From a virus, in the IMG/VR virus record IMGVR_UViG_3300035698_035310, positions 124,001-188,000 of that record: a DNA stretch of 64,000 bases; one strand, 5' to 3'. Positions 1 to 64,000 of the stretch are shown in pieces. How positions within the stretch are numbered: the first letter of the stretch is position 1; each line of letters begins with the position of its first letter. A program made the translations under genes and the position numbers. Under the pieces are notes generated by a model, which was given only the letters and a program-made list of their open reading frames with translations, ran no database searches and had not been told where the DNA came from.

Positions 1-92
1 ATGCACAAGAGAAATTTGTCGATAATTTAGATGATATTGAAACAGAAATTCAAGATCACGTTAATGGTGTTTGGGACGATATCGCTGCGTAA
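1..92 (+). CDS. C-terminal end of an unidentified protein (truncated by window edge)
   Basis: An open frame enters at the left edge and stops with TAA at 90-92, giving the last 29 residues of a protein whose start lies outside the window. The tail is acidic (ending NGVWDDIAA) and gives no family clue. The next gene follows after a 26-nt gap carrying an AAGGAG ribosome binding site, so the two are probably co-transcribed. Confidence 0.6.
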   Translation, partial: AQEKFVDNLDDIETEIQDHVNGVWDDIAA

Positions 93-118
93 TTTAATTT
101 TATATAAGGAGAAATAAT

Positions 119-370
119 ATGACTGAAGAACAGAAAAAAGCAGAACAAAAGAAAAACACTACAAATGCTGCCGTAGGTGGTAGTGCAGGAATTGCTGGCG
201 AGGACGTTGTTGATACAATTCTTGGTATCGGCGAAACCGCACTGGATGTAACATTGGATGTGTTATCTGCTGGTACTGAAGTTGCTGGTGATGCATTAGG
301 CGTTGCAGGTGATGTTGCTGAAGGTGCCGCAGAAATCGTTGGTGGCGTGCTTGGCGCAATAGCAGATTAA
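119..370 (+). CDS. small Gly/Ala/Val-rich hypothetical protein
   Basis: 83 residues. A charged Lys/Glu/Gln-rich head of about 15 residues is followed by a low-complexity body of Gly, Ala, Val and Asp with a roughly heptad spacing of hydrophobics. There is no clear transmembrane segment, because acidic residues interrupt the hydrophobic stretches. A strong AAGGAG site sits 7 nt before the ATG. I do not recognise the family. The composition recalls amphipathic helix-forming phage proteins, but no function can be assigned. Confidence 0.75.
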   Translation: MTEEQKKAEQKKNTTNAAVGGSAGIAGEDVVDTILGIGETALDVTLDVLSAGTEVAGDALGVAGDVAEGAAEIVGGVLGAIAD

Positions 371-372
371 TC

Positions 373-591
373 ATGGCTGAACAAAAATTGATTAATGCGC
401 TAGAACGTGAAACCGAAGGGCTACGAATTGATTACATGGATCACTTAAAGGTGCTGACGATGGTTAAAGATAATGACCATGATGGCGTTCGTGACCAACT
501 GTATGATATGGACACATGCCAACGTGATTCAATTTATAGCGAAATAGAACGATATGATACAGTGTTTTTTGAAGCATTAGGAGATATGTAA
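373..591 (+). CDS. hypothetical protein, 72 aa
   Basis: Short, charged, predicted mostly helical protein, unrecognised. It starts 2 nt after the preceding stop. Its final A (591) is shared with the ATG of the ferritin-like gene (TAATG junction), so the two are probably translationally coupled. Confidence 0.7.
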   Translation: MAEQKLINALERETEGLRIDYMDHLKVLTMVKDNDHDGVRDQLYDMDTCQRDSIYSEIERYDTVFFEALGDM

Positions 592-1130
592 TGGATGAAC
601 GTGAATTTACCAAAACGTGGTGGAAAAATTTGTGTGCAGACGAAGATCGATTGATTAAATGGCTCCAGAAACTGCAACATACAGAACGACACGGTTTCTA
701 CGATAATCACGATGCGATAGAACGATTTACTGATCCAATGAAGGATAAAAATGCAATCAAAGTTCTTACACAAACCGCTATTGATGAATGGCGTCATGCC
801 GATTTGTTAGTAGGGTTGATTCATAATCGCGGTCTTGCTATTACCGCACCAGTGAAAAGTTTGTATTGGGACGAAATGGAAAAAGTTATCGTCGACCTTG
901 ATACATGCATGGCTGCATTTCACTTGGCAGAGACACTTGCCGCATGGAGATTTGAAATATTCTATGAATATGAAAATACACCCAATGATGTGAAACAATG
1001 GCTGGAGACAGTTATACCAGATGAACAATATCATGGCAAAATCTTTCGCAAATTAACATCCGAAGATACTATTGCACGAATTAAAATCGAACAGCAACGT
1101 GTCATCGAACTTATGAAATCTAAAAAATAA
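591..1130 (+). CDS. ferritin-like (di-iron four-helix bundle) protein
   Basis: 179 residues, mostly helical. Two ExxH metal-ligand motifs are visible: DEWRHAD near residue 66 and DEQYHGK near residue 143. They are separated by a helix containing HLAETLAAWRFE. This spacing is typical of the ferritin/rubrerythrin-like superfamily, where two Glu/His pairs on helices 2 and 4 bind a di-iron centre. A glutamate on the first helix is less certain. Known members act in iron storage, peroxide reduction or hydroxylation; which applies here cannot be told. Coupled to the preceding gene through TAATG. Confidence 0.6.
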   Translation: MDEREFTKTWWKNLCADEDRLIKWLQKLQHTERHGFYDNHDAIERFTDPMKDKNAIKVLTQTAIDEWRHADLLVGLIHNRGLAITAPVKSLYWDEMEKVIVDLDTCMAAFHLAETLAAWRFEIFYEYENTPNDVKQWLETVIPDEQYHGKIFRKLTSEDTIARIKIEQQRVIELMKSKK

Positions 1131-1141
1131 TGGAGAGACAA

Positions 1142-1240
1142 ATGGGATTAAATCATAGAAACACTTATATCGTGGTGAATATTGATACAGGAATAACATC
1201 TATTCTTGACAATGATGAACAACTACAACAGTTTTTATAA
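1142..1240 (+). CDS. possible 32-aa leader peptide/small ORF
   Basis: An ATG at 1142 with GGAGAG about 7 nt upstream opens a 32-codon frame ending at TAA 1238-1240. It overlaps the start of the following 303-aa gene, which lacks a good ribosome binding site of its own. This small frame may therefore carry ribosomes into the next gene (translational coupling). Product unrecognised. Confidence 0.4.
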   Translation: MGLNHRNTYIVVNIDTGITSILDNDEQLQQFL

Positions 1241-2123
1241 AGATTCAGTAGAATATTATGAAAGTGAAGAAAAATTTAATAGAAATAATGTTGTGATTGC
1301 AGGTGGTAACATCGTTGAATTGAAAACTAGTGTTATCGTTGTTACTCCTAAAAAAGAACCGGTAACACGCGATTCTATGATTGAAGATTTATTAGGTGAC
1401 GCTGGTGTAAAACGCACTCGTATGCGTAATTCTGGTAATGAATTTGTGAAATATACCAAGCTACCCAATGACGATGACATCGATGACGATTTGACAGAAG
1501 AAGATTATATAAATGAATACGATATTGAAACCGTCGCGTATGATAACAAACAACGAATAAGTGGCGTTGACGAGGGATTGCTTTACGGTGGTTCAACCGC
1601 CAAATTGAATAATGAATTAGCCAAATCTATTGTAGATGATATGGACGACACAGGTAATACAACGGATAAACTTGACGAAGTGCTTGATCGCATAGGAAAA
1701 CGCGTTGAAACACCAACCGAAATCAATAAAATGATTGATCCTATTGTCGAAATAGCCGAAGATACAATCAATAAAGTTACCGATGCAGCACGTGAAGGAA
1801 TCGTCAGTGCACTTGATCGTATTTCATCACCCGATTATCCTGATTTCATTAATGAAATAGTCAATAAAAACATTGATCTTGAAATAGAAAATGATGATAC
1901 ATCATTAGGATCAATGCCACGAGCGTCTGATCCCAAACCACAGGTTGACAAATTGGGTGAAATAGACGATACGGAATATTTTAACAGCGATATCATTCGT
2001 GGTGGAGTGCCACAAAAAAATGATACACAAGAGAGTGATGCACCTACACCCGAAGCTGAACGTTTTCATGAAATGCTCCGTAAACGAGATTTCGGAATGG
2101 GCGGTGGTGGTAGTGCTGGATGA
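1212..2123 (+). CDS. acidic hypothetical protein, about 303 aa
   Basis: Strongly acidic, mostly disordered or helical protein with Asp-rich runs, ending in a short Gly-rich tail (GMGGGGSAG). Two adjacent ATGs (1212, 1215) and a TTG at 1206 are possible starts. None has a strong Shine-Dalgarno, suggesting coupling to the 32-aa frame that overlaps it. No recognised domain. The acidic, low-complexity character and Gly tail resemble scaffold-like phage proteins, but this is only an impression. Confidence 0.7.
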   Translation: MMNNYNSFYKDSVEYYESEEKFNRNNVVIAGGNIVELKTSVIVVTPKKEPVTRDSMIEDLLGDAGVKRTRMRNSGNEFVKYTKLPNDDDIDDDLTEEDYINEYDIETVAYDNKQRISGVDEGLLYGGSTAKLNNELAKSIVDDMDDTGNTTDKLDEVLDRIGKRVETPTEINKMIDPIVEIAEDTINKVTDAAREGIVSALDRISSPDYPDFINEIVNKNIDLEIENDDTSLGSMPRASDPKPQVDKLGEIDDTEYFNSDIIRGGVPQKNDTQESDAPTPEAERFHEMLRKRDFGMGGGGSAG

Positions 2124-2340
2124 TGATTCGTTAAAGATAGTTAGAACCGCCGCAAGTGAGGCAGGAGACTATCTGAAGGATGTGTTAGAACCATGTGAAG
2201 GGCATCCTGTGCGAAATGCATACGCACACGTATGGGAGCGCCTTAAACACCATCTAGGCGGGTGTTCATACAAAGACTGTGATAACGACGATGTTCCACT
2301 ATTGTTGGAACTGATTGAAGAAATAAGAAACAAAAAATAG
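2113..2340 (+). CDS. hypothetical protein, 75 aa (GTG start)
   Basis: The GTG at 2113 is chosen because it sits just after the GGCGGTGGTGG stretch encoding the previous protein's Gly tail, which can act as a ribosome binding site. It overlaps the previous stop by 11 nt. Upstream in-frame codons would run deep inside the preceding gene. The product is mixed-charge and helical with three cysteines (EPCEG, GGCSYKDC). Unrecognised. Confidence 0.55.
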   Translation: MLDDDSLKIVRTAASEAGDYLKDVLEPCEGHPVRNAYAHVWERLKHHLGGCSYKDCDNDDVPLLLELIEEIRNKK

Positions 2341-2380
2341 TTGACAGTAAAGGGTTAATGTAGTAGATTATAGATATTAA

Positions 2381-2457
2381 GGGCGTGTATTCCAACCGGT
2401 AGAGAAACGAGACTTAAAATCTCGACAGTGTGGGTTCGAATCCCACCACGCCTACCA
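2381..2457 (+). tRNA. tRNA-Leu(UAA), with an unusually short variable loop
   Basis: A cloverleaf can be folded by hand. Acceptor GGGCGTG pairs with CACGCCT (one G-U). The anticodon stem is CGAGA/TCTCG around the loop CTTAAAA, giving anticodon TAA (reads UUA, Leu). The T arm is GTGGG/CCCAC with loop TTCGAAT. Discriminator A and an encoded CCA follow. The variable loop is only about 5 nt (ACAGT), whereas bacterial leucine tRNAs normally carry a long variable arm. The D stem is weak (TTC/GAA). Confidence 0.85.
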
Positions 2458-2461
2458 CATA

Positions 2462-2539
2462 GCTTCCGTCGTCTAACTGGATAAGGCACCCGACTTCTAA
2501 TCGGGATATTTGTAGGTTCGAGTCCTACCGGGAGCACCA
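2462..2539 (+). tRNA. tRNA-Arg(UCU)
   Basis: Acceptor GCTTCCG pairs with CGGGAGC (one G-U). The anticodon stem CCCGA/TCGGG encloses CTTCTAA, anticodon TCT (reads AGA, Arg). The T arm is GTAGG/CCTAC with TTCGAGT. The 3' CCA is encoded. It lies 4 nt after the tRNA-Leu gene and directly before the end of the HNH endonuclease gene on the other strand. AGA is a codon that AT-rich phages use more than GC-rich hosts, which would explain carrying this tRNA. Confidence 0.92.
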
Positions 2540-2540
2540 A

Positions 2541-3542
2541 TTAAAAAATATTAATATTTTTTAAAAACATATGAAATGAACTGTATTCGATATTAAAATA
2601 TTGTTGAATTTCATTTGGGGTTTTTTTATCTATATGATACATATGGCATAATATATTTATGCTGTTAAGTATATTGCGTTCAGTGTTATATGGATCACCC
2701 AACACAAAATTAAACATTTTGGATAATACTTTTGCTGATATTTTGTTGGGATTATTCCAACCTAGTGCTGGTTTCAATTTGTTATTATATACACGACCTG
2801 TTATAGATGAATATTTAATCGGAGTATATGGATGTTTAATCGCAGAACGTCGATTGATATGTTTTATATTGGCTGTATCGATTTTTTGTTCAAATAAATA
2901 ATTGTCAAATGGTTCATTGTGTTTAGTTGCCCATTTTAAAATATTATCAAATAATATTTCTTTGGATATTGCATTATCTGAACCTTTTAATGAATTAACC
3001 GAATTCATTAAAAATTGACAATTAGCAGGATGTGAAATAATATCAGGATGCATTTTTAAATCAAATCCGCTTTTTACTGAAAACATATGATCATGGCAGA
3101 CGCCATCTTTTTTTGTTAAGGGATTATAAAATCCATGCTTAACATATAAATCATAACCAAGAAATGTATCATAATATTTTTCAATAAATCTAAATGAACA
3201 TAATTGTTTATATCGTTTATATTGCACGCCGTGCGTTGTAGGCAAACCATTACTTTTTATTAATGACGCACGTTGCCGCTGTCTTGATTCGGTTGTGCGT
3301 ATATTATTAGAATGTATACCACCACATTTGGACGAACAAAAAATATTACCATTTTGATGCTTTTCGTATGATATAATAGATTTACATATGGAACATAATT
3401 TTGGATTTTCTTCATATACATTTTTAACTTTAGCACGACTGTATTTTTGTGAACAGGTTTGTGTACAAAATTTGCTATGACGCTTATCTTTTGGTGTAAA
3501 CTCTATTTTACACTGATGGCATATATATTTGTTTGTTGACAT
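2541..3542 (-). CDS. HNH-type homing endonuclease
   Basis: 333 residues. The N-terminus holds two CxxC zinc-finger-like pairs (YICHQCKIEF with FCTQTC, then LCSICKS with FCSSKC), probably DNA-binding. The middle carries an HNH-like core: VCHDHMFSV, then HPANCQFLMNSVNSLKGS, a pattern common in phage HNH endonucleases. The C-terminal third may be a further DNA-binding region. It is transcribed against its neighbours and stops 2 nt from the tRNA-Arg gene, a typical free-standing homing endonuclease position. Start supported by AAGGAT about 8 nt upstream. Confidence 0.75.
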   Translation of the reverse strand: MSTNKYICHQCKIEFTPKDKRHSKFCTQTCSQKYSRAKVKNVYEENPKLCSICKSIISYEKHQNGNIFCSSKCGGIHSNNIRTTESRQRQRASLIKSNGLPTTHGVQYKRYKQLCSFRFIEKYYDTFLGYDLYVKHGFYNPLTKKDGVCHDHMFSVKSGFDLKMHPDIISHPANCQFLMNSVNSLKGSDNAISKEILFDNILKWATKHNEPFDNYLFEQKIDTANIKHINRRSAIKHPYTPIKYSSITGRVYNNKLKPALGWNNPNKISAKVLSKMFNFVLGDPYNTERNILNSINILCHMYHIDKKTPNEIQQYFNIEYSSFHMFLKNINIF

Positions 3543-3646
3543 ATTGGTATCCTTTCGATTATAAATACGATGGCGGTTGGATTTTCCTTTCGGTGTCCTT
3601 GTGATATATATTTCCAGTATGTATCACGCCGCTATTACTATTTATC

Positions 3647-3673
3647 TTGACAAACCTTATTTTCTCCTATAAT
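3647..3673 (+). promoter_or_regulatory. sigma70-like promoter ahead of the FliG/FliM gene run
   Basis: TTGACA at 3647-3652 and TATAAT at 3668-3673, spacer 15 nt (shorter than the 16-17 nt elsewhere in this window). It lies in the 160-nt gap between the divergent HNH gene and the 59-aa gene at 3705. Confidence 0.5.
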
Positions 3674-3704
3674 ATGAACACATCATTATAAAGGGAGAAA
3701 TAAT

Positions 3705-3884
3705 ATGTTTGATATTTTAGAAGATGCATTTGATATTTTAACTGCGCCAATTCGCAACACGGTTGATGTACTTGAAGGATTGTCGGAAGGCGAACTTCGA
3801 ACGCATGCTATTGCGCAACTTGGTTCGAGTGCGGTTGCGGGTTTGGAAGCATATGAAATCATTGAGCTATTGTTGGAAGATTAA
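3705..3884 (+). CDS. hypothetical protein, 59 aa
   Basis: Starts after an AAGGGAG ribosome binding site. The final A of its TAA is the first base of the next ATG. The product is acidic and helical, rich in Leu, Asp and Ala (MFDILEDAFDILTAPIRN...). It resembles in style small phage proteins found near structural genes, but I cannot name a family. First gene of the run that includes the FliG/FliM-like pair. Confidence 0.65.
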   Translation: MFDILEDAFDILTAPIRNTVDVLEGLSEGELRTHAIAQLGSSAVAGLEAYEIIELLLED

Positions 3885-4120
3885 TGGCAAAAGTTATTTT
3901 ACGCGAACCAGTAGATGTAATACGTTGGTGGCCGGGGGGCGACGAAATTGAAAATGTTACCGAGGTTCGTCATACTCAACTAGGATTTATTGGTCATTTG
4001 CAACAAGATGGAAATACGCTCATGGTAAAACCTGGTGATTATGTATTGTCATTTCTTGGAAAGCAAATAATAATGAATGAAGAAATTTTCAAAATCAACT
4101 TTAAAGGTCACAAAGAATGA
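3884..4120 (+). CDS. small phage protein of the PGDW/Y type, 78 aa
   Basis: The centre reads LMVKPGDYVLSFLGKQ and is followed by NEEIFKINF. This resembles a widespread uncharacterised phage family in which a PGD[WY][IV] turn is followed by a C-terminal [VE]xFxxxY/F segment. Function unknown. Overlaps the FliG-like gene by 4 nt, so it is probably co-translated with it. Confidence 0.65.
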   Translation: MAKVILREPVDVIRWWPGGDEIENVTEVRHTQLGFIGHLQQDGNTLMVKPGDYVLSFLGKQIIMNEEIFKINFKGHKE

Positions 4121-4509
4121 ATCAAGATATATGGGATCGATTAGATAAAGTTAGCACATTCAGGCTTACTTCATATTTGAAAAATGAATATCCACAAGTG
4201 GTTGGTGTCATTCTTTTCAATTTGTCTAGGAAAACGGTTGCTGGTGTAATGGATGAATTACCAGAAAATTTTGCTATGGAAGTTGTAATGCGTATGTTGC
4301 GCACGGATGATGTTCGCAAGGAAGTTATTGATATCATTGAAGACACATTACAGGATGAATTTTTTAATAATGTAGTCACTTATGACAATAAAGAAAAATT
4401 TATAGGTGATATGTTCGATGTTATGGTTCATTCTGATCACATGGTAGAACAGCTTGAAGAACGCAATCGTGAAATGGCTGAAAAAGTTAAGGGGTATATG
4501 GACACATGA
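4117..4509 (+). CDS. FliG middle-domain-like protein (flagellar switch domain)
   Basis: 130 residues covering one complete FliG middle (ARM_M) domain. The hallmark FliG block EHPQ is present as EYPQ in LTSYLKNEYPQVVGVILFNL (about residues 13-32). It is followed by MDELPENFAMEVVMRML (FliG: LPEELQ..VLKRIA), VRKEVIDIIEDTLQDEF and a tail MVEQLEERNREMAEKVKGYM that matches the FliG stretch ending near NPELADEIRRRMF. It stops where FliG continues into the linker and torque-generating C-domain, which is absent, as is the N-terminal FliF-binding domain. In cells this domain binds FliM through EHPQ. The FliM-like gene follows with a 4-nt overlap. Likely role: binding host switch proteins (inference). 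Confidence 0.8.
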   Translation: MNQDIWDRLDKVSTFRLTSYLKNEYPQVVGVILFNLSRKTVAGVMDELPENFAMEVVMRMLRTDDVRKEVIDIIEDTLQDEFFNNVVTYDNKEKFIGDMFDVMVHSDHMVEQLEERNREMAEKVKGYMDT

Positions 4510-5024
4510 TTAATCAATCTATGATAGAAGCATTAATACCGACAATGAAGAACACTGCATTTAAAGGTATTTGCACTAATCCAGATATTCAACTTGATAA
4601 TTTGGCACTTATGACATTTGGTGAATATGTTGATACAATACCGCTTCCTGCAATGTGTTGTAAGTTTGATTTTGCTGGATATGCTGCATTTATCATATTT
4701 GATAGTTCATTGATATATTCTATGGTTGATGTTTTATCTGGTGGTCGTCGTGGCACCGCTGCAATGCGAATTGAAGGCAGGGGATATACAACAATTGAAA
4801 AGCGCATTATTAAAGAATTAGTAATGGAATCAATTGTGAATGAGTTATTGTATGAACTCAATATATTATCAAAAGATATATATATGGAAATAGAACATAT
4901 AAGTCTCAGTCCAGATAATATGAGAAAGCAATTATCTGAAAATGAAATGGTTCAAATTGCACGAATGAGAGTAGACTTGGATGACCGTGGTGGTCGTTTC
5001 GAATTATGCGTTGAAGAACATTAA
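4506..5024 (+). CDS. FliM middle-domain-like protein (flagellar switch domain)
   Basis: 172 residues matching the FliM middle domain. TFGEYVDTIPLPAM corresponds to the FliM Y-E-x-F-x-[RS]-S-[IL]-P-x-P block. FIIFDSSLIYSMVDVLSGG corresponds to FELDPSIAFAILDRLLGG, and RRG stands in the GGxG FliG-contact loop. RIEGRGYTTIEKRIIKEL corresponds to REFTxIEQRII. The N-terminal CheY-P-binding peptide is replaced by a different MINQSMIEAL start, and the C-terminal SpoA (FliN-like) domain is missing. In the motor this domain contacts FliG and CheC/FliY-type partners. Translationally coupled to the FliG-like gene. Confidence 0.8.
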   Translation: MINQSMIEALIPTMKNTAFKGICTNPDIQLDNLALMTFGEYVDTIPLPAMCCKFDFAGYAAFIIFDSSLIYSMVDVLSGGRRGTAAMRIEGRGYTTIEKRIIKELVMESIVNELLYELNILSKDIYMEIEHISLSPDNMRKQLSENEMVQIARMRVDLDDRGGRFELCVEEH

Positions 5025-5036
5025 AGGAGAAATAAT

Positions 5037-5813
5037 ATGGGTTGTGACATTCACATATATCCTGAAATATTTAAAGACGGAGTTTGGCAATTATCTGAAC
5101 CGTTAAATCTTGCTGCATGGTGGGATGAACGTATTTTAGATGAAGCAGATGATTATGATGCTCTTGATGAAGAACATAAATCTATGTCGAAAGAGCAAAT
5201 ATTAGAACAATATAAAAACGACACGCGTGTTCAATGGGAAGGGCCGTGGGATTCTAATTATTCACTTAGGGGTAGAAATTATAATTGGTTTTCGATACTT
5301 GCCAATGTTCGCAATGGATATGGATTTGCTGGTGTAGACACTGGTGATAGTTTTGTTCCTATTCATGCACCTAATGAAGAACCACGCGGTCTTCCTGATG
5401 ATGTGTCATCGGATGTTAAAAAACTTTCTGATAGTTGGGATTCCGACGGTCATTCACATTCATATAACACACTGCAAGAATTATTAGATTATGATTGGGA
5501 TGGTCAAACACGGATAACACGTGGTATTGTTAACGTTGAGAATTTCAAAGAATTTAAAGAAAAAGGTGAACCATCAGCATGGGCGGGTGGTGTTTCTAAT
5601 GTAGAAATAGTTTCTAACGAAGTCATGGCACAAATCGCATTAGGAATTTATGGCACACTTGATAGAAATGAAACTAGATATTATACTCATGTAGAATGGA
5701 AAAATACTTATCGTGAAAATGTTGGTGCAAGTTATTTGCAAGGCATTCTTGATGAACTAACAAAATATGGTAAACCAGAAAATGTAAGAATAGTATTTTG
5801 GTTTGACAATTAA
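5037..5813 (+). CDS. conserved phage protein of the MGCDIH type, 258 aa
   Basis: Begins MGCDIHIYPEIF, the start of a widespread phage protein family that usually carries MGCDIH plus a later RNY...F...A.VRNG block. Here RGRNYNWFSILANVRNGYGF (about residues 78-97) and PRGLPDDVS are present. The family has no established function; Cys, Asp and His near the N-terminus could bind metal. Strong AAGGAG site 7 nt before the ATG. Confidence 0.8.
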   Translation: MGCDIHIYPEIFKDGVWQLSEPLNLAAWWDERILDEADDYDALDEEHKSMSKEQILEQYKNDTRVQWEGPWDSNYSLRGRNYNWFSILANVRNGYGFAGVDTGDSFVPIHAPNEEPRGLPDDVSSDVKKLSDSWDSDGHSHSYNTLQELLDYDWDGQTRITRGIVNVENFKEFKEKGEPSAWAGGVSNVEIVSNEVMAQIALGIYGTLDRNETRYYTHVEWKNTYRENVGASYLQGILDELTKYGKPENVRIVFWFDN

Positions 5814-5821
5814 GGAGATCA

Positions 5822-6037
5822 ATGATGAAACACAATCTTCGGCATATAAATGATGCCCCTATAGATAAACCATTTATTGCATATAAAACGGATGGCGATA
5901 CTGTTATAGCAAAATATGGAGATAGCAATCAACCAGATAATTTACCTTGGGTTAGCGAAAGTCGTGGTTTTGGTAATGAAGATTTTATTGCTTGGCAACC
6001 GCTGCCTGATCTATACATGAATCGTGGTGATTTGTAA
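5822..6037 (+). CDS. DUF551-like small protein
   Basis: 71 residues with the DUF551 pattern: an INDAPIDKPFIAY start, a central IAKYGD strand and an end that reads FIAWQPLPDL (family: TxWMPLPxPP). DUF551 proteins are common in phages and have no known function. ATGATG start with AAGGAG upstream. Its final A overlaps the next ATG. Confidence 0.6.
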   Translation: MMKHNLRHINDAPIDKPFIAYKTDGDTVIAKYGDSNQPDNLPWVSESRGFGNEDFIAWQPLPDLYMNRGDL

Positions 6038-6474
6038 TGCCACATGACAAAATTATAAAAGCGCGTGAAGAAATGCGCAAATCATATGGTTTTTATGGAA
6101 AACTATTAGATGTGTTTGATATACACGCAACTGGCAATGATGAACAACCTGTTTCGACCATTGCTATATATGATAATATTATAGAGTATAATCCTGATTT
6201 TATAAATGATTTAGAACATGATCAAATTATATTTGCTTTGGCGCATGTTATATTGCTTATGATATTCAAATGCAATGAACGTCGTGGTGATCGTGATCGG
6301 TTAATATGGAACAGTGCGTGCAATTATTCAATTAACAATATACTTGTTAAACAAAACATAGGTCGCAAGACTAATGAATGCTTGCTATCTGATGATTATG
6401 ATGATATGATAATTGAACAAATTTACGAAGATTTAATATCAAAAGGATTCAATTATGGGCAAGGTAAAAAATAA
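6037..6474 (+). CDS. degenerate metallopeptidase-like protein (DUF2201 N-terminal type)
   Basis: 145 residues. The layout follows the DUF2201 N-terminal putative metallopeptidase domain: an IAIYDNIIEYNPDFI strand pair, then FALAHVILLMIFKCNERRG, then LIWNSACNYSINNIL (family: LAHEVLHVALRHxxRxG and WNIACDYAINxxL). The zinc-binding HExxH is broken here: HVILL has lost both the Glu and the second His. The fold is probably kept but catalysis lost. Full cellular versions carry a C-terminal VWA domain, absent here. Confidence 0.6.
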   Translation: MPHDKIIKAREEMRKSYGFYGKLLDVFDIHATGNDEQPVSTIAIYDNIIEYNPDFINDLEHDQIIFALAHVILLMIFKCNERRGDRDRLIWNSACNYSINNILVKQNIGRKTNECLLSDDYDDMIIEQIYEDLISKGFNYGQGKK

Positions 6475-6502
6475 TAATTGAATATATTATAGAAAGGACT
6501 TT

Positions 6503-6946
6503 ATGATGGGTAAATCCATTTCACAAAACCGCAAAGTGCGCCATAACTATACCATTGATGATGAGTATGAAGCGGGTATTGTATTACAGGGCAACGAAGT
6601 AAAAAGTTTGGCTGTTGGACAGTGCAGCATTGCTGAATCGTATGTTACCATTGAAGGCAATGAAGCATTTTTGGTTAATGCGCATATTGATCCATATGAT
6701 TTAGGTTCTAAGTTTGTGGCACAAGAGCCACGACGTCGGCGCAAATTATTGTTGCATAAACGCGAGATAAAGAATTTGCTTGTCAAATCGCAACAAGGGG
6801 GTTATACTATAGTTGCATTATCGATGTACTTCAATGACACGGGCAAGGTAAAACTTAAAATTGCCACTGCCAGAGGAAAGAAGAACTACGATAAGCGTGC
6901 CACGGAGAAGCAACGTGATTGGGATCGTGATAAGCGCAATTTATAG
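6503..6946 (+). CDS. smpB: SsrA (tmRNA)-binding protein SmpB
   Basis: 146-147 residues. Clear SmpB signatures: ISQNRKVRHNYTIDDEYEAG, then GNEVKSL (family: G[TS]EVKSLR), the NAHI segment, RRRRKLLLHKREI and the tail KKNYDKRATEKQRDWDRD. SmpB carries tmRNA to stalled ribosomes, leading to tagging of the nascent peptide and ribosome rescue. The C-terminal tail, which acts in the empty mRNA channel, is a few residues shorter than in E. coli. No tmRNA gene is seen in the window. Two ATGs (6503, 6506) are equally possible starts after GAAAGGA. Confidence 0.93.
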   Translation: MMGKSISQNRKVRHNYTIDDEYEAGIVLQGNEVKSLAVGQCSIAESYVTIEGNEAFLVNAHIDPYDLGSKFVAQEPRRRRKLLLHKREIKNLLVKSQQGGYTIVALSMYFNDTGKVKLKIATARGKKNYDKRATEKQRDWDRDKRNL

Positions 6947-6960
6947 GAAAGGTTAATACA

Positions 6961-7320
6961 ATGGATTCAGTGTTTATTATTTCATCGACCTCGGCTGGAT
7001 ATGAACATTCAGATACTGTGTTACAGGGTGCATGTTTGACTATGCAAGACGCAATAATTTCATTGGATCGCGTTAAAAAATGCATTGAGTTTGGTTACTT
7101 GAAAAAATTATTTAAAAGATATAGCGAACGCAAATATAACGACAATGATGAAAATTTATATATTAACGTCGTTTCACCAGAATATCGAATAATTGTCATG
7201 GAACAATATAACCAATTTGTAAAAAGTATGACACACAATGATGATATGTATTCTTGGGATTTGGGGCACGGCGATTGGATGGATTTGTTTATCGAAGAAG
7301 TTGAATTTTTTAATAGTTAA
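6961..7320 (+). CDS. hypothetical protein, 119 aa
   Basis: Starts after AGGAAAGG. Mixed alpha/beta, with an aromatic- and acid-rich C-terminus (YSWDLGHGDWMDLFIEEVEFF). No recognised family. Lies between SmpB and the DUF2333 gene on the same strand with short gaps. Confidence 0.65.
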   Translation: MDSVFIISSTSAGYEHSDTVLQGACLTMQDAIISLDRVKKCIEFGYLKKLFKRYSERKYNDNDENLYINVVSPEYRIIVMEQYNQFVKSMTHNDDMYSWDLGHGDWMDLFIEEVEFFNS

Positions 7321-7334
7321 GAAAGGAAGACAAT

Positions 7335-8366
7335 ATGTTTAATTTTAAAGATGTAGGATGGAAAAAATTAACGGCAGTGGGGACAATTAGTTTCTTTGTT
7401 ATATATTTCATTGTTACGAGCATTCATGTTCAATACGCATCGGTTCGACCACATGTACTCAATGAAAACATTATCGTATATGATGAAATTGATGTTGTTG
7501 GTTATCGAACGATTTCTGCTGCAAGGCAGCTTATCACAATGTTGACTAATAAAACTGGTGGATATATGTCTAACGACAAACTACCACCATATAGTTGGGC
7601 TGATGATATGCCTAATTGGGAGTTTGGTGTTATTAAAGTTCTTCGTGGTTATAACATTGTTCTTCGTGAAAACTTTACACGATCACAAACACAATCAGTT
7701 GAAGATAAAGACGCGGTTGCAGCGATGACTGCACTTAACGTAGACAATCTTTCATGGATGTTCCCATCAGTTGAAGGGTGGCCTTGGACAAAGGGCGAGT
7801 ATGTTAAATCCAGCGAATCGTTGTTTGCACTTGAAAAACGATTACTTGATAACAATCCTGCCGACGGAAACTTTTTCACACGTGCTACATCGTTGGCGAC
7901 ATTTATTAATCGCAGCAATAAAGTTTTAGGTAGCCACAGCCAACTATTATCGGCATCTGTTACCAAAGAACGCATTAACACCGATATGACGGGTGACAAA
8001 AATGCAGAAGAAGCCAAACCACAAGAATATATCAACTCTGATATTTTAACATCGTGGTTACAAATCGATGATAATTTTTGGGAAGCACAGGGTTCAATCT
8101 ATGCATTGAGTGTTATCCTTAAAGCGATGGAAAGCGATTTTTATAAAGTGCTTGAAGATAAGAACGCACTGCCAGCGCTACGCCAGATCATTGTTGAACT
8201 GGAAACTGCTCAGGGATTGGTTTATTCGCCACTAATTATTAATGGTGCAGGTTTAAACTCGACGCCTTATGGACTTGGTGCAAACTATTCGTTAATTTTG
8301 GCAAACTACGTTAGCCGTGCAAGTGCTGCATTGACTGATTTGGAAAAGTTGCTTAAAAACGGATAA
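7335..8366 (+). CDS. DUF2333 family membrane protein
   Basis: 343 residues. One transmembrane segment near residues 14-31 is followed by the DUF2333 body: GGYMSNDKLPPYSWADDMPN (family: GGYLSNDVxPPxxxxDNMPNWE), FTRSQTQSVEDKD, LQIDDNFWEAQG, DKNALPALRQII and a conserved Ser/Asn-rich end (NYSLILANYVSRASAALTDL). DUF2333 is a proteobacterial family of unknown function anchored in the inner membrane. Full length is present. First gene of a run with a coiled-coil protein and an AAA+ ATPase, suggesting a membrane-linked ATPase system. Confidence 0.85.
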   Translation: MFNFKDVGWKKLTAVGTISFFVIYFIVTSIHVQYASVRPHVLNENIIVYDEIDVVGYRTISAARQLITMLTNKTGGYMSNDKLPPYSWADDMPNWEFGVIKVLRGYNIVLRENFTRSQTQSVEDKDAVAAMTALNVDNLSWMFPSVEGWPWTKGEYVKSSESLFALEKRLLDNNPADGNFFTRATSLATFINRSNKVLGSHSQLLSASVTKERINTDMTGDKNAEEAKPQEYINSDILTSWLQIDDNFWEAQGSIYALSVILKAMESDFYKVLEDKNALPALRQIIVELETAQGLVYSPLIINGAGLNSTPYGLGANYSLILANYVSRASAALTDLEKLLKNG

Positions 8367-8372
8367 TAACAC

Positions 8373-8400
8373 TTGACGTAATGTAGTATTATGTTATATT
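8373..8400 (+). promoter_or_regulatory. sigma70-like promoter for the coiled-coil gene
   Basis: TTGACG 8373-8378, 16-nt spacer, TATATT 8395-8400. Located between the DUF2333 gene and the coiled-coil gene, 33 nt before its ATG. Confidence 0.6.
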
Positions 8401-8432
8401 GATAATGAAATTGAAACTGTAGGAGAGATTAG

Positions 8433-9512
8433 ATGCAAGAATTTGAAACACAGATTAAAGAAATTAGACAACAGATTAAAAATGGTGATGTTGATCAGGA
8501 TGCGATTGCTGATGTGTTACAAAAATCTGGTATGGATATTGGTGATCTTGGTATTGACATCGATATGGAAAATGCCAAACTTTCTGATATCATGCAACAA
8601 CAAGAAGTTATGACTGGTAACATTGCTGGTTTGATTGTTGATTTGGATGGTGTTACCTCTGCCTTTGGTAGCCAGTTTAATGAAATGAAAGAAAAAACTG
8701 CGCTTGAAACGATTGTTGGTATTTTTATGAAATCCAAATCGATTGAAATGAGCCAAACACGTGTTCGTAATACTGATATCAGCGGCAACTTGAATGAGTT
8801 GATTCGTAAATCAGATACGATCACAACCATTCTCCAACAACAGTTGGAAGTTCTGGACGGCAGATTTAATATTTCTAAAGACAGCCTTAAAGGCGTATTA
8901 TCTGATCGTGAACAAACTGTTGGCGAACTTACTGATACACGTGAAAAGATTTCGGCACTTGATCCGAGACTCATTGAAGCGGAACAAGCAGTTGAAAACG
9001 AAGCAGACCCCAAATTGCGCACACAAAAAGAAACTGCGTTGCAATTGTTGAATGAAGAATACAACACACTTGTTAATGATGAGCAGCGGCTTACTGCACT
9101 TTCACAGACGCAAGAAAAATATGTGGAAATGTATAAAACGTTTGTTGATTCATTGGAGAACCAACGTTCTACGCAGATGGTGTTGATTGCCAAGTTGCAA
9201 ACAGACACGAAGCATCGTACTGTATTATATGATGCGTTAGCCAAATCATTGGTTACTGCATCACAGCAAGAAGTTGCTCATAAAATCAACGACATCGGTT
9301 CAGCGGTTGATAATGAATCACAAGTAACAATGGCAAATCTTGGTTCGGCGGCAAACAATCGCATGGCAGATATGATGGAATCACATGATGGCAATATGCT
9401 CGTTGCTAAAAAGGTTCAAGAAGAGAAAGCGAAAGCGGATGATCGTTTTGAGCGACGGTTTGGTGAAATTATGAAAAAGCACGATGCTGGAGAATATGGC
9501 AAAGCTGCTTAA
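8433..9512 (+). CDS. coiled-coil protein, 359 aa, partner of the DUF2333/AAA+ locus
   Basis: Almost entirely helical, with long heptad-rich stretches (about residues 60-260), GLIVDLDGVTSAFGSQF near residue 70 and an Asn/Gln-rich C-terminal part. No signal peptide or membrane segment. The style recalls TelA/cell-surface-type coiled-coil proteins that accompany stress ATPases, but I cannot place it in a named family. It has its own promoter and an AGGAGAG ribosome site. Confidence 0.75.
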   Translation: MQEFETQIKEIRQQIKNGDVDQDAIADVLQKSGMDIGDLGIDIDMENAKLSDIMQQQEVMTGNIAGLIVDLDGVTSAFGSQFNEMKEKTALETIVGIFMKSKSIEMSQTRVRNTDISGNLNELIRKSDTITTILQQQLEVLDGRFNISKDSLKGVLSDREQTVGELTDTREKISALDPRLIEAEQAVENEADPKLRTQKETALQLLNEEYNTLVNDEQRLTALSQTQEKYVEMYKTFVDSLENQRSTQMVLIAKLQTDTKHRTVLYDALAKSLVTASQQEVAHKINDIGSAVDNESQVTMANLGSAANNRMADMMESHDGNMLVAKKVQEEKAKADDRFERRFGEIMKKHDAGEYGKAA

Positions 9513-9549
9513 TCAATAGTTTTTATCTAAGATTAGAAAGGGATAGATT

Positions 9550-10707
9550 ATGAATAATGCGCGAGTAGTACAACAAGCAAATGACGAACACTTTGAGTTA
9601 ACTGACAATGCTGAAACGAAAAGATATTTTGCTAAATTCTCGCGCATTATTTCCCTTTTGAGTTCGATATCGGAATCAGAACGCAAAGCACATAAAGAAG
9701 ATTATGAAGCCGACATTATCATTGATGAATTAAGAAAGTTGTCGAATACATTCGAAGCATTATCGATGAAGTATTTGTTTACAGGTGTTGTTCACAATAA
9801 ACTACCAAAAAATCTTGAGATTGACACAACCGATTCTGGATTTCCGGTATTTCATGAGATATTACAACTTGAAAATGATATGAGCCGGGCAACTGATGAA
9901 TTTGATTCGTTGCCAGATTTTAAAACATTTAAAGATGATATGATCGATCACATGTTAAAGTATCGCACACCCGCCCGTGAATTGCAATTTGGTATGTCAC
10001 AAAAATGTTATTATGATTTGTTGACGCAGCGACGCATGTTTGTTACACGCAATATGCCAACGATTGTTCCAATTGCAACAGAAGGCGACAACGAACTTAC
10101 TTCAAAAAATAAAAAATATCTTATTCATTGGAGTGTTTATGATAGCGCCAAAAACTATCCTAATGTTTATATCATGGTTGTAGAAGATTCTGCCAAACGT
10201 TTTGGTGAGAATACATTGTTGGACGATCCTGAAATATTGAAAGAACTTAAAGATACCATTCTAAATCAATCATTGTCATCATTGAAAATGGTAACGATTG
10301 CGATGAATATCGACAAAGATTTTGAACACTTGCATCCATTAAGTTTGAAACGGATTTATATTGGACCAATGTATAGCAATCGTTATACACACCACAATGA
10401 TAACATCCAACGGGTTCTTAAAGAAGCAAAGCAGGGTTCAGATTGGGTGTTTGCATGGACGGTAGAAACATTGCTTTCAAAAGGAACCAAGACAATCAAG
10501 AAAGGATTGTTTGGCGACCAATTGCTTCAAGTGTATTATGTTGATCAGCACGATCATGAATCATTCCAAAGCGGTAGCACTGAAACTGAGTATCATATGG
10601 TATTACCATACGAATCGTATCAGTGTTTACACGAAGACCCAACCAATCCATTGCATGGAATTTTCATCAAGGTGGTTGATAAAGATGGGCGGATATTGGA
10701 ATTATGA
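9550..10707 (+). CDS. hypothetical protein, 385 aa, DUF2333/AAA+ locus
   Basis: Helical N-terminal half (residues 1-150) and an alpha/beta C-terminal half with several strands (IHWSVYDSAKNYPNVYIMVV; VFAWTVETLLSKGTKTIKKG). No family recognised. Cytosolic by appearance. The position between the coiled-coil gene and the ATPase gene on the same strand suggests it belongs to the same system. Confidence 0.75.
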   Translation: MNNARVVQQANDEHFELTDNAETKRYFAKFSRIISLLSSISESERKAHKEDYEADIIIDELRKLSNTFEALSMKYLFTGVVHNKLPKNLEIDTTDSGFPVFHEILQLENDMSRATDEFDSLPDFKTFKDDMIDHMLKYRTPARELQFGMSQKCYYDLLTQRRMFVTRNMPTIVPIATEGDNELTSKNKKYLIHWSVYDSAKNYPNVYIMVVEDSAKRFGENTLLDDPEILKELKDTILNQSLSSLKMVTIAMNIDKDFEHLHPLSLKRIYIGPMYSNRYTHHNDNIQRVLKEAKQGSDWVFAWTVETLLSKGTKTIKKGLFGDQLLQVYYVDQHDHESFQSGSTETEYHMVLPYESYQCLHEDPTNPLHGIFIKVVDKDGRILEL

Positions 10708-10931
10708 TACATTTTGATTTTGTATTAAGTGATGTCGATGCAGAGAATTTAATGTCTTTATTCGGTACTGCTATTGGCAATGATAATAATCAAATCATGA
10801 AAGAGATGGTTAAAGACGACCATGATGTTGATATCATTAAAGCATACAAACGCGATATTGAATATTTAAAAGAGTTGAAACTCAAAATGTCGAATACGCG
10901 GGTTGCAGAAAATGAAATCATTGCCGAGTAA
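10704..10931 (+). CDS. conserved small phage protein, 75 aa
   Basis: Begins with the pattern F.FVLSDVDAENLMSL and ends with an IEYLKELKLKM helix. This layout is seen in many phage hypothetical proteins ([F/V]xLSDEDAxN ... YLxxLKxKM). Function unknown. Overlaps the preceding gene by 4 nt (ATGA). Confidence 0.7.
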   Translation: MIHFDFVLSDVDAENLMSLFGTAIGNDNNQIMKEMVKDDHDVDIIKAYKRDIEYLKELKLKMSNTRVAENEIIAE

Positions 10932-11115
10932 AGGTCATTTATTTTGGCGCAAAGAATTTTATTCTATGTGTTCTAAACATCAGATTAATAATCCCGATTG
11001 TTCATTGTGTAAAAATGGTAGATGGTGTAATGTATGGAAGCAGCACGTATCGCATATAATATTTATGATTGCTCCAGAGTTGTGGCGTTGGTGGGTTAAT
11101 AAAAGGAGATCGTAA
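10912..11115 (+). CDS. small Cys/Trp-rich phage protein, 67 aa
   Basis: The ATG at 10912 (MKSLPSKGHLFWRKEFY) is preferred over an upstream codon. It overlaps the previous gene by 20 nt. Cys pairs in MCSKHQINNPDCSLC and RWCNVWKQH suggest a small zinc-binding knuckle. The tail is hydrophobic then basic (IIFMIAPELWRWWVNKRRS). Function unknown. Confidence 0.6.
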   Translation: MKSLPSKGHLFWRKEFYSMCSKHQINNPDCSLCKNGRWCNVWKQHVSHIIFMIAPELWRWWVNKRRS

Positions 11116-11116
11116 T

Positions 11117-11302
11117 ATGGCATCATTTTCAAAAGAAGAATACATTGCTTATTTGACTAGCAAAATGAAACATCGATGCACAAGATATAAACGTGCTTCT
11201 GATGATAATCAACTTATCAAAAATGATTTGGATATCATATACGATGAACTATCAGAGTTGGAAACAATTATGAATAGTTCTAGAGACACATTTTACTTAT
11301 AG
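11117..11302 (+). CDS. hypothetical protein, 61 aa
   Basis: ATG at 11117 follows AAAGGAG with a 7-nt gap. The upstream in-frame codon lies inside the previous gene. Short, helical and charged with a basic centre (KMKHRCTRYKRA). Unrecognised. Confidence 0.6.
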   Translation: MASFSKEEYIAYLTSKMKHRCTRYKRASDDNQLIKNDLDIIYDELSELETIMNSSRDTFYL

Positions 11303-11313
11303 GAGATTGTGAT

Positions 11314-11523
11314 ATGACTTTATTATATTTTAATGACGAAGAAAATGCTGCGATTGAAGAATTGGCGGCAAAACAAGGTCTTAGTTGTGCTGGTGTGTTA
11401 CGCCAAGCAGTTCGGCTATATCAACAAGCGCACCATGAACTTGAAAAGGGAAATCAACTTGGTTATTATAATGCACAAGGGAATCGAGTGATTGATAAGC
11501 CGTTTGGATGCATGGGCGATTAA
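11314..11523 (+). CDS. possible ribbon-helix-helix DNA-binding protein, 69 aa
   Basis: The first half has the RHH layout: a short strand (TLLYFN), a helix (ENAAIEELAAKQ), a turn with GLS, then a second helix (CAGVLRQAVRLYQQAHHEL). The C-terminal 25 residues are a loop-rich tail (GYYNAQGNRVIDKPFG). Such proteins often repress their own or nearby promoters; the next promoter begins 9 nt downstream. A structural relative without DNA binding is also possible. Confidence 0.5.
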   Translation: MTLLYFNDEENAAIEELAAKQGLSCAGVLRQAVRLYQQAHHELEKGNQLGYYNAQGNRVIDKPFGCMGD

Positions 11524-11531
11524 TAAAGCAC

Positions 11532-11559
11532 TTGACGAATATTGTATTGCGAGTATAAT
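11532..11559 (+). promoter_or_regulatory. sigma70-like promoter for the AAA+ ATPase gene
   Basis: TTGACG 11532-11537, 16-nt spacer, TATAAT 11554-11559. ATG of the ATPase gene is 44 nt further on, after a GGAG site. Confidence 0.65.
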
Positions 11560-11602
11560 GTAATCAAACGCCCTATAATGAATGAAATGGAGATAAAGAA
11601 CA

Positions 11603-13525
11603 ATGGATAAAAATTTAATGGAAATCAAAGAAGCAGACATTCTTAAACATTATACATCGGTGTTTGGATTGGTTACTGACTTCAGTTATACTCCTAAAGC
11701 CAAAAAAGATTCAGGCACAGAAGAAGTAGTTTCCGATACCACATACGTTCGTCGCACTAAGCGTTCTCATGTGTCGGGTATTAAATCAACTGGTTCTAAA
11801 TCTAGTGTTGCATTAATGGATACAATCGAAGGCGTTGATGGTGATGATCCGTTGATTACCGAAATTCAAAGCCATATGATTCGTGTCATTCGCCGTGCTA
11901 TGGCTATTGCCAGTGAAGTGGTAGACGTGTTTGGAAATTCAACTAATCTCAATCGTCTTAAAGAAGCAAATGGCAATGGACGTGTTTCCGAAATTGAACG
12001 AATTGAATTTCAAGAATTATTGAACACTGCGTCATTGATTGGATTGTTTGTTACCACAAGTTATGTAACATTTATTCTTTCTGATTATATGACCGACAGT
12101 GACACCATGCAAATTTCCATCGATCCAACCGAAGAAATTGTAATTGACAATCCGGTTATCGCACTGAAAGGCGCACTATGGGAACTTGATGACAATATTA
12201 AAAAATACGCAAAAGATGATATTACGCTAGTCCGCGTAGTGAAAGATTATTTTGCACAGTTGATGGCTGAATTGCAAATTCGTAAATCAGGAATTCGTCA
12301 CGCCGAAGTATTCATTGACAATAACTATCGGGTTGAAGAAGATAAATTTGACATCATTGGTTTTGATACAGCCAAAAAAGGTAAATCAACCAAACTTATT
12401 ATGCAATTTGTTAGACCAGATCAAGTTGTTGGTAATCACATCGCGAAATATCAAGCATTAAAATTAGCAAAAATGGTTGCACTATATGATTTCACACGCC
12501 AACGTAATCCGATATTGGATGTTGCTGGATTTCCACTTGGTGTTATTGGCGACGGTAATCCTGGAACTGGTAAGACAACTCTTTATCAAATGTTTTGTGG
12601 ATTGGTTAATGATTATGCACAGGCGCAAAATCGCCCATTCGTTGTTGAAGTGTTTACGCCTGATATGATTAGTTCATATCAAGGTAAAACCGCACAGAAC
12701 GCTAAACAGGCGCTAACAAGCGGTATGGACCCACACGTATTCGGCAGTGTGCTGTTTGATGATGTCGATCAAACGACAGCAAGCCGTGGTGATGATAAAG
12801 CATCCGCTGGACAACAAGAAGTAACGTCGGTTCTTATGGAAACACTTGCTGGTGCCAATACAATCATCCGTGGGAACGCTTCTGCCTTTTTGTTTAGTAA
12901 TTATCCAGAAAAAGTAGATGACGCCCTACGGCAGCGATGTGGGCTTCGTTGGTTGGTTGATGGGCCACAAACATTGGAAGATTATCAAGATATTCTTGCT
13001 TTATTGTTGGGTAAAAATCATACACTTGACTTGGGTGGTATTGAGTTGTATACTACACAAGATATCAAGAAAGCGATTGGACGTAGTTACGAGAAGCATA
13101 ATCGCCCCACAGAAACTGCATTGATTGAAGTATTTGATCGCGTAGTTGATGAACAGGGCGAGTTGAATACCATCGAAAAAGTTGGTATTTACCTGAAAGC
13201 GATTCAAGGTGCTGATCCACGATTTACAGGTCGATCAATTAAGAATATTACCGATACTTGTAAAATGCGTTCGGCTGATTTTGAAGTTCCTGACGAATGG
13301 GTTGAAAATCCAGAAGTATTTGTTGAACTTGACTATGATCGCAAGGTTGATATGCTTAAAGAGTTAGTTACGCCTATTACAAGCGAAATGGTTTTACAAG
13401 AAACTAACCGTTATGCTGATTCAGAGTTTCGTTATTCTGATAAAAGCGATGAAGCCGAAATTGTAAATATGGTTCGTTATCACCATAATAAAACTGAGGC
13501 TGACAAACGTATCAGAAATGATTGA
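11603..13525 (+). CDS. AAA+ ATPase, 640 aa
   Basis: The N-terminal 300 residues are helical and unassigned. The AAA+ core follows: Walker A GDGNPGTGKTTLYQ (about residue 316), Walker B VLFDDVDQ (about 382), a sensor-1 strand FLFSNYPEKV, and an arginine-finger-like ALRQRCGLRW (about 440). A C-terminal helical lid ends the protein. No protease or helicase domain is attached. Together with the DUF2333 membrane protein and coiled-coil partner it looks like a membrane-associated remodelling ATPase; substrate unknown. Confidence 0.85.
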   Translation: MDKNLMEIKEADILKHYTSVFGLVTDFSYTPKAKKDSGTEEVVSDTTYVRRTKRSHVSGIKSTGSKSSVALMDTIEGVDGDDPLITEIQSHMIRVIRRAMAIASEVVDVFGNSTNLNRLKEANGNGRVSEIERIEFQELLNTASLIGLFVTTSYVTFILSDYMTDSDTMQISIDPTEEIVIDNPVIALKGALWELDDNIKKYAKDDITLVRVVKDYFAQLMAELQIRKSGIRHAEVFIDNNYRVEEDKFDIIGFDTAKKGKSTKLIMQFVRPDQVVGNHIAKYQALKLAKMVALYDFTRQRNPILDVAGFPLGVIGDGNPGTGKTTLYQMFCGLVNDYAQAQNRPFVVEVFTPDMISSYQGKTAQNAKQALTSGMDPHVFGSVLFDDVDQTTASRGDDKASAGQQEVTSVLMETLAGANTIIRGNASAFLFSNYPEKVDDALRQRCGLRWLVDGPQTLEDYQDILALLLGKNHTLDLGGIELYTTQDIKKAIGRSYEKHNRPTETALIEVFDRVVDEQGELNTIEKVGIYLKAIQGADPRFTGRSIKNITDTCKMRSADFEVPDEWVENPEVFVELDYDRKVDMLKELVTPITSEMVLQETNRYADSEFRYSDKSDEAEIVNMVRYHHNKTEADKRIRND

Positions 13526-13541
13526 TTGAAGGGATAAAATA

Positions 13542-14819
13542 ATGCAATTACTTGTCGATAATGAGTTAAAGTATGGAAATTTGTTGTTGGTTGATTCTGC
13601 ACATTTAATCGCACGGTATAATCGTGCATTGAATGTTATATGTGGAAAAAAGACCGAGTTGGAAATTTTTCATATTGATGGCAGTGGATATAGCCCCGAA
13701 GTCGCGAAAGAACTCGACGATAAAGAATATATGAATCCACACGGTGTTAATAAGAAAATCATCATTTTGTCATTAGAACAAGAAGGTCTTCCAGTATTGG
13801 ATTCTTATTTCTCCACTACACGTGATTTGATTAGACGATTTATTCAAGATAATAAATCTGAACTTTTTGCACTAACGAGTCGTGATGTGGTTTATGGCGA
13901 ACTGGAGAATTCAACATTCAAAATTGAAAGTTTCACGGATTTGCTATGTATTAAACGCATCATATTTGAAATCAATACAGTTGGTGATTCCATCAAAAAA
14001 GGAAAACAGCTTACCAGTTTGATTAAATCATTTATGGTTAACGATAATATGTGGCATGATGAAAAAACGGTTGAAGAGATTATTGGGTTATCATCTGTGG
14101 TTGGTGATATTCGTCGACACCAAGTGACGCCGTCGCACACCGAATATAAACAAATCAATTTTTATTCACGGCATTACGGCGGCGTATATGTATTCAATCA
14201 CGACAATGGTGATTATACAGTTATTGCGCATGAAGAACAATACAGAAAAGAGGCTGAAACTTGTCATTTAAATGTTAAATTCATCCACATAGATGATAAA
14301 AAAGAAGTGATTGCATTTTTAAAGAAGAATAACATCGTTGAGATGTATAGTGATCGATATTTGCGCAAGAATATAGATTTGATGCGTGAAAAAATTAATT
14401 TCATCGCAATTGATCATATGTCACAGACGCACACAGACGCAGATTTGACGGATATTAGCGATGATGAAATTAAAAAATATATTTATGATCACTATGATGA
14501 GTTACCTAAAGAGTTCCGCGTTCTTTCAAAAGCAGTAAAATTGATTGATAACGGATATTCTGTGGATTTGGAATCTGGTTCTGATGATATATTTTTCTAC
14601 TTTGCTCGTTCTAGCGATCACGATCTCAAAGATTTGGTTAATCAATTGATTGCGTATTACACGCCGTTAGATTTTCTAAATGTGTTTATATCCAACAAAC
14701 GTGCTTTTTATGAGTTGTATGACGAGTGGTCCAATAGTAAAAAATCATTTGTTGTTAATTACTTGGTTAGAGAATATCAACAAGATAAACACAGAATTAA
14801 AGGTAAATTCTTTGGGTAA
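13542..14819 (+). CDS. hypothetical protein, 425 aa, follows AAA+ ATPase
   Basis: Starts 16 nt after the ATPase stop with AAGGGA upstream, so probably the same transcript. Predominantly alpha/beta, with strands in the first 130 residues and helical later parts. Contains no cysteine-rich or P-loop motif. I do not recognise the family. Position suggests a cofactor or substrate-binding partner of the ATPase. Confidence 0.75.
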   Translation: MQLLVDNELKYGNLLLVDSAHLIARYNRALNVICGKKTELEIFHIDGSGYSPEVAKELDDKEYMNPHGVNKKIIILSLEQEGLPVLDSYFSTTRDLIRRFIQDNKSELFALTSRDVVYGELENSTFKIESFTDLLCIKRIIFEINTVGDSIKKGKQLTSLIKSFMVNDNMWHDEKTVEEIIGLSSVVGDIRRHQVTPSHTEYKQINFYSRHYGGVYVFNHDNGDYTVIAHEEQYRKEAETCHLNVKFIHIDDKKEVIAFLKKNNIVEMYSDRYLRKNIDLMREKINFIAIDHMSQTHTDADLTDISDDEIKKYIYDHYDELPKEFRVLSKAVKLIDNGYSVDLESGSDDIFFYFARSSDHDLKDLVNQLIAYYTPLDFLNVFISNKRAFYELYDEWSNSKKSFVVNYLVREYQQDKHRIKGKFFG

Positions 14820-15477
14820 TGCAAAATATCGATATATGAAAACTCGCGAACAACAATGGAAATATGATGTTGAGGCAGTAATATGTAGATTGGAGCAATA
14901 CACTAAACTCGCAGTGCATAATATATATAATTTTTCTCACGACCATGAAGTAATGCGTTATGGATTGTATAAAACATGCAATTATAAAATGACAAAAAAT
15001 AAATGGTATGTTACATTAATGCGGTGGATTAAAACTGAAGATGTATTTGGGCCGTTTGATTCTAAAAAAGAAGCAGAAGAATATATCGAAATTAACCATG
15101 TTATATATTTAACATCGGGAACCAAATTTGATGAGTTAAAAAAAGGCAACGCAATGAATAATTTAGAAGCAGAAAGCAAAGAAGCAATCGTGGATTGGAT
15201 TAAAGAAAATAGCGGATATGTGTATTCACAATTTACATTTGTAAAACAAACCGAAGACGAAATATTACCAACAGTTGACGAGTTTGAAAAAAATTTATAT
15301 AATGTAGCTGAATGGTTGCTTGAATCCGAAGAAGTGTTATCTGATGAAAATAGAGACAATTATCCAGATGCAGAATATCATCAAAAATATATTTTTGGTC
15401 CACTTGATGGTAATTTATATGCACACACCTTTTCAAATGAAAGTGGTGATATTCTATATGTAGTTGTCGGATCGTAA
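14812..15477 (+). CDS. hypothetical protein, about 221 aa (TTG start) or 213 aa
   Basis: A TTG at 14812 has AAAGG 8 nt upstream and overlaps the previous stop. The first ATG, at 14836, has no visible ribosome site, so the TTG is preferred. Contains FGPFDSKKEAEEYIE and, near the end, IFGPLDGNLYAHTF, two similar FGP turns. Family unknown. Confidence 0.6.
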   Translation: MGNAKYRYMKTREQQWKYDVEAVICRLEQYTKLAVHNIYNFSHDHEVMRYGLYKTCNYKMTKNKWYVTLMRWIKTEDVFGPFDSKKEAEEYIEINHVIYLTSGTKFDELKKGNAMNNLEAESKEAIVDWIKENSGYVYSQFTFVKQTEDEILPTVDEFEKNLYNVAEWLLESEEVLSDENRDNYPDAEYHQKYIFGPLDGNLYAHTFSNESGDILYVVVGS

Positions 15478-15561
15478 AAATAATCTATATATATTAAAAC
15501 CGTATAATATAACTGATAAATATATCATAAATATTAAACCGAAACAGTTGAGGATAAAACA

Positions 15562-16437
15562 TTGTTTACAGGATATGAAAGTTGGGTGGAGCAATATTTC
15601 AAAGATATTGAATCATCAGAAAAAGTCGTTATTTGTTGTAACGATACATCTGCGTGGAAAATGTATCCAGACTATAATTGGGTGTACAATAAACTTGAGT
15701 TATGCAAATCACAAAATATAGAATCTGGCCCACATGGCGTAAAGCCATCATTTGAACCTGTTTTTAGTAAACCAGTTATTAATTTATATGGTCAAAATCG
15801 TCGTGCGTTGAAAATATTCAGTTGGGAAGATGCGGAGTATTATCCTGGACATTTTTGGATGCCGGTATTTAATGGAACACATCTATCGTCTGATATGGCT
15901 TTGGTTGATGGCGTAAGTCAATGGTGTTATACAATGCAAGCATTTGAAAACGATGACGGGCAATTAACAAGGTATGAATCTGCAAATGGCGAATTTGAAG
16001 AATTGGTTGACAAAGCAAAACTTTGGGCACTGACTAATTTAAAAGGTTATACAGGTATCGTTAATATAGAAACCATAAATGGTAAAATTATTGATTGTCA
16101 TTTGCGTATGATGCCACGATTGGTTGATTTATATAGCGAGGGTTGGTTGGAAGCAGTTTCTATATTATATGACAAACAAACATGGACTTTTAATCGTGGC
16201 ACTGAAAGTGGATACAGTTATACGTTACGTGCATCAGAAAATGGAACATGTTTGATATCTGATAAGGATCGATTTGATGAAATAAAAAACACAGTGAGTT
16301 CTATTCAAAAAATATTTAAAAACGATTGTAATATAGTAAAAAATGGGAGACTTGTAATAGTTAATGGATGCGATGCAACAATAGTAAATGATGCAATAAA
16401 TGAACTTAATGAAATTATTATTTTGACTGATGAATAG
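15562..16437 (+). CDS. hypothetical protein with ATP-grasp-like C-terminal pattern, 291 aa
   Basis: TTG start at 15562 with GAGG 8 nt upstream. The stretch GYTGIVNIETINGKIIDCHL with RMMPRL (about residues 168-195) resembles the ATP-grasp metal-binding strand pair (xGxxxIExxxxDGxxxxxExNxR), although the usual Glu/Asn are replaced. LYSEGWLEAVSILY follows. No nucleotide loop is obvious. The ATP-grasp reading is tentative; otherwise unknown. Confidence 0.6.
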   Translation: MFTGYESWVEQYFKDIESSEKVVICCNDTSAWKMYPDYNWVYNKLELCKSQNIESGPHGVKPSFEPVFSKPVINLYGQNRRALKIFSWEDAEYYPGHFWMPVFNGTHLSSDMALVDGVSQWCYTMQAFENDDGQLTRYESANGEFEELVDKAKLWALTNLKGYTGIVNIETINGKIIDCHLRMMPRLVDLYSEGWLEAVSILYDKQTWTFNRGTESGYSYTLRASENGTCLISDKDRFDEIKNTVSSIQKIFKNDCNIVKNGRLVIVNGCDATIVNDAINELNEIIILTDE

Positions 16438-16452
16438 ACAGTGTGTTATTAT
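16423..16452 (+). promoter_or_regulatory. possible sigma70-like promoter for the exonuclease gene
   Basis: TTGACT 16423-16428 (inside the end of the preceding gene), 18-nt spacer, TATTAT 16447-16452, 30 nt before the ATG. Weaker match than the others. Confidence 0.35.
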
Positions 16453-16481
16453 ATATAAAATAACATAATGGAATATTATAA

Positions 16482-17282
16482 ATGACAAAAATTCAAGAAT
16501 TTCTACAAGAAGCTACCGTAATAGATACCGAAACTACCGGCGTAAATTTTAAAGAAGATGAAGTAGTCGAAGTTGCAGGTGGACGTTTAATAAATGATGA
16601 ATGGAAAGTTGAATCGCTTCTCATGGGTTCAAATAATCCAGTTCCACCCGGTGCAAGTGCCGTTAATAACATCAGTAATAAAATGATTGCAGGGCTACCA
16701 AAATTTGATCAATGCATAGAAACTATAAATGATATTGTACATGTAGATTCAACAAAATATATGGTTGCACATAACTCCAATTTTGATAGACGAATGATGC
16801 TTGTTTCTTATGAACGAGCAAATGATACAGTATTCAATAAATTCGAAATTCAAGAAGATTGGATTTGCACATGGAAACTGGCACAACAATTATATCCAAA
16901 AGATGGTGTGATGAAATACAGTTTGGCGTATTTGCGATACTATCTTGAGTTAGACATCAGTGATGATATGCTTGCTCACCGCGCTGGCGCAGATGTTACA
17001 ATGTGTGGCATATTGCTTCAACGATTGATAGAAGAAGCCATCAAGCAAGATAAAATCGATGATACACAAGACATTGGTACACAATTACAAAAACTTTGTT
17101 GGCAACGAATGAATATAGATTTATGGCCTTTAGGAAAGCACAAAGGAACTAAGATATCAGAAGTTCCAACAAAATATCTCATGTGGTGCACCGATAAAAT
17201 TGATTTATTGGATGAAACTCACACTAAATTCGATAAAGATTTATTCACTTCAGTAGTAAAAGTATTAGAATCGAGGCTGTAA
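16482..17282 (+). CDS. ExoX-like DEDDh 3'-5' exonuclease
   Basis: 266 residues. The exonuclease I motif is VIDTETTGV (about residues 13-21), exonuclease II is VAHNSNFDRRM, and exonuclease III is HRAGADVTMC, giving the DEDDh set. The C-terminal part WPLGKHKGTKISEVPTKYLM is a DUF3820 module as in E. coli ExoX. Such enzymes digest single-stranded DNA from 3' ends in repair and recombination. Full length and apparently intact. Confidence 0.85.
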   Translation: MTKIQEFLQEATVIDTETTGVNFKEDEVVEVAGGRLINDEWKVESLLMGSNNPVPPGASAVNNISNKMIAGLPKFDQCIETINDIVHVDSTKYMVAHNSNFDRRMMLVSYERANDTVFNKFEIQEDWICTWKLAQQLYPKDGVMKYSLAYLRYYLELDISDDMLAHRAGADVTMCGILLQRLIEEAIKQDKIDDTQDIGTQLQKLCWQRMNIDLWPLGKHKGTKISEVPTKYLMWCTDKIDLLDETHTKFDKDLFTSVVKVLESRL

Positions 17283-17325
17283 TAGCCGGTTTTTAATAAA
17301 TATCATTAGATCAAAGGGAGATTTA

Positions 17326-17844
17326 ATGATGTTTGGATTGGGTACACTTGGAACTAAATTAATTATTGCTGGTATTGTAGTTGCCGTTATTAGTACTGCT
17401 GTTGGTGGGTTTTTTCTTTATCAAAAAAGCATTGTTTCGGATTTGCAAGATAAAATAGACTTTCAGGCTGAAGAAATAACGACGCTGACTGGCAATGTTA
17501 TAAAGTTGAAGGCAAGCAATGAAAGCTTGGAGTTACAGGCAACAAAAAAAGCAGCAGAAACAAAAGCAGCGTATGCTGAAATAACACGCTTGCGTGTGGT
17601 AGACAGCGAATCTACGGCTCGGGTTAATGAAGTGGAAAGTATACTTCGTGATAGTAATAGAAATAAACAATTAGATTCTGTCAGAAAATCTAAAAGAGCT
17701 AGTTTTCTACTTAGATTGATGGATTTGGATGCTACATGTCAAGTTGTTAATTTCGATAATGTTAATGGAAAATGCGTAAGAGGAAAATGGGTTCCAAAAG
17801 GAGAAAGAGTTATTGAGTTGGAGGTAAAATCCGATGAAAAATAA
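17326..17844 (+). CDS. candidate i-spanin-like inner-membrane coiled-coil protein
   Basis: 172 residues: an N-terminal transmembrane segment (about residues 10-32), then a long alpha-helical coiled coil (35-125), then a short C-terminal domain with two Cys (TCQVVNFDNVNGKCVRG). The following gene encodes a lipoprotein and overlaps by 11 nt. An inner-membrane coiled-coil protein overlapping a lipoprotein is the architecture of Rz/Rz1 spanins, which fuse inner and outer membranes at lysis. No endolysin or holin gene is adjacent, so the assignment is provisional. Confidence 0.5.
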   Translation: MMFGLGTLGTKLIIAGIVVAVISTAVGGFFLYQKSIVSDLQDKIDFQAEEITTLTGNVIKLKASNESLELQATKKAAETKAAYAEITRLRVVDSESTARVNEVESILRDSNRNKQLDSVRKSKRASFLLRLMDLDATCQVVNFDNVNGKCVRGKWVPKGERVIELEVKSDEK

Positions 17845-18394
17845 CATTTTATATGCCGTAGTATTATTGATGGTGTTAACTGGATGTGAACAAGTGCAAA
17901 AAACTGAATCTATTAAATTGGTAACTGCTACCACTTATCCTGAATTACCAGACATCGAACCATTATCTGATCCGGGGTTACTACCATGGAAACATAATAT
18001 GCCACGCGATATGGAAGTTATGTCAGTTATAAACAACACTGCATGTCGTAAAGTTAAAACCAAAATAAATGAACGCATACCTTATGTGGTTGAACCTGTT
18101 GAAGAACAAACTAAAACATGGTGGAAAAAATGTGGTGAGCATCCAATATTTCCAGAAACTAATATTCATGTTGGTTTCGATTTAGAAAATTGGAATATAG
18201 TACTTTCTAATTTATTCAAATTAAAAGAACGCAATTGGCAGTATAAACAACGTGTATTGGAAATAAATAATCAACGCGAAACATGGCGCAATCAAGCAGA
18301 GCGCGAACGTATAAAAATACCCATAGAACCACCAAAAAAAGAAGAACCAAAAGAAGAAAAATCGTTTTTTAAATCATTGTTCAGTGACGATTAA
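17834..18394 (+). CDS. lipoprotein, candidate o-spanin
   Basis: 186 residues. Signal sequence with lipobox LTGC (cleavage before Cys about 19) predicts a lipid-anchored protein. The rest is soluble, with a basic helical C-terminal half ending in a Lys/Glu/Pro-rich tail (PPKKEEPKEEKS). It is larger than most o-spanins. The overlapping start with the upstream coiled-coil membrane gene supports a pair. Could instead be another envelope lipoprotein. Confidence 0.6.
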   Translation: MKNNILYAVVLLMVLTGCEQVQKTESIKLVTATTYPELPDIEPLSDPGLLPWKHNMPRDMEVMSVINNTACRKVKTKINERIPYVVEPVEEQTKTWWKKCGEHPIFPETNIHVGFDLENWNIVLSNLFKLKERNWQYKQRVLEINNQRETWRNQAERERIKIPIEPPKKEEPKEEKSFFKSLFSDD

Positions 18395-18398
18395 GTTA

Positions 18399-18427
18399 TT
18401 GACAAATATGCATTATTGACGTATATT
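18399..18427 (+). promoter_or_regulatory. sigma70-like promoter for dnaJ
   Basis: TTGACA 18399-18404, 17-nt spacer, TATATT 18422-18427. The -10 ends 6 nt before the dnaJ ATG at 18434, so transcription would begin at or next to the start codon. Confidence 0.65.
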
Positions 18428-18433
18428 ATATCT

Positions 18434-19279
18434 ATGAAAAAATATTATGAAACATTAGAAGTCGAAAAAACAGCAACCGATGCCGAAATTAAAAAATCGT
18501 ATCGCAAGTTGGCTATGAAATATCATCCTGATACAAATCCCGATGATGTAACAGCCGAAAATAATTTCAAAGAAATAAATGAAGCATATGAGGTTTTATC
18601 CGACGAAACGAAAAAATCTAACTATGATACATTTGGCGATCCTGATGGTAGACCTACACCACACACTAGCCAGCACGGTTTTGGTGGTGGTTTTCAATCA
18701 GCAACAGATTTTAATGATATTTTCAATGATATTATGAATGCACGAAGTGCACCAAAAAATGCTCATGCACAATCACAAATGACTATTACATTGGAAGAGG
18801 CGTATGTAGGATCATCAGTTGAGATAGAAATAACTAATCATAAAAATATATCATCAAAGCAAAATATAAGAATTCCCGCTGGTATTAAACATGGTATGAC
18901 GTTACGCCTTGCGGGTGCCGGTCATCATCACATTGAGGAGTTGCCACCCGGTGATTTATTGGTTAATATACAAATCACACCACATTCCATATTTACTGTG
19001 GTAGATTACAATTTAATCATGGAAGAAAAAATTAGCATGATCGAAGCCGTGTTTGGCAAGGAAATAGAAGTTACTACATTGGCTGGAAAAACTTTGAAAT
19101 TAGAAATTCCAAAAGGAACGCAACCAAATCATAAAATTCGATTAAAAGGTAAAGGAATGCCCGTATTAAACAGAAAAGATGTATTTGGTGATTTATATAT
19201 AATTGTCAATGTTGAAATACCTACGAATATAACACAAAAACAACGAGATTTATTAAGTGAATTTAATGAAGTTTCTTGA
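18434..19279 (+). CDS. CbpA-type DnaJ co-chaperone
   Basis: 281 residues. J domain at the N-terminus with KYHPDTNPDD holding the HPD motif that stimulates DnaK, then a Gly/Phe-rich linker (HGFGGGFQ), then the DnaJ C-terminal substrate-binding repeats (IRIPAGIKHGMTLRLAGAG; LEIPKGTQPNHKIRLKGKGM). The zinc-finger domain of DnaJ is absent, as in CbpA/class B J proteins. ATG 18434 is chosen because it begins the J domain; no Shine-Dalgarno precedes it. Probably recruits host DnaK for phage needs. Confidence 0.9.
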   Translation: MKKYYETLEVEKTATDAEIKKSYRKLAMKYHPDTNPDDVTAENNFKEINEAYEVLSDETKKSNYDTFGDPDGRPTPHTSQHGFGGGFQSATDFNDIFNDIMNARSAPKNAHAQSQMTITLEEAYVGSSVEIEITNHKNISSKQNIRIPAGIKHGMTLRLAGAGHHHIEELPPGDLLVNIQITPHSIFTVVDYNLIMEEKISMIEAVFGKEIEVTTLAGKTLKLEIPKGTQPNHKIRLKGKGMPVLNRKDVFGDLYIIVNVEIPTNITQKQRDLLSEFNEVS

Positions 19280-19336
19280 CAAAATATAAGTGTTAAGTTA
19301 TAGTTAGTTAATAGTTAATAGCACATAGGATGAAAT

Positions 19337-19867
19337 ATGATAGAAATTGTTTTAGAAGATGATCCAGCATTAAAAATTGTTGTGCCACTATATGATTTTG
19401 ACGAGCCGTTGAATATTGTAACTACACAAGATGAATTCGGTTTAACTGAATTCATTGATGCTATGTTTGTGACCATGAAATTGAATAAAGGTCTCGGTTT
19501 GGCGGCTAATCAAATAGGACAAAACGTTCGCGTATTTGTTATGGATTTTTACGGCGAAGAATTTATTTGTATCAATCCAATAATTGAACAGTCATCAACA
19601 GAATTTACAATAGATCAAGAAGGCTGTTTAAGTTTTCCAGATTTATCATTAAATGTAAAACGATCATCTGAAATATTTGTATCGTATTCAAATATCGATG
19701 GCGTTGAAATTCAAAGATGGTTATCTGGTATTACAGCTAGGTGTTTTCAACATGAACTAGATCATTTGAATGGGATAACATTCGATTCACAAGTTGCAAA
19801 GCTAAGTTTAAAAATGGCTAAAGACAAAAGAAGAAAAAAAATAAAACAAAAACAAAGGAATACCTAA
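19337..19867 (+). CDS. def: peptide deformylase
   Basis: 176 residues with all three deformylase motifs: GLGLAANQIG (motif 1), EGCLSFP (motif 2, metal Cys) and HELDHLNG (motif 3, HExxH with both His ligands and catalytic Glu). It removes formyl groups from nascent N-termini. The C-terminal tail is basic. Directly precedes clpA with no gap. Phage deformylases are known, mainly from marine phages. Confidence 0.92.
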   Translation: MIEIVLEDDPALKIVVPLYDFDEPLNIVTTQDEFGLTEFIDAMFVTMKLNKGLGLAANQIGQNVRVFVMDFYGEEFICINPIIEQSSTEFTIDQEGCLSFPDLSLNVKRSSEIFVSYSNIDGVEIQRWLSGITARCFQHELDHLNGITFDSQVAKLSLKMAKDKRRKKIKQKQRNT

Positions 19868-22126
19868 ATGCCTAACGGATTTGACCAACGACACATTTCT
19901 ATAATGCTTCAAAAAGCAGTAACATTAGCAGAAAAATACGATCACATATATATAACATTAGAACATATCAGTTTAGTATTACTGGATGATAAGTCCGTTG
20001 ATCACGGTATTAAAGAATGCGGCGGCGACATAAAACTTATTAAAGAAATGGTTTTGACTGCATTGTTAGATGAAGCAGATATAACTGAAGCAGGAACTGA
20101 GCCACAACCAACAAGAGCAGTCATCAATGTTATTCAACGGGCAATCCAGCATTCTGTTGGATCAGGCCGCAATACAGTTGAACCATTTTATCTTATGGCA
20201 AGTTTGTTAATGGAAAAAGATTCCGTTGCTGTATGGGCATTAGCACAACAAAATGTTGATCGTGTAAGTTTTATTAGAACTATAAATGTTCCACCATCAG
20301 GACAAAATAAAGGTGGCCCGATGAATGAACTCGATCCTATAACGGGTCAACCTATGCCACAACCTGAAAATGCATTAAGAGATTATTGTGTTAATTTGAA
20401 TGAAAAGGTAATTGCTGGTGATATTGATCCATTGATAGGTCGCGAAAAAGAAATTGAACGGTCACTACAAGTTTTATCTAGACGACGCAAAAACAATCCA
20501 TTGCTTGTTGGTGAGCCAGGAGTTGGTAAAACCGCTATTGCAGAAGGATTGGCATGGAAAATTGTTAATGAAACCGTGCCAAATTATATCAAAGATTCTA
20601 TTGTATATTCGTTGGATATTGGTGCACTTATGGCTGGTGCCAAATTTCGCGGTGATGTCGAAGAACGATTAAAAGCGGTTCTTGCCGGATTGGAAGAAGT
20701 TGGCAAAACCAACAAAACCATATTATTCATTGATGAAATTCATACCATTATTGGTGCGGGTGCTACATCAGGTGGAAGTATGGATGTTAGTAACCTATTG
20801 AAACCCGCACTTGCTGCTGGTTCATTACGTTGCATGGGTTCCACCACATATGCTGAATATAATAAGTATTTCGAAAAAGATGCGGCACTTAAGCGTCGTT
20901 TCAAAAAAATTGATATTATTGAACCTACTGTTGATGAAACAAAAACTATTATCAAAGGTTTGGCAAAATATTTTGCTGAGTATCATGAAGTTAAATTCAC
21001 AAAAGAAGCATTAATGAGTGCAGTTGATTTATCCGTTAAGCATATACACGATAACAAACTTCCAGATAAAGCGATTGATGTTATTGATGAGGCGGCGGCA
21101 GCACAAAGATTATTCGATGGCGAAGATCGCCTTGAAATCATTGATGTTAAACAAATTGAAGAAACCGTTGCAAAGATTGCAAGGATTTCTATTGATGCAA
21201 CATCAAAAACCGACAAAGATAGATTGCGTAACCTTGCAGAAAATCTAACAACACATGTGTTTGGTCAAGAAGAAGCGATTGATGTTCTAACCAAGGCAGT
21301 TAAATTAAGCAAATCTGGATTGCGTGAAGAAAATAAACCGATTGGTAATTTCTTATTCAGTGGACCTACAGGCGTAGGTAAAACCGAAGTTGCAAAACGT
21401 CTTGCCGATGAACTAGACGTTCCGTTGGTGCGATTTGATATGTCTGAATATATGCAAAAGCACGAAGTGTCTAAACTTATTGGATCGCCACCTGGTTATG
21501 TTGGTCATGATGATAGTGATGGATTTTTAATTGAAGAAATTGATAAGCATAATTATTGTGTTTTATTGTTAGATGAAATCGAAAAAGCACACCAAGATAT
21601 ATTCAACGTTCTGTTACAAGTTATGGATAATGCAACACTAACCGGTGGTCGCAATAAAACAGTGCGCTTTGACAATGTTATAATCATCATGACATCAAAT
21701 GCTGGTGCATCAGACCTTGCAAAAGAAGTTATGGGATTTGGCAACGAAGAGCGAGTTGGCGATGATCTTATAGCCATCGAAAAATTATTTACACCTGAAT
21801 TTAGAAATCGTTTGGATAAAATCGTTGGATTTAAACCATTACAACAAGAAATAATGAATAAAGTTGTTGTTAAATTTATAAAACAATTGAAAGTTCAACT
21901 TAAAACACAGGATGTTAAACTTACGTTGATGAAGAAAGCCATTGAGTGGCTTGCCGTTAAAGGATACAGTTCCAAATATGGAGCACGACCACTTTCGCGT
22001 GTAATAGACAATCATATCAAGCAGCCAATATCTGAAGAGTTATTATTTGGTCAACTTGAAAATGGTGGTTCAGTTAAAATTGACATCGTTGAAGACGAAC
22101 TTGAATTCACTTACAAACCAAAATAA
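19868..22126 (+). CDS. clpA: ClpA-type AAA+ unfoldase
   Basis: 752 residues, full ClpA architecture. Clp N-domain repeats (1-145), first AAA module with [13 protein letters not shown] and FIDEIHT, second AAA module with [14 protein letters not shown] and [10 protein letters not shown], and a C-terminal D2 small domain ([17 protein letters not shown]). No ClpB middle coiled-coil domain is present, so it is ClpA rather than a disaggregase. An MGF tripeptide ([10 protein letters not shown]) lies where ClpA carries its IG[LF] ClpP-docking loop. It probably directs host ClpP to chosen substrates. Follows def immediately. Confidence 0.92.
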
Positions 22127-22140
22127 CGGAATAATACGCG

Positions 22141-22326
22141 ATGACAGAAGTATTAAAATCATTATATATACAAAGTGAAATATCGCGCATAACTAAACGC
22201 ATTAAACAATATAATCAAATTTACCATTCGTTAGAAATAAAAGATTTGAATTTAAAACGATTGATAACTAATAAACAACGAGAAATAGATATCTTAGATA
22301 TGATATCAAGAGGAAACAATCAATGA
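22141..22326 (+). CDS. small coiled-coil protein, 61 aa
   Basis: Lys/Arg/Leu/Ile-rich, helical throughout; unrecognised. Overlaps the next gene by 4 nt. Confidence 0.6.
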   Translation: MTEVLKSLYIQSEISRITKRIKQYNQIYHSLEIKDLNLKRLITNKQREIDILDMISRGNNQ

Positions 22327-22646
22327 CTGAAATAGAAACAAGAGCTACATTATTCGCCGTAAAATCTATGTTCCCAGCAGAACACATTGAAACAGCCAAT
22401 CGATTAGAATGGTGTCAAGAAAACAACATGGAATTTTTTAATGTTAGCATTCGTGGCACCAAAGTGGGTGATGTATTTTATGACGAACAAGAAATGCAAG
22501 AAATTGGCGTTCTTGAATTGCTTGATGCAGATGGTGTCAAAAAAGGCGAGATAAACCTTGAAACATTACCACCAATCAACATCGGTATGGGATTTGTGTT
22601 TCATGATGAAACAGATGCCGCAGCATTTAAGCTGCAATGGAACTAA
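22323..22646 (+). CDS. KLRW-motif family protein, 107 aa
   Basis: Ends DETDAAAFKLQWN and carries the helix motif NRLEWCQENN near residue 25, the two marks of the small paralogous family scattered through this window. It has an insertion of about 30 residues between helix and tail (VLELLDADGVKKGEINL). Its TGG Trp codon supplies the ATG of the next gene (10-nt overlap). Confidence 0.75.
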   Translation: MTEIETRATLFAVKSMFPAEHIETANRLEWCQENNMEFFNVSIRGTKVGDVFYDEQEMQEIGVLELLDADGVKKGEINLETLPPINIGMGFVFHDETDAAAFKLQWN

Positions 22647-22840
22647 TAAAAGTATCAGTTGGCAGTGATACAAATTTAGTTGATAATTCTATAATATGGT
22701 GCAAAGAAAATAATATAAACTTTGAAAAATATGAACCAATTCATAAATCTAATAAATTTGATCGTGATATAATCGTTGGTTTTATTTTTTATTTTTTAGC
22801 AGAAGAGGACGCGTTTGCATTTAAACTGCGATGGGTTTAA
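22637..22840 (+). CDS. KLRW-motif family protein, 67 aa
   Basis: Compact member: helix SIIWCKENNINFEKY, a strand VGFIFYFLAEED and the end AFAFKLRWV. Starts inside the QW codons of the preceding paralogue. Confidence 0.75.
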   Translation: MELIKVSVGSDTNLVDNSIIWCKENNINFEKYEPIHKSNKFDRDIIVGFIFYFLAEEDAFAFKLRWV

Positions 22841-22843
22841 GTG

Positions 22844-22872
22844 TTGACATTACCATATTATTAATATATTAT
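22844..22872 (+). promoter_or_regulatory. sigma70-like promoter for the MBL-fold gene
   Basis: TTGACA 22844-22849, 17-nt spacer, TATTAT 22867-22872; ATG of the hydrolase gene is 35 nt downstream after AGAAGGA. Confidence 0.65.
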
Positions 22873-22906
22873 ATAGTATAGTGAAAATAGAGAAGGATTA
22901 TAAAAT

Positions 22907-23686
22907 ATGAAATTTACATTTCTAGGTGCAGGTAGCGCATTTACGATGGAAAACTATCAATCTAATATGATAGTGACATCAGATTCTGGAAAAAATTTAT
23001 TAATTGATTGCGGTGGCGATGTGCGCCATAGTATGAAAGCGGCAGGATTTGGCGTAGCCGATATTGATGCGATATATGTCAGTCATCTACATTCAGATCA
23101 CACTTCTGGAATCGAATGGTTGGCGTTTAATACATATTTTAATGATGCCTTAAAACAACCAAAAATGTTTATCAATGAAAAACTTTCACGTGAACTTTGG
23201 GAAAATACACTACAAGGTGGACTTGGAAGCATACAAGGAAAAATAACCACCCTTGATTCATATTTTGAAGTTACTCGTGTTATAAAAAACAAATGTTTCA
23301 TTTGGGAGGATATTGAATTTAGACTCGTTCAAGTGATTCATTATATGGATGGATTTGACATTGTTCCATCATATGGTTTGTTGTTTACAGTGAATGGATT
23401 GAGATATTTCTTAACTACTGATGCTCAACATGCTCCTTCGCAAATTCAAGATTTTTACAACATGAGTGATGTTATCTTTCAAGATTGTGAAACTACCCCG
23501 TTTGCATCCGGTGTTCATGCGCACTATGAAGAACTTATAACACTTAATGAAGAAACAAAAGCCAAAATGATACTATATCATTATTCAGATGGCGACAAGA
23601 AAGATTGCACCAACGATGGATTTAGATGTTGGGCAACAAATCAAATGGAAATTGATTTAAATACAGGAACGGTAATTAACGCATGA
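22907..23686 (+). CDS. metallo-beta-lactamase-fold hydrolase, RNase Z-like
   Basis: 259 residues. Opens with the RNase Z-type strand KFTFLGAGSAFTMENYQSN and LLIDCGGD. The zinc motif HxHxDH appears as SHLHSDHTSG. Later metal ligands are YFLTTDAQHA and the final HY near LYHYSD. It lacks the long exosite arm of tRNase Z, so the substrate is uncertain: tRNA 3' ends, cyclic nucleotides or other phosphodiesters. The window encodes two tRNAs that already carry CCA. Confidence 0.8.
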   Translation: MKFTFLGAGSAFTMENYQSNMIVTSDSGKNLLIDCGGDVRHSMKAAGFGVADIDAIYVSHLHSDHTSGIEWLAFNTYFNDALKQPKMFINEKLSRELWENTLQGGLGSIQGKITTLDSYFEVTRVIKNKCFIWEDIEFRLVQVIHYMDGFDIVPSYGLLFTVNGLRYFLTTDAQHAPSQIQDFYNMSDVIFQDCETTPFASGVHAHYEELITLNEETKAKMILYHYSDGDKKDCTNDGFRCWATNQMEIDLNTGTVINA

Positions 23687-23886
23687 CAAAAACGTGGTGG
23701 TTTTGGATAATGTTAGCATTGGGTATTATAATACAATATCCATTTGAATTATTCACTTATGGAATGTTGCTAGAGTCAGGCGTGGCTGCATTTTTAGGAC
23801 TCACATCTGGACTAAATATTTTAGAATATTATATGTGGGTTTTGGTGCTATATGCATATCATATGGACAAATTATATATTAAATAA
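23683..23886 (+). CDS. small membrane protein, 67 aa
   Basis: Two hydrophobic helices (about residues 5-22 and 30-58) rich in Trp, Leu and Tyr; unrecognised. Overlaps the hydrolase gene by 4 nt. Confidence 0.65.
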   Translation: MTKTWWFWIMLALGIIIQYPFELFTYGMLLESGVAAFLGLTSGLNILEYYMWVLVLYAYHMDKLYIK

Positions 23887-23918
23887 TATAGACAATCTAA
23901 CACAAAAATGGTATTATA

Positions 23919-24227
23919 ATGGCAGAACTAAGTGAAGATGAAGAATTAAAACAACTATTAGACGACGATGATTTAAGAGATTATTTCAACGGACGCGACC
24001 CTAATAGAAAAAAATCAGACCCTTTTATATCTGAAGAGACCGCGAACCGTCATAGAGGAAAATCCACTGTTTTAACGACAAAGGATGTTCCAGAAGAAAA
24101 ACAAGAAACACACGGAATATCTTTTACACAACACGTTAAAAGCATTAAAGAAACAGCTAGGCAATACATGTGGATAGGCATATCTGTTGGATTATTCTTA
24201 GCAATTATCATAACCTTAATATTATAG
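23919..24227 (+). CDS. tail-anchored membrane protein, 102 aa
   Basis: Acidic N-terminal region (LSEDEELKQLLDDDDLRDYF) followed by a basic stretch and a single C-terminal transmembrane helix (about residues 82-101) with a cytosolic N-terminus by charge distribution. No family recognised. Confidence 0.65.
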   Translation: MAELSEDEELKQLLDDDDLRDYFNGRDPNRKKSDPFISEETANRHRGKSTVLTTKDVPEEKQETHGISFTQHVKSIKETARQYMWIGISVGLFLAIIITLIL

Positions 24228-24236
24228 AGGAAAAAT

Positions 24237-24608
24237 ATGCAATCTATCGATACATTTATGGCCGATTGGTCATCTAGACAAGATGCACCGGCACATACTT
24301 CCCGTGCTAAAATTTATGAACATTTATTAGTTGAGCTAACAAAGAGCGCACGCGACAATAAAACGGTTCGTATTAACCACATTAAATCAACATATAACAG
24401 AAGTGGCGATTTAAGAACTTTCTTGAAATGGATTACTGGCGAAGCTGATCAAAAATCATTTTCGTTAACTATGGCAGTTCAACCATCTGGTCGTCATTTT
24501 GAAGATGCCCCCAACAAAGATAAGTTGAAAACTGTCGCAGAAAAGTATGGATTTAGGGTCAAATTTGAATATCCTGATAATCAAGGGTATGAGATGGAAC
24601 GAAACTAG
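24237..24608 (+). CDS. hypothetical phage protein, 123 aa
   Basis: The second half (SFSLTMAVQPSGRHFEDAPN then LKTVAEKYGFRVKFE) resembles the strand-loop-helix end of small acyltransferase-fold phage proteins, where a final LxxFYxxxGF helix is typical. The first half is helical. The similarity is weak, so function is left open. Followed at once by a strong terminator. Confidence 0.6.
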   Translation: MQSIDTFMADWSSRQDAPAHTSRAKIYEHLLVELTKSARDNKTVRINHIKSTYNRSGDLRTFLKWITGEADQKSFSLTMAVQPSGRHFEDAPNKDKLKTVAEKYGFRVKFEYPDNQGYEMERN

Positions 24609-24628
24609 GATTCCGAACGTATGTTAAC

Positions 24629-24668
24629 AAAAAAGGCTACAACGATAAATATTGGTGTAGCCTTTTTT
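24629..24668 (+). terminator. strong intrinsic terminator (both orientations)
   Basis: A perfect 13-bp inverted repeat, AAAAAAGGCTACA (24629-24641) with TGTAGCCTTTTTT (24656-24668), loop 14 nt, ending in a T6 run on either strand. Confidence 0.85.
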
Positions 24669-24686
24669 ATGGGAAATTATTGATAC

Positions 24687-24797
24687 ATGGAAGACAAAAA
24701 AGATTTATGGTGGGTGCTTTACGAATATGGATTATATGATGCTATTAAAATTATATATCCCCCACCTTGGAATTTTACATATATATCAAAAAACTAG
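24687..24797 (+). CDS. possible small protein, 36 aa
   Basis: ATG at 24687 just past the terminator; aromatic-rich (DLWWVLYEYGLYDAIKIIYP). Ribosome site is weak (GGGAAA). May be real but not supported by anything else. Confidence 0.35.
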   Translation: MEDKKDLWWVLYEYGLYDAIKIIYPPPWNFTYISKN

Positions 24798-24847
24798 CAT
24801 ATAAGGTTATTAAACTGATAATATAACTAATACGGGTGGAAAAAACT

Positions 24848-25084
24848 ATGAAAAACATTAGACCTGCTACCGATTATAAAATATCTTGTCAAATTACTGA
24901 ATACTTTGCGGAATATAACGAAATAAGCAAATGTGTTGAAATGCTATCAGAAAAAATAGATAATACATCATTATCACCAAAAGAAATGGATATGATTCAT
25001 CAAGAATTGGATGAAAACATGGGAAAACTGGAGGAAGTATCTGGCATCCTTGCAGATTTGGGTTATATACGATTATATGATTAA
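24848..25084 (+). CDS. hypothetical helical protein, 78 aa
   Basis: ATG 24848 is chosen over the upstream GTG because GGTGGA lies 8 nt before it. All-helical, acidic, probably a small coiled coil (ITEYFAEYNEISKCVEMLSE). Unrecognised. Confidence 0.6.
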   Translation: MKNIRPATDYKISCQITEYFAEYNEISKCVEMLSEKIDNTSLSPKEMDMIHQELDENMGKLEEVSGILADLGYIRLYD

Positions 25085-25138
25085 ATAATGACTATTTACT
25101 AAATTTATGCTACAATAATAAAAAATAAGGAAGCATTA

Positions 25139-25927
25139 ATGAAGCAATTTACGAATAATATATACTTAGGCGATACTCTCGATATGATGAAACAGATTGA
25201 TGACGAATCTATTGATCTGATTATCACCGATCCACCATACGGAATGGCTTATCACGGCAATAGACGCAATGAAAAGGCTGATGCATGGGGAAATGTCGAT
25301 AAAAAATTTGATCATATCGAAAATGATAGCGGCGAAGAGTTTGAAGCGTTATTGTTGAGTTATATCACGGAATGCCTACGTATAATGAAACCAGATACTG
25401 CAATGTATATGTTTTGTAGTTGGCACAAAGTTGGTTTCTTTCAAGCAGAACTTGAAAAGCATTTCACATTAAAGAATTTATTGGTGTGGAACAAAAATAA
25501 TCATACAGTTGGTGATTTGTACGGCAGTTATGCACCAAAGCACGAACTTGTGTGGTTCTGCCATAAAGGTCGCGTGACTATGCAAGATACCAAAAGACAC
25601 ACCGATGTATTAGATCACGATGATGAAACTATATTGAATGATATGGTTATAATGGATCATAAAAAAATACATGATCCAGTTCATCCAACAATGAAACCGA
25701 TTGATATGTTACGAAAGTTTGTTAGAACATCAAGCAAAGAGAATGATTTGATATTTGATGGATTTATGGGTAGCGGCTCAACTGCGGTTGCAGCAGCAAA
25801 AGAAGGTAGACAGTTTATGGGTGCAGAACTATCACCTGAATATCATAAAATAGCATCAGATAAAGCAAATGCAGCCATACAGGATAAGGAAGCAGAAGAT
25901 GCTAGTAAAAGTTACCTTGAATGGTAA
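25139..25927 (+). CDS. DNA methyltransferase (N6-adenine/N4-cytosine, beta class)
   Basis: 262 residues. Catalytic motif IV DPPY (LIITDPPYGMAYHG, about residue 35) comes before the SAM-binding motif I near the C-terminus (FDGFMGSGSTAVAAAKEGR), the order of beta-class enzymes. MKPIDMLRKFV precedes motif I. Methylates adenine N6 or cytosine N4 in a specific sequence, likely to shield phage DNA from host restriction. No cognate nuclease lies next to it. Stop is 2 nt from the convergent KLRW gene. Confidence 0.88.
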   Translation: MKQFTNNIYLGDTLDMMKQIDDESIDLIITDPPYGMAYHGNRRNEKADAWGNVDKKFDHIENDSGEEFEALLLSYITECLRIMKPDTAMYMFCSWHKVGFFQAELEKHFTLKNLLVWNKNNHTVGDLYGSYAPKHELVWFCHKGRVTMQDTKRHTDVLDHDDETILNDMVIMDHKKIHDPVHPTMKPIDMLRKFVRTSSKENDLIFDGFMGSGSTAVAAAKEGRQFMGAELSPEYHKIASDKANAAIQDKEAEDASKSYLEW

Positions 25928-25929
25928 AT

Positions 25930-26154
25930 TTAGCCCCAGCGTAGCTTAAAAGCCATCGCTGATTCAAGATTAAAAAATAAAACACCAGTGGAACACATGC
26001 ATGCACCACTGGTGTATCCATCTAAAATAAAATCTTCTTTTACTTTTAGATTTTCAAATAACCAATTATCTATAAATTTTTCAGATATCACTGTATCATA
26101 TTCAAAATATAAATCACTTGTTCTTCTTATTTTATAAAATTCTTCTACAGCCAT
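25930..26154 (-). CDS. KLRW-motif family protein, 74 aa
   Basis: Last gene of a minus-strand cluster of five paralogues. Helix FIDNWLFENLKV, Cys-rich turn SGACMCSTG, end ESAMAFKLRWG. Its ATG lies inside the RW codons of the upstream paralogue (10-nt overlap). Confidence 0.75.
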   Translation of the reverse strand: MAVEEFYKIRRTSDLYFEYDTVISEKFIDNWLFENLKVKEDFILDGYTSGACMCSTGVLFFNLESAMAFKLRWG

Positions 26155-26351
26155 CTCATTTTGAATCCCATTGAATCTTCTTCATCTAACAACCAGACCA
26201 CCGATGATGGTGGTTTTCGGACATCGGCAGAATCACATATGGCATAACTGTCTTCATCGATATTGTCGATCAGCCATAGTTTAACTTCATCCATTTCGTT
26301 GTTGGAAATATAGAATTTTGTGTTGTTTATTTGACGTATTTTCATATCCAT
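26145..26351 (-). CDS. KLRW-motif family protein, 68 aa
   Basis: Helix motif [11 protein letters not shown], end [12 protein letters not shown]. Start codon is provided by the RW codons of the zinc-finger fusion gene upstream; end overlaps the next paralogue in the same way. Confidence 0.75.
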
Positions 26352-26710
26352 CGTAATTTAAATGCAACCACGTCGCTTTCATTATTGAATACAAATTTAT
26401 ACGTTAAATTATTTCGTTTGTCTTCAGTATAAGACCGGACGTAATATTCTTCAACGTTTTCTTTGAGCCACTCATTCATGTTATTTACCGTGACTTCATC
26501 ATAGTTTTGCAACAACGCATAATATGATTGCTGTTCAACAATTTCAAATGATGGCTCCAATGATTTAGACTGAACTGTGTGTATCGTTTCACTGCATATA
26601 TCAACGCATTCATTGCAAATATATACATCTACACTAGCAATTAAATGTTTTACTTGCGATTGATCTTTTTTACAAAATGAACATGTAGGTACTTTATTTT
26701 TTATAGCCAT
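26342..26710 (-). CDS. ClpX-type zinc-finger domain fused to a KLRW-family domain
   Basis: 122 residues. Residues 8-45 match the N-terminal zinc-binding domain of Clp[21 protein letters not shown], then [14 protein letters not shown]. The four Cys (10, 13, 32, 35) have the ClpX spacing C-x2-C-x18-C-x2-C. In ClpX this domain dimerises and docks adaptors and some substrates. No AAA+ module follows; instead there is the KLRW-family helix ([16 protein letters not shown]) and tail ([11 protein letters not shown]). Possible role: decoy or adaptor redirecting ClpXP (inference). Confidence 0.85.
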
Positions 26711-27051
26711 TTTAATTTAAACGCTGTAACGTCTTCCTTGCATGTAAAGGTGAATTCAACGGTATTAGTGCCGTTGATCGAATAATTGGTTTTGTTTTCA
26801 AATATGTATACTATATCATTATCCACGCACCAATCATCTATTAAATCAACGCCGTCTGCAATCATGGCTGAATATACGTCATACGTTACAATAAATTTAT
26901 ACTTAAAAAATTTTTCTACTTGAGAATGAAAGCCAACTATATCATTTAATAACGTAATATTTGTTGGATTGTTTATTTTTTTAGTATCGACATCAAAATC
27001 TTGTAATATTTCAAATAATACTGCTTTGCGTAATGTATCTATATCATTCAT
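26701..27051 (-). CDS. KLRW-motif family protein, 116 aa
   Basis: Helix [17 protein letters not shown] and end [12 protein letters not shown] mark the C-terminal family domain. An extra N-terminal helical region of about 60 residues is unique to this copy. Its KW codons give the start of the zinc-finger fusion gene. Confidence 0.75.
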
Positions 27052-27070
27052 AATACTCGCCCATTATTTA

Positions 27071-27418
27071 TTATATCCATCTTAATTTAAACGCCATCGC
27101 AGATTCTTTGTCATCATAAAACAACACTTCTATTTCTACCATTCCATTATCATCTTCGTCCCAACCAGACCAATCCCAACGCCAATCACTAGTGCAATTT
27201 TCAAGCAACCAATCATGTTCTTCGTGATTGTTAAAATCCCATTCTTCACTAACTTTCGTTCCGTTTTTTTCACGACGTGGTGGATTTATTTTTGTCCCTG
27301 ATATTTTAATATTAACTGTATTTTCGGATATGATCGATTTGTTATATGATGGCGTCGGTATAGACGCTGTCGATACTTCTAATGTATATTTTCTACCACA
27401 ATGAATATCGCCTTCCAT
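27071..27418 (-). CDS. KLRW-motif family protein, 115 aa
   Basis: ATG at 27418 has AAAGAG about 7 nt upstream and begins MEGDIHCGRKY. A longer upstream frame would run through the divergent promoter and is rejected. Helix HDWLLENCTSDWRWDW and end ESAMAFKLRWI. First gene of the five-gene minus-strand cluster. Confidence 0.7.
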   Translation of the reverse strand: MEGDIHCGRKYTLEVSTASIPTPSYNKSIISENTVNIKISGTKINPPRREKNGTKVSEEWDFNNHEEHDWLLENCTSDWRWDWSGWDEDDNGMVEIEVLFYDDKESAMAFKLRWI

Positions 27419-27490
27419 GATTAATCTCTTTTTAATTGTTAATACTTTTTCAGTATAATACCAAATATATACTGATAATGTCAATATCTC

Positions 27491-27518
27491 TTGACATACA
27501 TTAATGATGTGATATAGT
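27491..27518 (+). promoter_or_regulatory. sigma70-like promoter
   Basis: TTGACA 27491-27496, 16-nt spacer, TATAGT 27513-27518, 33 nt before the ATG at 27551. Confidence 0.6.
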
Positions 27519-27550
27519 GTTCTTATAACTGATCTTGAAAGGATTTTATA

Positions 27551-28294
27551 ATGGCTTATGTTCGCGCAGTTCAAAACATTTTAGATATGGAAATTGAAGA
27601 TTTATATTTTGAAAGTGATGGAAAATATCACAAAAAAGGCGAGTTGAGGCGATTGGGTGCACGCACAAAATACGTCAAATTAAAGATTTTATTTTATAGT
27701 GCACAAGACAACATGGATGACGAATTGGCATCACAAGCAGAAAAAGCAGCAGATGAAATTAAAAATCCTTGTTACGTCGGCGATGAACGTCGCGAGGAAA
27801 TTTTAGCAAAAATATCACACATCACAGAAGAAGAACGTGCTCAAGGTAAAACGAAACATGCCACATTTTCAGTGGAGGATCGCAACTGGCGCACAAAAGG
27901 TGTTCATGGTATATTTCATAATGAATCTAATTCTATTGTTATTTTCAAAGAGAAACATGGTGATTCATTGTATGATATGAGTTCTGCATTTAATGCTGCT
28001 AGCGCGTTTCTTACTGTGCTACGCGAACGATTGAATGATGGTTGGTATAACGATCAACTCGAGGATGAAGATCATGAATCCAACCAATTGGATTTATTGA
28101 AATCCAATGAAATTATATTAACCGAAGAACAGGAAGCTAGAAAAATTGTCGACATGGCTACCAACCGTAAAATAACAGGAGATTTTATTCGTGCTGGAAA
28201 AGATGCGTATGAATTCTTGCAAGATCGTAGCGAATATGAATATGGTTGTTTTTCTATTGAGACGCCATCGGTTGCTGATTTTACATTGACATAA
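27551..28294 (+). CDS. hypothetical protein, 247 aa
   Basis: Starts after GAAAGGA. Mixed alpha/beta, charged, with a helical middle (ELASQAEKAADEI) and C-terminal helices. No recognised motif. Has its own promoter, and another promoter starts within its last codons. Confidence 0.7.
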   Translation: MAYVRAVQNILDMEIEDLYFESDGKYHKKGELRRLGARTKYVKLKILFYSAQDNMDDELASQAEKAADEIKNPCYVGDERREEILAKISHITEEERAQGKTKHATFSVEDRNWRTKGVHGIFHNESNSIVIFKEKHGDSLYDMSSAFNAASAFLTVLRERLNDGWYNDQLEDEDHESNQLDLLKSNEIILTEEQEARKIVDMATNRKITGDFIRAGKDAYEFLQDRSEYEYGCFSIETPSVADFTLT

Positions 28295-28313
28295 TTGATT
28301 AATGTGTTATTAT
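28286..28313 (+). promoter_or_regulatory. sigma70-like promoter
   Basis: TTGACA 28286-28291, 16-nt spacer, TATTAT 28308-28313; the -35 lies in the end of the previous gene and the ATG of the next is 33 nt beyond. Confidence 0.65.
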
Positions 28314-28346
28314 TCTATATGAAACATATAGAAAAGGATTATCGCT

Positions 28347-28742
28347 ATGGTACAAAAAATGACACGTGACGAATTTCAAAAAATGGTTGATGACGCGGCT
28401 GGTTATCAGTGCAAGAAAACTGATGGAGTGGTGACTGCACTTAAAATCGAATGGTCTGTTGGCGGTCAATCTGGTGGTAGTTGTTGGGATGAAGGAGACT
28501 CGACATATCATGGAACAAGCGGTGAAGCAGAGCCAGAGTTCGAAGACCTTGATAGTATCTTGCTGGCGGTTGCCCCACAACTCAGTTTTTTACATTATAA
28601 AAAATTAATGCAAAAAATTGAAACCGACGATTACCGTCAAAACGATTACTATGGAAACTACACCGATTACGCAACAAAAACAATCACAGTCGATGATATT
28701 TGGGTGTTTTTGATTGAGTATGACATGATTGAACAAGCATGA
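28347..28742 (+). CDS. conserved phage protein, 131 aa
   Basis: Contains VGGQSGGSCWDEGDSTYHG and, later, NDYYGNYTDYATKTITVDD. This combination is seen in uncharacterised proteins of large myoviruses. A Gly/Ser/Cys-rich loop suggests a binding pocket. Function unknown. Overlaps the kinase gene by 4 nt. Confidence 0.7.
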   Translation: MVQKMTRDEFQKMVDDAAGYQCKKTDGVVTALKIEWSVGGQSGGSCWDEGDSTYHGTSGEAEPEFEDLDSILLAVAPQLSFLHYKKLMQKIETDDYRQNDYYGNYTDYATKTITVDDIWVFLIEYDMIEQA

Positions 28743-29119
28743 CGCATATATTTTTAATAATCGGTTTGCCCGGTAGTGGTAAAACACACTTAGCAAACCG
28801 ATTAAAAAATACTTGTGGTTTAATCATAGATGATATTGTATCATTAGATCAGTTGCCTGATGACGGTAATATCATCATCACTGATGTAAATTTATGCGAT
28901 AATGGCATCTACCATAAAGCATGTGATAAGTTAAAAGAAAAATATGACAATGATGTTAACATACATTCAATATTTTTTCAAAACAATTCTTATGCTGCAC
29001 GATGCAATGTTGAATATAGAAACGACGGACGCGATGTTGAAGGAACTATTCGGAGGTTTGAGAAGATTTATAAACCGCCTATTAATGCAAGGAAAATATG
29101 GAATGGTGTTAACGGTTAA
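28739..29119 (+). CDS. small P-loop kinase
   Basis: 126 residues beginning with a Walker A loop: FLIIGLPGSGKTHLANRL. A short Walker B-like strand NIIITDVNLCD follows, and Arg residues near the end (NDGRDVEGTIRRFEK) could form the lid, as in polynucleotide or nucleotide kinases. Too short for a two-domain PNK. Substrate unknown. Confidence 0.7.
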   Translation: MTHIFLIIGLPGSGKTHLANRLKNTCGLIIDDIVSLDQLPDDGNIIITDVNLCDNGIYHKACDKLKEKYDNDVNIHSIFFQNNSYAARCNVEYRNDGRDVEGTIRRFEKIYKPPINARKIWNGVNG

Positions 29120-29171
29120 TCAGTTCTATGATTATTTGATAATTGTAATATATTTTCCGCTAATTTTTGCA

Positions 29172-29200
29172 TTGACATTATCTATTTTTACTGTTAAAGT
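29172..29200 (+). promoter_or_regulatory. sigma70-like promoter for cysS
   Basis: TTGACA 29172-29177, 17-nt spacer, TAAAGT 29195-29200, 34 nt before cysS. Confidence 0.55.
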
Positions 29201-29234
29201 GTATTATTATTTATCATAAAAAGGATTAATTATA

Positions 29235-30536
29235 ATGACACATATATCGTTATATAATAGCATGTCGAGAGAAAAAGAAAAATTCAAACCAATAGACGAT
29301 TCTCGCGTAACTATGTATTATTGCGGTATCACCCCTTATGATAAACCACATCTTGGTAACGTAAGAGCGAGTATCACTGGTGATATGATATATAGACTGT
29401 TGCGGGTTTTTTATAAATCAGAAAATGTCATATATGCTAGAAATATTACTGACATAGATGATAAAATCGAAGCAAAAAGCCAAGAAACAGGAAGGTCTGC
29501 GATTGATATAACGAATGAAACTATTCAATGGTTTCATGAAACTATGAAAGTATTACATGTATTGCCACCGGATTTGGAGCCAAGGGTTTCTGATAATGAA
29601 GAATCTATGATGGATATGATTAACATATTACTTGATAAAAATATCGCATATAAATCAAATAATGGTGACATTTATTTTGAATTAGATAAATTTCCAGAAC
29701 ACGGAAAATTATGCCGCCACAGTCGCGAAGATTTAAATATAAATGAAGAACATTCTTCAGAAAAAAAACATCCACAAGATTTTGTTTTATGGAAAGAAAA
29801 TCATCAACGATTTGGTTGGCATATTGAATGTTCCGCGATGATTAAAAAGCATTTGGGTGACACTATCGATATTCATGGTGGTGGTGGTGATTTACGTTTC
29901 CCACATCATGAGAATGAAATAGCTCAAAGTGAAACTGCTAATGGTGTCCCATTGGCTAATTACTGGATGCATAACGGTATGATTACAGTGAACGGAAAGA
30001 AAATGGCTAAATCTACTGGAAGCTTTATTACAGTCGATGAAGCACTAGATCGTGTTCCCGGCGAAGCGATACGATTTTACATGCTTAAGACGCATTACCG
30101 TAAACCGTTTGATTGGTCGTGGGATGGTTTGATGGAAGCCAAGTCTGAACTTGATGGGTTATATAGAAAGATGCAGAAACGCACTTATGTTAAAATGGGT
30201 GGCGTGTCAGTACAAGTATTATATGCGTTGGCTGATGATTTGAATACACCATTGGTGATATCAGAATTATACAAAGAAGCGGATAAGGAAATATCTTCTT
30301 TATTGGATTCGGCGCAGCTATTGGGTATACTGAATCATACACCAGAAGAATGGTTTCATGGCACAACGAAAGATTCATTACTTGATGCATCGTCAATCGA
30401 GGCACTTATTGAAGTACGGAAACTATTGAAAGAAAATGGCGACTATGAATCTGCGGATATAACAAGAGATATATTATTAGGACAAGGCATTATACTTGAA
30501 GATAAACCAGATGGGACAACTTGGCGAAAAATATGA
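29235..30536 (+). CDS. cysS: cysteinyl-tRNA synthetase
   Basis: 433 residues. Class I signatures: MYYCGITPYDKPHLGNVR (HIGH equivalent PHLGN, zinc Cys in YYC), HIECSAM and PHHENEIAQSE (other zinc ligands) and KMAKSTG (KMSKS equivalent). All catalytic and zinc residues appear present. It charges tRNA-Cys. Slightly shorter than bacterial CysRS (about 460), through a reduced C-terminal anticodon region. No tRNA-Cys gene is seen here, so it probably acts on host tRNA or one elsewhere. Confidence 0.92.
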   Translation: MTHISLYNSMSREKEKFKPIDDSRVTMYYCGITPYDKPHLGNVRASITGDMIYRLLRVFYKSENVIYARNITDIDDKIEAKSQETGRSAIDITNETIQWFHETMKVLHVLPPDLEPRVSDNEESMMDMINILLDKNIAYKSNNGDIYFELDKFPEHGKLCRHSREDLNINEEHSSEKKHPQDFVLWKENHQRFGWHIECSAMIKKHLGDTIDIHGGGGDLRFPHHENEIAQSETANGVPLANYWMHNGMITVNGKKMAKSTGSFITVDEALDRVPGEAIRFYMLKTHYRKPFDWSWDGLMEAKSELDGLYRKMQKRTYVKMGGVSVQVLYALADDLNTPLVISELYKEADKEISSLLDSAQLLGILNHTPEEWFHGTTKDSLLDASSIEALIEVRKLLKENGDYESADITRDILLGQGIILEDKPDGTTWRKI

Positions 30537-30784
30537 TTATAACACAACAAACTAATAGTCTAGATGAGTGTAGATATGTATGTTTGGACGACAATCAAAA
30601 TCTTACAGAATTAATGGATTTACTATATTGGCTGTCTGAAAATTGTTATAGAGTGCCAGGATTGGAATGGGTGTTTAGACGATTGGATCGATATAATCAA
30701 ATAATTATCACATTTGGTTTTAATTCATTAAGTGATTGTTATAATGATGAATATCATATGGCATTCAAGTTAAAATGGTTGTAG
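30533..30784 (+). CDS. KLRW-motif family protein, 83 aa
   Basis: ATG 30533 overlaps the cysS stop (ATGA). Helix LMDLLYWLSENCYRVPGLEW, strand IIITFGFN, end EYHMAFKLKWL. Confidence 0.75.
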   Translation: MIITQQTNSLDECRYVCLDDNQNLTELMDLLYWLSENCYRVPGLEWVFRRLDRYNQIIITFGFNSLSDCYNDEYHMAFKLKWL

Positions 30785-30868
30785 TATAATGTAAATAATA
30801 GATAGACAATTACTTAATAAAGTGTTATATTTAAAGAACATAATATTTTAAAATAGGAAGAGTTATAT

Positions 30869-31672
30869 ATGTTATATAATGACGATTGTTTAGTCGCAAT
30901 GAAAAAATTAATTGAAGAAAATACACAAGTGGATTCTATTGTAACCGATCCGCCATATCATCTAACCAACACAAATGATGAAAATAAAGGTTTCATGGGT
31001 AAACAATGGGATGGTGGCGATATTGCGTTTAATGTTGAAACATGGAAACTCGCATACGATCTTTTAAAACATGGTGGTCATTTAATAGCGTTTAGTGCAT
31101 CAAGAACATATCATCATATGGTGGTAGCCATTGAAAATGCGGGATTTGAAATACGTGATCAACTTATGTGGCTTTATAGTTCAGGTTTTCCTAAAGGACA
31201 TAATATATCTAAAGGATTAGAAAAAACCGGTGCAACACCTGTTGACATTGAAACATGGGAGGGATGGAATACGGTGTTAAAGCCAGCACATGAACCAATA
31301 GTTTTAGCCAGAAAGCCATTAGAACCTGACTCGACTATTGCGCAAAACGTGTTGAAACATGACACAGGTGGTTTGAATATAGCCGACTGTAGCGTGGGCG
31401 ATGAAAAAAGATTCAATCCAAGTGCAAGTAGCAATAAAATTTATGGTCAATTTGAAGGATCAGAAAAAGATGGTAGAGATTCTACAGGTAGATATCCAAC
31501 AAACGTAATTCATGATGGATCAGATGATGTCAATGACGCTTTTCAAAAATATGCCCAATCGGGTGAAAATCCTATTCGTTTTTTTATGGGTCTAAAACAT
31601 CTGAAACTGAACGCAATCATGGATCAGCAAATATTAAAAATACACACCCAACTGTTAAACCACAAGATTTGA
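30869..31672 (+). CDS. DNA methyltransferase, 5' part (frameshifted at T7)
   Basis: Motif IV DPPY at VDSIVTDPPYHLTNT (about residue 31), then HGGHLIAFSASRTYHHM and SSGFPKGHNISKGLE, typical of site-specific beta-class enzymes. After CGT TTT TTT at 31577-31585 the reading frame diverges and the last 30 residues are nonsense (ending LLNHKI). One added T, or a -1 ribosomal slip on T TTT TTT, would continue as FFYGSKTSETERNHGS and NTHPTVKP into the downstream frame carrying motif I. Phase-variable, recoded, mutated, or a sequencing error. Confidence 0.8.
   Translation: MLYNDDCLVAMKKLIEENTQVDSIVTDPPYHLTNTNDENKGFMGKQWDGGDIAFNVETWKLAYDLLKHGGHLIAFSASRTYHHMVVAIENAGFEIRDQLMWLYSSGFPKGHNISKGLEKTGATPVDIETWEGWNTVLKPAHEPIVLARKPLEPDSTIAQNVLKHDTGGLNIADCSVGDEKRFNPSASSNKIYGQFEGSEKDGRDSTGRYPTNVIHDGSDDVNDAFQKYAQSGENPIRFFMGLKHLKLNAIMDQQILKIHTQLLNHKI
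31579..31585 (+). other. T7 homopolymer: frameshift point in the methyltransferase gene
   Basis: CG followed by seven T then ATGGG. In frame 0 the codons are CGT TTT TTT ATG. Re-reading one T gives CGT TTT TTT TAT GGG, which restores the methyltransferase frame. It matches the canonical slippery heptamer form X XXY YYZ. Confidence 0.8.
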
Positions 31673-31923
31673 TGCGTTATTTATGTCGTCTTATTACGCC
31701 TAAAAATGGAATAGTGTTTGATCCATTTATGGGTTCTGGATCAACCGGAATAGCTGCTAAAACTGAGGGTTTTGATTTTATTGGCATTGAACGCGAATTA
31801 GAATATTTTGAAATATCTAAAAAACGAATAGAAACTGCATATCATGTTCCTAACAAAAAAGTAGTGTTGTCTACAGACAACAATGATTCTGTGCCAGACC
31901 TTGATGATATATTCAAAGAATAA
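31669..31923 (+). CDS. DNA methyltransferase, 3' part (SAM-binding motif I)
   Basis: 84 residues from an internal ATG: NGIVFDPFMGSGSTGIAAKT is the SAM-binding FxGxG motif, followed by GFDFIGIERE. It can be read as the C-terminal third of the 30869 gene in the shifted frame (the homologous frame is open upstream to 31586). Alone it could not be an enzyme. As a separate protein it could complement the 5' product only if both fold together. Confidence 0.8.
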   Translation: MMRYLCRLITPKNGIVFDPFMGSGSTGIAAKTEGFDFIGIERELEYFEISKKRIETAYHVPNKKVVLSTDNNDSVPDLDDIFKE

Positions 31924-31943
31924 ATGTAATAGATTTAAATAAA

Positions 31944-32192
31944 ATGTGTAATCCATATATAAAAATATTTGAATATATCATGGATACACAATATTCAGAG
32001 ATATATAAATGGTTGCGCAATCACGGCGAAGATGGTATAGATTGGTGCATAGAAGACTACAATCAACAATATGTAATCAATGGTATGGATAATAACGTGA
32101 GTGTGGAATGTGATATGGTTGTAAAAATATATAATATTGATGTAGCGGCAGTTTTTGAAATGGAGCAAGTTGGTGGGCATAATGGAAAATAA
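31944..32192 (+). CDS. divergent KLRW-family-like protein, 82 aa
   Basis: Contains EIYKWLRNHGEDGIDWCIED, like the WL-x-EN helix and following strand of the family. The tail reads VDVAAVFEMEQ-like instead of AFKLRW (IDVAAVFEMEQVGG). An internal ATG at 31980 would give a 70-residue form. Neither start has a good ribosome site. Considered a decayed or diverged paralogue. Confidence 0.55.
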   Translation: MCNPYIKIFEYIMDTQYSEIYKWLRNHGEDGIDWCIEDYNQQYVINGMDNNVSVECDMVVKIYNIDVAAVFEMEQVGGHNGK

Positions 32193-32403
32193 AAATAGAC
32201 ATATATCAGAAACAGGGCGTCATATTCTTGAAACACATCCATATGTAGTTGAGAATATTGATGACAGCGATTGTTTTGTTGATATCATATATTGGACACG
32301 GGCGGTGTTTGGTGGTAAGGAAGAACGGGTAATAACATGTTGGAATAATTATTATTTTAGACATGAAGTCGATTGTTTTAATTTTAAAATGAGGTGGTTG
32401 TAA
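32182..32403 (+). CDS. KLRW-motif family protein, 73 aa
   Basis: ATG 32182 (MENKNRHISETG) with GGTGGG 5 nt upstream is preferred to an earlier frame start inside the previous gene. Helix region VDIIYWTRAVFGG and end EVDCFNFKMRWL. Its TAA overlaps the ATG of the CoaE-like gene (TAATG). Confidence 0.7.
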   Translation: MENKNRHISETGRHILETHPYVVENIDDSDCFVDIIYWTRAVFGGKEERVITCWNNYYFRHEVDCFNFKMRWL

Positions 32404-32996
32404 TGATTATAGGATTGACTGGTGGAATGGCATGTGGTAAATCGACATGTTCTAATATGATTAAGAAAATGGGAATTCAAGTGTTTGATGCTGATGCAGA
32501 AGCACACAAGTTGCTTGAGAGAGATGTGCGTGTTATTCGTGATATACAAGATCAACTACCACAGGCGGTGGACACAATTGATAGTAAAGAATTTATTAGT
32601 CGTGATAAATTATCGAAATTAATGCTAAATGATGATTCAGTTATTGAAATAGTCACTGAAGCAATAACTATTCCATTAAAATATGCTTTACTCCGATTTA
32701 TTGAACGCAATCGAGATAATAGATTCGCCGTTGTGGATGCGCCGATGTTATTTGAGTATAAGTGGGATACATATTGTGAAAAAATAATCACAGTTGATGC
32801 ACCGAGAGATCGACAAGAATTGCGAATAATGAAAAGACATGGTATGACTGAATTAAAAATGATGATATTACTTGATTTGCAGATGACATCAGAAGAACGA
32901 AATTTAAAATCAGATTATGTCATAGATAATGGATCGAGTTTATATAATACCAATGAACAAATAGTAAATATATTCTTGACATTGCAGCAAATATAA
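32403..32996 (+). CDS. coaE: dephospho-CoA kinase-like protein
   Basis: 197 residues. P-loop GLTGGMACGKSTCSNM, FDADAEAHKLL (family: DADxIAxxL), VVDAPMLFEY (family: VxDxPLLFE), RQELRIMKRHGM and LQMTSEERNLKSDYVIDNGS all follow the CoaE order. CoaE makes coenzyme A from dephospho-CoA. In a phage it may act on another nucleotide, so the substrate is uncertain while the family is clear. Confidence 0.8.
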   Translation: MIIGLTGGMACGKSTCSNMIKKMGIQVFDADAEAHKLLERDVRVIRDIQDQLPQAVDTIDSKEFISRDKLSKLMLNDDSVIEIVTEAITIPLKYALLRFIERNRDNRFAVVDAPMLFEYKWDTYCEKIITVDAPRDRQELRIMKRHGMTELKMMILLDLQMTSEERNLKSDYVIDNGSSLYNTNEQIVNIFLTLQQI

Positions 32997-33004
32997 AGTA
33001 AAAT
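32976..33004 (+). promoter_or_regulatory. sigma70-like promoter for the basic-protein gene
   Basis: TTGACA 32976-32981, 17-nt spacer, TAAAAT 32999-33004; ATG at 33031 after GGAG. Confidence 0.55.
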
Positions 33005-33030
33005 ATATTTTTAATCAATGGAGTATAAGA

Positions 33031-33192
33031 ATGGCAAAAAGTTCAAGAGGGCGCGGAAAAGGATCAACTGGAACCCGTAGCAAATCAAAACATAATAGCA
33101 AACGCGGTAAAGGCGTATTGAAAAAGGCAGCACGTCGTGTGACACGAACTAATTGTGTCCGCCGACCATGTCGTCAAGCAAGAAAGACATAA
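33031..33192 (+). CDS. very basic small protein (53 aa), candidate nucleic-acid-condensing protein
   Basis: 20 of 53 residues are Lys or Arg and there are no Asp or Glu. The N-terminal half is a Gly/Ser/Arg/Lys tail (SSRGRGKGSTGTRSKSK) like histone or protamine tails. The second half can form a short basic helix (LKKAARRVTR) and ends with two Cys. GGAG lies 8 nt before the ATG, and a promoter lies upstream. Likely binds DNA or RNA; packaging role or host nucleoid disruption are both conceivable. Confidence 0.7.
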   Translation: MAKSSRGRGKGSTGTRSKSKHNSKRGKGVLKKAARRVTRTNCVRRPCRQARKT

Positions 33193-33196
33193 TACA

Positions 33197-33799
33197 ATGC
33201 AGTTTCCATTCATCAAATCAAATGTAACATTGGGGCTATTCATGAAAAATGAATATGTCAAAGTGAAATCACGATATACCAAATTATATGAACTTGCGAG
33301 ACATTATTGGTTTGAATTGGTTTGTTTATCTATTTTAATGATGGTTATTATATCAAGTATGGATAAAACATATACGCCAGTGGTTATAACACCAGTAGGT
33401 GTGGAAACAACATCAAACACTATCGCCGTTCAACCATCAAATACATACATTGATTTAAATTCAATTGTGCGATATAAATCGACGATGATGGACAATGAAA
33501 CTGTTGGTGATATAGAACGGCACGATCTTATTAATGCGCATGAAAACAAGTTTGTTGGTCAACGTATAATTCACACTGGCAAACTTGATATAATAGATAC
33601 AAAATATGATCATTATGCATTATATATATCAACCGCCAGTATATATGATGACGCGAAGTGTAAAATTGATATAGATGATAAAAAAATAATATATACACTA
33701 CGCGAGGACGCAATTGTAACTATAAAAGGGTCAATTGAAGAAATCACGTTCAATTATAATATTGCAGATTGCGTTGTTGTGATGCCTGATGAAAAATAA
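33197..33799 (+). CDS. membrane-anchored OB-fold protein (tRNA_anti-like)
   Basis: 200 residues from ATG 33197. One transmembrane helix (about residues 38-54, LVCLSILMMVIISS), a linker rich in Thr/Val, then a domain with FVGQRIIHTGKL, YALYISTASI, CKIDI, AIVTIKGSI and a final NIADCVVV. This strand order matches the tRNA_anti-like OB fold (exported oligonucleotide- or ligand-binding domains). The C-terminal domain would lie in the periplasm. Confidence 0.6.
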   Translation: MQFPFIKSNVTLGLFMKNEYVKVKSRYTKLYELARHYWFELVCLSILMMVIISSMDKTYTPVVITPVGVETTSNTIAVQPSNTYIDLNSIVRYKSTMMDNETVGDIERHDLINAHENKFVGQRIIHTGKLDIIDTKYDHYALYISTASIYDDAKCKIDIDDKKIIYTLREDAIVTIKGSIEEITFNYNIADCVVVMPDEK

Positions 33800-34053
33800 T
33801 GAGTGATGAAAAATCTATATTTCATGACGTTGAAGAATCCAACACCGACGTGGGAATTGAGTATACACTTTGGGGAAGTTATGATATAATCATCGAAGTT
33901 ATGAATTGGCTACATGAACATTATCCATCGACGTGGGGAATTGAATGGACTGTCGATCATCATAATAGACACGACGCGATAAACGTTGTATTCAATTTAA
34001 AAGAATGCAATACTGATGCAGCACTTATGGGGTTTAAATTGAGATGGTTGTAA
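33799..34053 (+). CDS. KLRW-motif family protein, 84 aa
   Basis: Helix VMNWLHEHYPSTWGIEWTVD, strand INVVFNL, end DAALMGFKLRWL. Close in layout to the 30533 paralogue (both have W-G-[IL]-EW after the helix). RW codons provide the next gene's ATG. Confidence 0.75.
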   Translation: MSDEKSIFHDVEESNTDVGIEYTLWGSYDIIIEVMNWLHEHYPSTWGIEWTVDHHNRHDAINVVFNLKECNTDAALMGFKLRWL

Positions 34054-34433
34054 AAAATTTTATAGCATTGCCACACGATCCGTATTTTTCTAATGTAGTA
34101 ATAACTAATAGAGAGCCGGATAAAATGAGAGTGTATATACAACATAAAGGAGCAACGCCGTATAATAATCAATCACATACAACATTATCTATATTGGCTA
34201 CATCTGTTTATGTAATAGAATTAAACACCATGCCAATAGCAAAATATGTTTTTATAATGTTGTATCATTCAGATGTCATATTGATAAAAAATTTTGTTAA
34301 ACAAAACAACCTTGCTTGTTCGTTTTCAACGGGAAAAATTATAAAGGATCGAAATAATAATAAAAAGACTGGTTATCTATGTTCTACTAATGATGAAACC
34401 GCCGCAATGGCTATTAAAATGATGTGGAGTTGA
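34044..34433 (+). CDS. KLRW-motif family protein, 129 aa
   Basis: Begins within the RW codons of the previous paralogue. A 65-residue N-terminal extension is followed by IKNFVKQNNLACSFS and the end DETAAMAIKMMWS, a relaxed form of the motif. Confidence 0.65.
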   Translation: MVVKNFIALPHDPYFSNVVITNREPDKMRVYIQHKGATPYNNQSHTTLSILATSVYVIELNTMPIAKYVFIMLYHSDVILIKNFVKQNNLACSFSTGKIIKDRNNNKKTGYLCSTNDETAAMAIKMMWS

Positions 34434-34436
34434 ATA

Positions 34437-34712
34437 ATGAAAATTAACTGCGTGGAAAAAATGGATCATAAACCGGCATATGAAACTGTTGATGTTTGTA
34501 ATGACGGAATACAGGTACATATAATAAAACAGTGCCCGGCAAAATATACATGTTTGTTTCCTACTAGAAATGAGGCAATTATTTTTATTCGTGAATTGAA
34601 AAAAATACCAAGTATTGATTATCAACAGTATCATTTGGGTGATAGAAATCTATTGGAAGTTAATATTCATTCGAAAGACGCATTATTTTTGTTTTCATTG
34701 AGATGGTTATAA
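34437..34712 (+). CDS. LFSLRW subgroup protein, 91 aa
   Basis: First of three tandem similar genes (34437, 34714, 34994). Shares M.HKP.[YF]E near the start, CPAKYTCLF, a helix FIRELKKIPSIDYQQY and the end SKDALFLFSLRWL. A subgroup of the KLRW family with Phe-Ser replacing Phe-Lys. Confidence 0.75.
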   Translation: MKINCVEKMDHKPAYETVDVCNDGIQVHIIKQCPAKYTCLFPTRNEAIIFIRELKKIPSIDYQQYHLGDRNLLEVNIHSKDALFLFSLRWL

Positions 34713-34713
34713 T

Positions 34714-34992
34714 ATGTCAATACATATAGAATGCGTAAATCGAATGATTGAACGACCTGTATTCGTAGACATCGAAACTGTTGGTGGTAGAGGTGTTATA
34801 ATACAAGACCAGCATGATTCGATACCAGCAGAATTTAATATATTTTCAGATACGAATAAAGAGTTGCATAAAATAATGAATGAAATATCACGTATGCATG
34901 GTGTAACAATTACAGATACTCGTGATCTCTGGGCAACTATTAATGTTAATACAAAAGAATCATTGCTTTTGTTTTCATTGAGGTGGCGGTAA
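34714..34992 (+). CDS. LFSLRW subgroup protein, 92 aa
   Basis: Second tandem copy: MIERPVFVDIETVGGRGV, IPAEFNIFSDTN, helix LHKIMNEISRMHGVTI, end TKESLLLFSLRWR. Separated from its neighbours by 1 nt. Confidence 0.75.
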   Translation: MSIHIECVNRMIERPVFVDIETVGGRGVIIQDQHDSIPAEFNIFSDTNKELHKIMNEISRMHGVTITDTRDLWATINVNTKESLLLFSLRWR

Positions 34993-34993
34993 T

Positions 34994-35275
34994 ATGACGG
35001 AATTGTATATACATCAAACTGTGCGGATGCACCATAAGCCATCATTTGAACAATACAACACCTTGGGTGGTGGTGGTTACATCAATTATACGAATGAGTT
35101 TGTACCAGCAGAATTTATTTGCAACGCAGATGATTCTGCAACATTACTTGCGTTTATAGACGAGTTGAGAATATTACCCGGTCTTCAAGTTGACAGAGAG
35201 CATCATCAATCTGAGATTACCGTTAAAATTCATTCAAAAGAAACATTATTAATATTTTGGTTGAGGTGGATGTGA
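34994..35275 (+). CDS. LFSLRW subgroup protein, 93 aa
   Basis: Third tandem copy: MHHKPSFEQYNTLGGGGY, VPAEFICNADD, helix FIDELRILPGLQVD, end SKETLLIFWLRWM. Its stop TGA overlaps the ATG of the next, shorter paralogue. Confidence 0.75.
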   Translation: MTELYIHQTVRMHHKPSFEQYNTLGGGGYINYTNEFVPAEFICNADDSATLLAFIDELRILPGLQVDREHHQSEITVKIHSKETLLIFWLRWM

Positions 35276-35433
35276 TGTTATATAGATTTAAAGATATGGA
35301 CGTTAAGCCGGATGAAAACATAAAAGAATGGTGCAATGAAAATTTAACAGACGGTGAAGTAGAATTTGGTGCTACTACCATTTACATACAATCGGAGATA
35401 GATGCAATGGCGTTTGAATTAAGATGGATTTAA
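35275..35433 (+). CDS. minimal KLRW-motif family protein, 52 aa
   Basis: The shortest member: MLYRFKDMDVKPDENI, then IKEWCNENLTDGEVEFG, then the end IDAMAFELRWI. It shows the minimal unit (helix with W[LC]xEN, one strand pair, tail). The stop lies 2 nt from the convergent GIY-YIG gene. Confidence 0.75.
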   Translation: MLYRFKDMDVKPDENIKEWCNENLTDGEVEFGATTIYIQSEIDAMAFELRWI

Positions 35434-35435
35434 CA

Positions 35436-36158
35436 TTATTTATGTTTACAATTGTCATTATGCCACCTATTTAATGCTCCATAATTTCGAGTTGATAAAT
35501 TGCAATGAGGGCATGTTTTATATGGCTGTGATAATTTTGCTTTAGACATTTTATTTTTAGCCGATATTGTTTTAGGTTTTCCTTTTGCCGCATTGCTCAT
35601 TTTTTGTTTAGTTGTTTCGGAGTGTGTTCTTCCGTATTTACCTGTTAATGCCGCGCTAATACATTTTTTAGTTTCTTTGCTGAGTTTTTTACCTATATTC
35701 GCCAAAAATAATTTTTGTTTGGTTTCTGCTGTATGTTTTTTGCCTACCCCCGCTAAAGATAATTTTTGTTTGGTTTCTTCTGATAATTTCTTACCTTTAT
35801 GAGCATTGCTTATTTTTAATTTAGTTTTTTCAGTATGTTTGTATCCACTTTTACAATAAAATTTATTGTCGCCGTTGTGTTGATTTAGATAATTTGTATT
35901 ATTGGCTGCGTCAATTTTTGATAAAACTTTGCTTTCCCATAATCTGGCTTTTTTTGGATTATTTGGAAATTCTTTACGTATTTCATATATAAAATTTTCT
36001 AATCCATATTTTTGTATAAGGCTTTCGATAATTGCCGATGAAGTAAAATATGTAGACCACAAATCAGATGGGTGGCAGTTTTTAGCATATCTTACCCCAT
36101 AATAATGTTGGCCCGTTTCTAAAAAAGTTATGCGATATGTATAAGGTATATGATTCAT
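35436..36158 (-). CDS. GIY-YIG homing endonuclease with NUMOD3 repeats
   Basis: 240 residues. The GIY-YIG domain is at the N-terminus (PYTYRITFLETGQHYYGVRY, with Y..Y.G.RYAK). Four or five NUMOD3-type DNA-binding repeats of about 17 residues follow (TKLKISNAHKGKKLSEE; TKQKLSLAGVGKKHTAE). A C-terminal zinc-finger-like CPHCNLSTRNYGALNRWHND holds CxxC and a later His/Cys. Opposite strand to its neighbours, inserted between the KLRW cluster and thrS. AAGGAAAA site before the ATG. Confidence 0.85.
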   Translation of the reverse strand: MNHIPYTYRITFLETGQHYYGVRYAKNCHPSDLWSTYFTSSAIIESLIQKYGLENFIYEIRKEFPNNPKKARLWESKVLSKIDAANNTNYLNQHNGDNKFYCKSGYKHTEKTKLKISNAHKGKKLSEETKQKLSLAGVGKKHTAETKQKLFLANIGKKLSKETKKCISAALTGKYGRTHSETTKQKMSNAAKGKPKTISAKNKMSKAKLSQPYKTCPHCNLSTRNYGALNRWHNDNCKHK

Positions 36159-36230
36159 CTTGATTTTCCTTGGCTTTTATGATAGTATAAATAATAAAGT
36201 AGTGGGACAGCCCAACTTCCTTGGCGGGTT

Positions 36231-36251
36231 TTAGTTGTTGAAACCAACTAA
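36231..36251. other. short inverted repeat upstream of thrS
   Basis: TTAGTTG (36231-36237) and CAACTAA (36245-36251) around a 7-nt loop, about 40 nt before the thrS ATG. It could be a small leader hairpin; no T-run follows, and it does not look like a T-box. Confidence 0.3.
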
Positions 36252-36288
36252 TTACCACTATATCTATTTATTTTTTGGAGTTAAAATC

Positions 36289-37506
36289 ATGAATGACCAT
36301 CGCGAGATTGCTACAGCTTTAGACTTATTTCATTTTGAGGAGCATTCACCAGGAATGGTATATTGGCATCCTGAAGGGTTTAAATTATATCGAACCATAG
36401 AAGAATATATGCGAAGCATGCATGAAAAATATGGATATAAAGAAATTAGAACACCAATAATGGTCAATAAATCTTTATGGAAATTGTCTGGTCATTGGGA
36501 TAAATTTCAAGACAATATTTTTATTGCTGGTGAAATAGGTGAAGTAATAAGCGATGAGTTAATTTATACTGACGGGCAATATGTAATGTCTCCGATGAAT
36601 TGTCCAAATCATATACAAGTGTACCAAAAGGGAACAAAGTCTTACAAGATGCTACCTGATCGTTTATTTGAATTTGGTGTGGTGCATCGCAATGAACCAT
36701 CTGGATCATTGGCTGGCATTATGAGATTGCGAAGTTTTACACAAGATGACTCGCATATACACTGTACTGAAGATCAAATTTTGAGTGAAACAACCAATTT
36801 TATCAATATGCTTCAAGAAGTTTATTCTAAGTTTGGGTTCAATGACGTCGCTGTAAAACTTGCCACTCGATGTGAAGAACGCATTGGCGACGATGCCAGT
36901 TGGGATAAAGCCGAGAAAGCATTAGAAGATGCTTGTATACATCTTGGATTGGAATACACAATTAATCCCGGTGAATCAGCATTCTATGGCCCAAAACTTG
37001 AGTTCACGCTACAAGATAGCCTTGGTCGTGATTGGCAATGTGGAACCATCCAGATTGATTTTAACATGTGCGAACGATTGGGTGCTACATACATTGACGA
37101 AAATGGTGATAAGAAACATCCGGTATTGATTCACCATGCTGTATTGGGAAGTTTGGAACGCTGGGTTGGTGTATTGCTTGAGAACAGCAATGGTGAACTA
37201 CCGTTGTGGCTTGCCCCTACACAAGTGGTTGTTGCCAGTATTACCAGTGATGTTAATGACTATGCTGAAGAGAAAATGGTTACACTTAGTGGTATCGGAT
37301 ATCGAGTTGAGTTGGATGACCGAAATGAAAAAATCGGTAAGAAAATCAAAGACGCACAGAAACGACGTATTCCATATATGCTTATTGTGGGTAAAAAGGA
37401 AAAAGAGAATCAAATGGTCAACGTTCGCAAATTGAACGGCGACCAAGATGATATGGAGTTGATAGATTTTATAGGATCATTCGTCAAATCTACAAATGAA
37501 AGGTGA
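36289..37506 (+). CDS. thrS: threonyl-tRNA synthetase, catalytic plus anticodon domain only
   Basis: 405 residues from ATG 36289 (TGGAG site). Begins at NDHREIATALDLFHFEEHSP, i.e. at the class II catalytic core. The TGS and editing domains of bacterial ThrRS (about 240 residues) are missing. Zinc ligands are kept: Cys in MNCPNHIQ, His in DDSHIHC, His in IHHAVLGS. Motif 2 RNEPSGSLAGIMRLR and motif 3 GSLERWVGV are present, and the C-terminal HGTP anticodon domain follows. Charging is expected, but Ser-tRNA-Thr proofreading would be absent. Confidence 0.92.
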   Translation: MNDHREIATALDLFHFEEHSPGMVYWHPEGFKLYRTIEEYMRSMHEKYGYKEIRTPIMVNKSLWKLSGHWDKFQDNIFIAGEIGEVISDELIYTDGQYVMSPMNCPNHIQVYQKGTKSYKMLPDRLFEFGVVHRNEPSGSLAGIMRLRSFTQDDSHIHCTEDQILSETTNFINMLQEVYSKFGFNDVAVKLATRCEERIGDDASWDKAEKALEDACIHLGLEYTINPGESAFYGPKLEFTLQDSLGRDWQCGTIQIDFNMCERLGATYIDENGDKKHPVLIHHAVLGSLERWVGVLLENSNGELPLWLAPTQVVVASITSDVNDYAEEKMVTLSGIGYRVELDDRNEKIGKKIKDAQKRRIPYMLIVGKKEKENQMVNVRKLNGDQDDMELIDFIGSFVKSTNER

Positions 37507-37699
37507 ACGTGTTTTTGATAAAATGAAACTCCCATATCCATGTTACGTTAATTATGGCGTTGACCCAGATATGGTAATCGAATGGTGTGATGAGAATATC
37601 GAGTGTAAATGGGGGTATTTTCATCAAAATAACGGAACTCTTTATATATACATTACAGATGATGTATATGGAATTGCATATAAGTTAAAATGGTCTTGA
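37496..37699 (+). CDS. KLRW-motif family protein, 67 aa
   Basis: Overlaps the end of thrS by 11 nt. Helix MVIEWCDENIECKWGYF, strand LYIYITDD, end YGIAYKLKWS. A later ATG (37523) is possible but further from the AAAGGTGA site. Confidence 0.75.
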   Translation: MKGERVFDKMKLPYPCYVNYGVDPDMVIEWCDENIECKWGYFHQNNGTLYIYITDDVYGIAYKLKWS

Positions 37700-37723
37700 C
37701 TGTTTTTATTTCTGTGTTAATAT
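37696..37723 (+). promoter_or_regulatory. sigma70-like promoter
   Basis: TTGACT 37696-37701, 16-nt spacer, TAATAT 37718-37723, starting in the stop codon of the previous gene; ATG 28 nt downstream. Confidence 0.55.
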
Positions 37724-37750
37724 ACGTATGAATATTAATGGAGAAGTAAA

Positions 37751-38056
37751 ATGGGCATGTTTGATTGGGTTAAAAGTGAATATTCGCTGCCACAAATGCA
37801 ACCACCAACCGATGAGTTTCAAACCAAAGACGCTTTCTGCAATCTTGATGTATACACATTAGATAAAGATGGCATACTGTGGGTTGAATATCAAGATTGG
37901 AGCATGAATGATCTTGGTGATAAAAAACTATCACATTTTGATGGCGAAATGTATTTCTATGGGTCTACCAAAGCTACAGGGCGCATGCAAGAATACTTAG
38001 CAGTATTCATTGATGGGACACTTGAAACAGTAGAGAAAGTTAATTATGGGCCGTAA
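37751..38056 (+). CDS. conserved phage protein of the MGMFD type, 101 aa
   Basis: Starts MGMFDWVKSEYSLP and continues FQTKDAFCNLDVYTLDKDG, the pattern of a widespread uncharacterised phage family (MGMFDxI ... FQTKDLDC.L..Y.I..DG.L). No function known. Overlaps the PcfJ-like gene by 11 nt. Confidence 0.75.
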   Translation: MGMFDWVKSEYSLPQMQPPTDEFQTKDAFCNLDVYTLDKDGILWVEYQDWSMNDLGDKKLSHFDGEMYFYGSTKATGRMQEYLAVFIDGTLETVEKVNYGP

Positions 38057-39200
38057 ATCAAGACAGCGCGAAGAAGAAATGTTGGCTGGTGAACAAAAAA
38101 TCACCAACCGCTTGAGTTCGCATACGTCACAAACAAAGAAAAAATTTGGCGCACTTGGATGGCAGGAAGTTATATTCAAAGCGATTGCTGAAAATCATAA
38201 ACATTGGATCAATGCACCATCAACGTGGGTGAACACCAAAAAAACTAAAAATATAGACGCGTTGCGCCACGACATGGTTCGTTATGTATTCGGTGTATAC
38301 AAGTGTCCCAAATTTCTTGAAGACGTTTGGCTCCCAACCCATCGCGAAACATATAATTATGCTAATCATAGACGGCATGAATCAGATGAAATTGAGAATA
38401 AAGATGTTCATTATGTTGCATGGTATCTAACTGTCGCACAGGGCGGATCGTTATATAAGTCCAACACCAAAGGTATACTGACCAAAAAAGAAACACATGC
38501 ATTTTTACATGCACCCAAGAATAACACAGTCAAACAAAATATTTGGTGGGCACGTGCTTATTGCGAGAGTGATAACATTGGAACAGCAACAAGAATTGCT
38601 CAATCCAGACTTGTAAATCGCTCGATGTCTAATGAATTTTGGATTTCGGTGATGAGATTCTTTTCAAAATATCCAACCAGCGTCAATGAAATAAATGATT
38701 TGTTGGATTATTTTATATACGCATTACAAGAAAACGAGGATTACACACTTAAAGGTCGTTCATTGGAAGCGGTAAAAATTAGTTGCGTGGAATGGCATAG
38801 ATTTCTTAACAAACAAAAATCTATTGGTGGTGGAACGTGGGCTGGAAGTGCCGTTGATAACGGAAGTTATACCACAGGAAAAGATGAACATAAAGTCAAG
38901 TGGTTGATAACACAAATCAGAACAGGCAATGAATTACTCAAAGAAGGGCAGAAAATGCGCCATTGTGTTGTTTCATACAAACGACGATGCTCAGAAGGGC
39001 ATTGTTCTATTTGGTCACTAACTTCACATGATATGATTGGTAATAACAAACGCTGTTTAACAGTCGAGTTATCTAGTAACAATCAAATCATTCAGTGTCG
39101 TGGATTGGCGAATCGTATGCCGAGACCAATTGAAAATAATATCCTTGGACGATGGTGTGTTGATAATAGTCTTCAGGCCAATCGTAATTCAAGATGGTAA
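38046..39200 (+). CDS. PcfJ-like protein
   Basis: 384 residues. The C-terminal part has the PcfJ pattern: LKEGQKMRHCVVSYKRRC, then HCSIWSLTS, then RCLTVELSSNNQIIQCRGLA and a final NRMP. PcfJ-like proteins are frequent on phages and conjugative elements with no established activity; the conserved HCV block suggests a metal or catalytic site. The N-terminal 200 residues are helical. Confidence 0.75.
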   Translation: MGRKSRQREEEMLAGEQKITNRLSSHTSQTKKKFGALGWQEVIFKAIAENHKHWINAPSTWVNTKKTKNIDALRHDMVRYVFGVYKCPKFLEDVWLPTHRETYNYANHRRHESDEIENKDVHYVAWYLTVAQGGSLYKSNTKGILTKKETHAFLHAPKNNTVKQNIWWARAYCESDNIGTATRIAQSRLVNRSMSNEFWISVMRFFSKYPTSVNEINDLLDYFIYALQENEDYTLKGRSLEAVKISCVEWHRFLNKQKSIGGGTWAGSAVDNGSYTTGKDEHKVKWLITQIRTGNELLKEGQKMRHCVVSYKRRCSEGHCSIWSLTSHDMIGNNKRCLTVELSSNNQIIQCRGLANRMPRPIENNILGRWCVDNSLQANRNSRW

Positions 39201-39207
39201 TGAATGG

Positions 39208-39236
39208 TTGACATTATGTTGATTATGATTTATACT
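39208..39236 (+). promoter_or_regulatory. sigma70-like promoter
   Basis: TTGACA 39208-39213, 17-nt spacer, TATACT 39231-39236; ATG at 39265. Confidence 0.6.
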
Positions 39237-39264
39237 CCATATTGTAATAATATAGGATACAAAA

Positions 39265-39615
39265 ATGCATAAACGAAATATACTCGACGAGCCATATTTT
39301 GCCAGAGAGCCTGATTGCAGAGGCGAAGGCGATGATGGCTATATCGGATTTGGCGCAGGTAGTGATTTTAATCGTGAAATAATCGAACCTGGAATTAACG
39401 ATAATTATCCTGATGGTGTTGTTGGTGTTCGCATTGATGGTGATTATTGGGTGGTTGCTATTTTGCCGTATGAAACATATAAAGACGTCTCGATGCAGGA
39501 CATTATTTCAGAATATTGGCCCGAGTTTACCGACGTCGTATGTAGGCCAGATAGTGGCGATCCATGGTGGGACGATGTATATTGGAAGAGAGATTATAAA
39601 GATGGAGAAAAATGA
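39265..39615 (+). CDS. hypothetical acidic protein, 116 aa
   Basis: Acidic, Gly- and Trp-containing (EGDDGYIGFGAGSDF; DPWWDDVYWKRDY). Unrecognised. Followed after 1 nt by the next gene. Confidence 0.65.
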   Translation: MHKRNILDEPYFAREPDCRGEGDDGYIGFGAGSDFNREIIEPGINDNYPDGVVGVRIDGDYWVVAILPYETYKDVSMQDIISEYWPEFTDVVCRPDSGDPWWDDVYWKRDYKDGEK

Positions 39616-39616
39616 T

Positions 39617-40036
39617 ATGAGCGACACAGATGAAATAAGAACACCAGTAGAAAATATTGATGCAATTCTTGATGTCGACAATTATTTTAATTTGCAAGAA
39701 AAAATTCACAATTATTTTGGATATGTTGAAGATTGGAAAGTGATGGCATTGGTCGATCATCGATCTGATTATTGGATATTACACGAAATTAAAAATGATG
39801 ACGGTGAAACATATGGCGGCGAAGTTTTTTATCACGATGATCCATTTATAGATGGATATAAAACCGAAGGAAATTACTACAGCGCAGTTCTTTATATGCA
39901 ACGATTTCTTCCACAGTGGATATATCGTACAAAAGATTTTACCATGATTTGTATGGACACGCAATGCGACGATAACAAATATATTGGTATATTTTCTAAT
40001 ATGAATGAACAACCAAATATAGTTCCATACGTATGA
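39617..40036 (+). CDS. hypothetical protein, 139 aa
   Basis: ATG 39617 (MSDTDEIRTP) with GGAG 9 nt upstream is preferred; an in-frame ATG at 39602 is also possible. Alpha/beta, with DWKVMALVDHRSDYWILHEI near the middle. No family recognised. Overlaps the next gene by 4 nt. Confidence 0.65.
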   Translation: MSDTDEIRTPVENIDAILDVDNYFNLQEKIHNYFGYVEDWKVMALVDHRSDYWILHEIKNDDGETYGGEVFYHDDPFIDGYKTEGNYYSAVLYMQRFLPQWIYRTKDFTMICMDTQCDDNKYIGIFSNMNEQPNIVPYV

Positions 40037-40308
40037 TAATACGTTATTCAGACTCTTCAAAATTTTGGAGATATTTAACATTATTTATATTGCCAAAACA
40101 TAAAGCACGTGTATATAATGCAACAGATGAGGAAATAAACGAGTTAAAAAAATGGCTGAGTGATCAAAAAATATGGTTTTTTAGTAATAAAATAGATTAC
40201 TACTCTGCTAAAAATGCGGATCATGCAAAATCATCCAAACCATTGATAACAATACATATTAGAGATGAAGAAGTATTGATGGGTATGAAATTGGCATGGG
40301 AAAATTAA
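40033..40308 (+). CDS. divergent KLRW-motif family protein, 91 aa
   Basis: Helix ELKKWLSDQKIWFFS, strand ITIHIRDEE, end VLMGMKLAWEN: family layout with a relaxed tail. Confidence 0.65.
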   Translation: MIIRYSDSSKFWRYLTLFILPKHKARVYNATDEEINELKKWLSDQKIWFFSNKIDYYSAKNADHAKSSKPLITIHIRDEEVLMGMKLAWEN

Positions 40309-40331
40309 TAAGATAATAAAAAGGAAAAACA

Positions 40332-40625
40332 ATGAGTAATATGTATACCATACAGTGGATGGGGTTTAACGAACAACCCAATTACAATCGCGTCTGGGGT
40401 CATATAAAAATGAAAGACGGCAGAGATTATGTTTTTTGGGGAGTCAAAGATAAAAAAATAGAATTCAAACTTCATGATCACGATAATAAAATATCTTATA
40501 TTATTAACCAAAATGAAAAAAAAGGTTATAAAAAAATACATCCCGCACACTATGAAATAATATGTCCAGATTTTATTGAGAATATGGAAATATGGTTTAC
40601 CACACACGTGTTAATGGGAGATTAA
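40332..40625 (+). CDS. WGR-like protein, first of a tandem pair, 97 aa
   Basis: NRVWGHIKMKDGRDYVFWGV then KDKKIEFKLHD and a helix ending KKGYKKI resembles the WGR layout (strand, WGxxxxxDG, FxK, helix, KGY). In eukaryotic PARPs and bacterial MolR, WGR modules bind nucleic acid. The similarity is partial. Confidence 0.5.
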   Translation: MSNMYTIQWMGFNEQPNYNRVWGHIKMKDGRDYVFWGVKDKKIEFKLHDHDNKISYIINQNEKKGYKKIHPAHYEIICPDFIENMEIWFTTHVLMGD

Positions 40626-40626
40626 A

Positions 40627-40926
40627 TTGAACGGTTCATATGAAATGCAGTGGGTGGGATGGGATAACTCAAAAAACCATGATAAAGTATGGGGTTGGTT
40701 TATCATGAAAAACGGCAAAGCTTGGTGTTTTTGGGGTGCAAGAGGTAAAAAATTAAAATTTAAAATACATCCATCACATGATTCTGCTGAAAAGGTTATG
40801 GAACAAAAAGAAAAAGCAAAATATAAGTTTGTTCCACCGTCGAAGTATGATACACTGGTTAAAGATTTCCTCGACGACGTTGAAGTATGGTGTATGACCG
40901 CAATAATAGAAGAAAAGGTAATGTAA
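40627..40926 (+). CDS. WGR-like protein, second of a tandem pair, 99 aa (TTG start)
   Basis: Clearly related to the preceding gene: YEMQWVGWDN, DKVWGWFIMKNGKAWCFWGA, KKLKFKIH and KAKYKFVPPSKYD align along the whole length. TTG start 1 nt after the previous stop with GGGAG 8 nt upstream. The TAA overlaps the next ATG. Confidence 0.5.
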   Translation: MNGSYEMQWVGWDNSKNHDKVWGWFIMKNGKAWCFWGARGKKLKFKIHPSHDSAEKVMEQKEKAKYKFVPPSKYDTLVKDFLDDVEVWCMTAIIEEKVM

Positions 40927-41624
40927 TGAAAATATTATTAGTAAGGCACGGACAATCCGAAGCTAATGCAAATAAAGATTTGCATTATACAATGGCGGAT
41001 CATGCCATACCATTATCAGAGTTGGGTGTAAAGCAAGCACGCGAAGCCGGTAAATTTTTAGGAACTTATTTAGATAACATTGTTGGTATTCCTGCGGTCA
41101 AACCACTTATAAGATTATGGTTAAGCCCATATGAAAGAACTCGCAGAACCGCAAGTAATATAATGATGGGCATCAATGACACCGCCAAGAGCGGCAAACA
41201 TTCAACTTTTAAAATGGATAAACGCGAAAGCATCCGATTGTGTGAACAGCAGTTTGGATTGTTTGATGGTATACCCGACGATGAACGCCACATTAAATAT
41301 CCTGATGAGGCAGATCATTATCAAAAATGCGAAGATCAAAATGGTCATTTTTGGGCACGGATGCCTCTTGGTGAAAGTCGATTCGATGTAGCAAATCGTG
41401 TTCACGAAACATTTGGAACATTTCATCGAGATAATGAAAAACACGGCATTAATACTATTGTTGTGGTATGTCACGGTGTTACGTTGCGTGCATTTGTGAT
41501 GGAATGGTTACATCTTACACCCGAATGGTTTAATGATGAACCCAATCCTGGTAATTGTGATATTCGATTGATTGAAAACAACAAGGATGAAGGTTATATT
41601 CACAGAGGTAAAATAGATGAGTGA
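40926..41624 (+). CDS. histidine phosphatase family protein
   Basis: 232 residues from ATG 40926. The N-terminus MKILLVRHGQSEANANKD holds the RHG motif with the catalytic His. LSPYERTRRTA follows, and the second His is in VVVCHGVTLRAFV. This phosphoglycerate-mutase-like superfamily removes phosphate from small molecules or proteins; substrate unknown. Confidence 0.88.
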   Translation: MKILLVRHGQSEANANKDLHYTMADHAIPLSELGVKQAREAGKFLGTYLDNIVGIPAVKPLIRLWLSPYERTRRTASNIMMGINDTAKSGKHSTFKMDKRESIRLCEQQFGLFDGIPDDERHIKYPDEADHYQKCEDQNGHFWARMPLGESRFDVANRVHETFGTFHRDNEKHGINTIVVVCHGVTLRAFVMEWLHLTPEWFNDEPNPGNCDIRLIENNKDEGYIHRGKIDE

Positions 41625-41919
41625 TATTACTATAACCATAACTGAACGCGAACGTGAAATATTAAACACAATCGTCAATGTTTGGGGCAGCGAGGATGAT
41701 GATTTACTTATGCATGGTCATGCATCATATTCAGAAGTTAACGATTTATTAGAAAAAATGAATATTGATATTCCAGAAGGATTGGCTAACATGATGTCTG
41801 GAAAAACATTTAAAAGATATGAAGATATCAAAAAACGTCAAGAAACAAAACATCATTTTGATAAAATAATTACCGACAATCTTAATTCAAAATTTATGGA
41901 GACTAAAAATGACAAATAG
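41617..41919 (+). CDS. hypothetical protein, 100 aa
   Basis: Starts MSDITITITEREREIL, helical afterwards. Overlaps both neighbours by 8-11 nt. Unrecognised. Confidence 0.65.
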   Translation: MSDITITITEREREILNTIVNVWGSEDDDLLMHGHASYSEVNDLLEKMNIDIPEGLANMMSGKTFKRYEDIKKRQETKHHFDKIITDNLNSKFMETKNDK

Positions 41920-42169
41920 TATAGATTTTAATATTAATGAAATGGTTCGTGTTAAACTTACTGATCATGGTCGGATGATGCACAAAAAATTTCATGATGA
42001 TTTATTTATGGATTTCTTATTGACACAAAAATATACGCCACCCGAAGAAGATTCCGAGGGATGGAGTAGATGGCAACTTTGGATGTTGATGGAAGTGTTT
42101 GGTTCGCATTTTTCACATGGCTGTGATCTTCCATTTGATATGGGCATACAAATAATACAGGAGAAATAA
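41909..42169 (+). CDS. hypothetical phage protein, 86 aa
   Basis: VRVKLTDHGRMMHKKFHDDL then SRWQLWMLMEVFGSHFSHG and GCDLPFD. This arrangement (V[KR]LTxxG ... QLWxLMxxFG) is common in small phage proteins of unknown role. Confidence 0.7.
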   Translation: MTNSIDFNINEMVRVKLTDHGRMMHKKFHDDLFMDFLLTQKYTPPEEDSEGWSRWQLWMLMEVFGSHFSHGCDLPFDMGIQIIQEK

Positions 42170-42170
42170 T

Positions 42171-42608
42171 ATGGGAATTTATATGACACATTACGCATTC
42201 ATTGGGGTTAAATTTTCACCTAGTACACAACTTGTTGATCGCATACAACGTGGATGTAGTCACGATGGTGCAAAAGCCAAATTTTGTTCCGAGTGTGGTG
42301 CTCCGATGTGGAAAGACAAACAAGATCGCGTGAATCAATTTGACGATATACATGAGGAATTAATAGAACCACTATATGAAGAACTAGAAGAGCATTTTAA
42401 TGAACATGTAGTTGTTGGAACAGATCACGATGGTGATGCGATTTATATTGGATACGGAACATCTGTTGAAAATTTTGAAGAATCTAATATTCCATTAATT
42501 GACCAAGAAATTGTAAAAAGTGTGTTACAGCCCATTCTTGAGAAATATAAAATATGGAATCAATGTTCTGATACATTAGGATTTTGGCTTGTGAGTACAG
42601 GGCATTAA
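42171..42608 (+). CDS. zinc-ribbon-containing hypothetical protein, 145 aa
   Basis: One treble-clef-like half is visible, CSHDGAKAKFCSECGAPMW, so a structural zinc site is likely (Cys at 33, 42, 45 approx.). The rest is acidic alpha/beta (EELIEPLYEELEEHF). Strong GGAGAAATA site upstream. Confidence 0.65.
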   Translation: MGIYMTHYAFIGVKFSPSTQLVDRIQRGCSHDGAKAKFCSECGAPMWKDKQDRVNQFDDIHEELIEPLYEELEEHFNEHVVVGTDHDGDAIYIGYGTSVENFEESNIPLIDQEIVKSVLQPILEKYKIWNQCSDTLGFWLVSTGH

Positions 42609-42614
42609 TAATAT

Positions 42615-42767
42615 ATGAAAATATTCAGTCCATGCATTGGTCGATGTAATCTTAAAGAAAATGTATGCACAGGATGTTTACGCACTAAAAATGAAATAAT
42701 TAAATGGCGAAATATGATATTCACTGAACGCATTAATGTAATTAAACGAATTTCTTCTATAAAATAA
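42615..42767 (+). CDS. DUF1289 family mini-protein, 50 aa
   Basis: FSPCIGRCNLKENVCTGCLR followed by TKNEIIKWRNM matches DUF1289 (SPCIGxCxxDxxxxxCxGCxRTxxEIxxWxxM). Four Cys probably bind zinc. A proteobacterial family of unknown function, here in its minimal form. Confidence 0.8.
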   Translation: MKIFSPCIGRCNLKENVCTGCLRTKNEIIKWRNMIFTERINVIKRISSIK

Positions 42768-42775
42768 ATCAACAC

Positions 42776-42804
42776 TTGACATAGATGTTAATTCGTTATA
42801 TATT
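42776..42804 (+). promoter_or_regulatory. sigma70-like promoter
   Basis: TTGACA 42776-42781, 17-nt spacer, TATATT 42799-42804; ATG at 42834 after AAGGATA. Confidence 0.6.
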
Positions 42805-42833
42805 ATTCATACACAGAATGAAGGATAATTGCT

Positions 42834-43091
42834 ATGAAAACCAATCATCGACGCAGTTTCAGTGATAAACGACATTCACGTGCTGTATTCAATGAATACA
42901 TTGTCGGCAATTTTTCCAAAATTGCCGATGATGGAAAATATATATCTGCGGGATCGACGTCGGGTGATCATTGTTGTGGTAAACGCGGTATTCGACGCGA
43001 TAAAGCGGGTGCAAAGAAATATGTAAATTCGCGCACAAGATTTCATAACAAAATGGCATTAGATAGACAGATAAACGAAGTGGAGATTTAA
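42834..43091 (+). CDS. basic hypothetical protein, 85 aa
   Basis: Rich in Arg, Lys and His (TNHRRSFSDKRHSRAVF; GKRGIRRDKAGAKKYVNSR), with a CC pair (GDHCCGKRG). Looks nucleic-acid binding. Immediately precedes the Thg1-like gene (1-nt gap), so it may act with it on RNA; that is inference. Confidence 0.65.
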   Translation: MKTNHRRSFSDKRHSRAVFNEYIVGNFSKIADDGKYISAGSTSGDHCCGKRGIRRDKAGAKKYVNSRTRFHNKMALDRQINEVEI

Positions 43092-43092
43092 A

Positions 43093-44007
43093 ATGAAAAC
43101 CGATGAATACGGAAATCGCATGAAAGATTACGAAAGAATGGAAACCGGAAGACGGTTTATGCCACTTCTACCCGTATATGCGCGGATTGATGGTCGTAGT
43201 TTTAGTAAGTTCACCAAAGGAATGCGCCGCCCTTATGATAAACGCATGTCACGATGTATGATTGAAACAGCAAAATATCTTGTCGATCAAACCGACGCTA
43301 TGATAGGATATGTCCAAAGTGATGAGATTTCTCTTGCATGGTATAGCGATTCAGTTGATAGCCAAATTTTCTTTGATGGCAAGATTCAAAAGATGGTTTC
43401 AGTTCTTGCTGGTATGGCATCAGTTAAGTTTCTCCACGAATATCGAAATACATTTGGTGCACAGGCAGATATGGATGCGCTACCGTTGTTCGACGCACGT
43501 GTATTTCAACTACCTACTAAGGTAGAACTTGCAAACACATTTCTTTGGCGAGAACGTGATGCTACCAAAAATGCTATCAGTATGGCTGCACGATCATTTT
43601 ATAGCCATGCTGAATTACATAAAAAATCTGGTTCTGAAATGCAAGAAATGATGTTCCTAGCAGGACAGAACTTCAACGACTATCCAGCATTTTTTAAACG
43701 TGGAACATTTGTTCGCCGTGAATTAGTAGACATTGAACTGTCTGCTGGTGAATATGCCAACATTCCAGATCGTCATAAACCACATAGCATGTGGGTTAAA
43801 CGCCATCGCATGGTTGAAATGGATATGCCATCATTTGGAACAGTAATGAATCGCGACGATGTAATATTTGAAAAAGATGACCCTATCACTGCCGCTAAAA
43901 AAGTTCATTTTGGTTTATTGGCAGATGATGACGATATAATGAGTTATAATAATCCAATGGGTATGGTATTTGGTGGTGAAAACCCTATCAAAAAAGAAGG
44001 AACGTAA
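43093..44007 (+). CDS. Thg1-like 3'-5' polymerase (tRNAHis guanylyltransferase family)
   Basis: 304 residues. The Thg1 catalytic palm is clear: YARIDGRSFSKFTKGMRRP (first metal Asp) and GYVQSDEISLAWY (second carboxylate pair), with ARxFYSHAELHKKS later. Family members add G-1 to tRNA-His or repair truncated tRNA 5' ends by 3'-5' addition. Bacterial and phage Thg1-like proteins mostly do repair. Complements the tRNA-related genes of this window. Confidence 0.85.
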   Translation: MKTDEYGNRMKDYERMETGRRFMPLLPVYARIDGRSFSKFTKGMRRPYDKRMSRCMIETAKYLVDQTDAMIGYVQSDEISLAWYSDSVDSQIFFDGKIQKMVSVLAGMASVKFLHEYRNTFGAQADMDALPLFDARVFQLPTKVELANTFLWRERDATKNAISMAARSFYSHAELHKKSGSEMQEMMFLAGQNFNDYPAFFKRGTFVRRELVDIELSAGEYANIPDRHKPHSMWVKRHRMVEMDMPSFGTVMNRDDVIFEKDDPITAAKKVHFGLLADDDDIMSYNNPMGMVFGGENPIKKEGT

Positions 44008-44008
44008 T

Positions 44009-44125
44009 ATGAGCATTGATATCACTCTCAATCCTGGTTATGATGGTTGGGGATACACCGATGTTCAGGCTATATATCACGACAGCCGCGAATTAAGTAT
44101 TGTTCATACAGTTGTTTTAAAGTAA
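44009..44125 (+). CDS. small protein, 38 aa
   Basis: ATG 44009 one base after the preceding stop: MSIDITLNPGYDGWGYTDV... ends LSIVHTVVLK. The tight spacing on both sides supports it. Unrecognised. Confidence 0.5.
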   Translation: MSIDITLNPGYDGWGYTDVQAIYHDSRELSIVHTVVLK

Positions 44126-44135
44126 GGAGACCATT

Positions 44136-44540
44136 ATGGGCGCTGAATCTATACTAATAATGTTATTCGTTACTAAACATTTAATCTTTGATTGGTGGTT
44201 GCAACCAGCATGGATGGCATTTGAGAAACACGATATGCGTAAGAAAGGCGGATACATCCACGCAGCGTTAAATGTTGTAGGAACTGGTGCAGCATTAATG
44301 ATGTTTTTAGTTGTTATGGCTCATTTTGATATTACATATACACTTGTAGCAGATAACATTATACATTGGTTTCTATTAGGCGAGTTCGTATCACATTATC
44401 TAATGGATTTTGTGAAGATGAATGTCAACCGTAAGATGGGTTGGAAGTGCAACGAACATCAAGCATTTTGGAACTGGACAGGATTTGACCAATGGTTTCA
44501 TATTATGTATCTCGTATTCATGGCAGGTATGATAGTATGA
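44136..44540 (+). CDS. DUF3307-like membrane protein
   Basis: 134 residues, three to four hydrophobic helices. Polar residues in the membrane helices follow the DUF3307 pattern (FVTKHLIFDWWLQPAWMAFEKH; YIHAALNVV; LGEFVSHYLMDF). The C-terminus FWNWTGFDQWFHIMYLVF is typical of phage relatives. Role unknown. Overlaps the next gene by 4 nt. Confidence 0.65.
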   Translation: MGAESILIMLFVTKHLIFDWWLQPAWMAFEKHDMRKKGGYIHAALNVVGTGAALMMFLVVMAHFDITYTLVADNIIHWFLLGEFVSHYLMDFVKMNVNRKMGWKCNEHQAFWNWTGFDQWFHIMYLVFMAGMIV

Positions 44541-45037
44541 TTTTAGATTGGGAAAGTAAAATAAATGAAGTATGCACTAAACTTGGCATCGATCCAGAAA
44601 TATATTCAGAAACTGAAGACTTGCAAGAATGGATGGCAAAGCATTTGGGATTTGAAGACTATGCTACATTTGCAGCATTGCCGTCGCCATATGAAATCAT
44701 AAACAAGAAAGCATTTCCAATGCTTCCGGCACACAAAAGTTATGAATATCCACTTATGATGGTTTCAATTGATTTAATAATACATGATTTATTATTATTA
44801 AATGATATTGAGCAAATTGAATTTGAGTGTCAAAATTTCTTAAAATATATCATGGATAATTTTTCCACTGAAATTCAAATTGTATCATTGAGAACAATGT
44901 TCTTTACCAAAAGCAAAGATTTGCACATCGATAAACGAAGAATTCTATTTAATGCAATAAAAAACTCTATACAATGGAATATAATTTCTAAAAAACATAA
45001 TGATTTAGTATTAAATATGAACGGAATTGCTTTGTAA
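44537..45037 (+). CDS. hypothetical helical protein, 166 aa
   Basis: ATG 44537 overlaps the previous stop (ATGA) and is preferred to an earlier frame start. Helical throughout, with LQEWMAKHLGFEDYATFAAL. Unrecognised. Confidence 0.65.
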   Translation: MILDWESKINEVCTKLGIDPEIYSETEDLQEWMAKHLGFEDYATFAALPSPYEIINKKAFPMLPAHKSYEYPLMMVSIDLIIHDLLLLNDIEQIEFECQNFLKYIMDNFSTEIQIVSLRTMFFTKSKDLHIDKRRILFNAIKNSIQWNIISKKHNDLVLNMNGIAL

Positions 45038-45040
45038 ATA

Positions 45041-45616
45041 ATGAAAGAATTTGAAGAAATATCACTAAAAGATATATCACAGGGCATAACACCAGACGGT
45101 GATATGTCATTAGAACAACTAACTGCAATTACTCGTAATATTTCAGGATATGATATCACCGATTTATACAAATATTCCAAATTTAAAAACGTTTGTCGTC
45201 GTGGGTTAAAGGACGATAAATCAGAATTAGACGAATTTATGTGGGAAGATTTTACAACATATATTGAAAATAGTAGAATGATGGTGTATGATACTATGAT
45301 AGAGAATGGGGTTAACGAATGTGAATCATATTTCTTATCATTGAAGTTTTTATGGAGTGCGTTACGAAAATTCAGAGGAAAATTCTTCACTGGTGTGAAC
45401 AGTAGATTAGAATACGACAAGATGCCATTAAAGATTGCCATTAATCATTTAATGCATGTTAGACTAAAAAATATAATGGCAACCGATAGCTATAAGTATA
45501 GCGCAAAAGCAGCGAACGGATCACTGGGGCAATTTAGAAAGGAAGCAGCATGGGAAGTATCACGTTATCTAGCAGAAGAGACTGGCACAATTTTTCACGC
45601 AAAAATAACATTATAG
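45041..45616 (+). CDS. hypothetical protein, 191 aa
   Basis: Mostly helical, with a basic C-terminal region (FRGKFFTGVNSRLEYDK; LGQFRKEAAWEVSR). Starts 3 nt after the previous gene. Unrecognised. Confidence 0.65.
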   Translation: MKEFEEISLKDISQGITPDGDMSLEQLTAITRNISGYDITDLYKYSKFKNVCRRGLKDDKSELDEFMWEDFTTYIENSRMMVYDTMIENGVNECESYFLSLKFLWSALRKFRGKFFTGVNSRLEYDKMPLKIAINHLMHVRLKNIMATDSYKYSAKAANGSLGQFRKEAAWEVSRYLAEETGTIFHAKITL

Positions 45617-45630
45617 GGAGTAGCAGCACA

Positions 45631-45822
45631 ATGCAATCAAAGCAATATACGTTTTCTATACTTAAAAATGAATCACGTGTAAATTCATCCGAACTATTAA
45701 AATGGATCAATGTGGTGGTTAAAGATAACTGGACTAAAAAAGATTACAAAACCAAAACTGTGTATACATTTAATGATCCGAATGATGCACTTAAATTCAA
45801 GATGCGCTGGACGTTTGCATAA
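45631..45822 (+). CDS. KLRW-motif family protein, 63 aa
   Basis: ATG 45631 with GGGAG upstream. Helix SELLKWINVVVKDNW, strand TVYTFNDP, end NDALKFKMRWTFA, i.e. three residues beyond the Trp. Isolated from the main clusters. Confidence 0.7.
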   Translation: MQSKQYTFSILKNESRVNSSELLKWINVVVKDNWTKKDYKTKTVYTFNDPNDALKFKMRWTFA

Positions 45823-45826
45823 TCAC

Positions 45827-45854
45827 TTGACATTCATATGAGATATGGTATTAT
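45827..45854 (+). promoter_or_regulatory. sigma70-like promoter
   Basis: TTGACA 45827-45832, 16-nt spacer, TATTAT 45849-45854; ATG at 45892. Confidence 0.65.
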
Positions 45855-45891
45855 ATATTATATATTATAATAACTCATGAAAGGAAATATT

Positions 45892-46209
45892 ATGGAAAGC
45901 ACTCCTAAAAATACCCCTATCACAAAAGAAGAAATCGACAAACTCCGAGAACGATTGGGTCGATCCATGTGTGCCGAAGCGTGGAACGTTGAACTCGACG
46001 ATTATGAAAGACCGGATGACGTTGTCAAAGTAAATGGATTCGAATATCCACGATGGAGAACAAAAACACATTTGGTTGATGCATTTATCAGTGTTCTTAA
46101 TGACGATGGATTTATTGTTGTTTCAGATGGTAGAAAATTAGAATTTGATGAAATTATAGGCAAATCTGAAGAATTGATAAAGTTGATGAAAGAAGAACTT
46201 GGCACTTGA
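45892..46209 (+). CDS. hypothetical protein, 105 aa
   Basis: ATG 45892 (MESTPKNTPITKEEI) with AAGGAAA upstream. Acidic, helical ends with a central strand (FISVLNDDGFIVVSDGRK). Unrecognised. Has its own promoter. Confidence 0.65.
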   Translation: MESTPKNTPITKEEIDKLRERLGRSMCAEAWNVELDDYERPDDVVKVNGFEYPRWRTKTHLVDAFISVLNDDGFIVVSDGRKLEFDEIIGKSEELIKLMKEELGT

Positions 46210-46233
46210 CATAAACTGCAATTGTGGTATTAT
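46206..46233 (+). promoter_or_regulatory. sigma70-like promoter
   Basis: TTGACA 46206-46211 (overlapping the previous stop), 16-nt spacer, TATTAT 46228-46233; ATG at 46266. Confidence 0.65.
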
Positions 46234-46265
46234 AATTACAGATTGCAACAGATAAGGACTTCAAA

Positions 46266-46460
46266 ATGAACACAGTTATTGATATGAACACACGCACAGT
46301 AATCAAATCCGTAATGTCAGTTGAAGAAGCAGAGGCCATCGTAGGTGAAGGACTTATGATTGACGAACTGAACAGCACCTTGGCTTTGTGTGTTGACGAT
46401 GCTGAAATTTGTGAAGCATGTGGCGTGCTTATCGATCAAATCACATCGAAGGGAGAATAA
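46266..46460 (+). CDS. hypothetical protein, 64 aa
   Basis: Acidic, with three Cys (LCVDDAEICEACGVL) possibly forming a small metal site. Followed after 2 nt by the next gene. Confidence 0.65.
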   Translation: MNTVIDMNTRTVIKSVMSVEEAEAIVGEGLMIDELNSTLALCVDDAEICEACGVLIDQITSKGE

Positions 46461-46462
46461 TC

Positions 46463-47371
46463 ATGGGTCGCGAAGTAAAACGGGTTGCATTAGATTTTAG
46501 TTGGCCCATCAATAGAACGTGGTATGGTTACGTGAAGCCAGATGATTTATATCCAACCAATTGTGATACATGTGATGGGACTGGCATGACAGACGATTAT
46601 AGACAAATCAGTGAATCGTGGTATACACATCTTTGTCCTCCCGGTGAAGAAGGTTGGTCTGATAAAATTACACAAGATGAAGTAGATGCCCTTGTTGAAA
46701 ATAGGAGATTGATGGATTTCACGCATGAGTGGATTACATCTGAAACTGTCATTAAAATATCAACCAAAGACGAAGTTATTATTCGTCTTGGTCTTGAGCC
46801 AATGGAAGACGATGATGAAGATGTGGATTATGTACAAAATTGGATTGAAAATGGATCGATTGAGTTATCTGACACTGGTGAGTATACCATCACGAGTGGA
46901 TGGGTTAGACGTGAAGATCGTTACGTTCCGACTGCTGCCGAAGTAAATGAATGGTCAAAATCTGGAATGGGTCACGATTCATGCAATCGTTGGATTTGTG
47001 CAGAAACACGCGCCAAACGACTTGGCAAGTATGGTCACTGCACAGTGTGTGATGGTGATGGATCGATTTTTAAGGATGCAGACCATGAAGCCGCGTATGA
47101 TGCATGGATGGAACAAGACCCACGAGCGGGTGAAGGCTGGCAATTATGGGAAAACGTGTCAGAAGGTTCACCGCAAAGCCCCGTGTTTGCAACCAAAGAA
47201 GAATTATCAACATGGATGCAAAACAATGGCGATGGCAATAGCGGTGGTTATAGCAAAGAATCTGCTGACGCATTTATAAATCAAGGTTGGGCACCATCAA
47301 TGATGATTATCAACGGAACGATGATGACTGGTGTTGATAGCGCTGCTGCATTACAAAAAGATACCGTATAA
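46463..47371 (+). CDS. phage protein with two DnaJ-type CxxCxGxG motifs, 302 aa
   Basis: ATG 46463 after GGGAGAA. Two zinc-knuckle halves, CDTCDGTG (about residue 34) and CTVCDGDG (about residue 193), are separated by 150 residues and could together bind one zinc as in DnaJ. GEGWQLWENVSEGSPQSPVF near residue 232 is a block shared with other phage proteins of unknown role. Confidence 0.7.
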   Translation: MGREVKRVALDFSWPINRTWYGYVKPDDLYPTNCDTCDGTGMTDDYRQISESWYTHLCPPGEEGWSDKITQDEVDALVENRRLMDFTHEWITSETVIKISTKDEVIIRLGLEPMEDDDEDVDYVQNWIENGSIELSDTGEYTITSGWVRREDRYVPTAAEVNEWSKSGMGHDSCNRWICAETRAKRLGKYGHCTVCDGDGSIFKDADHEAAYDAWMEQDPRAGEGWQLWENVSEGSPQSPVFATKEELSTWMQNNGDGNSGGYSKESADAFINQGWAPSMMIINGTMMTGVDSAAALQKDTV

Positions 47372-47389
47372 CAAATAGGGAGAAATATA

Positions 47390-47584
47390 ATGTTGGATAT
47401 TAACGAAACCCGTCAAGATGTTGAAAATAATGAAGGTGCATTGTTTTTCGTTGAAACATCAGATAACAACAAATTTCACATTTTCGATAAAGCAACCATT
47501 GAATTGGTCGGCAAGGTATTCGCAGAATCGAATACTGAACTAACCAAAAATGTGGACGAAGTTATTACATTCGTTGATGTATGA
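47390..47584 (+). CDS. hypothetical protein, 64 aa
   Basis: Strand-rich small protein (ALFFVETSDNNKFHIF) after a GGGAGAAATA site. Unrecognised. Confidence 0.65.
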   Translation: MLDINETRQDVENNEGALFFVETSDNNKFHIFDKATIELVGKVFAESNTELTKNVDEVITFVDV

Positions 47585-47607
47585 TGCAAACAAGGGGATA
47601 TAATATT

Positions 47608-47940
47608 ATGATGAAAATTACACCATGGGCTATTGGATTATTAGTTTTTTCCATTGTAGGTTTTGTGATTGCCGATTTATGGGGCGTTGAATCACAAAGT
47701 GGTTATGCTACAGTAACTCAACATCGATATAATGAAGAATATTCTACATACGACTATGAAACAATGACGACTACCTATTATGATGAAGAATTCATTTTGA
47801 TTTATAAATATGAAAATAATGTTACATCAGATCATGTACGTGAACGCACTTATCATAATTATGATGATGGCGACAAAGCAAAAATTGCTTTCAAAATTGG
47901 TAAGTTCAGTGATAATTTTTACGCTAGTATAGTTGAATGA
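47608..47940 (+). CDS. single-pass membrane protein, 110 aa
   Basis: Two ATGs (47608, 47611) follow GGGG with a 10-nt gap. N-terminal helix ITPWAIGLLVFSIVGFVIAD anchors a Tyr/Thr-rich periplasmic part (YSTYDYETMTTTYYDEEF). Unrecognised. Confidence 0.65.
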   Translation: MMKITPWAIGLLVFSIVGFVIADLWGVESQSGYATVTQHRYNEEYSTYDYETMTTTYYDEEFILIYKYENNVTSDHVRERTYHNYDDGDKAKIAFKIGKFSDNFYASIVE

Positions 47941-47941
47941 T

Positions 47942-48133
47942 ATGAATCGCACCGAAATAAAAAAAGAACGGAAGCGCATCGACAAAAAAATCGAAGAATA
48001 TCGAAAAGGTATTCTAATAGCACATGCAGAACTACGTGTTATTGAAATGCAATGCGAGCATCCTAAAGAATTTAAGACGATGCATCAAGGCGACAGTGGC
48101 ACTAAATGCCCTGATTGTGGGTATGCCACATGA
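47942..48133 (+). CDS. small zinc-ribbon-like protein, 63 aa
   Basis: Basic helix (EIKKERKRIDKKIEEYRK), then CEHP... and a C-terminal KCPDCGYAT: likely one zinc site with two Cys from each half. Overlaps the Nudix gene by 4 nt. Confidence 0.6.
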   Translation: MNRTEIKKERKRIDKKIEEYRKGILIAHAELRVIEMQCEHPKEFKTMHQGDSGTKCPDCGYAT

Positions 48134-48561
48134 GCAAACCTACATCATGCGGTGTTATAATCACCGACGGCAAAAATATATTGTTGGGTCATTCAACTGG
48201 TAATAAACATTGGGATATTCCTAAAGGTCAAATGGATGCCGGTGAAAGTTATAGAGAAGCTGCGCTACGAGAGTTACACGAAGAAACCGGAATTTTTCTA
48301 ACAGATGACGATGTAGTGGAAATAGGCGTAATGGATTATACATTGCGAAAAAATCTATATTTGTGTTATTATAAAACACCAACGTTGCCAGACATCGATA
48401 CAATTGTGTGTACTTCCATGTGTGAAGTAAAGGGGCGGGTGTTTCCAGAACTTGATAAGTTTGAATATGTTCCGTTCAGTTACATTCGTACATACACTAC
48501 CGAAAATATGGCTAACACAATAGGAAATGTATTGACTTCGCATAAAGACATCGTTGAATAA
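48130..48561 (+). CDS. Nudix hydrolase
   Basis: 143 residues. Complete Nudix box from GQMDAGESYREA to ALRELHEETGI (pattern Gx5Ex7REUxEExGU). Hydrolyses nucleoside diphosphate-linked substrates such as oxidised dNTPs, NAD-like or capped RNA; substrate not predictable. ATG 48130 overlaps the preceding stop. Confidence 0.9.
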   Translation: MSKPTSCGVIITDGKNILLGHSTGNKHWDIPKGQMDAGESYREAALRELHEETGIFLTDDDVVEIGVMDYTLRKNLYLCYYKTPTLPDIDTIVCTSMCEVKGRVFPELDKFEYVPFSYIRTYTTENMANTIGNVLTSHKDIVE

Positions 48562-48677
48562 TGGTCAATATTACCAAACATGGATATTTTCATTTGATTA
48601 TATCTATGAAAATATTTTATATAACATTATGGTATCGACACACACGATATCATATATGCATTGGTGATAATTTATAA
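48561..48677 (+). CDS. possible small protein, 38 aa
   Basis: ATG overlaps the Nudix stop (TAATG). Aromatic, basic peptide (MVNITKHGYFHLIISMKIFY...). No ribosome site of its own, so it would depend on coupling. Confidence 0.35.
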   Translation: MVNITKHGYFHLIISMKIFYITLWYRHTRYHICIGDNL

Positions 48678-48685
48678 AAATATAC

Positions 48686-48713
48686 TTGACTATGACGATT
48701 AATATGTTATATT
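48686..48713 (+). promoter_or_regulatory. sigma70-like promoter for the split ligase
   Basis: TTGACT 48686-48691, 16-nt spacer, TATATT 48708-48713; ATG at 48746 after AGGAGA. Confidence 0.65.
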
Positions 48714-48745
48714 AATCGTATCAGTTCAATCGTAGGAGATATTAT

Positions 48746-49951
48746 ATGCGCCAAGAATATGCAATCGACATCGCAACCAATCCCGGCATTCATGCAATCG
48801 GCGTCATCGTCGACGTTTTGACGTTTACAAGCGACCAATATCACAACAGCGAAGACGGCGAATCGCATTTAACGGATTCACTGTGGGATAATTTGTATCG
48901 GTTCTTACAGGTTACTGATCCAGTTAATAAGTATCTCATTGGCGTAGGCTCTGAAGTGCGCGGTGGGGCTGGTGTTCCATTGCCATATGTAATGCCTGGT
49001 TTAGATCAAGTTCACGAAGGCGATACCGTTAAATGGATTATGACTAATAATCTCATGGGTGCAACCATTATCACAATGGATAAGATGGATGGCAACTCTG
49101 GACAAATAATTTATGACACCAACGGCAATCTTCAAATGGCATTTAGTCGTGGTTCAAGCACTGATGGTCAAGATTTAACACGGCATTTCAAACGCATGAA
49201 AAATCTTCCCACTATTAATGTTGGCACCGATCTTCACACCAGTATAGCGGTTCGTGTTGAAGTTGAAATGAAAGAAGAAGTGTTTAATGATTTGAATGAT
49301 CGGGGATTGATTAACAAGCGCAGTGGTGAAAAACAGAGTAATGCGAGAAATTACATCGGAGGACAAATGAATTCCACCGAAGCAACGCAAATATTTTATG
49401 ACAACGTTGATGTTATCGCATATGAGATTATGTTTCCGTTGATGGATACAAAAAAAGAAGAACTTACCGCACTTGGTCTTTATGGCTTTACGGTTGTTAA
49501 ATGGTCAGAACACATTGGTGGTACACTTGGTGATGATATGCTAACAGCCGCGCTTGAACAAGCACATAAAACAACCCCTTGGGCGATTGATGGGTTTGTT
49601 ATGATACCAAATGACCGCGCAGTTCGTGATGCAATTCCTGCACGCAAAGGAAGCAGCTTGAATCCAGTACATACTAAAAAATTCAAGGTAGGGCAGGACG
49701 ACAATGTTGCTGGAACGACAGTTATAAAAGTAGAATGGAAAGTATCTAAAGATGGATATTTAAAACCAACCGTATGCATTGATCCAGTTGATTTGGCAGG
49801 CGTTACAATATCAAAAGCAACGGGAATTAACGCTAAATATATATATGATAATAAAATTGGACCGGGTTCAAAAGTGTCAATAACACGAGCCGGTGATGTT
49901 ATACCAAGGTTATTATCTAGTTCCCCGATGCCAGAACAAAATATGGACTAG
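48746..49951 (+). CDS. ligA: NAD-dependent DNA ligase, catalytic part (LigA adenylation and OB domains)
   Basis: 401 residues. Domain Ia-like start with LTDSLWDNLYRFL (family: xSDxxYDxL). The nucleotidyl-transferase motif KxDG is MDKMDGNSG, then SRGSSTDGQDLTRHFK, VRVEVEM, ARNYIGGQMNS and IDGFVMI. The OB fold follows (VEWKVSKDGYLKPTV; SITRAGDVIPRLL). The protein stops where LigA continues into the zinc finger, HhH and BRCT domains; those last two are on the next gene. Confidence 0.88.
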   Translation: MRQEYAIDIATNPGIHAIGVIVDVLTFTSDQYHNSEDGESHLTDSLWDNLYRFLQVTDPVNKYLIGVGSEVRGGAGVPLPYVMPGLDQVHEGDTVKWIMTNNLMGATIITMDKMDGNSGQIIYDTNGNLQMAFSRGSSTDGQDLTRHFKRMKNLPTINVGTDLHTSIAVRVEVEMKEEVFNDLNDRGLINKRSGEKQSNARNYIGGQMNSTEATQIFYDNVDVIAYEIMFPLMDTKKEELTALGLYGFTVVKWSEHIGGTLGDDMLTAALEQAHKTTPWAIDGFVMIPNDRAVRDAIPARKGSSLNPVHTKKFKVGQDDNVAGTTVIKVEWKVSKDGYLKPTVCIDPVDLAGVTISKATGINAKYIYDNKIGPGSKVSITRAGDVIPRLLSSSPMPEQNMD

Positions 49952-49995
49952 ATTTATCAAATGGCGACGTCATTCCGCAACTAAAGGAGCAATAA

Positions 49996-50814
49996 ATGAG
50001 CACCACTAACGAATATAATGATAATTATGATAAATGGTTTCATTCACAACTCGCTGAATTTGGCGAATATGAATGGTCTAAACCCAACTCTGATGGAAAT
50101 CAAGTTGATTTGATTCTTGTTGATGTTGAAAATAGCGATGCTGCTAAAAAACAACAACTTATTGATTTTTTCTCAAAGTTGGGTGTTGAATTTCTTGCCC
50201 AAAAATCATTGATTAAATTATATGATGCAGGATTCAATATGCCGGAAGATATCATTAATGCAACCGTTTCTGATATTCAATCAATTGTTGGCGAGGCGAA
50301 TGGTCGCAAAGGAATGGCAAGCCTGAATGAAAAACTGAATCCAGTTGAACCATGGATGCTTGCAGGTGTTACCAAATATTTTGGGCGATCAATTGGTCGA
50401 AAGAAAATGAAAAAGATTTATGATGCTACTGGACATGTAAATGAAACATCAGTTTCAGAGTTAATTAAAATTGATGGCCTCGAAATGAAGAGTGCTGAAA
50501 AAATTGTTGCTGGTTATGATGAATATGCTTCCTTCCTTACCCGCATCCATGATAAGTATACCATCGCAGAGGTTCAAAATACGCCTATGGGTAGCGATTG
50601 GGAGAATCAGGTTGTGACATTCACTGGCTATCGTGATGCGGACGCACAAGCTAAAATCGAAGCACAAGGTGGGCGTATTGGTAGCAGTGTATCCAGTAAG
50701 ACTACATTGGTTGTTACGAAAGACCCTAATTCGACCAGTAGCAAAATTGTAAAAGCGAAAGATTTGGGAATTGAAGTTATCGATCCCGTAGAACTTTATT
50801 CACGACTTAACTAA
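49996..50814 (+). CDS. NAD-dependent DNA ligase, HhH-BRCT part
   Basis: 272 residues. Helix-hairpin-helix-like segments in the middle (ELIKIDGLEMKSAEKIVAGY) and a C-terminal BRCT domain: QVVTFTGYRDADAQAKIEAQ, then GGRIGSSVSSKTTLVV and KAKDLGIEVIDPVELYS. It completes the ligase by supplying DNA-binding modules. No Cys4 zinc finger is visible in either part. 44 nt separate the two genes, with AAAGGAG before this ATG. Confidence 0.8.
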   Translation: MSTTNEYNDNYDKWFHSQLAEFGEYEWSKPNSDGNQVDLILVDVENSDAAKKQQLIDFFSKLGVEFLAQKSLIKLYDAGFNMPEDIINATVSDIQSIVGEANGRKGMASLNEKLNPVEPWMLAGVTKYFGRSIGRKKMKKIYDATGHVNETSVSELIKIDGLEMKSAEKIVAGYDEYASFLTRIHDKYTIAEVQNTPMGSDWENQVVTFTGYRDADAQAKIEAQGGRIGSSVSSKTTLVVTKDPNSTSSKIVKAKDLGIEVIDPVELYSRLN

Positions 50815-50828
50815 AGGAGTACTATATT

Positions 50829-51311
50829 ATGAATATGATTAAAACAACTTTGATTGCACTAACGATGATGATTGGTTCCACAGCAGCAATGTCTGAAACT
50901 GTTGGTTCAATTAAATTGGCTGGCGGATATGTAACATCATACGCATTAAAAATTCAAGCGTTTGACGATCCACGCGTTCAAGGAGTTTCATGCCATGTGA
51001 GTGATGTAGAGGTCAGTGGAATAACGTTTAATTCTGACCCAAGCAATGCAAGTATTTCGTGTCGACAAACGGGCCAAATCAAAATACATGGTGCAACTAA
51101 AGAACAATGGTGGGGTGATTTGAATGCGGCACCAAACGGCGAAAGTGTGTTTGGTAAAACCAAAGGATGGAATAAAAGCCTTTCCGTTGTCAGAGTTATT
51201 GATAAAAAACGTAAAACTATGGTATATGTTGTATATACACCAAAATGGGGTGAAGATTCTAAGAAAAATGTTGTATCATCAATTAGCATGTATGCACAGA
51301 CTAAAAAATAA
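50829..51311 (+). CDS. CreA family secreted protein
   Basis: 160 residues. Signal peptide (TTLIALTMMIGSTAAMSETV, cleavage after about residue 22), then CreA features: KIQAFDDPRVQGVSCHVSDV, SDPSNASISCRQTG, VFGKTKGWNKSLSVVRVIDK and VVYTPKWGEDSKKNVVS. Two conserved Cys probably form a disulphide in the periplasm. CreA proteins are widespread in proteobacteria, with unknown function. Directly coupled to the next gene (TAATG). Confidence 0.85.
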   Translation: MNMIKTTLIALTMMIGSTAAMSETVGSIKLAGGYVTSYALKIQAFDDPRVQGVSCHVSDVEVSGITFNSDPSNASISCRQTGQIKIHGATKEQWWGDLNAAPNGESVFGKTKGWNKSLSVVRVIDKKRKTMVYVVYTPKWGEDSKKNVVSSISMYAQTKK

Positions 51312-51886
51312 TGGCTATTCCGACTAAAATATTAGATGTATTAAAACCGAGATTTTCGCTTGACGATATTAAAAAGTTGGAATATTCTAATGTATTCGAT
51401 CAACCAACAGTAAAGGATTATGCTATGATGACACGATATCACGACAATTCAGACAATTATATGAATGAAGTATTATCACATGTTGATAAGTACGCTAGAG
51501 ACGAATATCGTCAATTGGATAAAAGCGCCCCTCGGGGAAATAACTTTGGATATCAAGATCACTCATATAAATCACATACACCAAATGATATCATTTCGGC
51601 AATAGCCGAATTTATGCGTCAGCCATCAAACGTAGCGGCGTTGCTTCTCGATGAACGAAACATTGATCGTATATTAGATCACTCTTCAAGGACACGAGAC
51701 AAAATGGATAAACAGCAACGCGACAGCGAAAATAAACGAACTGAACGTGAAACAACTGAAAAATATAATGAAGCAGTTGATGTTATTGACGAGTTGGAAG
51801 AATTTGGTATAGATAAGTTAGACGAGGAACAACTAGAAATACATGATGAAATGATGGAGATTATAAAAAAATACGAATCTTCTTGA
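51311..51886 (+). CDS. hypothetical coiled-coil protein, 191 aa
   Basis: Charged and helical, with a long Glu/Lys/Arg-rich C-terminal coiled coil (about residues 125-190). Unrecognised. Its stop codon overlaps the -35 box of the promoter of the first structured RNA. Confidence 0.65.
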   Translation: MAIPTKILDVLKPRFSLDDIKKLEYSNVFDQPTVKDYAMMTRYHDNSDNYMNEVLSHVDKYARDEYRQLDKSAPRGNNFGYQDHSYKSHTPNDIISAIAEFMRQPSNVAALLLDERNIDRILDHSSRTRDKMDKQQRDSENKRTERETTEKYNEAVDVIDELEEFGIDKLDEEQLEIHDEMMEIIKKYESS

Positions 51887-51911
51887 CAACCCGAATGTAA
51901 TGGTATATATT
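51883..51911 (+). promoter_or_regulatory. sigma70-like promoter for structured RNA 1
   Basis: TTGACA 51883-51888, 17-nt spacer, TATATT 51906-51911. The predicted start (about 51918-51920) coincides with the first base of the RNA element's closing stem. Confidence 0.65.
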
Positions 51912-51919
51912 ATATAAAC

Positions 51920-51982
51920 GGTGGCTAGGACGCTTCTTCCTTCTATTTTTTTGCATAAAACCTAGAGGTTCCAATTTCCACC
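51920..51982 (+). ncRNA. tandem structured RNA element, copy 1
   Basis: 63 nt. Closing stem GGTGG (51920-51924) with CCACC (51978-51982), stacked on CTAGG (51925-51929) with CCTAG (51961-51965). Between the stems on the 3' side is AGGTTCCAATTT. The apical part starts with the pyrimidine block TTCTTCCTTCT. No known RNA family recognised. Confidence 0.65.
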
Positions 51983-51992
51983 TAAATTTTTA

Positions 51993-52020
51993 TTGACATA
52001 TTATTATTTTGTGATACTAT
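51993..52020 (+). promoter_or_regulatory. sigma70-like promoter for structured RNA 2
   Basis: TTGACA 51993-51998, 16-nt spacer, TACTAT 52015-52020. Predicted start about 52027, the first base of copy 2's closing stem. Confidence 0.65.
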
Positions 52021-52026
52021 AAGAAC

Positions 52027-52098
52027 GTGGCAGCTAGGATTTTTCTTCCTTCTTACTCAACTTGAAAATGAAACTTAGAGAACCCAATTTCTGCCCAC
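52027..52098 (+). ncRNA. tandem structured RNA element, copy 2
   Basis: 72 nt. Closing stem GTGGCAG (52027-52033) with CTGCCCAC (52091-52098, one bulged C). Inner stem CTAGG (52034-52038) with CTTAG (52074-52078). Same pyrimidine block TTCTTCCTTCT after CTAGGA plus 3 nt, and same 3' internal loop (AGAACCCAATTT). Stem bases differ from copy 1 but pair, i.e. compensatory change. Confidence 0.65.
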
Positions 52099-52104
52099 CA
52101 GATC

Positions 52105-52198
52105 GAACAGCTAGGAAATTTCTTCCTTCTCACAATGACAGAAGCCTGCCCCATGGGTGGGCTTCACTTACCAGAATTAGAGGTTTCAATTTCTGTTC
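52105..52198 (+). ncRNA. tandem structured RNA element, copy 3
   Basis: 94 nt. Closing stem GAACAG (52105-52110) with CTGTTC (52193-52198). Inner stem CTAG with TTAG (52177-52180). An extra apical hairpin GAAGCC...GGCTTC (52141-52165) is absent from copies 1 and 2. Pyrimidine block and AGGTTTCAATTT loop conserved. No own promoter, so it lies in the leader of the gene at 52231, 32 nt from its ATG. Confidence 0.65.
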
Positions 52199-52230
52199 AC
52201 TTTTAATTGTTTTAACGGAGGTCAAAAACG

Positions 52231-54438
52231 ATGAATACACTTTTTGGATTTAATAAATTACACAACAGCATCGCATTACAGAACAAGCAGTCTGTTGTTA
52301 TCGAAACTTTGTCTGGTGATATCGATGATTCACTTATTCTTGCAATCCTTACAGATATTGCACAGTTTGGCTATACGCTAGACGGTAATGTTATCAGTGC
52401 GTTGAAGACGCAATCTGAAAATACATTGGTTGAGTTCCATAAAGAACTAACTGCACAATTGTCTATTATGGTTGGTGCACACGTTACGTATCGTCCATTA
52501 TTCAAGAAATTCCCTAATGATATTCCTGACGATGCAGAATATTTCACTAAACGATTCATTGGTCATGTTACCAATTTATTTGGATTAACACCAGAAAATG
52601 TGGCACCACTTTCGTGTGGTCACGTCATTGATACTCGTTTATTCAACATGGATGATTTCGGCGCTTGCCCAATCTGTCAAATGCAGGTTGATGAAACCAC
52701 GGCTGCGACTGATCGTCCATCGTTGGATGAATCGACACCATTTAAAATCATTGGCTTGGCTACTAGCGACGATGTATACGCCATCTTCACAAACTTATTG
52801 TCGGCTAAAGCATCTATCTCTGCGGAGAATAAAGAACTAATCACCGCATTGGTTGCGGAGAGTAATGTGTTTAATTACATTCCCGATGTTATCCCAATGA
52901 AGGAAAATGTTGCGTTGATTGCTGGTTTGCTTGTTAAACACACTAATGAAGCACTTGATGTATTGGTTAAGCACGTCAACACTTCAACTGATGTATTGCG
53001 CCTTGCTGTTCAATTAAATGATGGTGATGTATCACTTGCAGAACCAACCAAGTTTAAGTTGCGCAACAAAGAACGTCGTATAATCATGGGACTTCTGGAT
53101 GCAGTTAACAAACCAGAAGAAGACATGCTACGTTATCGTATGCAATGGATTCGTTTGGCTGAAGTGTTGCACATTGGTTCAAAGCGCCATCGTTTTCCTA
53201 ATGCATTTAATGCAGTGGACAAGTTGCGTAATGACGCCAAGTCGATTGAGACATTTAACAGCAAAGTTGAAAAGAATGTCCTTGTAGCAAAGGCAACTGG
53301 TTTAGATGATGGATTAATTAAACTATTGGCAACTCGCCCCGGTGAGTTTGCAAGACGTTTGGATTTCATGTTGAGTAATATTGGCAATGTTGTTACGGTT
53401 CTTGACACATTCAAGTCTATTGTTGATAGAGTGGCTTCACCAATGTTGTTGCAAATGGCTTCGCACTTCAACACCCGAACTGAAGTTGCACCATTTCGTT
53501 ATTTCTTACCGAAAGGCAACGTTGCAAAGATGCAAATAGTTGATGACACACGCGCAGTTCTTGATCTTACGATTGTTAAATCAGTTGTTAAGATCATCAA
53601 TGACGAATTAACAAAACGCTTTTCAACAATGGAAAGCCTTGGTAATGTTTTGATTGATCCGATGCTTGAAAATTATCTTGTTCCATTGGCGCAACGTGCA
53701 GCGACTAAAAGTTTGGTTACGGTTGCGCGTGGCTCACGTATCACGTTTTCTGATAAGAACACCATTCGTTTGTTCCTTTACTGGAAAGAAAATGCCGAGG
53801 TTGGACGCACCGATGTTGACTTAAGTGCGGTTGCATATGACCAAAATTGGGACTATGTTGAACATCTTTCTTACACCAACCTATCTGGTGTTGGCAGTGT
53901 CCACTCTGGTGATATTCAATCTGCTCCCAATGGTGCATCTGAGTTCATTGACTTCAATATTAAAGAAGCAATGGAACATGGTATTCGTTATGTAACGATG
54001 AACGTTCTTTCATATAGCGGTCAAGCATTCGACCTATTTGAATCAATCGCTGGAGTTATGGGACGCGATGAACCATCAAGCGGTGAACATTATGAACCAA
54101 CTACAGTTGAGAATAAGTTTGACGTTGGCGGTAACTCACGCCACAACATTCCGTTTGTTGTTGATTTGAAGAAACGCGAAATCATTTGGACTGATTTGGC
54201 TGTGAGTGGTGGTGCATTCAATAACGTAGAACAAAGTTCAGGGGCTATTGTAATGATGTCTAAGGCGGCTGAAGCAATGGTTGACACTAAACCTACCATG
54301 ATTGATTTGTTGCAACTACACTTCGATGCACGTGCCGACAGCGTTGACTATGAGCGTCAGCCTGATAAAGAATACGATACGGTGCTTGGTGTTTCTATGG
54401 CTTCTAATGTAGATGACATCCTAGCCAATTGGTTATAA
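52231..54438 (+). CDS. RING-like and TerD-like domain protein, 735 aa
   Basis: The N-terminal part carries a partial RING-like knuckle, LSCGHVIDTRLFNMDDFGAC then PICQ (about residues 129-152). The middle 300 residues are helical repeats (LATRPGEFARRLDFMLSN). The C-terminal 180 residues are TerD-like: DVDLSAVAYD, LSYTNLSG then HSGDIQ (TerD: DLDASA, HTGDN), EFIDFNI, and a final WTDLAVSG. It resembles the MXAN_6230/SCO0854-type RING-TerD proteins of bacteria linked to Ter stress systems. GGAGG site before ATG; leader contains structured RNA copies. Confidence 0.7.
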   Translation: MNTLFGFNKLHNSIALQNKQSVVIETLSGDIDDSLILAILTDIAQFGYTLDGNVISALKTQSENTLVEFHKELTAQLSIMVGAHVTYRPLFKKFPNDIPDDAEYFTKRFIGHVTNLFGLTPENVAPLSCGHVIDTRLFNMDDFGACPICQMQVDETTAATDRPSLDESTPFKIIGLATSDDVYAIFTNLLSAKASISAENKELITALVAESNVFNYIPDVIPMKENVALIAGLLVKHTNEALDVLVKHVNTSTDVLRLAVQLNDGDVSLAEPTKFKLRNKERRIIMGLLDAVNKPEEDMLRYRMQWIRLAEVLHIGSKRHRFPNAFNAVDKLRNDAKSIETFNSKVEKNVLVAKATGLDDGLIKLLATRPGEFARRLDFMLSNIGNVVTVLDTFKSIVDRVASPMLLQMASHFNTRTEVAPFRYFLPKGNVAKMQIVDDTRAVLDLTIVKSVVKIINDELTKRFSTMESLGNVLIDPMLENYLVPLAQRAATKSLVTVARGSRITFSDKNTIRLFLYWKENAEVGRTDVDLSAVAYDQNWDYVEHLSYTNLSGVGSVHSGDIQSAPNGASEFIDFNIKEAMEHGIRYVTMNVLSYSGQAFDLFESIAGVMGRDEPSSGEHYEPTTVENKFDVGGNSRHNIPFVVDLKKREIIWTDLAVSGGAFNNVEQSSGAIVMMSKAAEAMVDTKPTMIDLLQLHFDARADSVDYERQPDKEYDTVLGVSMASNVDDILANWL

Positions 54439-54471
54439 GTATAAGCACGTTTTTCGAGAGCGTGTTCGCCG

Positions 54472-54509
54472 AAAAGTGCCCCATAGCTTAGATTGTGGGG
54501 CACTTTTTT
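54472..54509 (+). terminator. intrinsic terminator after the RING-TerD gene
   Basis: AAAAGTGCCCC (54472-54482) pairs with GGGGCACTTTT (54497-54507), 14-nt loop, T6 run 54504-54509. Confidence 0.88.
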
Positions 54510-54510
54510 C

Positions 54511-54538
54511 TTGACAATTTATCACCATATGATACAAT
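54511..54538 (+). promoter_or_regulatory. sigma70-like promoter
   Basis: TTGACA 54511-54516, 16-nt spacer, TACAAT 54533-54538, starting 1 nt after the terminator T-run; ATG at 54569 after AAAGGAGAA. Confidence 0.7.
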
Positions 54539-54568
54539 AAACACTTAATCATTAAAGGAGAATACACA

Positions 54569-55657
54569 ATGGGTTCATGGAATGCAACTTGCGGAATATC
54601 ACAGTTACCAATTCTTGCCGGTGAAAAAATTCGGGTATTCGTTCTTAAACCTGTTCTACATCGCGAGAGATCACCGAACATGATGTGTTACCCCACGGAT
54701 AATTATAGAACATTGGGGATTCCTTTTATTGCTGAATATAATGATTATGGGTCAGTTACAAATATTGAAGAAAACTATAACACCAAAATTATTCACGATG
54801 AATTATCTAAACTGGCAGTTCTACCAAAGGATAAACCATTCACTATTGGTGATGCTGTTGCGTACATTAAAGAACCATCACATGATGATGATCAATATCA
54901 CAGTAATTACTTTGAAGTAGTTGATATTAGTGATGAAAATATTTTAATCCGTGATCGACACAGTGCCAATAAAGATGTAATATCCGTTCCGGTGTCCAAC
55001 CTCAAACATGATAATGGCGAAGGATATTATGACGACTTTGGCGACTTGGGTCAAATTATCGATCTTACCGAACGTGGTGTTTTTGAGATTTCGGGTTGTG
55101 CTTACTTTAACTCAAAACTTCTTGCTGTCCCTGGTTTATTTTATGTTCGTGAAAACATTTGGCAAGCGTTGATTGCCGACATCGAAGAAGAAAGTGAATA
55201 TAAGTGGGGACATAAATCACGAGACACCATGCTAAAACAAATCGATGATTTTTTAGTAGAGTTGAAAGAAACGGTGGATGCGGTTGAAGAGAAAAATAAA
55301 ACTCCAGAAGATGCGGCGGTTGCTGCTTTTAGAATGATGCATGGTATGATAACGATGGGTGGTGAAGAAAATCGTATCGGTAGATTGTTCGAAAGTTCAA
55401 GTGATACTTTTAGTGCTACTCTCTATCGTGAACCGATGCTTGATGCTATACGCAACGATGACATAAAACTAGCAAAATCTATTCTAATTGATGCATACGA
55501 CACTTCATCGTTTATGTTAACAATGATGTGTCTTCGTAAATCATTAGCGCCACAGTGCGGTGCTGGTAGTCAATCTGTTGGTATTGATTATCACACTGCT
55601 CTAGTTGATGCTATTACAACTGAAATCAAGGCGATTGGCACTCATTGGGATGAATAG
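54569..55657 (+). CDS. conserved phage protein of the MGSWNATCG type, 362 aa
   Basis: Begins MGSWNATCGISQLPILAGEK, a start shared by a group of uncharacterised phage proteins (MGSWxATCxxSxLPI). GDAVAYIKE and a helical C-terminal half follow. No function known. Ends overlapping the convergent minus-strand gene by 16 nt. Confidence 0.78.
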   Translation: MGSWNATCGISQLPILAGEKIRVFVLKPVLHRERSPNMMCYPTDNYRTLGIPFIAEYNDYGSVTNIEENYNTKIIHDELSKLAVLPKDKPFTIGDAVAYIKEPSHDDDQYHSNYFEVVDISDENILIRDRHSANKDVISVPVSNLKHDNGEGYYDDFGDLGQIIDLTERGVFEISGCAYFNSKLLAVPGLFYVRENIWQALIADIEEESEYKWGHKSRDTMLKQIDDFLVELKETVDAVEEKNKTPEDAAVAAFRMMHGMITMGGEENRIGRLFESSSDTFSATLYREPMLDAIRNDDIKLAKSILIDAYDTSSFMLTMMCLRKSLAPQCGAGSQSVGIDYHTALVDAITTEIKAIGTHWDE

Positions 55658-56049
55658 GTGATATCAGGCGACGGTTTATTGCCTAATTCGTGTATCATGT
55701 TCCAATCAGATACAGATGTATTATGGCGTTGGTTATTTGATATAGGTTTTATATTTTTGTAATCATATTTGTTTAATATGTCAAATGGACTCGGCAGTTT
55801 ATCGGCAAAATATAATATCAATTCATCATAATCTTCCGATGTTAAATGATCGTCGTCAAGATATAGATCACTTTCAAATGACCTTGAATAACCATAATTT
55901 TTTAATGAATTGATATCACAATAATACAATAATGATAGAGCAGAGGCATATGGAAGAGCAGGGTAGCAATATTTTATGATACCTAATATTTCTTCTGTGC
56001 AATCCCAATTTCGTGTGAATTCATATCTTTTACACCATTCATTTATCAT
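55642..56049 (-). CDS. hypothetical protein, 135 aa
   Basis: Helical, Tyr- and Asp-rich (MINEWCKRYEFTRNWDC; LYLDDDHLTSEDYDEL). Unrecognised. Convergent with the upstream gene and preceded by a weak AAGGAT-type site. Confidence 0.55.
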   Translation of the reverse strand: MINEWCKRYEFTRNWDCTEEILGIIKYCYPALPYASALSLLYYCDINSLKNYGYSRSFESDLYLDDDHLTSEDYDELILYFADKLPSPFDILNKYDYKNIKPISNNQRHNTSVSDWNMIHELGNKPSPDITYSSQ

Positions 56050-56106
56050 TTGTATAAATCCTTATTATTCTCAATATATCATTTTATAATAAATATAGAC
56101 ATAATC

Positions 56107-56142
56107 GAAAGTTATATAGTAGTTGGATACCATATAACTTTC
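56107..56142. other. 11-bp perfect inverted repeat upstream of GIY-YIG gene
   Basis: GAAAGTTATAT (56107-56117) and ATATAACTTTC (56132-56142), 14-nt loop, 30 nt before the ATG. Could form a leader hairpin or an operator. Leader hairpins are known to damp expression of some phage homing endonucleases. Confidence 0.6.
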
Positions 56143-56172
56143 TAAACAATACGCAACGATAGGAGTGGCGTC

Positions 56173-57036
56173 ATGTCTAAAGATATTTATAACACTAAAT
56201 TTATATTCGGTCAAGATTATCATGGATTTATTTATGAATGGGTTGATAATTCTAATGGTAAAAAATATATAGGATCGCATAAAGGGTCGATTGATGATGG
56301 ATATATAGGTTCAGGAACATATTTTATTTCTGCTTATAAAAAAAGAACCCATTGTTTTAGTCGAATAATATTAGAATATATATCAAAAAATATAGATGAT
56401 ATATATACCATTGAACAAAAATGGTTAAATATGGTAAATAATATATCATCAAATGAATCATATTATAATCTATCAAATAACGCAACAGGGGGAAATTCTG
56501 AAAAAAACTACGCACGAAAAAGAAATGGTGAATTTACTGAAAAAGAAATGATTGCACATGAGCGAAAAGCCAATGGTATATTTACACCAAAAGAACTAGA
56601 GTTTCATAAACGTCGAAAAAATAGATTTTTAAATGGTGATTATACAAAAGCAGAAAAACAGTCTTATATACGATCTAAAGAGCGAAAATCAGCAGGGAAT
56701 TTTACAGATGCAGAAATTAAATATTTTAGTGAACAAAAAAAGAGAAAATCAAATGGTATATTTACACCAAAAGAAATAGAGTTTCATAATAATCAAAGTA
56801 ATCGGAAGTCGGCAGGAAATTTTACAGATGCCGAGTTAAAATGTTTAAATCTCGATAAAATAAGAAAATCAAAAGGCTTATTTACCGATGCGGAATTAAA
56901 AAATTTTAAGAACATGAAGGGAAAACGATGGCTTACCAAAGATTTTATCAATAAATTAATATCAAAAAATTTAATACAACAATATATTGATGCCGGTTGG
57001 ATATTTGGAAAATATAAAAAAATCAATCCCAACTAA
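56173..57036 (+). CDS. GIY-YIG endonuclease with seven 20-residue repeats
   Basis: 287 residues. GIY-YIG nuclease domain at residues 14-95 (HGFIYEWVDNSNGKKYIGSH, then a conserved Arg/Glu region with EQKW). Residues 114-250 are about seven copies of a 20-residue unit of form G[NIL]FT[DP][AK]E[LI]xxxxxxxxxRKSx. The unit probably reads DNA like NUMOD modules. Basic overall. Convergent with the RTX-type gene, overlapping its 3' end by 14 nt. Confidence 0.85.
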   Translation: MSKDIYNTKFIFGQDYHGFIYEWVDNSNGKKYIGSHKGSIDDGYIGSGTYFISAYKKRTHCFSRIILEYISKNIDDIYTIEQKWLNMVNNISSNESYYNLSNNATGGNSEKNYARKRNGEFTEKEMIAHERKANGIFTPKELEFHKRRKNRFLNGDYTKAEKQSYIRSKERKSAGNFTDAEIKYFSEQKKRKSNGIFTPKEIEFHNNQSNRKSAGNFTDAELKCLNLDKIRKSKGLFTDAELKNFKNMKGKRWLTKDFINKLISKNLIQQYIDAGWIFGKYKKINPN

Positions 57037-60000
57037 ATTTATCAATCCCATCAAAATCTATTTCACTTCCGTCTGATAATGTTAAACTTCCTGACATTTC
57101 TTCCGATGTTGGAAGATTGTTTGGATTGCTATCTGCCGTAAATGTTTCACCATCAACTGTTAATGCCCACCCTTGTGTGCCTTCCATATTTAGTGTATCT
57201 GTTCCCTCGCCGCCCGATATCCAATCACCGCCACCAAATCCGTCGCCGCCTTCGCCACCGAAGATAAACATATCATCGCCACCATTGCCCATTACGTGGT
57301 CATTAGCATCTGTTGCATCGTCGCTATCAAATGTATCATCTGCTTTTTTTCCTTTGTCTTTTCCATCTATTTCATTATATTCAGAACCGCCTTCACCACC
57401 CTCGCCGCCTTCACCACCATCTTTATCTTTTTTATCTTTACCTTTTCCACCTTCACCGCCTTCACCGCCATGTCCATGCCCATGTGATCCACCTTCACCG
57501 CCTTCACCACCTTCATTGCCTTCAACGTCGATAATGGTCGTAGCGGTTCCGGTTCCACCTTCACTGTCCACTATATTATATGTGAAACTATCTTCACCAG
57601 AAAATCCTTCATATGGCGTATAAGTCCATGTTCCATTTTCATTATCTATTATAATTCCATTTTCAGGATCGTCAATGCTGGTAATAGTTATAGTGTCGCC
57701 ATCTAAATCTGTATCATTAGATAGCAAATCTTCAGAAGAAAACGTTATAGAATTATCATCATCAATATCAAATTCATCATCAACACCAAGAGGTGTGGTA
57801 TTTCCTGTTTCATCTACTAACCACGTGGATGATTGTGTGTCAACAGATACAACAGATGCCGTAACAGGTGTATCTCGTTCTATTTCTACTGTTCCATCTG
57901 AATACGTTAATGTGTTAACCGAAGTGTTTGATGTTTCTGTTGTTATGTCTGTAGTAGTTGTTTCTGTAAACACTCGATTAATCACAGTTGTTTTTGTTCC
58001 ATCGTCATTTTCAACAATCGATTCATTATTTACAAATGTTATGGTTGATTCTGGTTCACTCGTTATAATATTTTCTTCTGTTTCTATGGTTGTAACAATT
58101 TCAGGATCAACATATTCGGTTTCGACATTAGTTAATGTTTCCGTTCGTGTATCTGAGGTTATTTCGCTATCAATGTTGGGTGTTCCATTTTCGACTTCAA
58201 CCGTTCCGTCTGAATATGTTATTGTGCTGACGGGAGTTATCGTTGTGGTGGTTGTGGTTTCAGTCGCATATTCATTTGTGGTTGTTGTAGTAGTATCTAT
58301 TTGTTCGCGGTTATTATCCGTATCGATAGTTGTATCACTTTCTATTATGTCGTTAGTTGTTTCCCATGTTTCATCGCCCACAACAGCATCGGTAGTGGTA
58401 ACGTATTCAGTGGTTATTGTTGGTTCTTCATATGTAGTAACAATTTCGTCCGTGGTATCAACTCTTGATTCAGTTGTTGTATCTGCTGTAATAACAGGAT
58501 CGTCCTGTTCAATTTCAACAGTTCCATCTGAATACGTAATGGTTGTTATTTGTGTGGTTGTGGTTGTGGTTGTTGTATCAGTTTCATAATTGTTTGTGGT
58601 TGTGGTCGTTGTATCTAATTGCTCACGGTTATTATCCAAATCATTTGAACGTGACACATCATCTTCGGTTGATGTTGAAATTAAGGTTTCATCGCCTACG
58701 ACAACGTTGGTTGTTACTTCTTCTGACGTAACAATTTGTGGCTCTTCGTAAACAACGTTGGTATCAGTTAACACTTCTTCTCTTGTATCGGTTGTAGGTT
58801 CAACTGTTTCAACTGGCGTTCCGTATTCTATTTCAACTGTTCCATCTGAATAAGTGATAGTGATAACGGGTGTTGTTGTTACGGTTGTAGTTGTTATTGT
58901 ATCATATGTATTTGTGGTTGTGTTGGTAGTATCTAATTGTTCGCGGTTATTATCCGTATCAATAGTGCGAACAGTTTCTGATTCTGTTTCGGTGTTAGAT
59001 AATATTTCATCGCTAACAACTACTGTTGTTTCATGCTCATAGGTTTCAACAATTTCAGGGTCTTCATTCGTAGTTATTGTTTCTGAAGTCACTTCATCGC
59101 GTGTTGATGTATCAGTGGTAGTTTCTATCGCTGGTGTGCCGTATTCTGTTTCTACAGTGCCGTCGCTGTAAGTTATGGTATGAACAGGCGTAGATGTGGT
59201 TGTGGTGGTTGTATCAACCGCATAGGTATCTGTGGTCGTTGTTGTCGTATCTACCCGTTCGTTATTATATTCTGTTTCAATAGTTGTCACTACATTTTCT
59301 TCTGATGCTGTTCCAGTTTGATATTCATCGCCAATTGTATCCACTGATTGCACATCAGTCGTGATTGTAATAACAGGCTCTTCTGTACTTGTGGATATAT
59401 CAATTTCGCGGATTTCATCACGTGTTGATGTATCAATTTGAACTGTGTTATCGGTTGGTTCTGCGCGTTCGATTTCAATAGTTCCATCGCTATATGTAAT
59501 GGTTTGAACTTCGATTGTTGTTGTTGTTTCCAATATGGGCGTTTCAAATGTATCTGTATATTCACGCGTCACAGTAACTATTTCTTGATTATTATCTAAA
59601 TCGTTAACACGCGATGATGAATCATAGAACTCTGTATTAGTTAAAGTTTCTTTGCCGTTGTGAAGGTCGGTTGAAATTTCATATGTGACAACAATGGTTG
59701 GTTCTTCATATGTGGTAACTATTTCATCGGCAATATCGGTTCTTGTTTCTGTATTTGTATTTTTTGTAATAGACGGATCGCCCTGTTCAATTTCAACTGT
59801 TCCATCTGAATAAGTGATAGTTATTACTGGTGTTATTGTGGTGGTAGTCGTTGTATCAATGGCATAGTTATTCGTGGTAGTAGTTGTTGTATCTACTTGT
59901 TCACGATTGTTATCAGTGTCTATTATACGGTCAATTTCTGTCCCGGTTTCTGATCCAATTAGAATTTCATTACCAATTTCATTTGATATTTCAGTTGTAT

Positions 60001-61015
60001 ATTCGGTTGTGATAACAGGTAGTTCTATATCAGTAGCAAATATTGCATCTCTAATCGCAACTGTTGTATCAACTGTGGTGTTGGATTCTATCACAGGGTC
60101 ACCCACAATCGTTTCAATAGTGCCATCACTATATGTAATAGTTTCGGTTGGCGTTGTTGTTTCTGTGACCGTTGAATCAATCGTTGTGGTATCTGTATAA
60201 TTACGAGTCGTTGTGACTATTTCTTGATTGTTTGCTAGATCATTTTCTTTTGAAACTACATCTTCGTATGTTGTTACAACACATGGATCATCGATAACTG
60301 TATTTGAAATAATTTCGTATGAAATTTCTCTAGACATCTCGGTCACTGGTTCTACAGCATCATCGCCACCACCACCATTGGTGCCATTATCAATAGGAAA
60401 CCCAAGATCGGGGTTAAGCACAGAATTAAGAATTGCGTCAAAGTCAATTTCAGGCATAACGTCTGTATTCGCGAGTGGATCATTTGGCACCTCGTCAACG
60501 CTTTGATTTACATCATTTATTGTAGAAAATCCGCTATCTTCCGCACGCTGCTGTTCTTCTTCGGCTACTTTTTTAAATACATCATCGCCATGCATTTCGC
60601 GTGTATCAAATATCAAACTGGCACGATCTATAGCATAATCTATTTGTTCTGATGTAAACCCATTCTCAATTAATTCATTCCTTGTGTAACCATTGACGTC
60701 AATAGATACATTATTTATATCATTAAACGCTACTATATTATTTTCAGTATTGACATATATACCCAACGATGTCTGTATTACTGTGCCTTCTGTGATTAGT
60801 GCACTTAACAATTCCGCTTCTGTTAGTTGTGAACCCATGTGAATATTTTGTGAACCAGAACCAAACACATCTTCTTTATCGCCACCATCACCTTCGTGAA
60901 GTTGTTGTACCGATGCATCAAGGTCAATTTCATCTTCGGTCTGTAAGACAGTTAAATCATCAAGTATTGAGTGATTTTCGCGAACATCGTCGTCGTCATT
61001 TGTTATTTCAGCCAT
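57023..61015 (-). CDS. giant repeat protein with cadherin-like and RTX calcium-binding C-terminus, 1330 aa
   Basis: N-terminal 200 residues are acidic and non-repetitive. About residues 230-1080 hold eight Thr/Val/Glu-rich repeats, each containing TYSDGT[VI]E. A cadherin/VCBS-like domain follows (LLSNDTDLDGDTITITSI; FSGEDSFTYNIVD), then a GGEGG linker and RTX nonapeptides (GNGGDDMFIFGG; ISGGEGTDTLNMEG). The end DGSEIDFDGIDKFSWD is typical of type I secretion targets. No signal peptide. Either a secreted adhesin or a virion fibre-like protein. Adhesin repeats this size are rare in phages. Confidence 0.85.
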   Translation of the reverse strand: MAEITNDDDDVRENHSILDDLTVLQTEDEIDLDASVQQLHEGDGGDKEDVFGSGSQNIHMGSQLTEAELLSALITEGTVIQTSLGIYVNTENNIVAFNDINNVSIDVNGYTRNELIENGFTSEQIDYAIDRASLIFDTREMHGDDVFKKVAEEEQQRAEDSGFSTINDVNQSVDEVPNDPLANTDVMPEIDFDAILNSVLNPDLGFPIDNGTNGGGGDDAVEPVTEMSREISYEIISNTVIDDPCVVTTYEDVVSKENDLANNQEIVTTTRNYTDTTTIDSTVTETTTPTETITYSDGTIETIVGDPVIESNTTVDTTVAIRDAIFATDIELPVITTEYTTEISNEIGNEILIGSETGTEIDRIIDTDNNREQVDTTTTTTNNYAIDTTTTTTITPVITITYSDGTVEIEQGDPSITKNTNTETRTDIADEIVTTYEEPTIVVTYEISTDLHNGKETLTNTEFYDSSSRVNDLDNNQEIVTVTREYTDTFETPILETTTTIEVQTITYSDGTIEIERAEPTDNTVQIDTSTRDEIREIDISTSTEEPVITITTDVQSVDTIGDEYQTGTASEENVVTTIETEYNNERVDTTTTTTDTYAVDTTTTTTSTPVHTITYSDGTVETEYGTPAIETTTDTSTRDEVTSETITTNEDPEIVETYEHETTVVVSDEILSNTETESETVRTIDTDNNREQLDTTNTTTNTYDTITTTTVTTTPVITITYSDGTVEIEYGTPVETVEPTTDTREEVLTDTNVVYEEPQIVTSEEVTTNVVVGDETLISTSTEDDVSRSNDLDNNREQLDTTTTTTNNYETDTTTTTTTTQITTITYSDGTVEIEQDDPVITADTTTESRVDTTDEIVTTYEEPTITTEYVTTTDAVVGDETWETTNDIIESDTTIDTDNNREQIDTTTTTTNEYATETTTTTTITPVSTITYSDGTVEVENGTPNIDSEITSDTRTETLTNVETEYVDPEIVTTIETEENIITSEPESTITFVNNESIVENDDGTKTTVINRVFTETTTTDITTETSNTSVNTLTYSDGTVEIERDTPVTASVVSVDTQSSTWLVDETGNTTPLGVDDEFDIDDDNSITFSSEDLLSNDTDLDGDTITITSIDDPENGIIIDNENGTWTYTPYEGFSGEDSFTYNIVDSEGGTGTATTIIDVEGNEGGEGGEGGSHGHGHGGEGGEGGKGKDKKDKDGGEGGEGGEGGSEYNEIDGKDKGKKADDTFDSDDATDANDHVMGNGGDDMFIFGGEGGDGFGGGDWISGGEGTDTLNMEGTQGWALTVDGETFTADSNPNNLPTSEEMSGSLTLSDGSEIDFDGIDKFSWD

Positions 61016-61044
61016 GATACATCCCCTATATTAATATTATGTGC

Positions 61045-61073
61045 ATGATATCAATATTTAAGAAATATGTCAA
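61045..61073 (-). promoter_or_regulatory. sigma70-like promoter for the RTX-type gene
   Basis: On the minus strand: TTGACA (61073-61068), 17-nt spacer, TATCAT (61050-61045), 30 nt before the ATG. Confidence 0.6.
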
Positions 61074-61102
61074 TGAATATCAATGATTTGGTTCAGTCAA
61101 GA

Positions 61103-61342
61103 TTAATCCAATGACCTTATTATAACATCACCGCCAGAAAATTGAACCAGTTCTTCCATTGTTTCTGGCCCGATTATTGCGTCAGGCATCGTATTTTTTA
61201 TATACTGTAACACTGCTTCGGTTTCTGTCGAACTCAATAAATCAAATGTCAATTCAACCATATCGTCATATTTTTTCACGTTGACCGGGAGACCCATGAG
61301 ATGTATAAGTTCTGTTGATATAGGACCAATCATTTTGTTCAT
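61103..61342 (-). CDS. hypothetical protein, 79 aa
   Basis: Small alpha/beta protein (VELTFDLLSSTETEAVLQYI; PDAIIGPETMEEL). Overlaps the upstream gene by 4 nt. Unrecognised. Confidence 0.65.
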   Translation of the reverse strand: MNKMIGPISTELIHLMGLPVNVKKYDDMVELTFDLLSSTETEAVLQYIKNTMPDAIIGPETMEELVQFSGGDVIIRSLD

Positions 61343-61575
61343 TGTTGTTCCTGATTTATAAAAACGCTGCGATGATAATTAGGATATAAACTATGCAAAT
61401 TTTCTTGTGTTAATGGAAAATTTTTACACGTTTTTTTTATAACAGTTAATAATTCTTTTCGATTAATAGACACTCTTACATCGGGTAATTTTTGTCCATG
61501 CCAACTTTTTCGATATATAAACACGATATCGCTATTGGTGCCGATTAAAACTATTTCTTTAATTTCTTCATTCAT
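61339..61575 (-). CDS. hypothetical protein, 78 aa
   Basis: Strand-rich start (EIVLIGTNSDIVFIYRKSW), then basic (VSINRKELLTVIKKTC). Unrecognised; same run as the neighbouring minus-strand genes. Confidence 0.65.
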   Translation of the reverse strand: MNEEIKEIVLIGTNSDIVFIYRKSWHGQKLPDVRVSINRKELLTVIKKTCKNFPLTQENLHSLYPNYHRSVFINQEQQ

Positions 61576-61611
61576 TATATACTCACTTACATTTATGTCA
61601 ACTATAAATAT

Positions 61612-61854
61612 TTATACCACCGTAATCCATACGTCATTAATATAATCAGCATAACATTCTATGATTTCAGCTTGTGTTGCAGTTGCAGTGTCGATATCAA
61701 GTTTTATTTGTATTTTTCCGTTTGATAATATATATATTAATTCATTCATTTCTTTAAGTGTAAGACCAAGCATACCATCACTCATGATAGATTTCACGAT
61801 ACTTGATGTTCCATCCACATATTGATCTAGTTCATCGATATAAATTTCTATCAT
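61612..61854 (-). CDS. hypothetical protein, 80 aa
   Basis: ATG at 61854 overlaps the stop of the upstream KLRW-family gene (TAATG). Starts MIEIYIDELDQYVDG, with helix GLTLKEMNELIYILSNGKI. No KLRW tail. Unrecognised. Confidence 0.6.
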   Translation of the reverse strand: MIEIYIDELDQYVDGTSSIVKSIMSDGMLGLTLKEMNELIYILSNGKIQIKLDIDTATATQAEIIECYADYINDVWITVV

Positions 61855-62126
61855 TATAACCACCTTAACTTGAATGCCATCGCATATATATCATCTTCAA
61901 GAGCAAACAAAACTTTAGATCGTTTTACACCTTCTCCGTGAAAAAATAGCCAATGTTCTAATTCGATGCTATTTTCATCAGCCCATTCATAATATTCAGA
62001 TAAATTCAACTCCCATCCATACGATGATTCTTTTGCCCACAATCTCATCACCACGCTATAACAATTGGATATCTTTCTATCATCCGGCATGATTTGGTCT
62101 GGAATGGTGTCAGTTATCTTCATCAT
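61854..62126 (-). CDS. KLRW-motif family protein, 90 aa
   Basis: Helix YYEWADENSIELEHWLFFH, end DDIYAMAFKLRWL, with an extra N-terminal 40 residues. Overlaps the upstream paralogue by 17 nt. Confidence 0.75.
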   Translation of the reverse strand: MMKITDTIPDQIMPDDRKISNCYSVVMRLWAKESSYGWELNLSEYYEWADENSIELEHWLFFHGEGVKRSKVLFALEDDIYAMAFKLRWL

Positions 62127-62355
62127 CCACCACGCCGTGCCATCTTAATTTATAACCCATTGAATCTATTTCATCATTAATTTGTATATCTACTGTATTA
62201 CTTGTTCTGTTAATGGTATGTGAAAAATCTATTTTATTATCAAATAACCAAAACAGTCTTTCGCGCTCACCTTCTGTTAATACTGCGCCCGTTCTTTCAT
62301 GTAGCGTCGATTCTATTATATCTATATTATCACAAGATGATAGTTTTTTGCCCAT
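62110..62355 (-). CDS. KLRW-motif family protein with extended tail, 81 aa
   Basis: ATG 62355 (MGKKLSSCDN) has AAGGA 8 nt upstream and is preferred to 62364. Helix RLFWLFDNKIDF, then EIDSMGYKLRWHGVVDDEDN: the motif is not terminal, nine residues follow the Trp. Confidence 0.7.
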   Translation of the reverse strand: MGKKLSSCDNIDIIESTLHERTGAVLTEGERERLFWLFDNKIDFSHTINRTSNTVDIQINDEIDSMGYKLRWHGVVDDEDN

Positions 62356-62563
62356 ATGAAACATCCTTATGTGTTGATTTAAAATCTAATATCGTTTTTT
62401 GTGTAATACCATACTCTTTTATAACTATACCAATCGAATTTTTACTTGCGGTTAACACCGACCAATCTCTATCTGTATATGTATATGACGTATCCACATA
62501 AAAAAAATCTAACCACCCTTTCTCAACTGGATTGTTACGACAATCAAAAAATTTATAGTTCAT
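62330..62563 (-). CDS. hypothetical protein, 77 aa
   Basis: Aromatic strand-rich protein (GWLDFFYVDTSYTYTDRDW). Overlaps both neighbours. Unrecognised. Confidence 0.6.
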   Translation of the reverse strand: MNYKFFDCRNNPVEKGWLDFFYVDTSYTYTDRDWSVLTASKNSIGIVIKEYGITQKTILDFKSTHKDVSYGQKTIIL

Positions 62564-62793
62564 ATTTTTATATTCTGTATTGTTTTATGATCTAGATTCA
62601 TTATTACAGCTAGCTCGTTTTGCGATAGAGTGTATTTTTCTACATATTTTTCAAGTAGCAAATCGCTCATTGGGTACGTGCTCATTTTTGGAAAAACCCG
62701 TCTGTGGTACTCACTAAACAATTCACTAGTAGGTTTAATCTTACCTAACACCGTGCCACCTGGAAGTTTCGTCACTGTTGATCCTCTACTCAT
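62560..62793 (-). CDS. small protein with C-terminal helix-turn-helix-like segment, 77 aa
   Basis: The last 25 residues (KYTLSQNELAVIMNLDHKTI) resemble an HTH core with a LSQxELAxxMxLD helix pair, as in Xre-type or sigma-like regions, but the protein is too short for a full domain. N-terminus is basic with PGG. Confidence 0.55.
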   Translation of the reverse strand: MSRGSTVTKLPGGTVLGKIKPTSELFSEYHRRVFPKMSTYPMSDLLLEKYVEKYTLSQNELAVIMNLDHKTIQNIKI

Positions 62794-63148
62794 CGACCAC
62801 CCCTATAGATACATACTTCTCATCCATATTAACTATATCTACCACAGTTAATTGATTCTCCATAACTAAAGCCTCTATCGTGGAATATGTCATATCAAGT
62901 GCGCCACCATCAGCAGTGCGACAATATAAACAATACAATCCACCAGCAATATAAACACAGACATGACCAGTAATAATATCTTCATCCTTACGAAGCGTTT
63001 CAACCGCATCACGTAATCCAGGTTCAGCATCAATAAACTTAGCACCATAATCGCCCATCAAACGATTATATTGTTCATCAGTCAATGAATGTATCTCCGC
63101 CGCCAATAACTCTAATAATTCTTTCTCGCCATTTTTATGTTCAGTCAT
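62786..63148 (-). CDS. hypothetical protein, 120 aa
   Basis: ATG 63148 overlaps the upstream stop (ATGA). Helical first half (KELLELLAAEIHSLTDEQY) and a Cys-containing strand pair (HVCVYIAGGLYCLYCRTADG). Unrecognised. Overlaps the next gene by 8 nt. Confidence 0.65.
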   Translation of the reverse strand: MTEHKNGEKELLELLAAEIHSLTDEQYNRLMGDYGAKFIDAEPGLRDAVETLRKDEDIITGHVCVYIAGGLYCLYCRTADGGALDMTYSTIEALVMENQLTVVDIVNMDEKYVSIGVVDE

Positions 63149-63170
63149 AACTGTGCCACACTTATATAAT
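63144..63170. repeat. 27-bp direct repeat, copy A
   Basis: Identical to 63320-63346. Spans a gene junction: it encodes the SVAQL end of one gene and the start codon of the next, marking a duplicated unit of about 176 bp. Confidence 0.85.
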
Positions 63171-63324
63171 CCTTTAACCAATTCTCTGAATGAAATATAT
63201 ACATCAACCATGATTGAGTGCGTTTATTCTGTATTATATCTTGTATATATATCGCACCCACTTCTTCACGTGCAGCCATTATCGCACCTTCCGGTATATA
63301 CGGGCAATAATGACCAACTGTCAT
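63145..63324 (-). CDS. small protein, duplicate of the upstream gene, 59 aa
   Basis: ATG 63324 overlaps the previous stop. The C-terminal half aligns with the upstream gene: AREEVGAIYIQDIIQNKRTQ then HSENWLKDYISVAQL. Unknown function. Confidence 0.65.
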   Translation of the reverse strand: MTVGHYCPYIPEGAIMAAREEVGAIYIQDIIQNKRTQSWLMYIFHSENWLKDYISVAQL

Positions 63325-63346
63325 AACTGTGCCACACTTATATAAT
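63320..63346. repeat. 27-bp direct repeat, copy B
   Basis: Same 27 bp as 63144-63170, at the junction of the duplicated genes. Confidence 0.85.
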
Positions 63347-63530
63347 AACCCATCAGCCATCTCTCAGAATAAAGCAAGTCCACCAACCATTCACAATCAC
63401 GTTCATTATGTATTATATCATATGTATATCTCGCACACACTTCTTCGCGTGTTCCAGTTACACCATTAGGTCGATACCCTTCATAGTTTTCATATTTAAT
63501 GGTTATAGTTACCATCATAGAATCTGTCAT
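63321..63530 (-). CDS. small protein of duplicated pair, 69 aa
   Basis: ATG 63530 overlaps the upstream stop (TAATG). TREEVCARYTYDIIHNERDC then YSERWLMGYYISVAQL matches the downstream copy. N-terminal strand MMVTITIKYENYEGY. Unrecognised. Confidence 0.65.
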   Translation of the reverse strand: MTDSMMVTITIKYENYEGYRPNGVTGTREEVCARYTYDIIHNERDCEWLVDLLYSERWLMGYYISVAQL

Positions 63531-64000
63531 TATGGTATAACAACCCCCGCAACAGGTGCAACACCAACTATTTCGCATTCTACTTCATACACTATACCAT
63601 CTCTAGTCAACGGGCACATATAAGAAAATTCATCTTTATAACCATTCCATCCAGCAAAACCAAGTGCAACGATAGTAAGCAAACCAATCAACATATGCGC
63701 AATAGAGATAAACCATCCATTGTTTTTATAATAAGATTTCAATGTCGAAAGTTCGGTATTTGGTTTATAACTATTGTAGCCATCGTTGGTTATAAAATAA
63801 TCACCTTTGTTATCTATCTTGAGATCATCTTCAAGTAACATGATGCGAAGCGAACGCTGATAATCAAACAACGATATAGATTCTTTGCTGCCATCTACAT
63901 ATTGATGTGAATCATCAAATATAATACGAAATGAACCATCATCATGATTGGCGTATGATGTTGTGCTATAGACAGAACACAATAAAACCAACACAGCAAT
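63530..64000 (-). CDS. secreted/membrane protein, N-terminus beyond window
   Basis: The frame is still open at the right edge, so the true start lies outside. The visible part begins with the end of a signal sequence (IAVLVLLCSVYSTTSYA, cleavage before NHDD). It continues with a soluble region (SFRIIFDDSHQYVDGSKES) and one transmembrane helix (WFISIAHMLIGLLTIVALGF) near residue 100. Unrecognised; a periplasmic domain with a membrane anchor is likely. Confidence 0.65.
   Translation of the reverse strand: MAVLVLLCSVYSTTSYANHDDGSFRIIFDDSHQYVDGSKESISLFDYQRSLRIMLLEDDLKIDNKGDYFITNDGYNSYKPNTELSTLKSYYKNNGWFISIAHMLIGLLTIVALGFAGWNGYKDEFSYMCPLTRDGIVYEVECEIVGVAPVAGVVIP

What the first reader, a model, noticed from the sequence alone, without database searches (positions are those of the whole stretch)
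51883..52230. Three tandem copies of an undescribed structured RNA, two starting exactly at their own promoter
Seen: three elements share CTAGGA-N3-TTCTTCCTTCT and a 3' block TTAGAG-x-CAATTTC. Each has a closing stem whose bases differ but still pair (GGTGG/CCACC, GTGGCAG/CTGCCCAC, GAACAG/CTGTTC), i.e. covariation inside the window. Copies 1 and 2 begin at the predicted transcription start. Copy 3 sits in the leader of a RING-TerD-like gene and has an extra hairpin. The pyrimidine block is complementary to Shine-Dalgarno-like AGAAGGAAGAA. Inference: sRNAs (anti-SD sponges, like tandem alphaproteobacterial sRNAs), a multi-copy regulatory leader, or Y-RNA-like partners of the downstream protein.
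Basis: partly seen in the sequence, partly recalled or inferred. Interest (0 to 1): 0.88.

Follow-up and report, generated by a model that had tools for sequence, protein, structure and literature searches.

The report
Y-RNA-like partner RNAs of TerD protein
Three small structured RNAs beside a giant-phage gene belong to an RNA family, absent from the public RNA library, that is found beside the same kind of protein in many bacteria and phages, and that seems to work like the RNA-quality-control RNAs called Y RNAs but with a different protein partner.

Summary
The three copies (51920-51982, 52027-52097, 52105-52198) belong to an RNA family not in Rfam: variable terminal stem P1, CUA, 10-bp stem P2, UCCUUCUA, variable apical insert, P2', NUUU, P1'. 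It lies beside nearly every examined gene for the same protein family (helical domain plus TerD fold, sometimes a RING; NF041916 relatives) in Bacillota, Actinomycetota, Proteobacteria, Planctomycetota, Verrucomicrobiota, Obscuribacter MAGs, an archaeal MAG and unrelated phages. Over 52 elements both stems covary strongly (score 0.78 against 0.20 shuffled). In 251 Bacilli genomes RNA and protein occur in exactly the same 26. Some members carry a permuted tRNA mimic matching the effector module, but not the protein-binding stem, of the bacterial Y RNA YrlA. Two loci have rtcR, activator of the Ro60/Y-RNA repair operon, divergently beside the system. The protein is not Ro60/TROVE by sequence, profile or fold search. 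Best reading: a parallel, Y-RNA-like ribonucleoprotein in RNA damage response; RNAs mostly trans-acting, one copy doubling as a translation-control element in Paenibacillus. The anti-Shine-Dalgarno sponge idea is not supported. Binding and function are inferred, not shown.

The parts
51883..51911 (+). sigma-70-like promoter before copy 1 (TTGACA-17-TATATT)
51920..51982 (+). RNA element copy 1: P1 GGTGG/CCACC, CTA, P2, TCCTTCTA, P2', ATTT
   Evidence: R2 E=1.9e-11
51993..52020 (+). sigma-70-like promoter with TG before copy 2 (TTGACA-16-TACTAT)
52027..52097 (+). RNA element copy 2: P1 GTGGCAG/CTGCCCAC with a bulge
   Evidence: R2 E=1.8e-10
52105..52198 (+). RNA element copy 3: P1 GAACAG/CTGTTC; in the mRNA leader, no promoter of its own
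   Evidence: R2 E=5.6e-10; z=-5.4
52141..52165 (+). extra apical hairpin of copy 3 (variable insert of the family)
52217..52221 (+). Shine-Dalgarno GGAGG of the downstream gene, outside the element
52231..54438 (+). 735-aa protein, presumed RNA partner; relative of NF041916 RING_SCO0854 (497.9 bits, below the 600-bit equivalog cut-off), phrog_33734
52609..52704 (+). Prok-RING_4 finger (residues 127-158), absent from most relatives
53737..54201 (+). TerD-fold domain (about residues 503-657) with HSGD motif
   Evidence: invariant H558 S559 G560 D561

Best explanation
The elements are copies of a small noncoding RNA that forms a ribonucleoprotein with the helical/TerD (RING) protein encoded beside it. 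SHOWN: the RNA family, its two covarying stems and conserved internal loop and core, its near-strict co-occurrence with the protein, variable position (upstream, downstream, standalone), and in some members a tRNA-mimic module of the bacterial Y RNA (YrlA) type. INFERRED: the protein binds the invariant GGCUA/UUUCC internal loop and the UUCCUUCU strand; the variable apical part (short loop, hairpin or tRNA mimic) recruits or mimics other partners, as the effector end of a Y RNA does; the particle acts in RNA (probably tRNA) damage response or quality control, as Ro60-Y RNA does, with the TerD domain as a possible ligand or Ca2+ sensor. In the phage, copies 1 and 2 would be made separately from their own promoters, and copy 3, in the mRNA leader, would let free protein sense the supply of RNA. 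A phage could gain by protecting or repairing tRNAs or by taming host RNA decay.
For: Covariation: 16 pairs over 52 elements, 92.8% paired against 62.8% shuffled, score 0.781 against 0.195 (0/500) and 0.11-0.21 for slid partners; elements picked by sequence and P1 only still have 9-10 of 10 P2 pairs in 50 of 79 cases, and the reverse strand gives none. Co-occurrence: Bacilli, protein in 26 of 251 genomes and RNA in the same 26; Actinomycetes, protein in 20 of 198, RNA in 16, all within those 20 and close to the gene. Position: downstream arrays in L014-L021, L005, Vibrio, Variovorax, Niallia, Streptomyces; standalone copies in L025 and L069, the latter with a -10 box before P1 and a U-tract after P1'. 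tRNA mimic: inserts in L052, L007, L009 match RF02553 YrlA only at model positions 23-86 of 114. Context: rtcR divergently adjacent in Variovorax and L052 with sigma-54-like sites; RNA ligase nearby in Vibrio; CCA-type nucleotidyltransferase and tRNA clusters in phages.
Against: No transcript, binding or phenotype data. The protein has no TROVE signal, so homology to Ro60 cannot be used. The window's own three copies have no tRNA mimic, its virus record has no RtcB, and rtcR adjacency was seen in two loci only. Four of 20 Actinomycetes genomes with the protein, one of two Gammaproteobacteria, and phage SCTP-2 gave no R2 match. The sigma-54-like sites are single consensus matches (0.2-0.3 expected by chance per locus).
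Confidence: 0.68

Rival explanations
1. Purely cis-acting autoregulatory leader: the protein binds copies in its own mRNA leader and controls its translation, like ribosomal-protein leaders; the multiple copies are only cooperative sites.
For: In 12 Paenibacillus loci the last copy lies exactly between AGGAGGC and the start codon, so a closed P1 would bring the SD to a usable distance. Many copies are upstream; window copy 3 is in the leader.
Against: Copies lie downstream of the gene in many phages and bacteria, some with their own promoter and terminator, between unrelated genes 1.8 kb away or on another contig.
Confidence: 0.13
2. The copies are sRNAs that base-pair through UUCCUUCU with Shine-Dalgarno regions (anti-SD sponges), like alphaproteobacterial CUCCUCCC sRNAs.
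For: The core UCCUUCU is unpaired in the consensus and complementary to AGAAGGA.
Against: It varies to UUACUUCU in L014-L021, LpeD and RcXuper and to CUUUCAU in WXIN, not SD-complementary, while structure and gene link stay; the GGCUA/UUUCC internal loop is equally invariant; strict link to one protein family.
Confidence: 0.04
3. RNA-based toxin-antitoxin or defence module: tandem RNAs neutralise the protein, as in type III toxin-antitoxin systems, and the phage carries it against rivals.
For: Tandem structured RNAs next to a protein gene, present on plasmids and phages; TerD domains are linked to phage resistance in the literature (PMC7824862).
Against: No nuclease or toxin fold found; no PADLOC match; often one RNA copy, sometimes far away; tRNA mimics are not expected of an antitoxin.
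Confidence: 0.1
4. A metabolite riboswitch that controls the downstream gene.
For: Conserved internal loop and core between two stems, upstream of one gene family.
Against: Variable position and standalone copies as above; up to 5-7 copies; no expression platform recognised; the RNA tracks one protein family in 26 of 26 genomes.
Confidence: 0.05

Closest known systems
Bacterial Y RNA YrlA (Rfam RF02553) with Rsr/Ro60 in the rsr-yrlBA-rtcBA operon
   Same: Small RNA encoded beside its presumed protein partner; 5' and 3' ends form the protein-side stem; in L052, L007 and L009 the other end holds a circularly permuted tRNA mimic that matches RF02553 positions 23-86; rtcR divergently adjacent in Variovorax and L052.
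   Different: Protein-binding stem is unrelated in sequence; partner has no TROVE domain but a helical plus TerD architecture; many copies, including those of the window, lack the tRNA mimic.
NCBIfam NF041916 MXAN_6230/SCO0854 family RING domain-containing protein
   Same: All 27 aligned proteins match it; full-length Streptomyces-type members have the RNA directly upstream.
   Different: Window protein scores 497.9 bits, under the 600-bit equivalog cut-off; most bacterial relatives lack the RING. No RNA partner is described for the family in the papers searched.
Type III toxin-antitoxin RNAs and ribosomal-protein leader RNAs
   Same: Tandem or leader RNA next to a protein gene.
   Different: No toxin fold; position-independent and standalone copies; tRNA mimic modules.

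Membership tests
Bacterial Y RNA (YrlA, RF02553) | Ro60/Rsr-binding terminal stem matching the YrlA model | tested here: not met
   Matches cover only model positions 23-86 of 114, below the 69-bit gathering score; no match at all in the window
Bacterial Y RNA (YrlA, RF02553) | tRNA-like effector module | tested here: inconclusive
   Met in L052, L007 and L009 (E 2.8e-8 to 4e-4); absent from the three window copies
Bacterial Y RNA (YrlA, RF02553) | Encoded beside a TROVE (Ro60/Rsr) gene | tested here: not met
   Neighbour is the TerD protein; TROVE genes of the same genomes lie at other places
Bacterial Y RNA (YrlA, RF02553) | Physical binding to its protein partner | not testable with these tools
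   Needs CLIP or pull-down
Ro60/Rsr (TROVE, PF05731) | TROVE domain by sequence, profile or fold | tested here: not met
   No Pfam TROVE match in 27 members at E<=1; hhalign against three TROVE proteins probability 0.1%; no Ro60 among the 50 best Foldseek hits against PDB
TerD domain | TerD fold | tested here: met
   Foldseek 3ibz, 2kxt, 2qz7 at E 9e-6 to 5e-4, probability 1.0
NF041916 RING_SCO0854 equivalog | Score at or above the 600-bit cut-off | tested here: not met
   497.9 bits: a relative, not an equivalog
Any Rfam 15 RNA family | Match at gathering score over the window elements | tested here: not met
   relatives

The most novel reading that the evidence does not exclude
A second, TROVE-independent class of Y-RNA-like ribonucleoprotein, spread over many prokaryotic phyla and several unrelated phage groups. 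Its RNAs combine one conserved protein-docking stem with exchangeable apical modules, including the tRNA mimic shared with YrlA, and it can take the place of Ro60-Y RNA under RtcR control in the response to broken tRNAs.
Probability: 0.55. Interest if true: 0.93.

Novelty: new variant of a known kind. Interest (0 to 1): 0.9.

Why it matters
It gives an RNA partner and a testable role to a widespread protein family known only by a domain name. It links TerD proteins, whose function is an old puzzle, to small RNAs and RNA repair. It also shows that the tRNA-mimic module of bacterial Y RNAs is a portable part found on RNAs with another protein-docking stem. Giant phages carrying their own sets suggests that this RNP matters in the fight over tRNAs and RNA decay during infection.

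Tried and rejected
Exact motif in viral contigs: 0 hits, because CTAGGA is specific to this phage (consensus is GGCTA); the family was found through the protein instead. Single-protein query in viral contigs: no relatives. Ten-member diverse profile: too divergent to search; the pair A2 worked. Model R1 without loop columns was insensitive to elements with longer inserts; R2 replaced it (its loops were trimmed or padded to 17 columns). Rfam: no family. TROVE homology rejected. PADLOC: none. RtcB in the window's virus record: none. Literature: no paper held names the protein family or an RNA beside TerD genes. Anti-SD sponge considered and rejected (core variants). Gammaproteobacteria sample too poor to test co-occurrence (2 genomes with protein, 1 with RNA).

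Full report
WHAT WAS CHECKED. The window is 64 kb of a 359-kb virus record. CTAGGA-N3-TTCTTCCTTCT occurs three times on one strand between a 191-aa gene and the 735-aa gene at 52231, and nowhere else in the record; chance expectation is 0.05 even with three mismatches. RNAfold gives the same layout for all three, but only copy 3 folds better than shuffles (z -5.4), so three copies alone would not have proved a structure.

FROM THREE COPIES TO A FAMILY. The 735-aa protein has distant relatives in phages XacN1, RcXuper, RpAliso, SCTP-2, Weasels2, LpeD, WXIN and two metagenomic phages. Reading upstream of those genes showed the same kind of element: three in XacN1, five in WXIN, two in LpeD, several in RcXuper, RpAliso and the gut phage MT835874. 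A profile search brought 9 viral and 35 cellular loci: Paenibacillus, Brevibacillus, Priestia, Neobacillus, Lysobacter, Pseudomonas, Variovorax, Pirellula/Planctomycetota, Candidatus Obscuribacter, Lentisphaerales, Verrucomicrobiales, Streptomyces and an archaeal MAG. The 8-mer WTMCTTCT lies within 300 nt upstream of most of these genes, or in arrays of four to seven just downstream in phages L014-L021. The shared geometry is fixed: P1 - CUA - 10-nt P2 arm - UCCUUCUA - insert of 10 to about 200 nt - 10-nt P2' arm - NUUU - P1'. All three window copies obey it to the nucleotide.

STRUCTURE TEST. Elements were picked by the sequence anchor and P1 pairing only; P2 was not used. The forward strand gave 79, the reverse strand none, and P2 had 9 or 10 of 10 possible pairs in 50 of the 79. 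On 52 distinct elements the 16 pairs hold in 92.8% of cells, 13 pairs show changes on both sides (252 cells against 72 in shuffles), and the covariation score is 0.781 against 0.195 in shuffles (0/500) and 0.11-0.21 with slid partners. Most conserved are GG-CUA, C-UUCCUUCU and UUU-CC. Caveats: P1 was part of the selection, a few evident mis-picks and near-duplicate loci were left out by hand, and the sequences are not phylogenetically independent. P2 is free of the first caveat.

LINK TO THE PROTEIN. Covariance model R2 and protein family NF041916 were run on the same genome samples. Bacilli: protein in 26 of 251 genomes, RNA in the same 26 and no other. Actinomycetes: protein in 20 of 198, RNA in 16, all among the 20, next to the gene, including full-length RING_SCO0854 genes. 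Some species of the Bacilli sample are close to the training set; the Actinomycetes test is nearly independent (one Streptomyces element in training). Gammaproteobacteria had too few cases.

CIS OR TRANS. Copies lie upstream in most Bacillota and many others; downstream in Streptomyces RING-less paralogues, Variovorax, Vibrio, Niallia and the L014-type phages. In Variovorax two tandem copies have their own -10 box and intrinsic terminator by eye. In Brevibacillus L025 a copy lies 1.8 kb away between two unrelated genes. In L069 a copy on another contig than the protein gene has TATACT just before P1 and a U-tract just after P1'. A leader-only role is therefore excluded for the family, and a trans-acting RNA is the natural reading. 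In 12 Paenibacillus loci, however, the last copy sits between a conserved AGGAGGC and the start codon, so closing P1 would place the SD at a usable distance. That copy probably also controls translation of the protein.

PROTEIN. AlphaFold model, mean pLDDT 82: helical body (about 179-465), C-terminal TerD fold (Foldseek 3ibz, 2kxt) with the invariant HSGD motif, and an inserted RING present in few members. Many invariant arginines (R257, R375, R416, R500, R513) fit nucleic-acid binding; this is inference. No TROVE or Ro60 relation was found by Pfam, Foldseek or profile-profile comparison.

WORKS LIKE A Y RNA. In L052 the apical insert of the first copy matches Rfam YrlA at E 2.8e-8, but only at model positions 23-85 of 114, the tRNA-mimic module; the same holds for L009 (two copies) and L007. 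The folds show a permuted tRNA: T arm, acceptor stem closed by a loop, D arm. In phages L014 and L018 a 126-nt tRNA-like gene holds a GGCUAU...UUACUUCU stretch where the anticodon arm should be. So YrlA and this family share an effector module on different protein-docking stems. In Variovorax WDL1 rtcR lies divergently beside the gene, and an rtcR confirmed by Pfam does so in L052, each with a sigma-54-like site before the system. [quoted passage not shown] Deinococcus Rsr is tethered by Y RNA to PNPase (same paper, citing Chen et al. 2013). RNA ligase in Vibrio, an RNB-type ribonuclease in Streptomyces, tRNA nucleotidyltransferase and tRNA clusters in phages point the same way, though none is decisive alone.

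VERDICT. The RNA family and its association with the protein are, in my judgement, established (about 0.97 and 0.9). That the RNAs are trans-acting partners of the protein is likely (about 0.8). A role in RNA, probably tRNA, damage response is the best guess (about 0.5). It is not a member of the Y RNA family as defined by Ro60 and the YrlA stem; it works like one. No description was found in Rfam 15 or in the papers that could be searched; subscription papers and preprints were not available.

Noticed in passing
window 48746-49951 and 49996-50814: NAD-dependent DNA ligase split into two adjacent genes (adenylation/OB part, then HHH/BRCT part).
   Followed up: no
window 50829-51311: CreA-family protein (PF05981, E 1e-28) encoded in the phage just upstream of the element cluster.
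   Followed up: no
window 57023-61015 (-): 1330-aa Thr-rich repetitive protein with a Cadherin_5 domain and Gly-rich tail, possibly an adhesin or tail-associated protein.
   Followed up: no
L022, L023, L028, L030, L032, L033, L037, L038, L040, L042, L043, L048, just before the start codon: A conserved SD (AGGAGGC) is separated from the start codon by a whole element; the folded element would bridge them. A possible structural ribosome-binding site.
   Followed up: partly
L007:1309-1725, L009:1253-1474, L004:808-1108: Phage-encoded tmRNAs (permuted in RcXuper and RpAliso) directly upstream of the element arrays.
   Followed up: no
L014:6746-6871 and L018:6745-6870: tRNA-like genes of 126 nt whose anticodon region holds a GGCUAU...UUACUUCU stretch of the element: a tRNA-element chimera.
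   Followed up: partly
L006 about 2076-2150 (XacN1): Odd tRNA-like sequence ending in GCACCA between elements 1 and 2, with an unusual T-loop region and its own promoter-like site.
   Followed up: no
L010:2045-2465 (phage WXIN): Five tandem divergent elements (GCAGGCTC...CTTTCAT...TTTCCCTGC) with strong folds (z down to -4.4); R2 does not detect them.
   Followed up: partly
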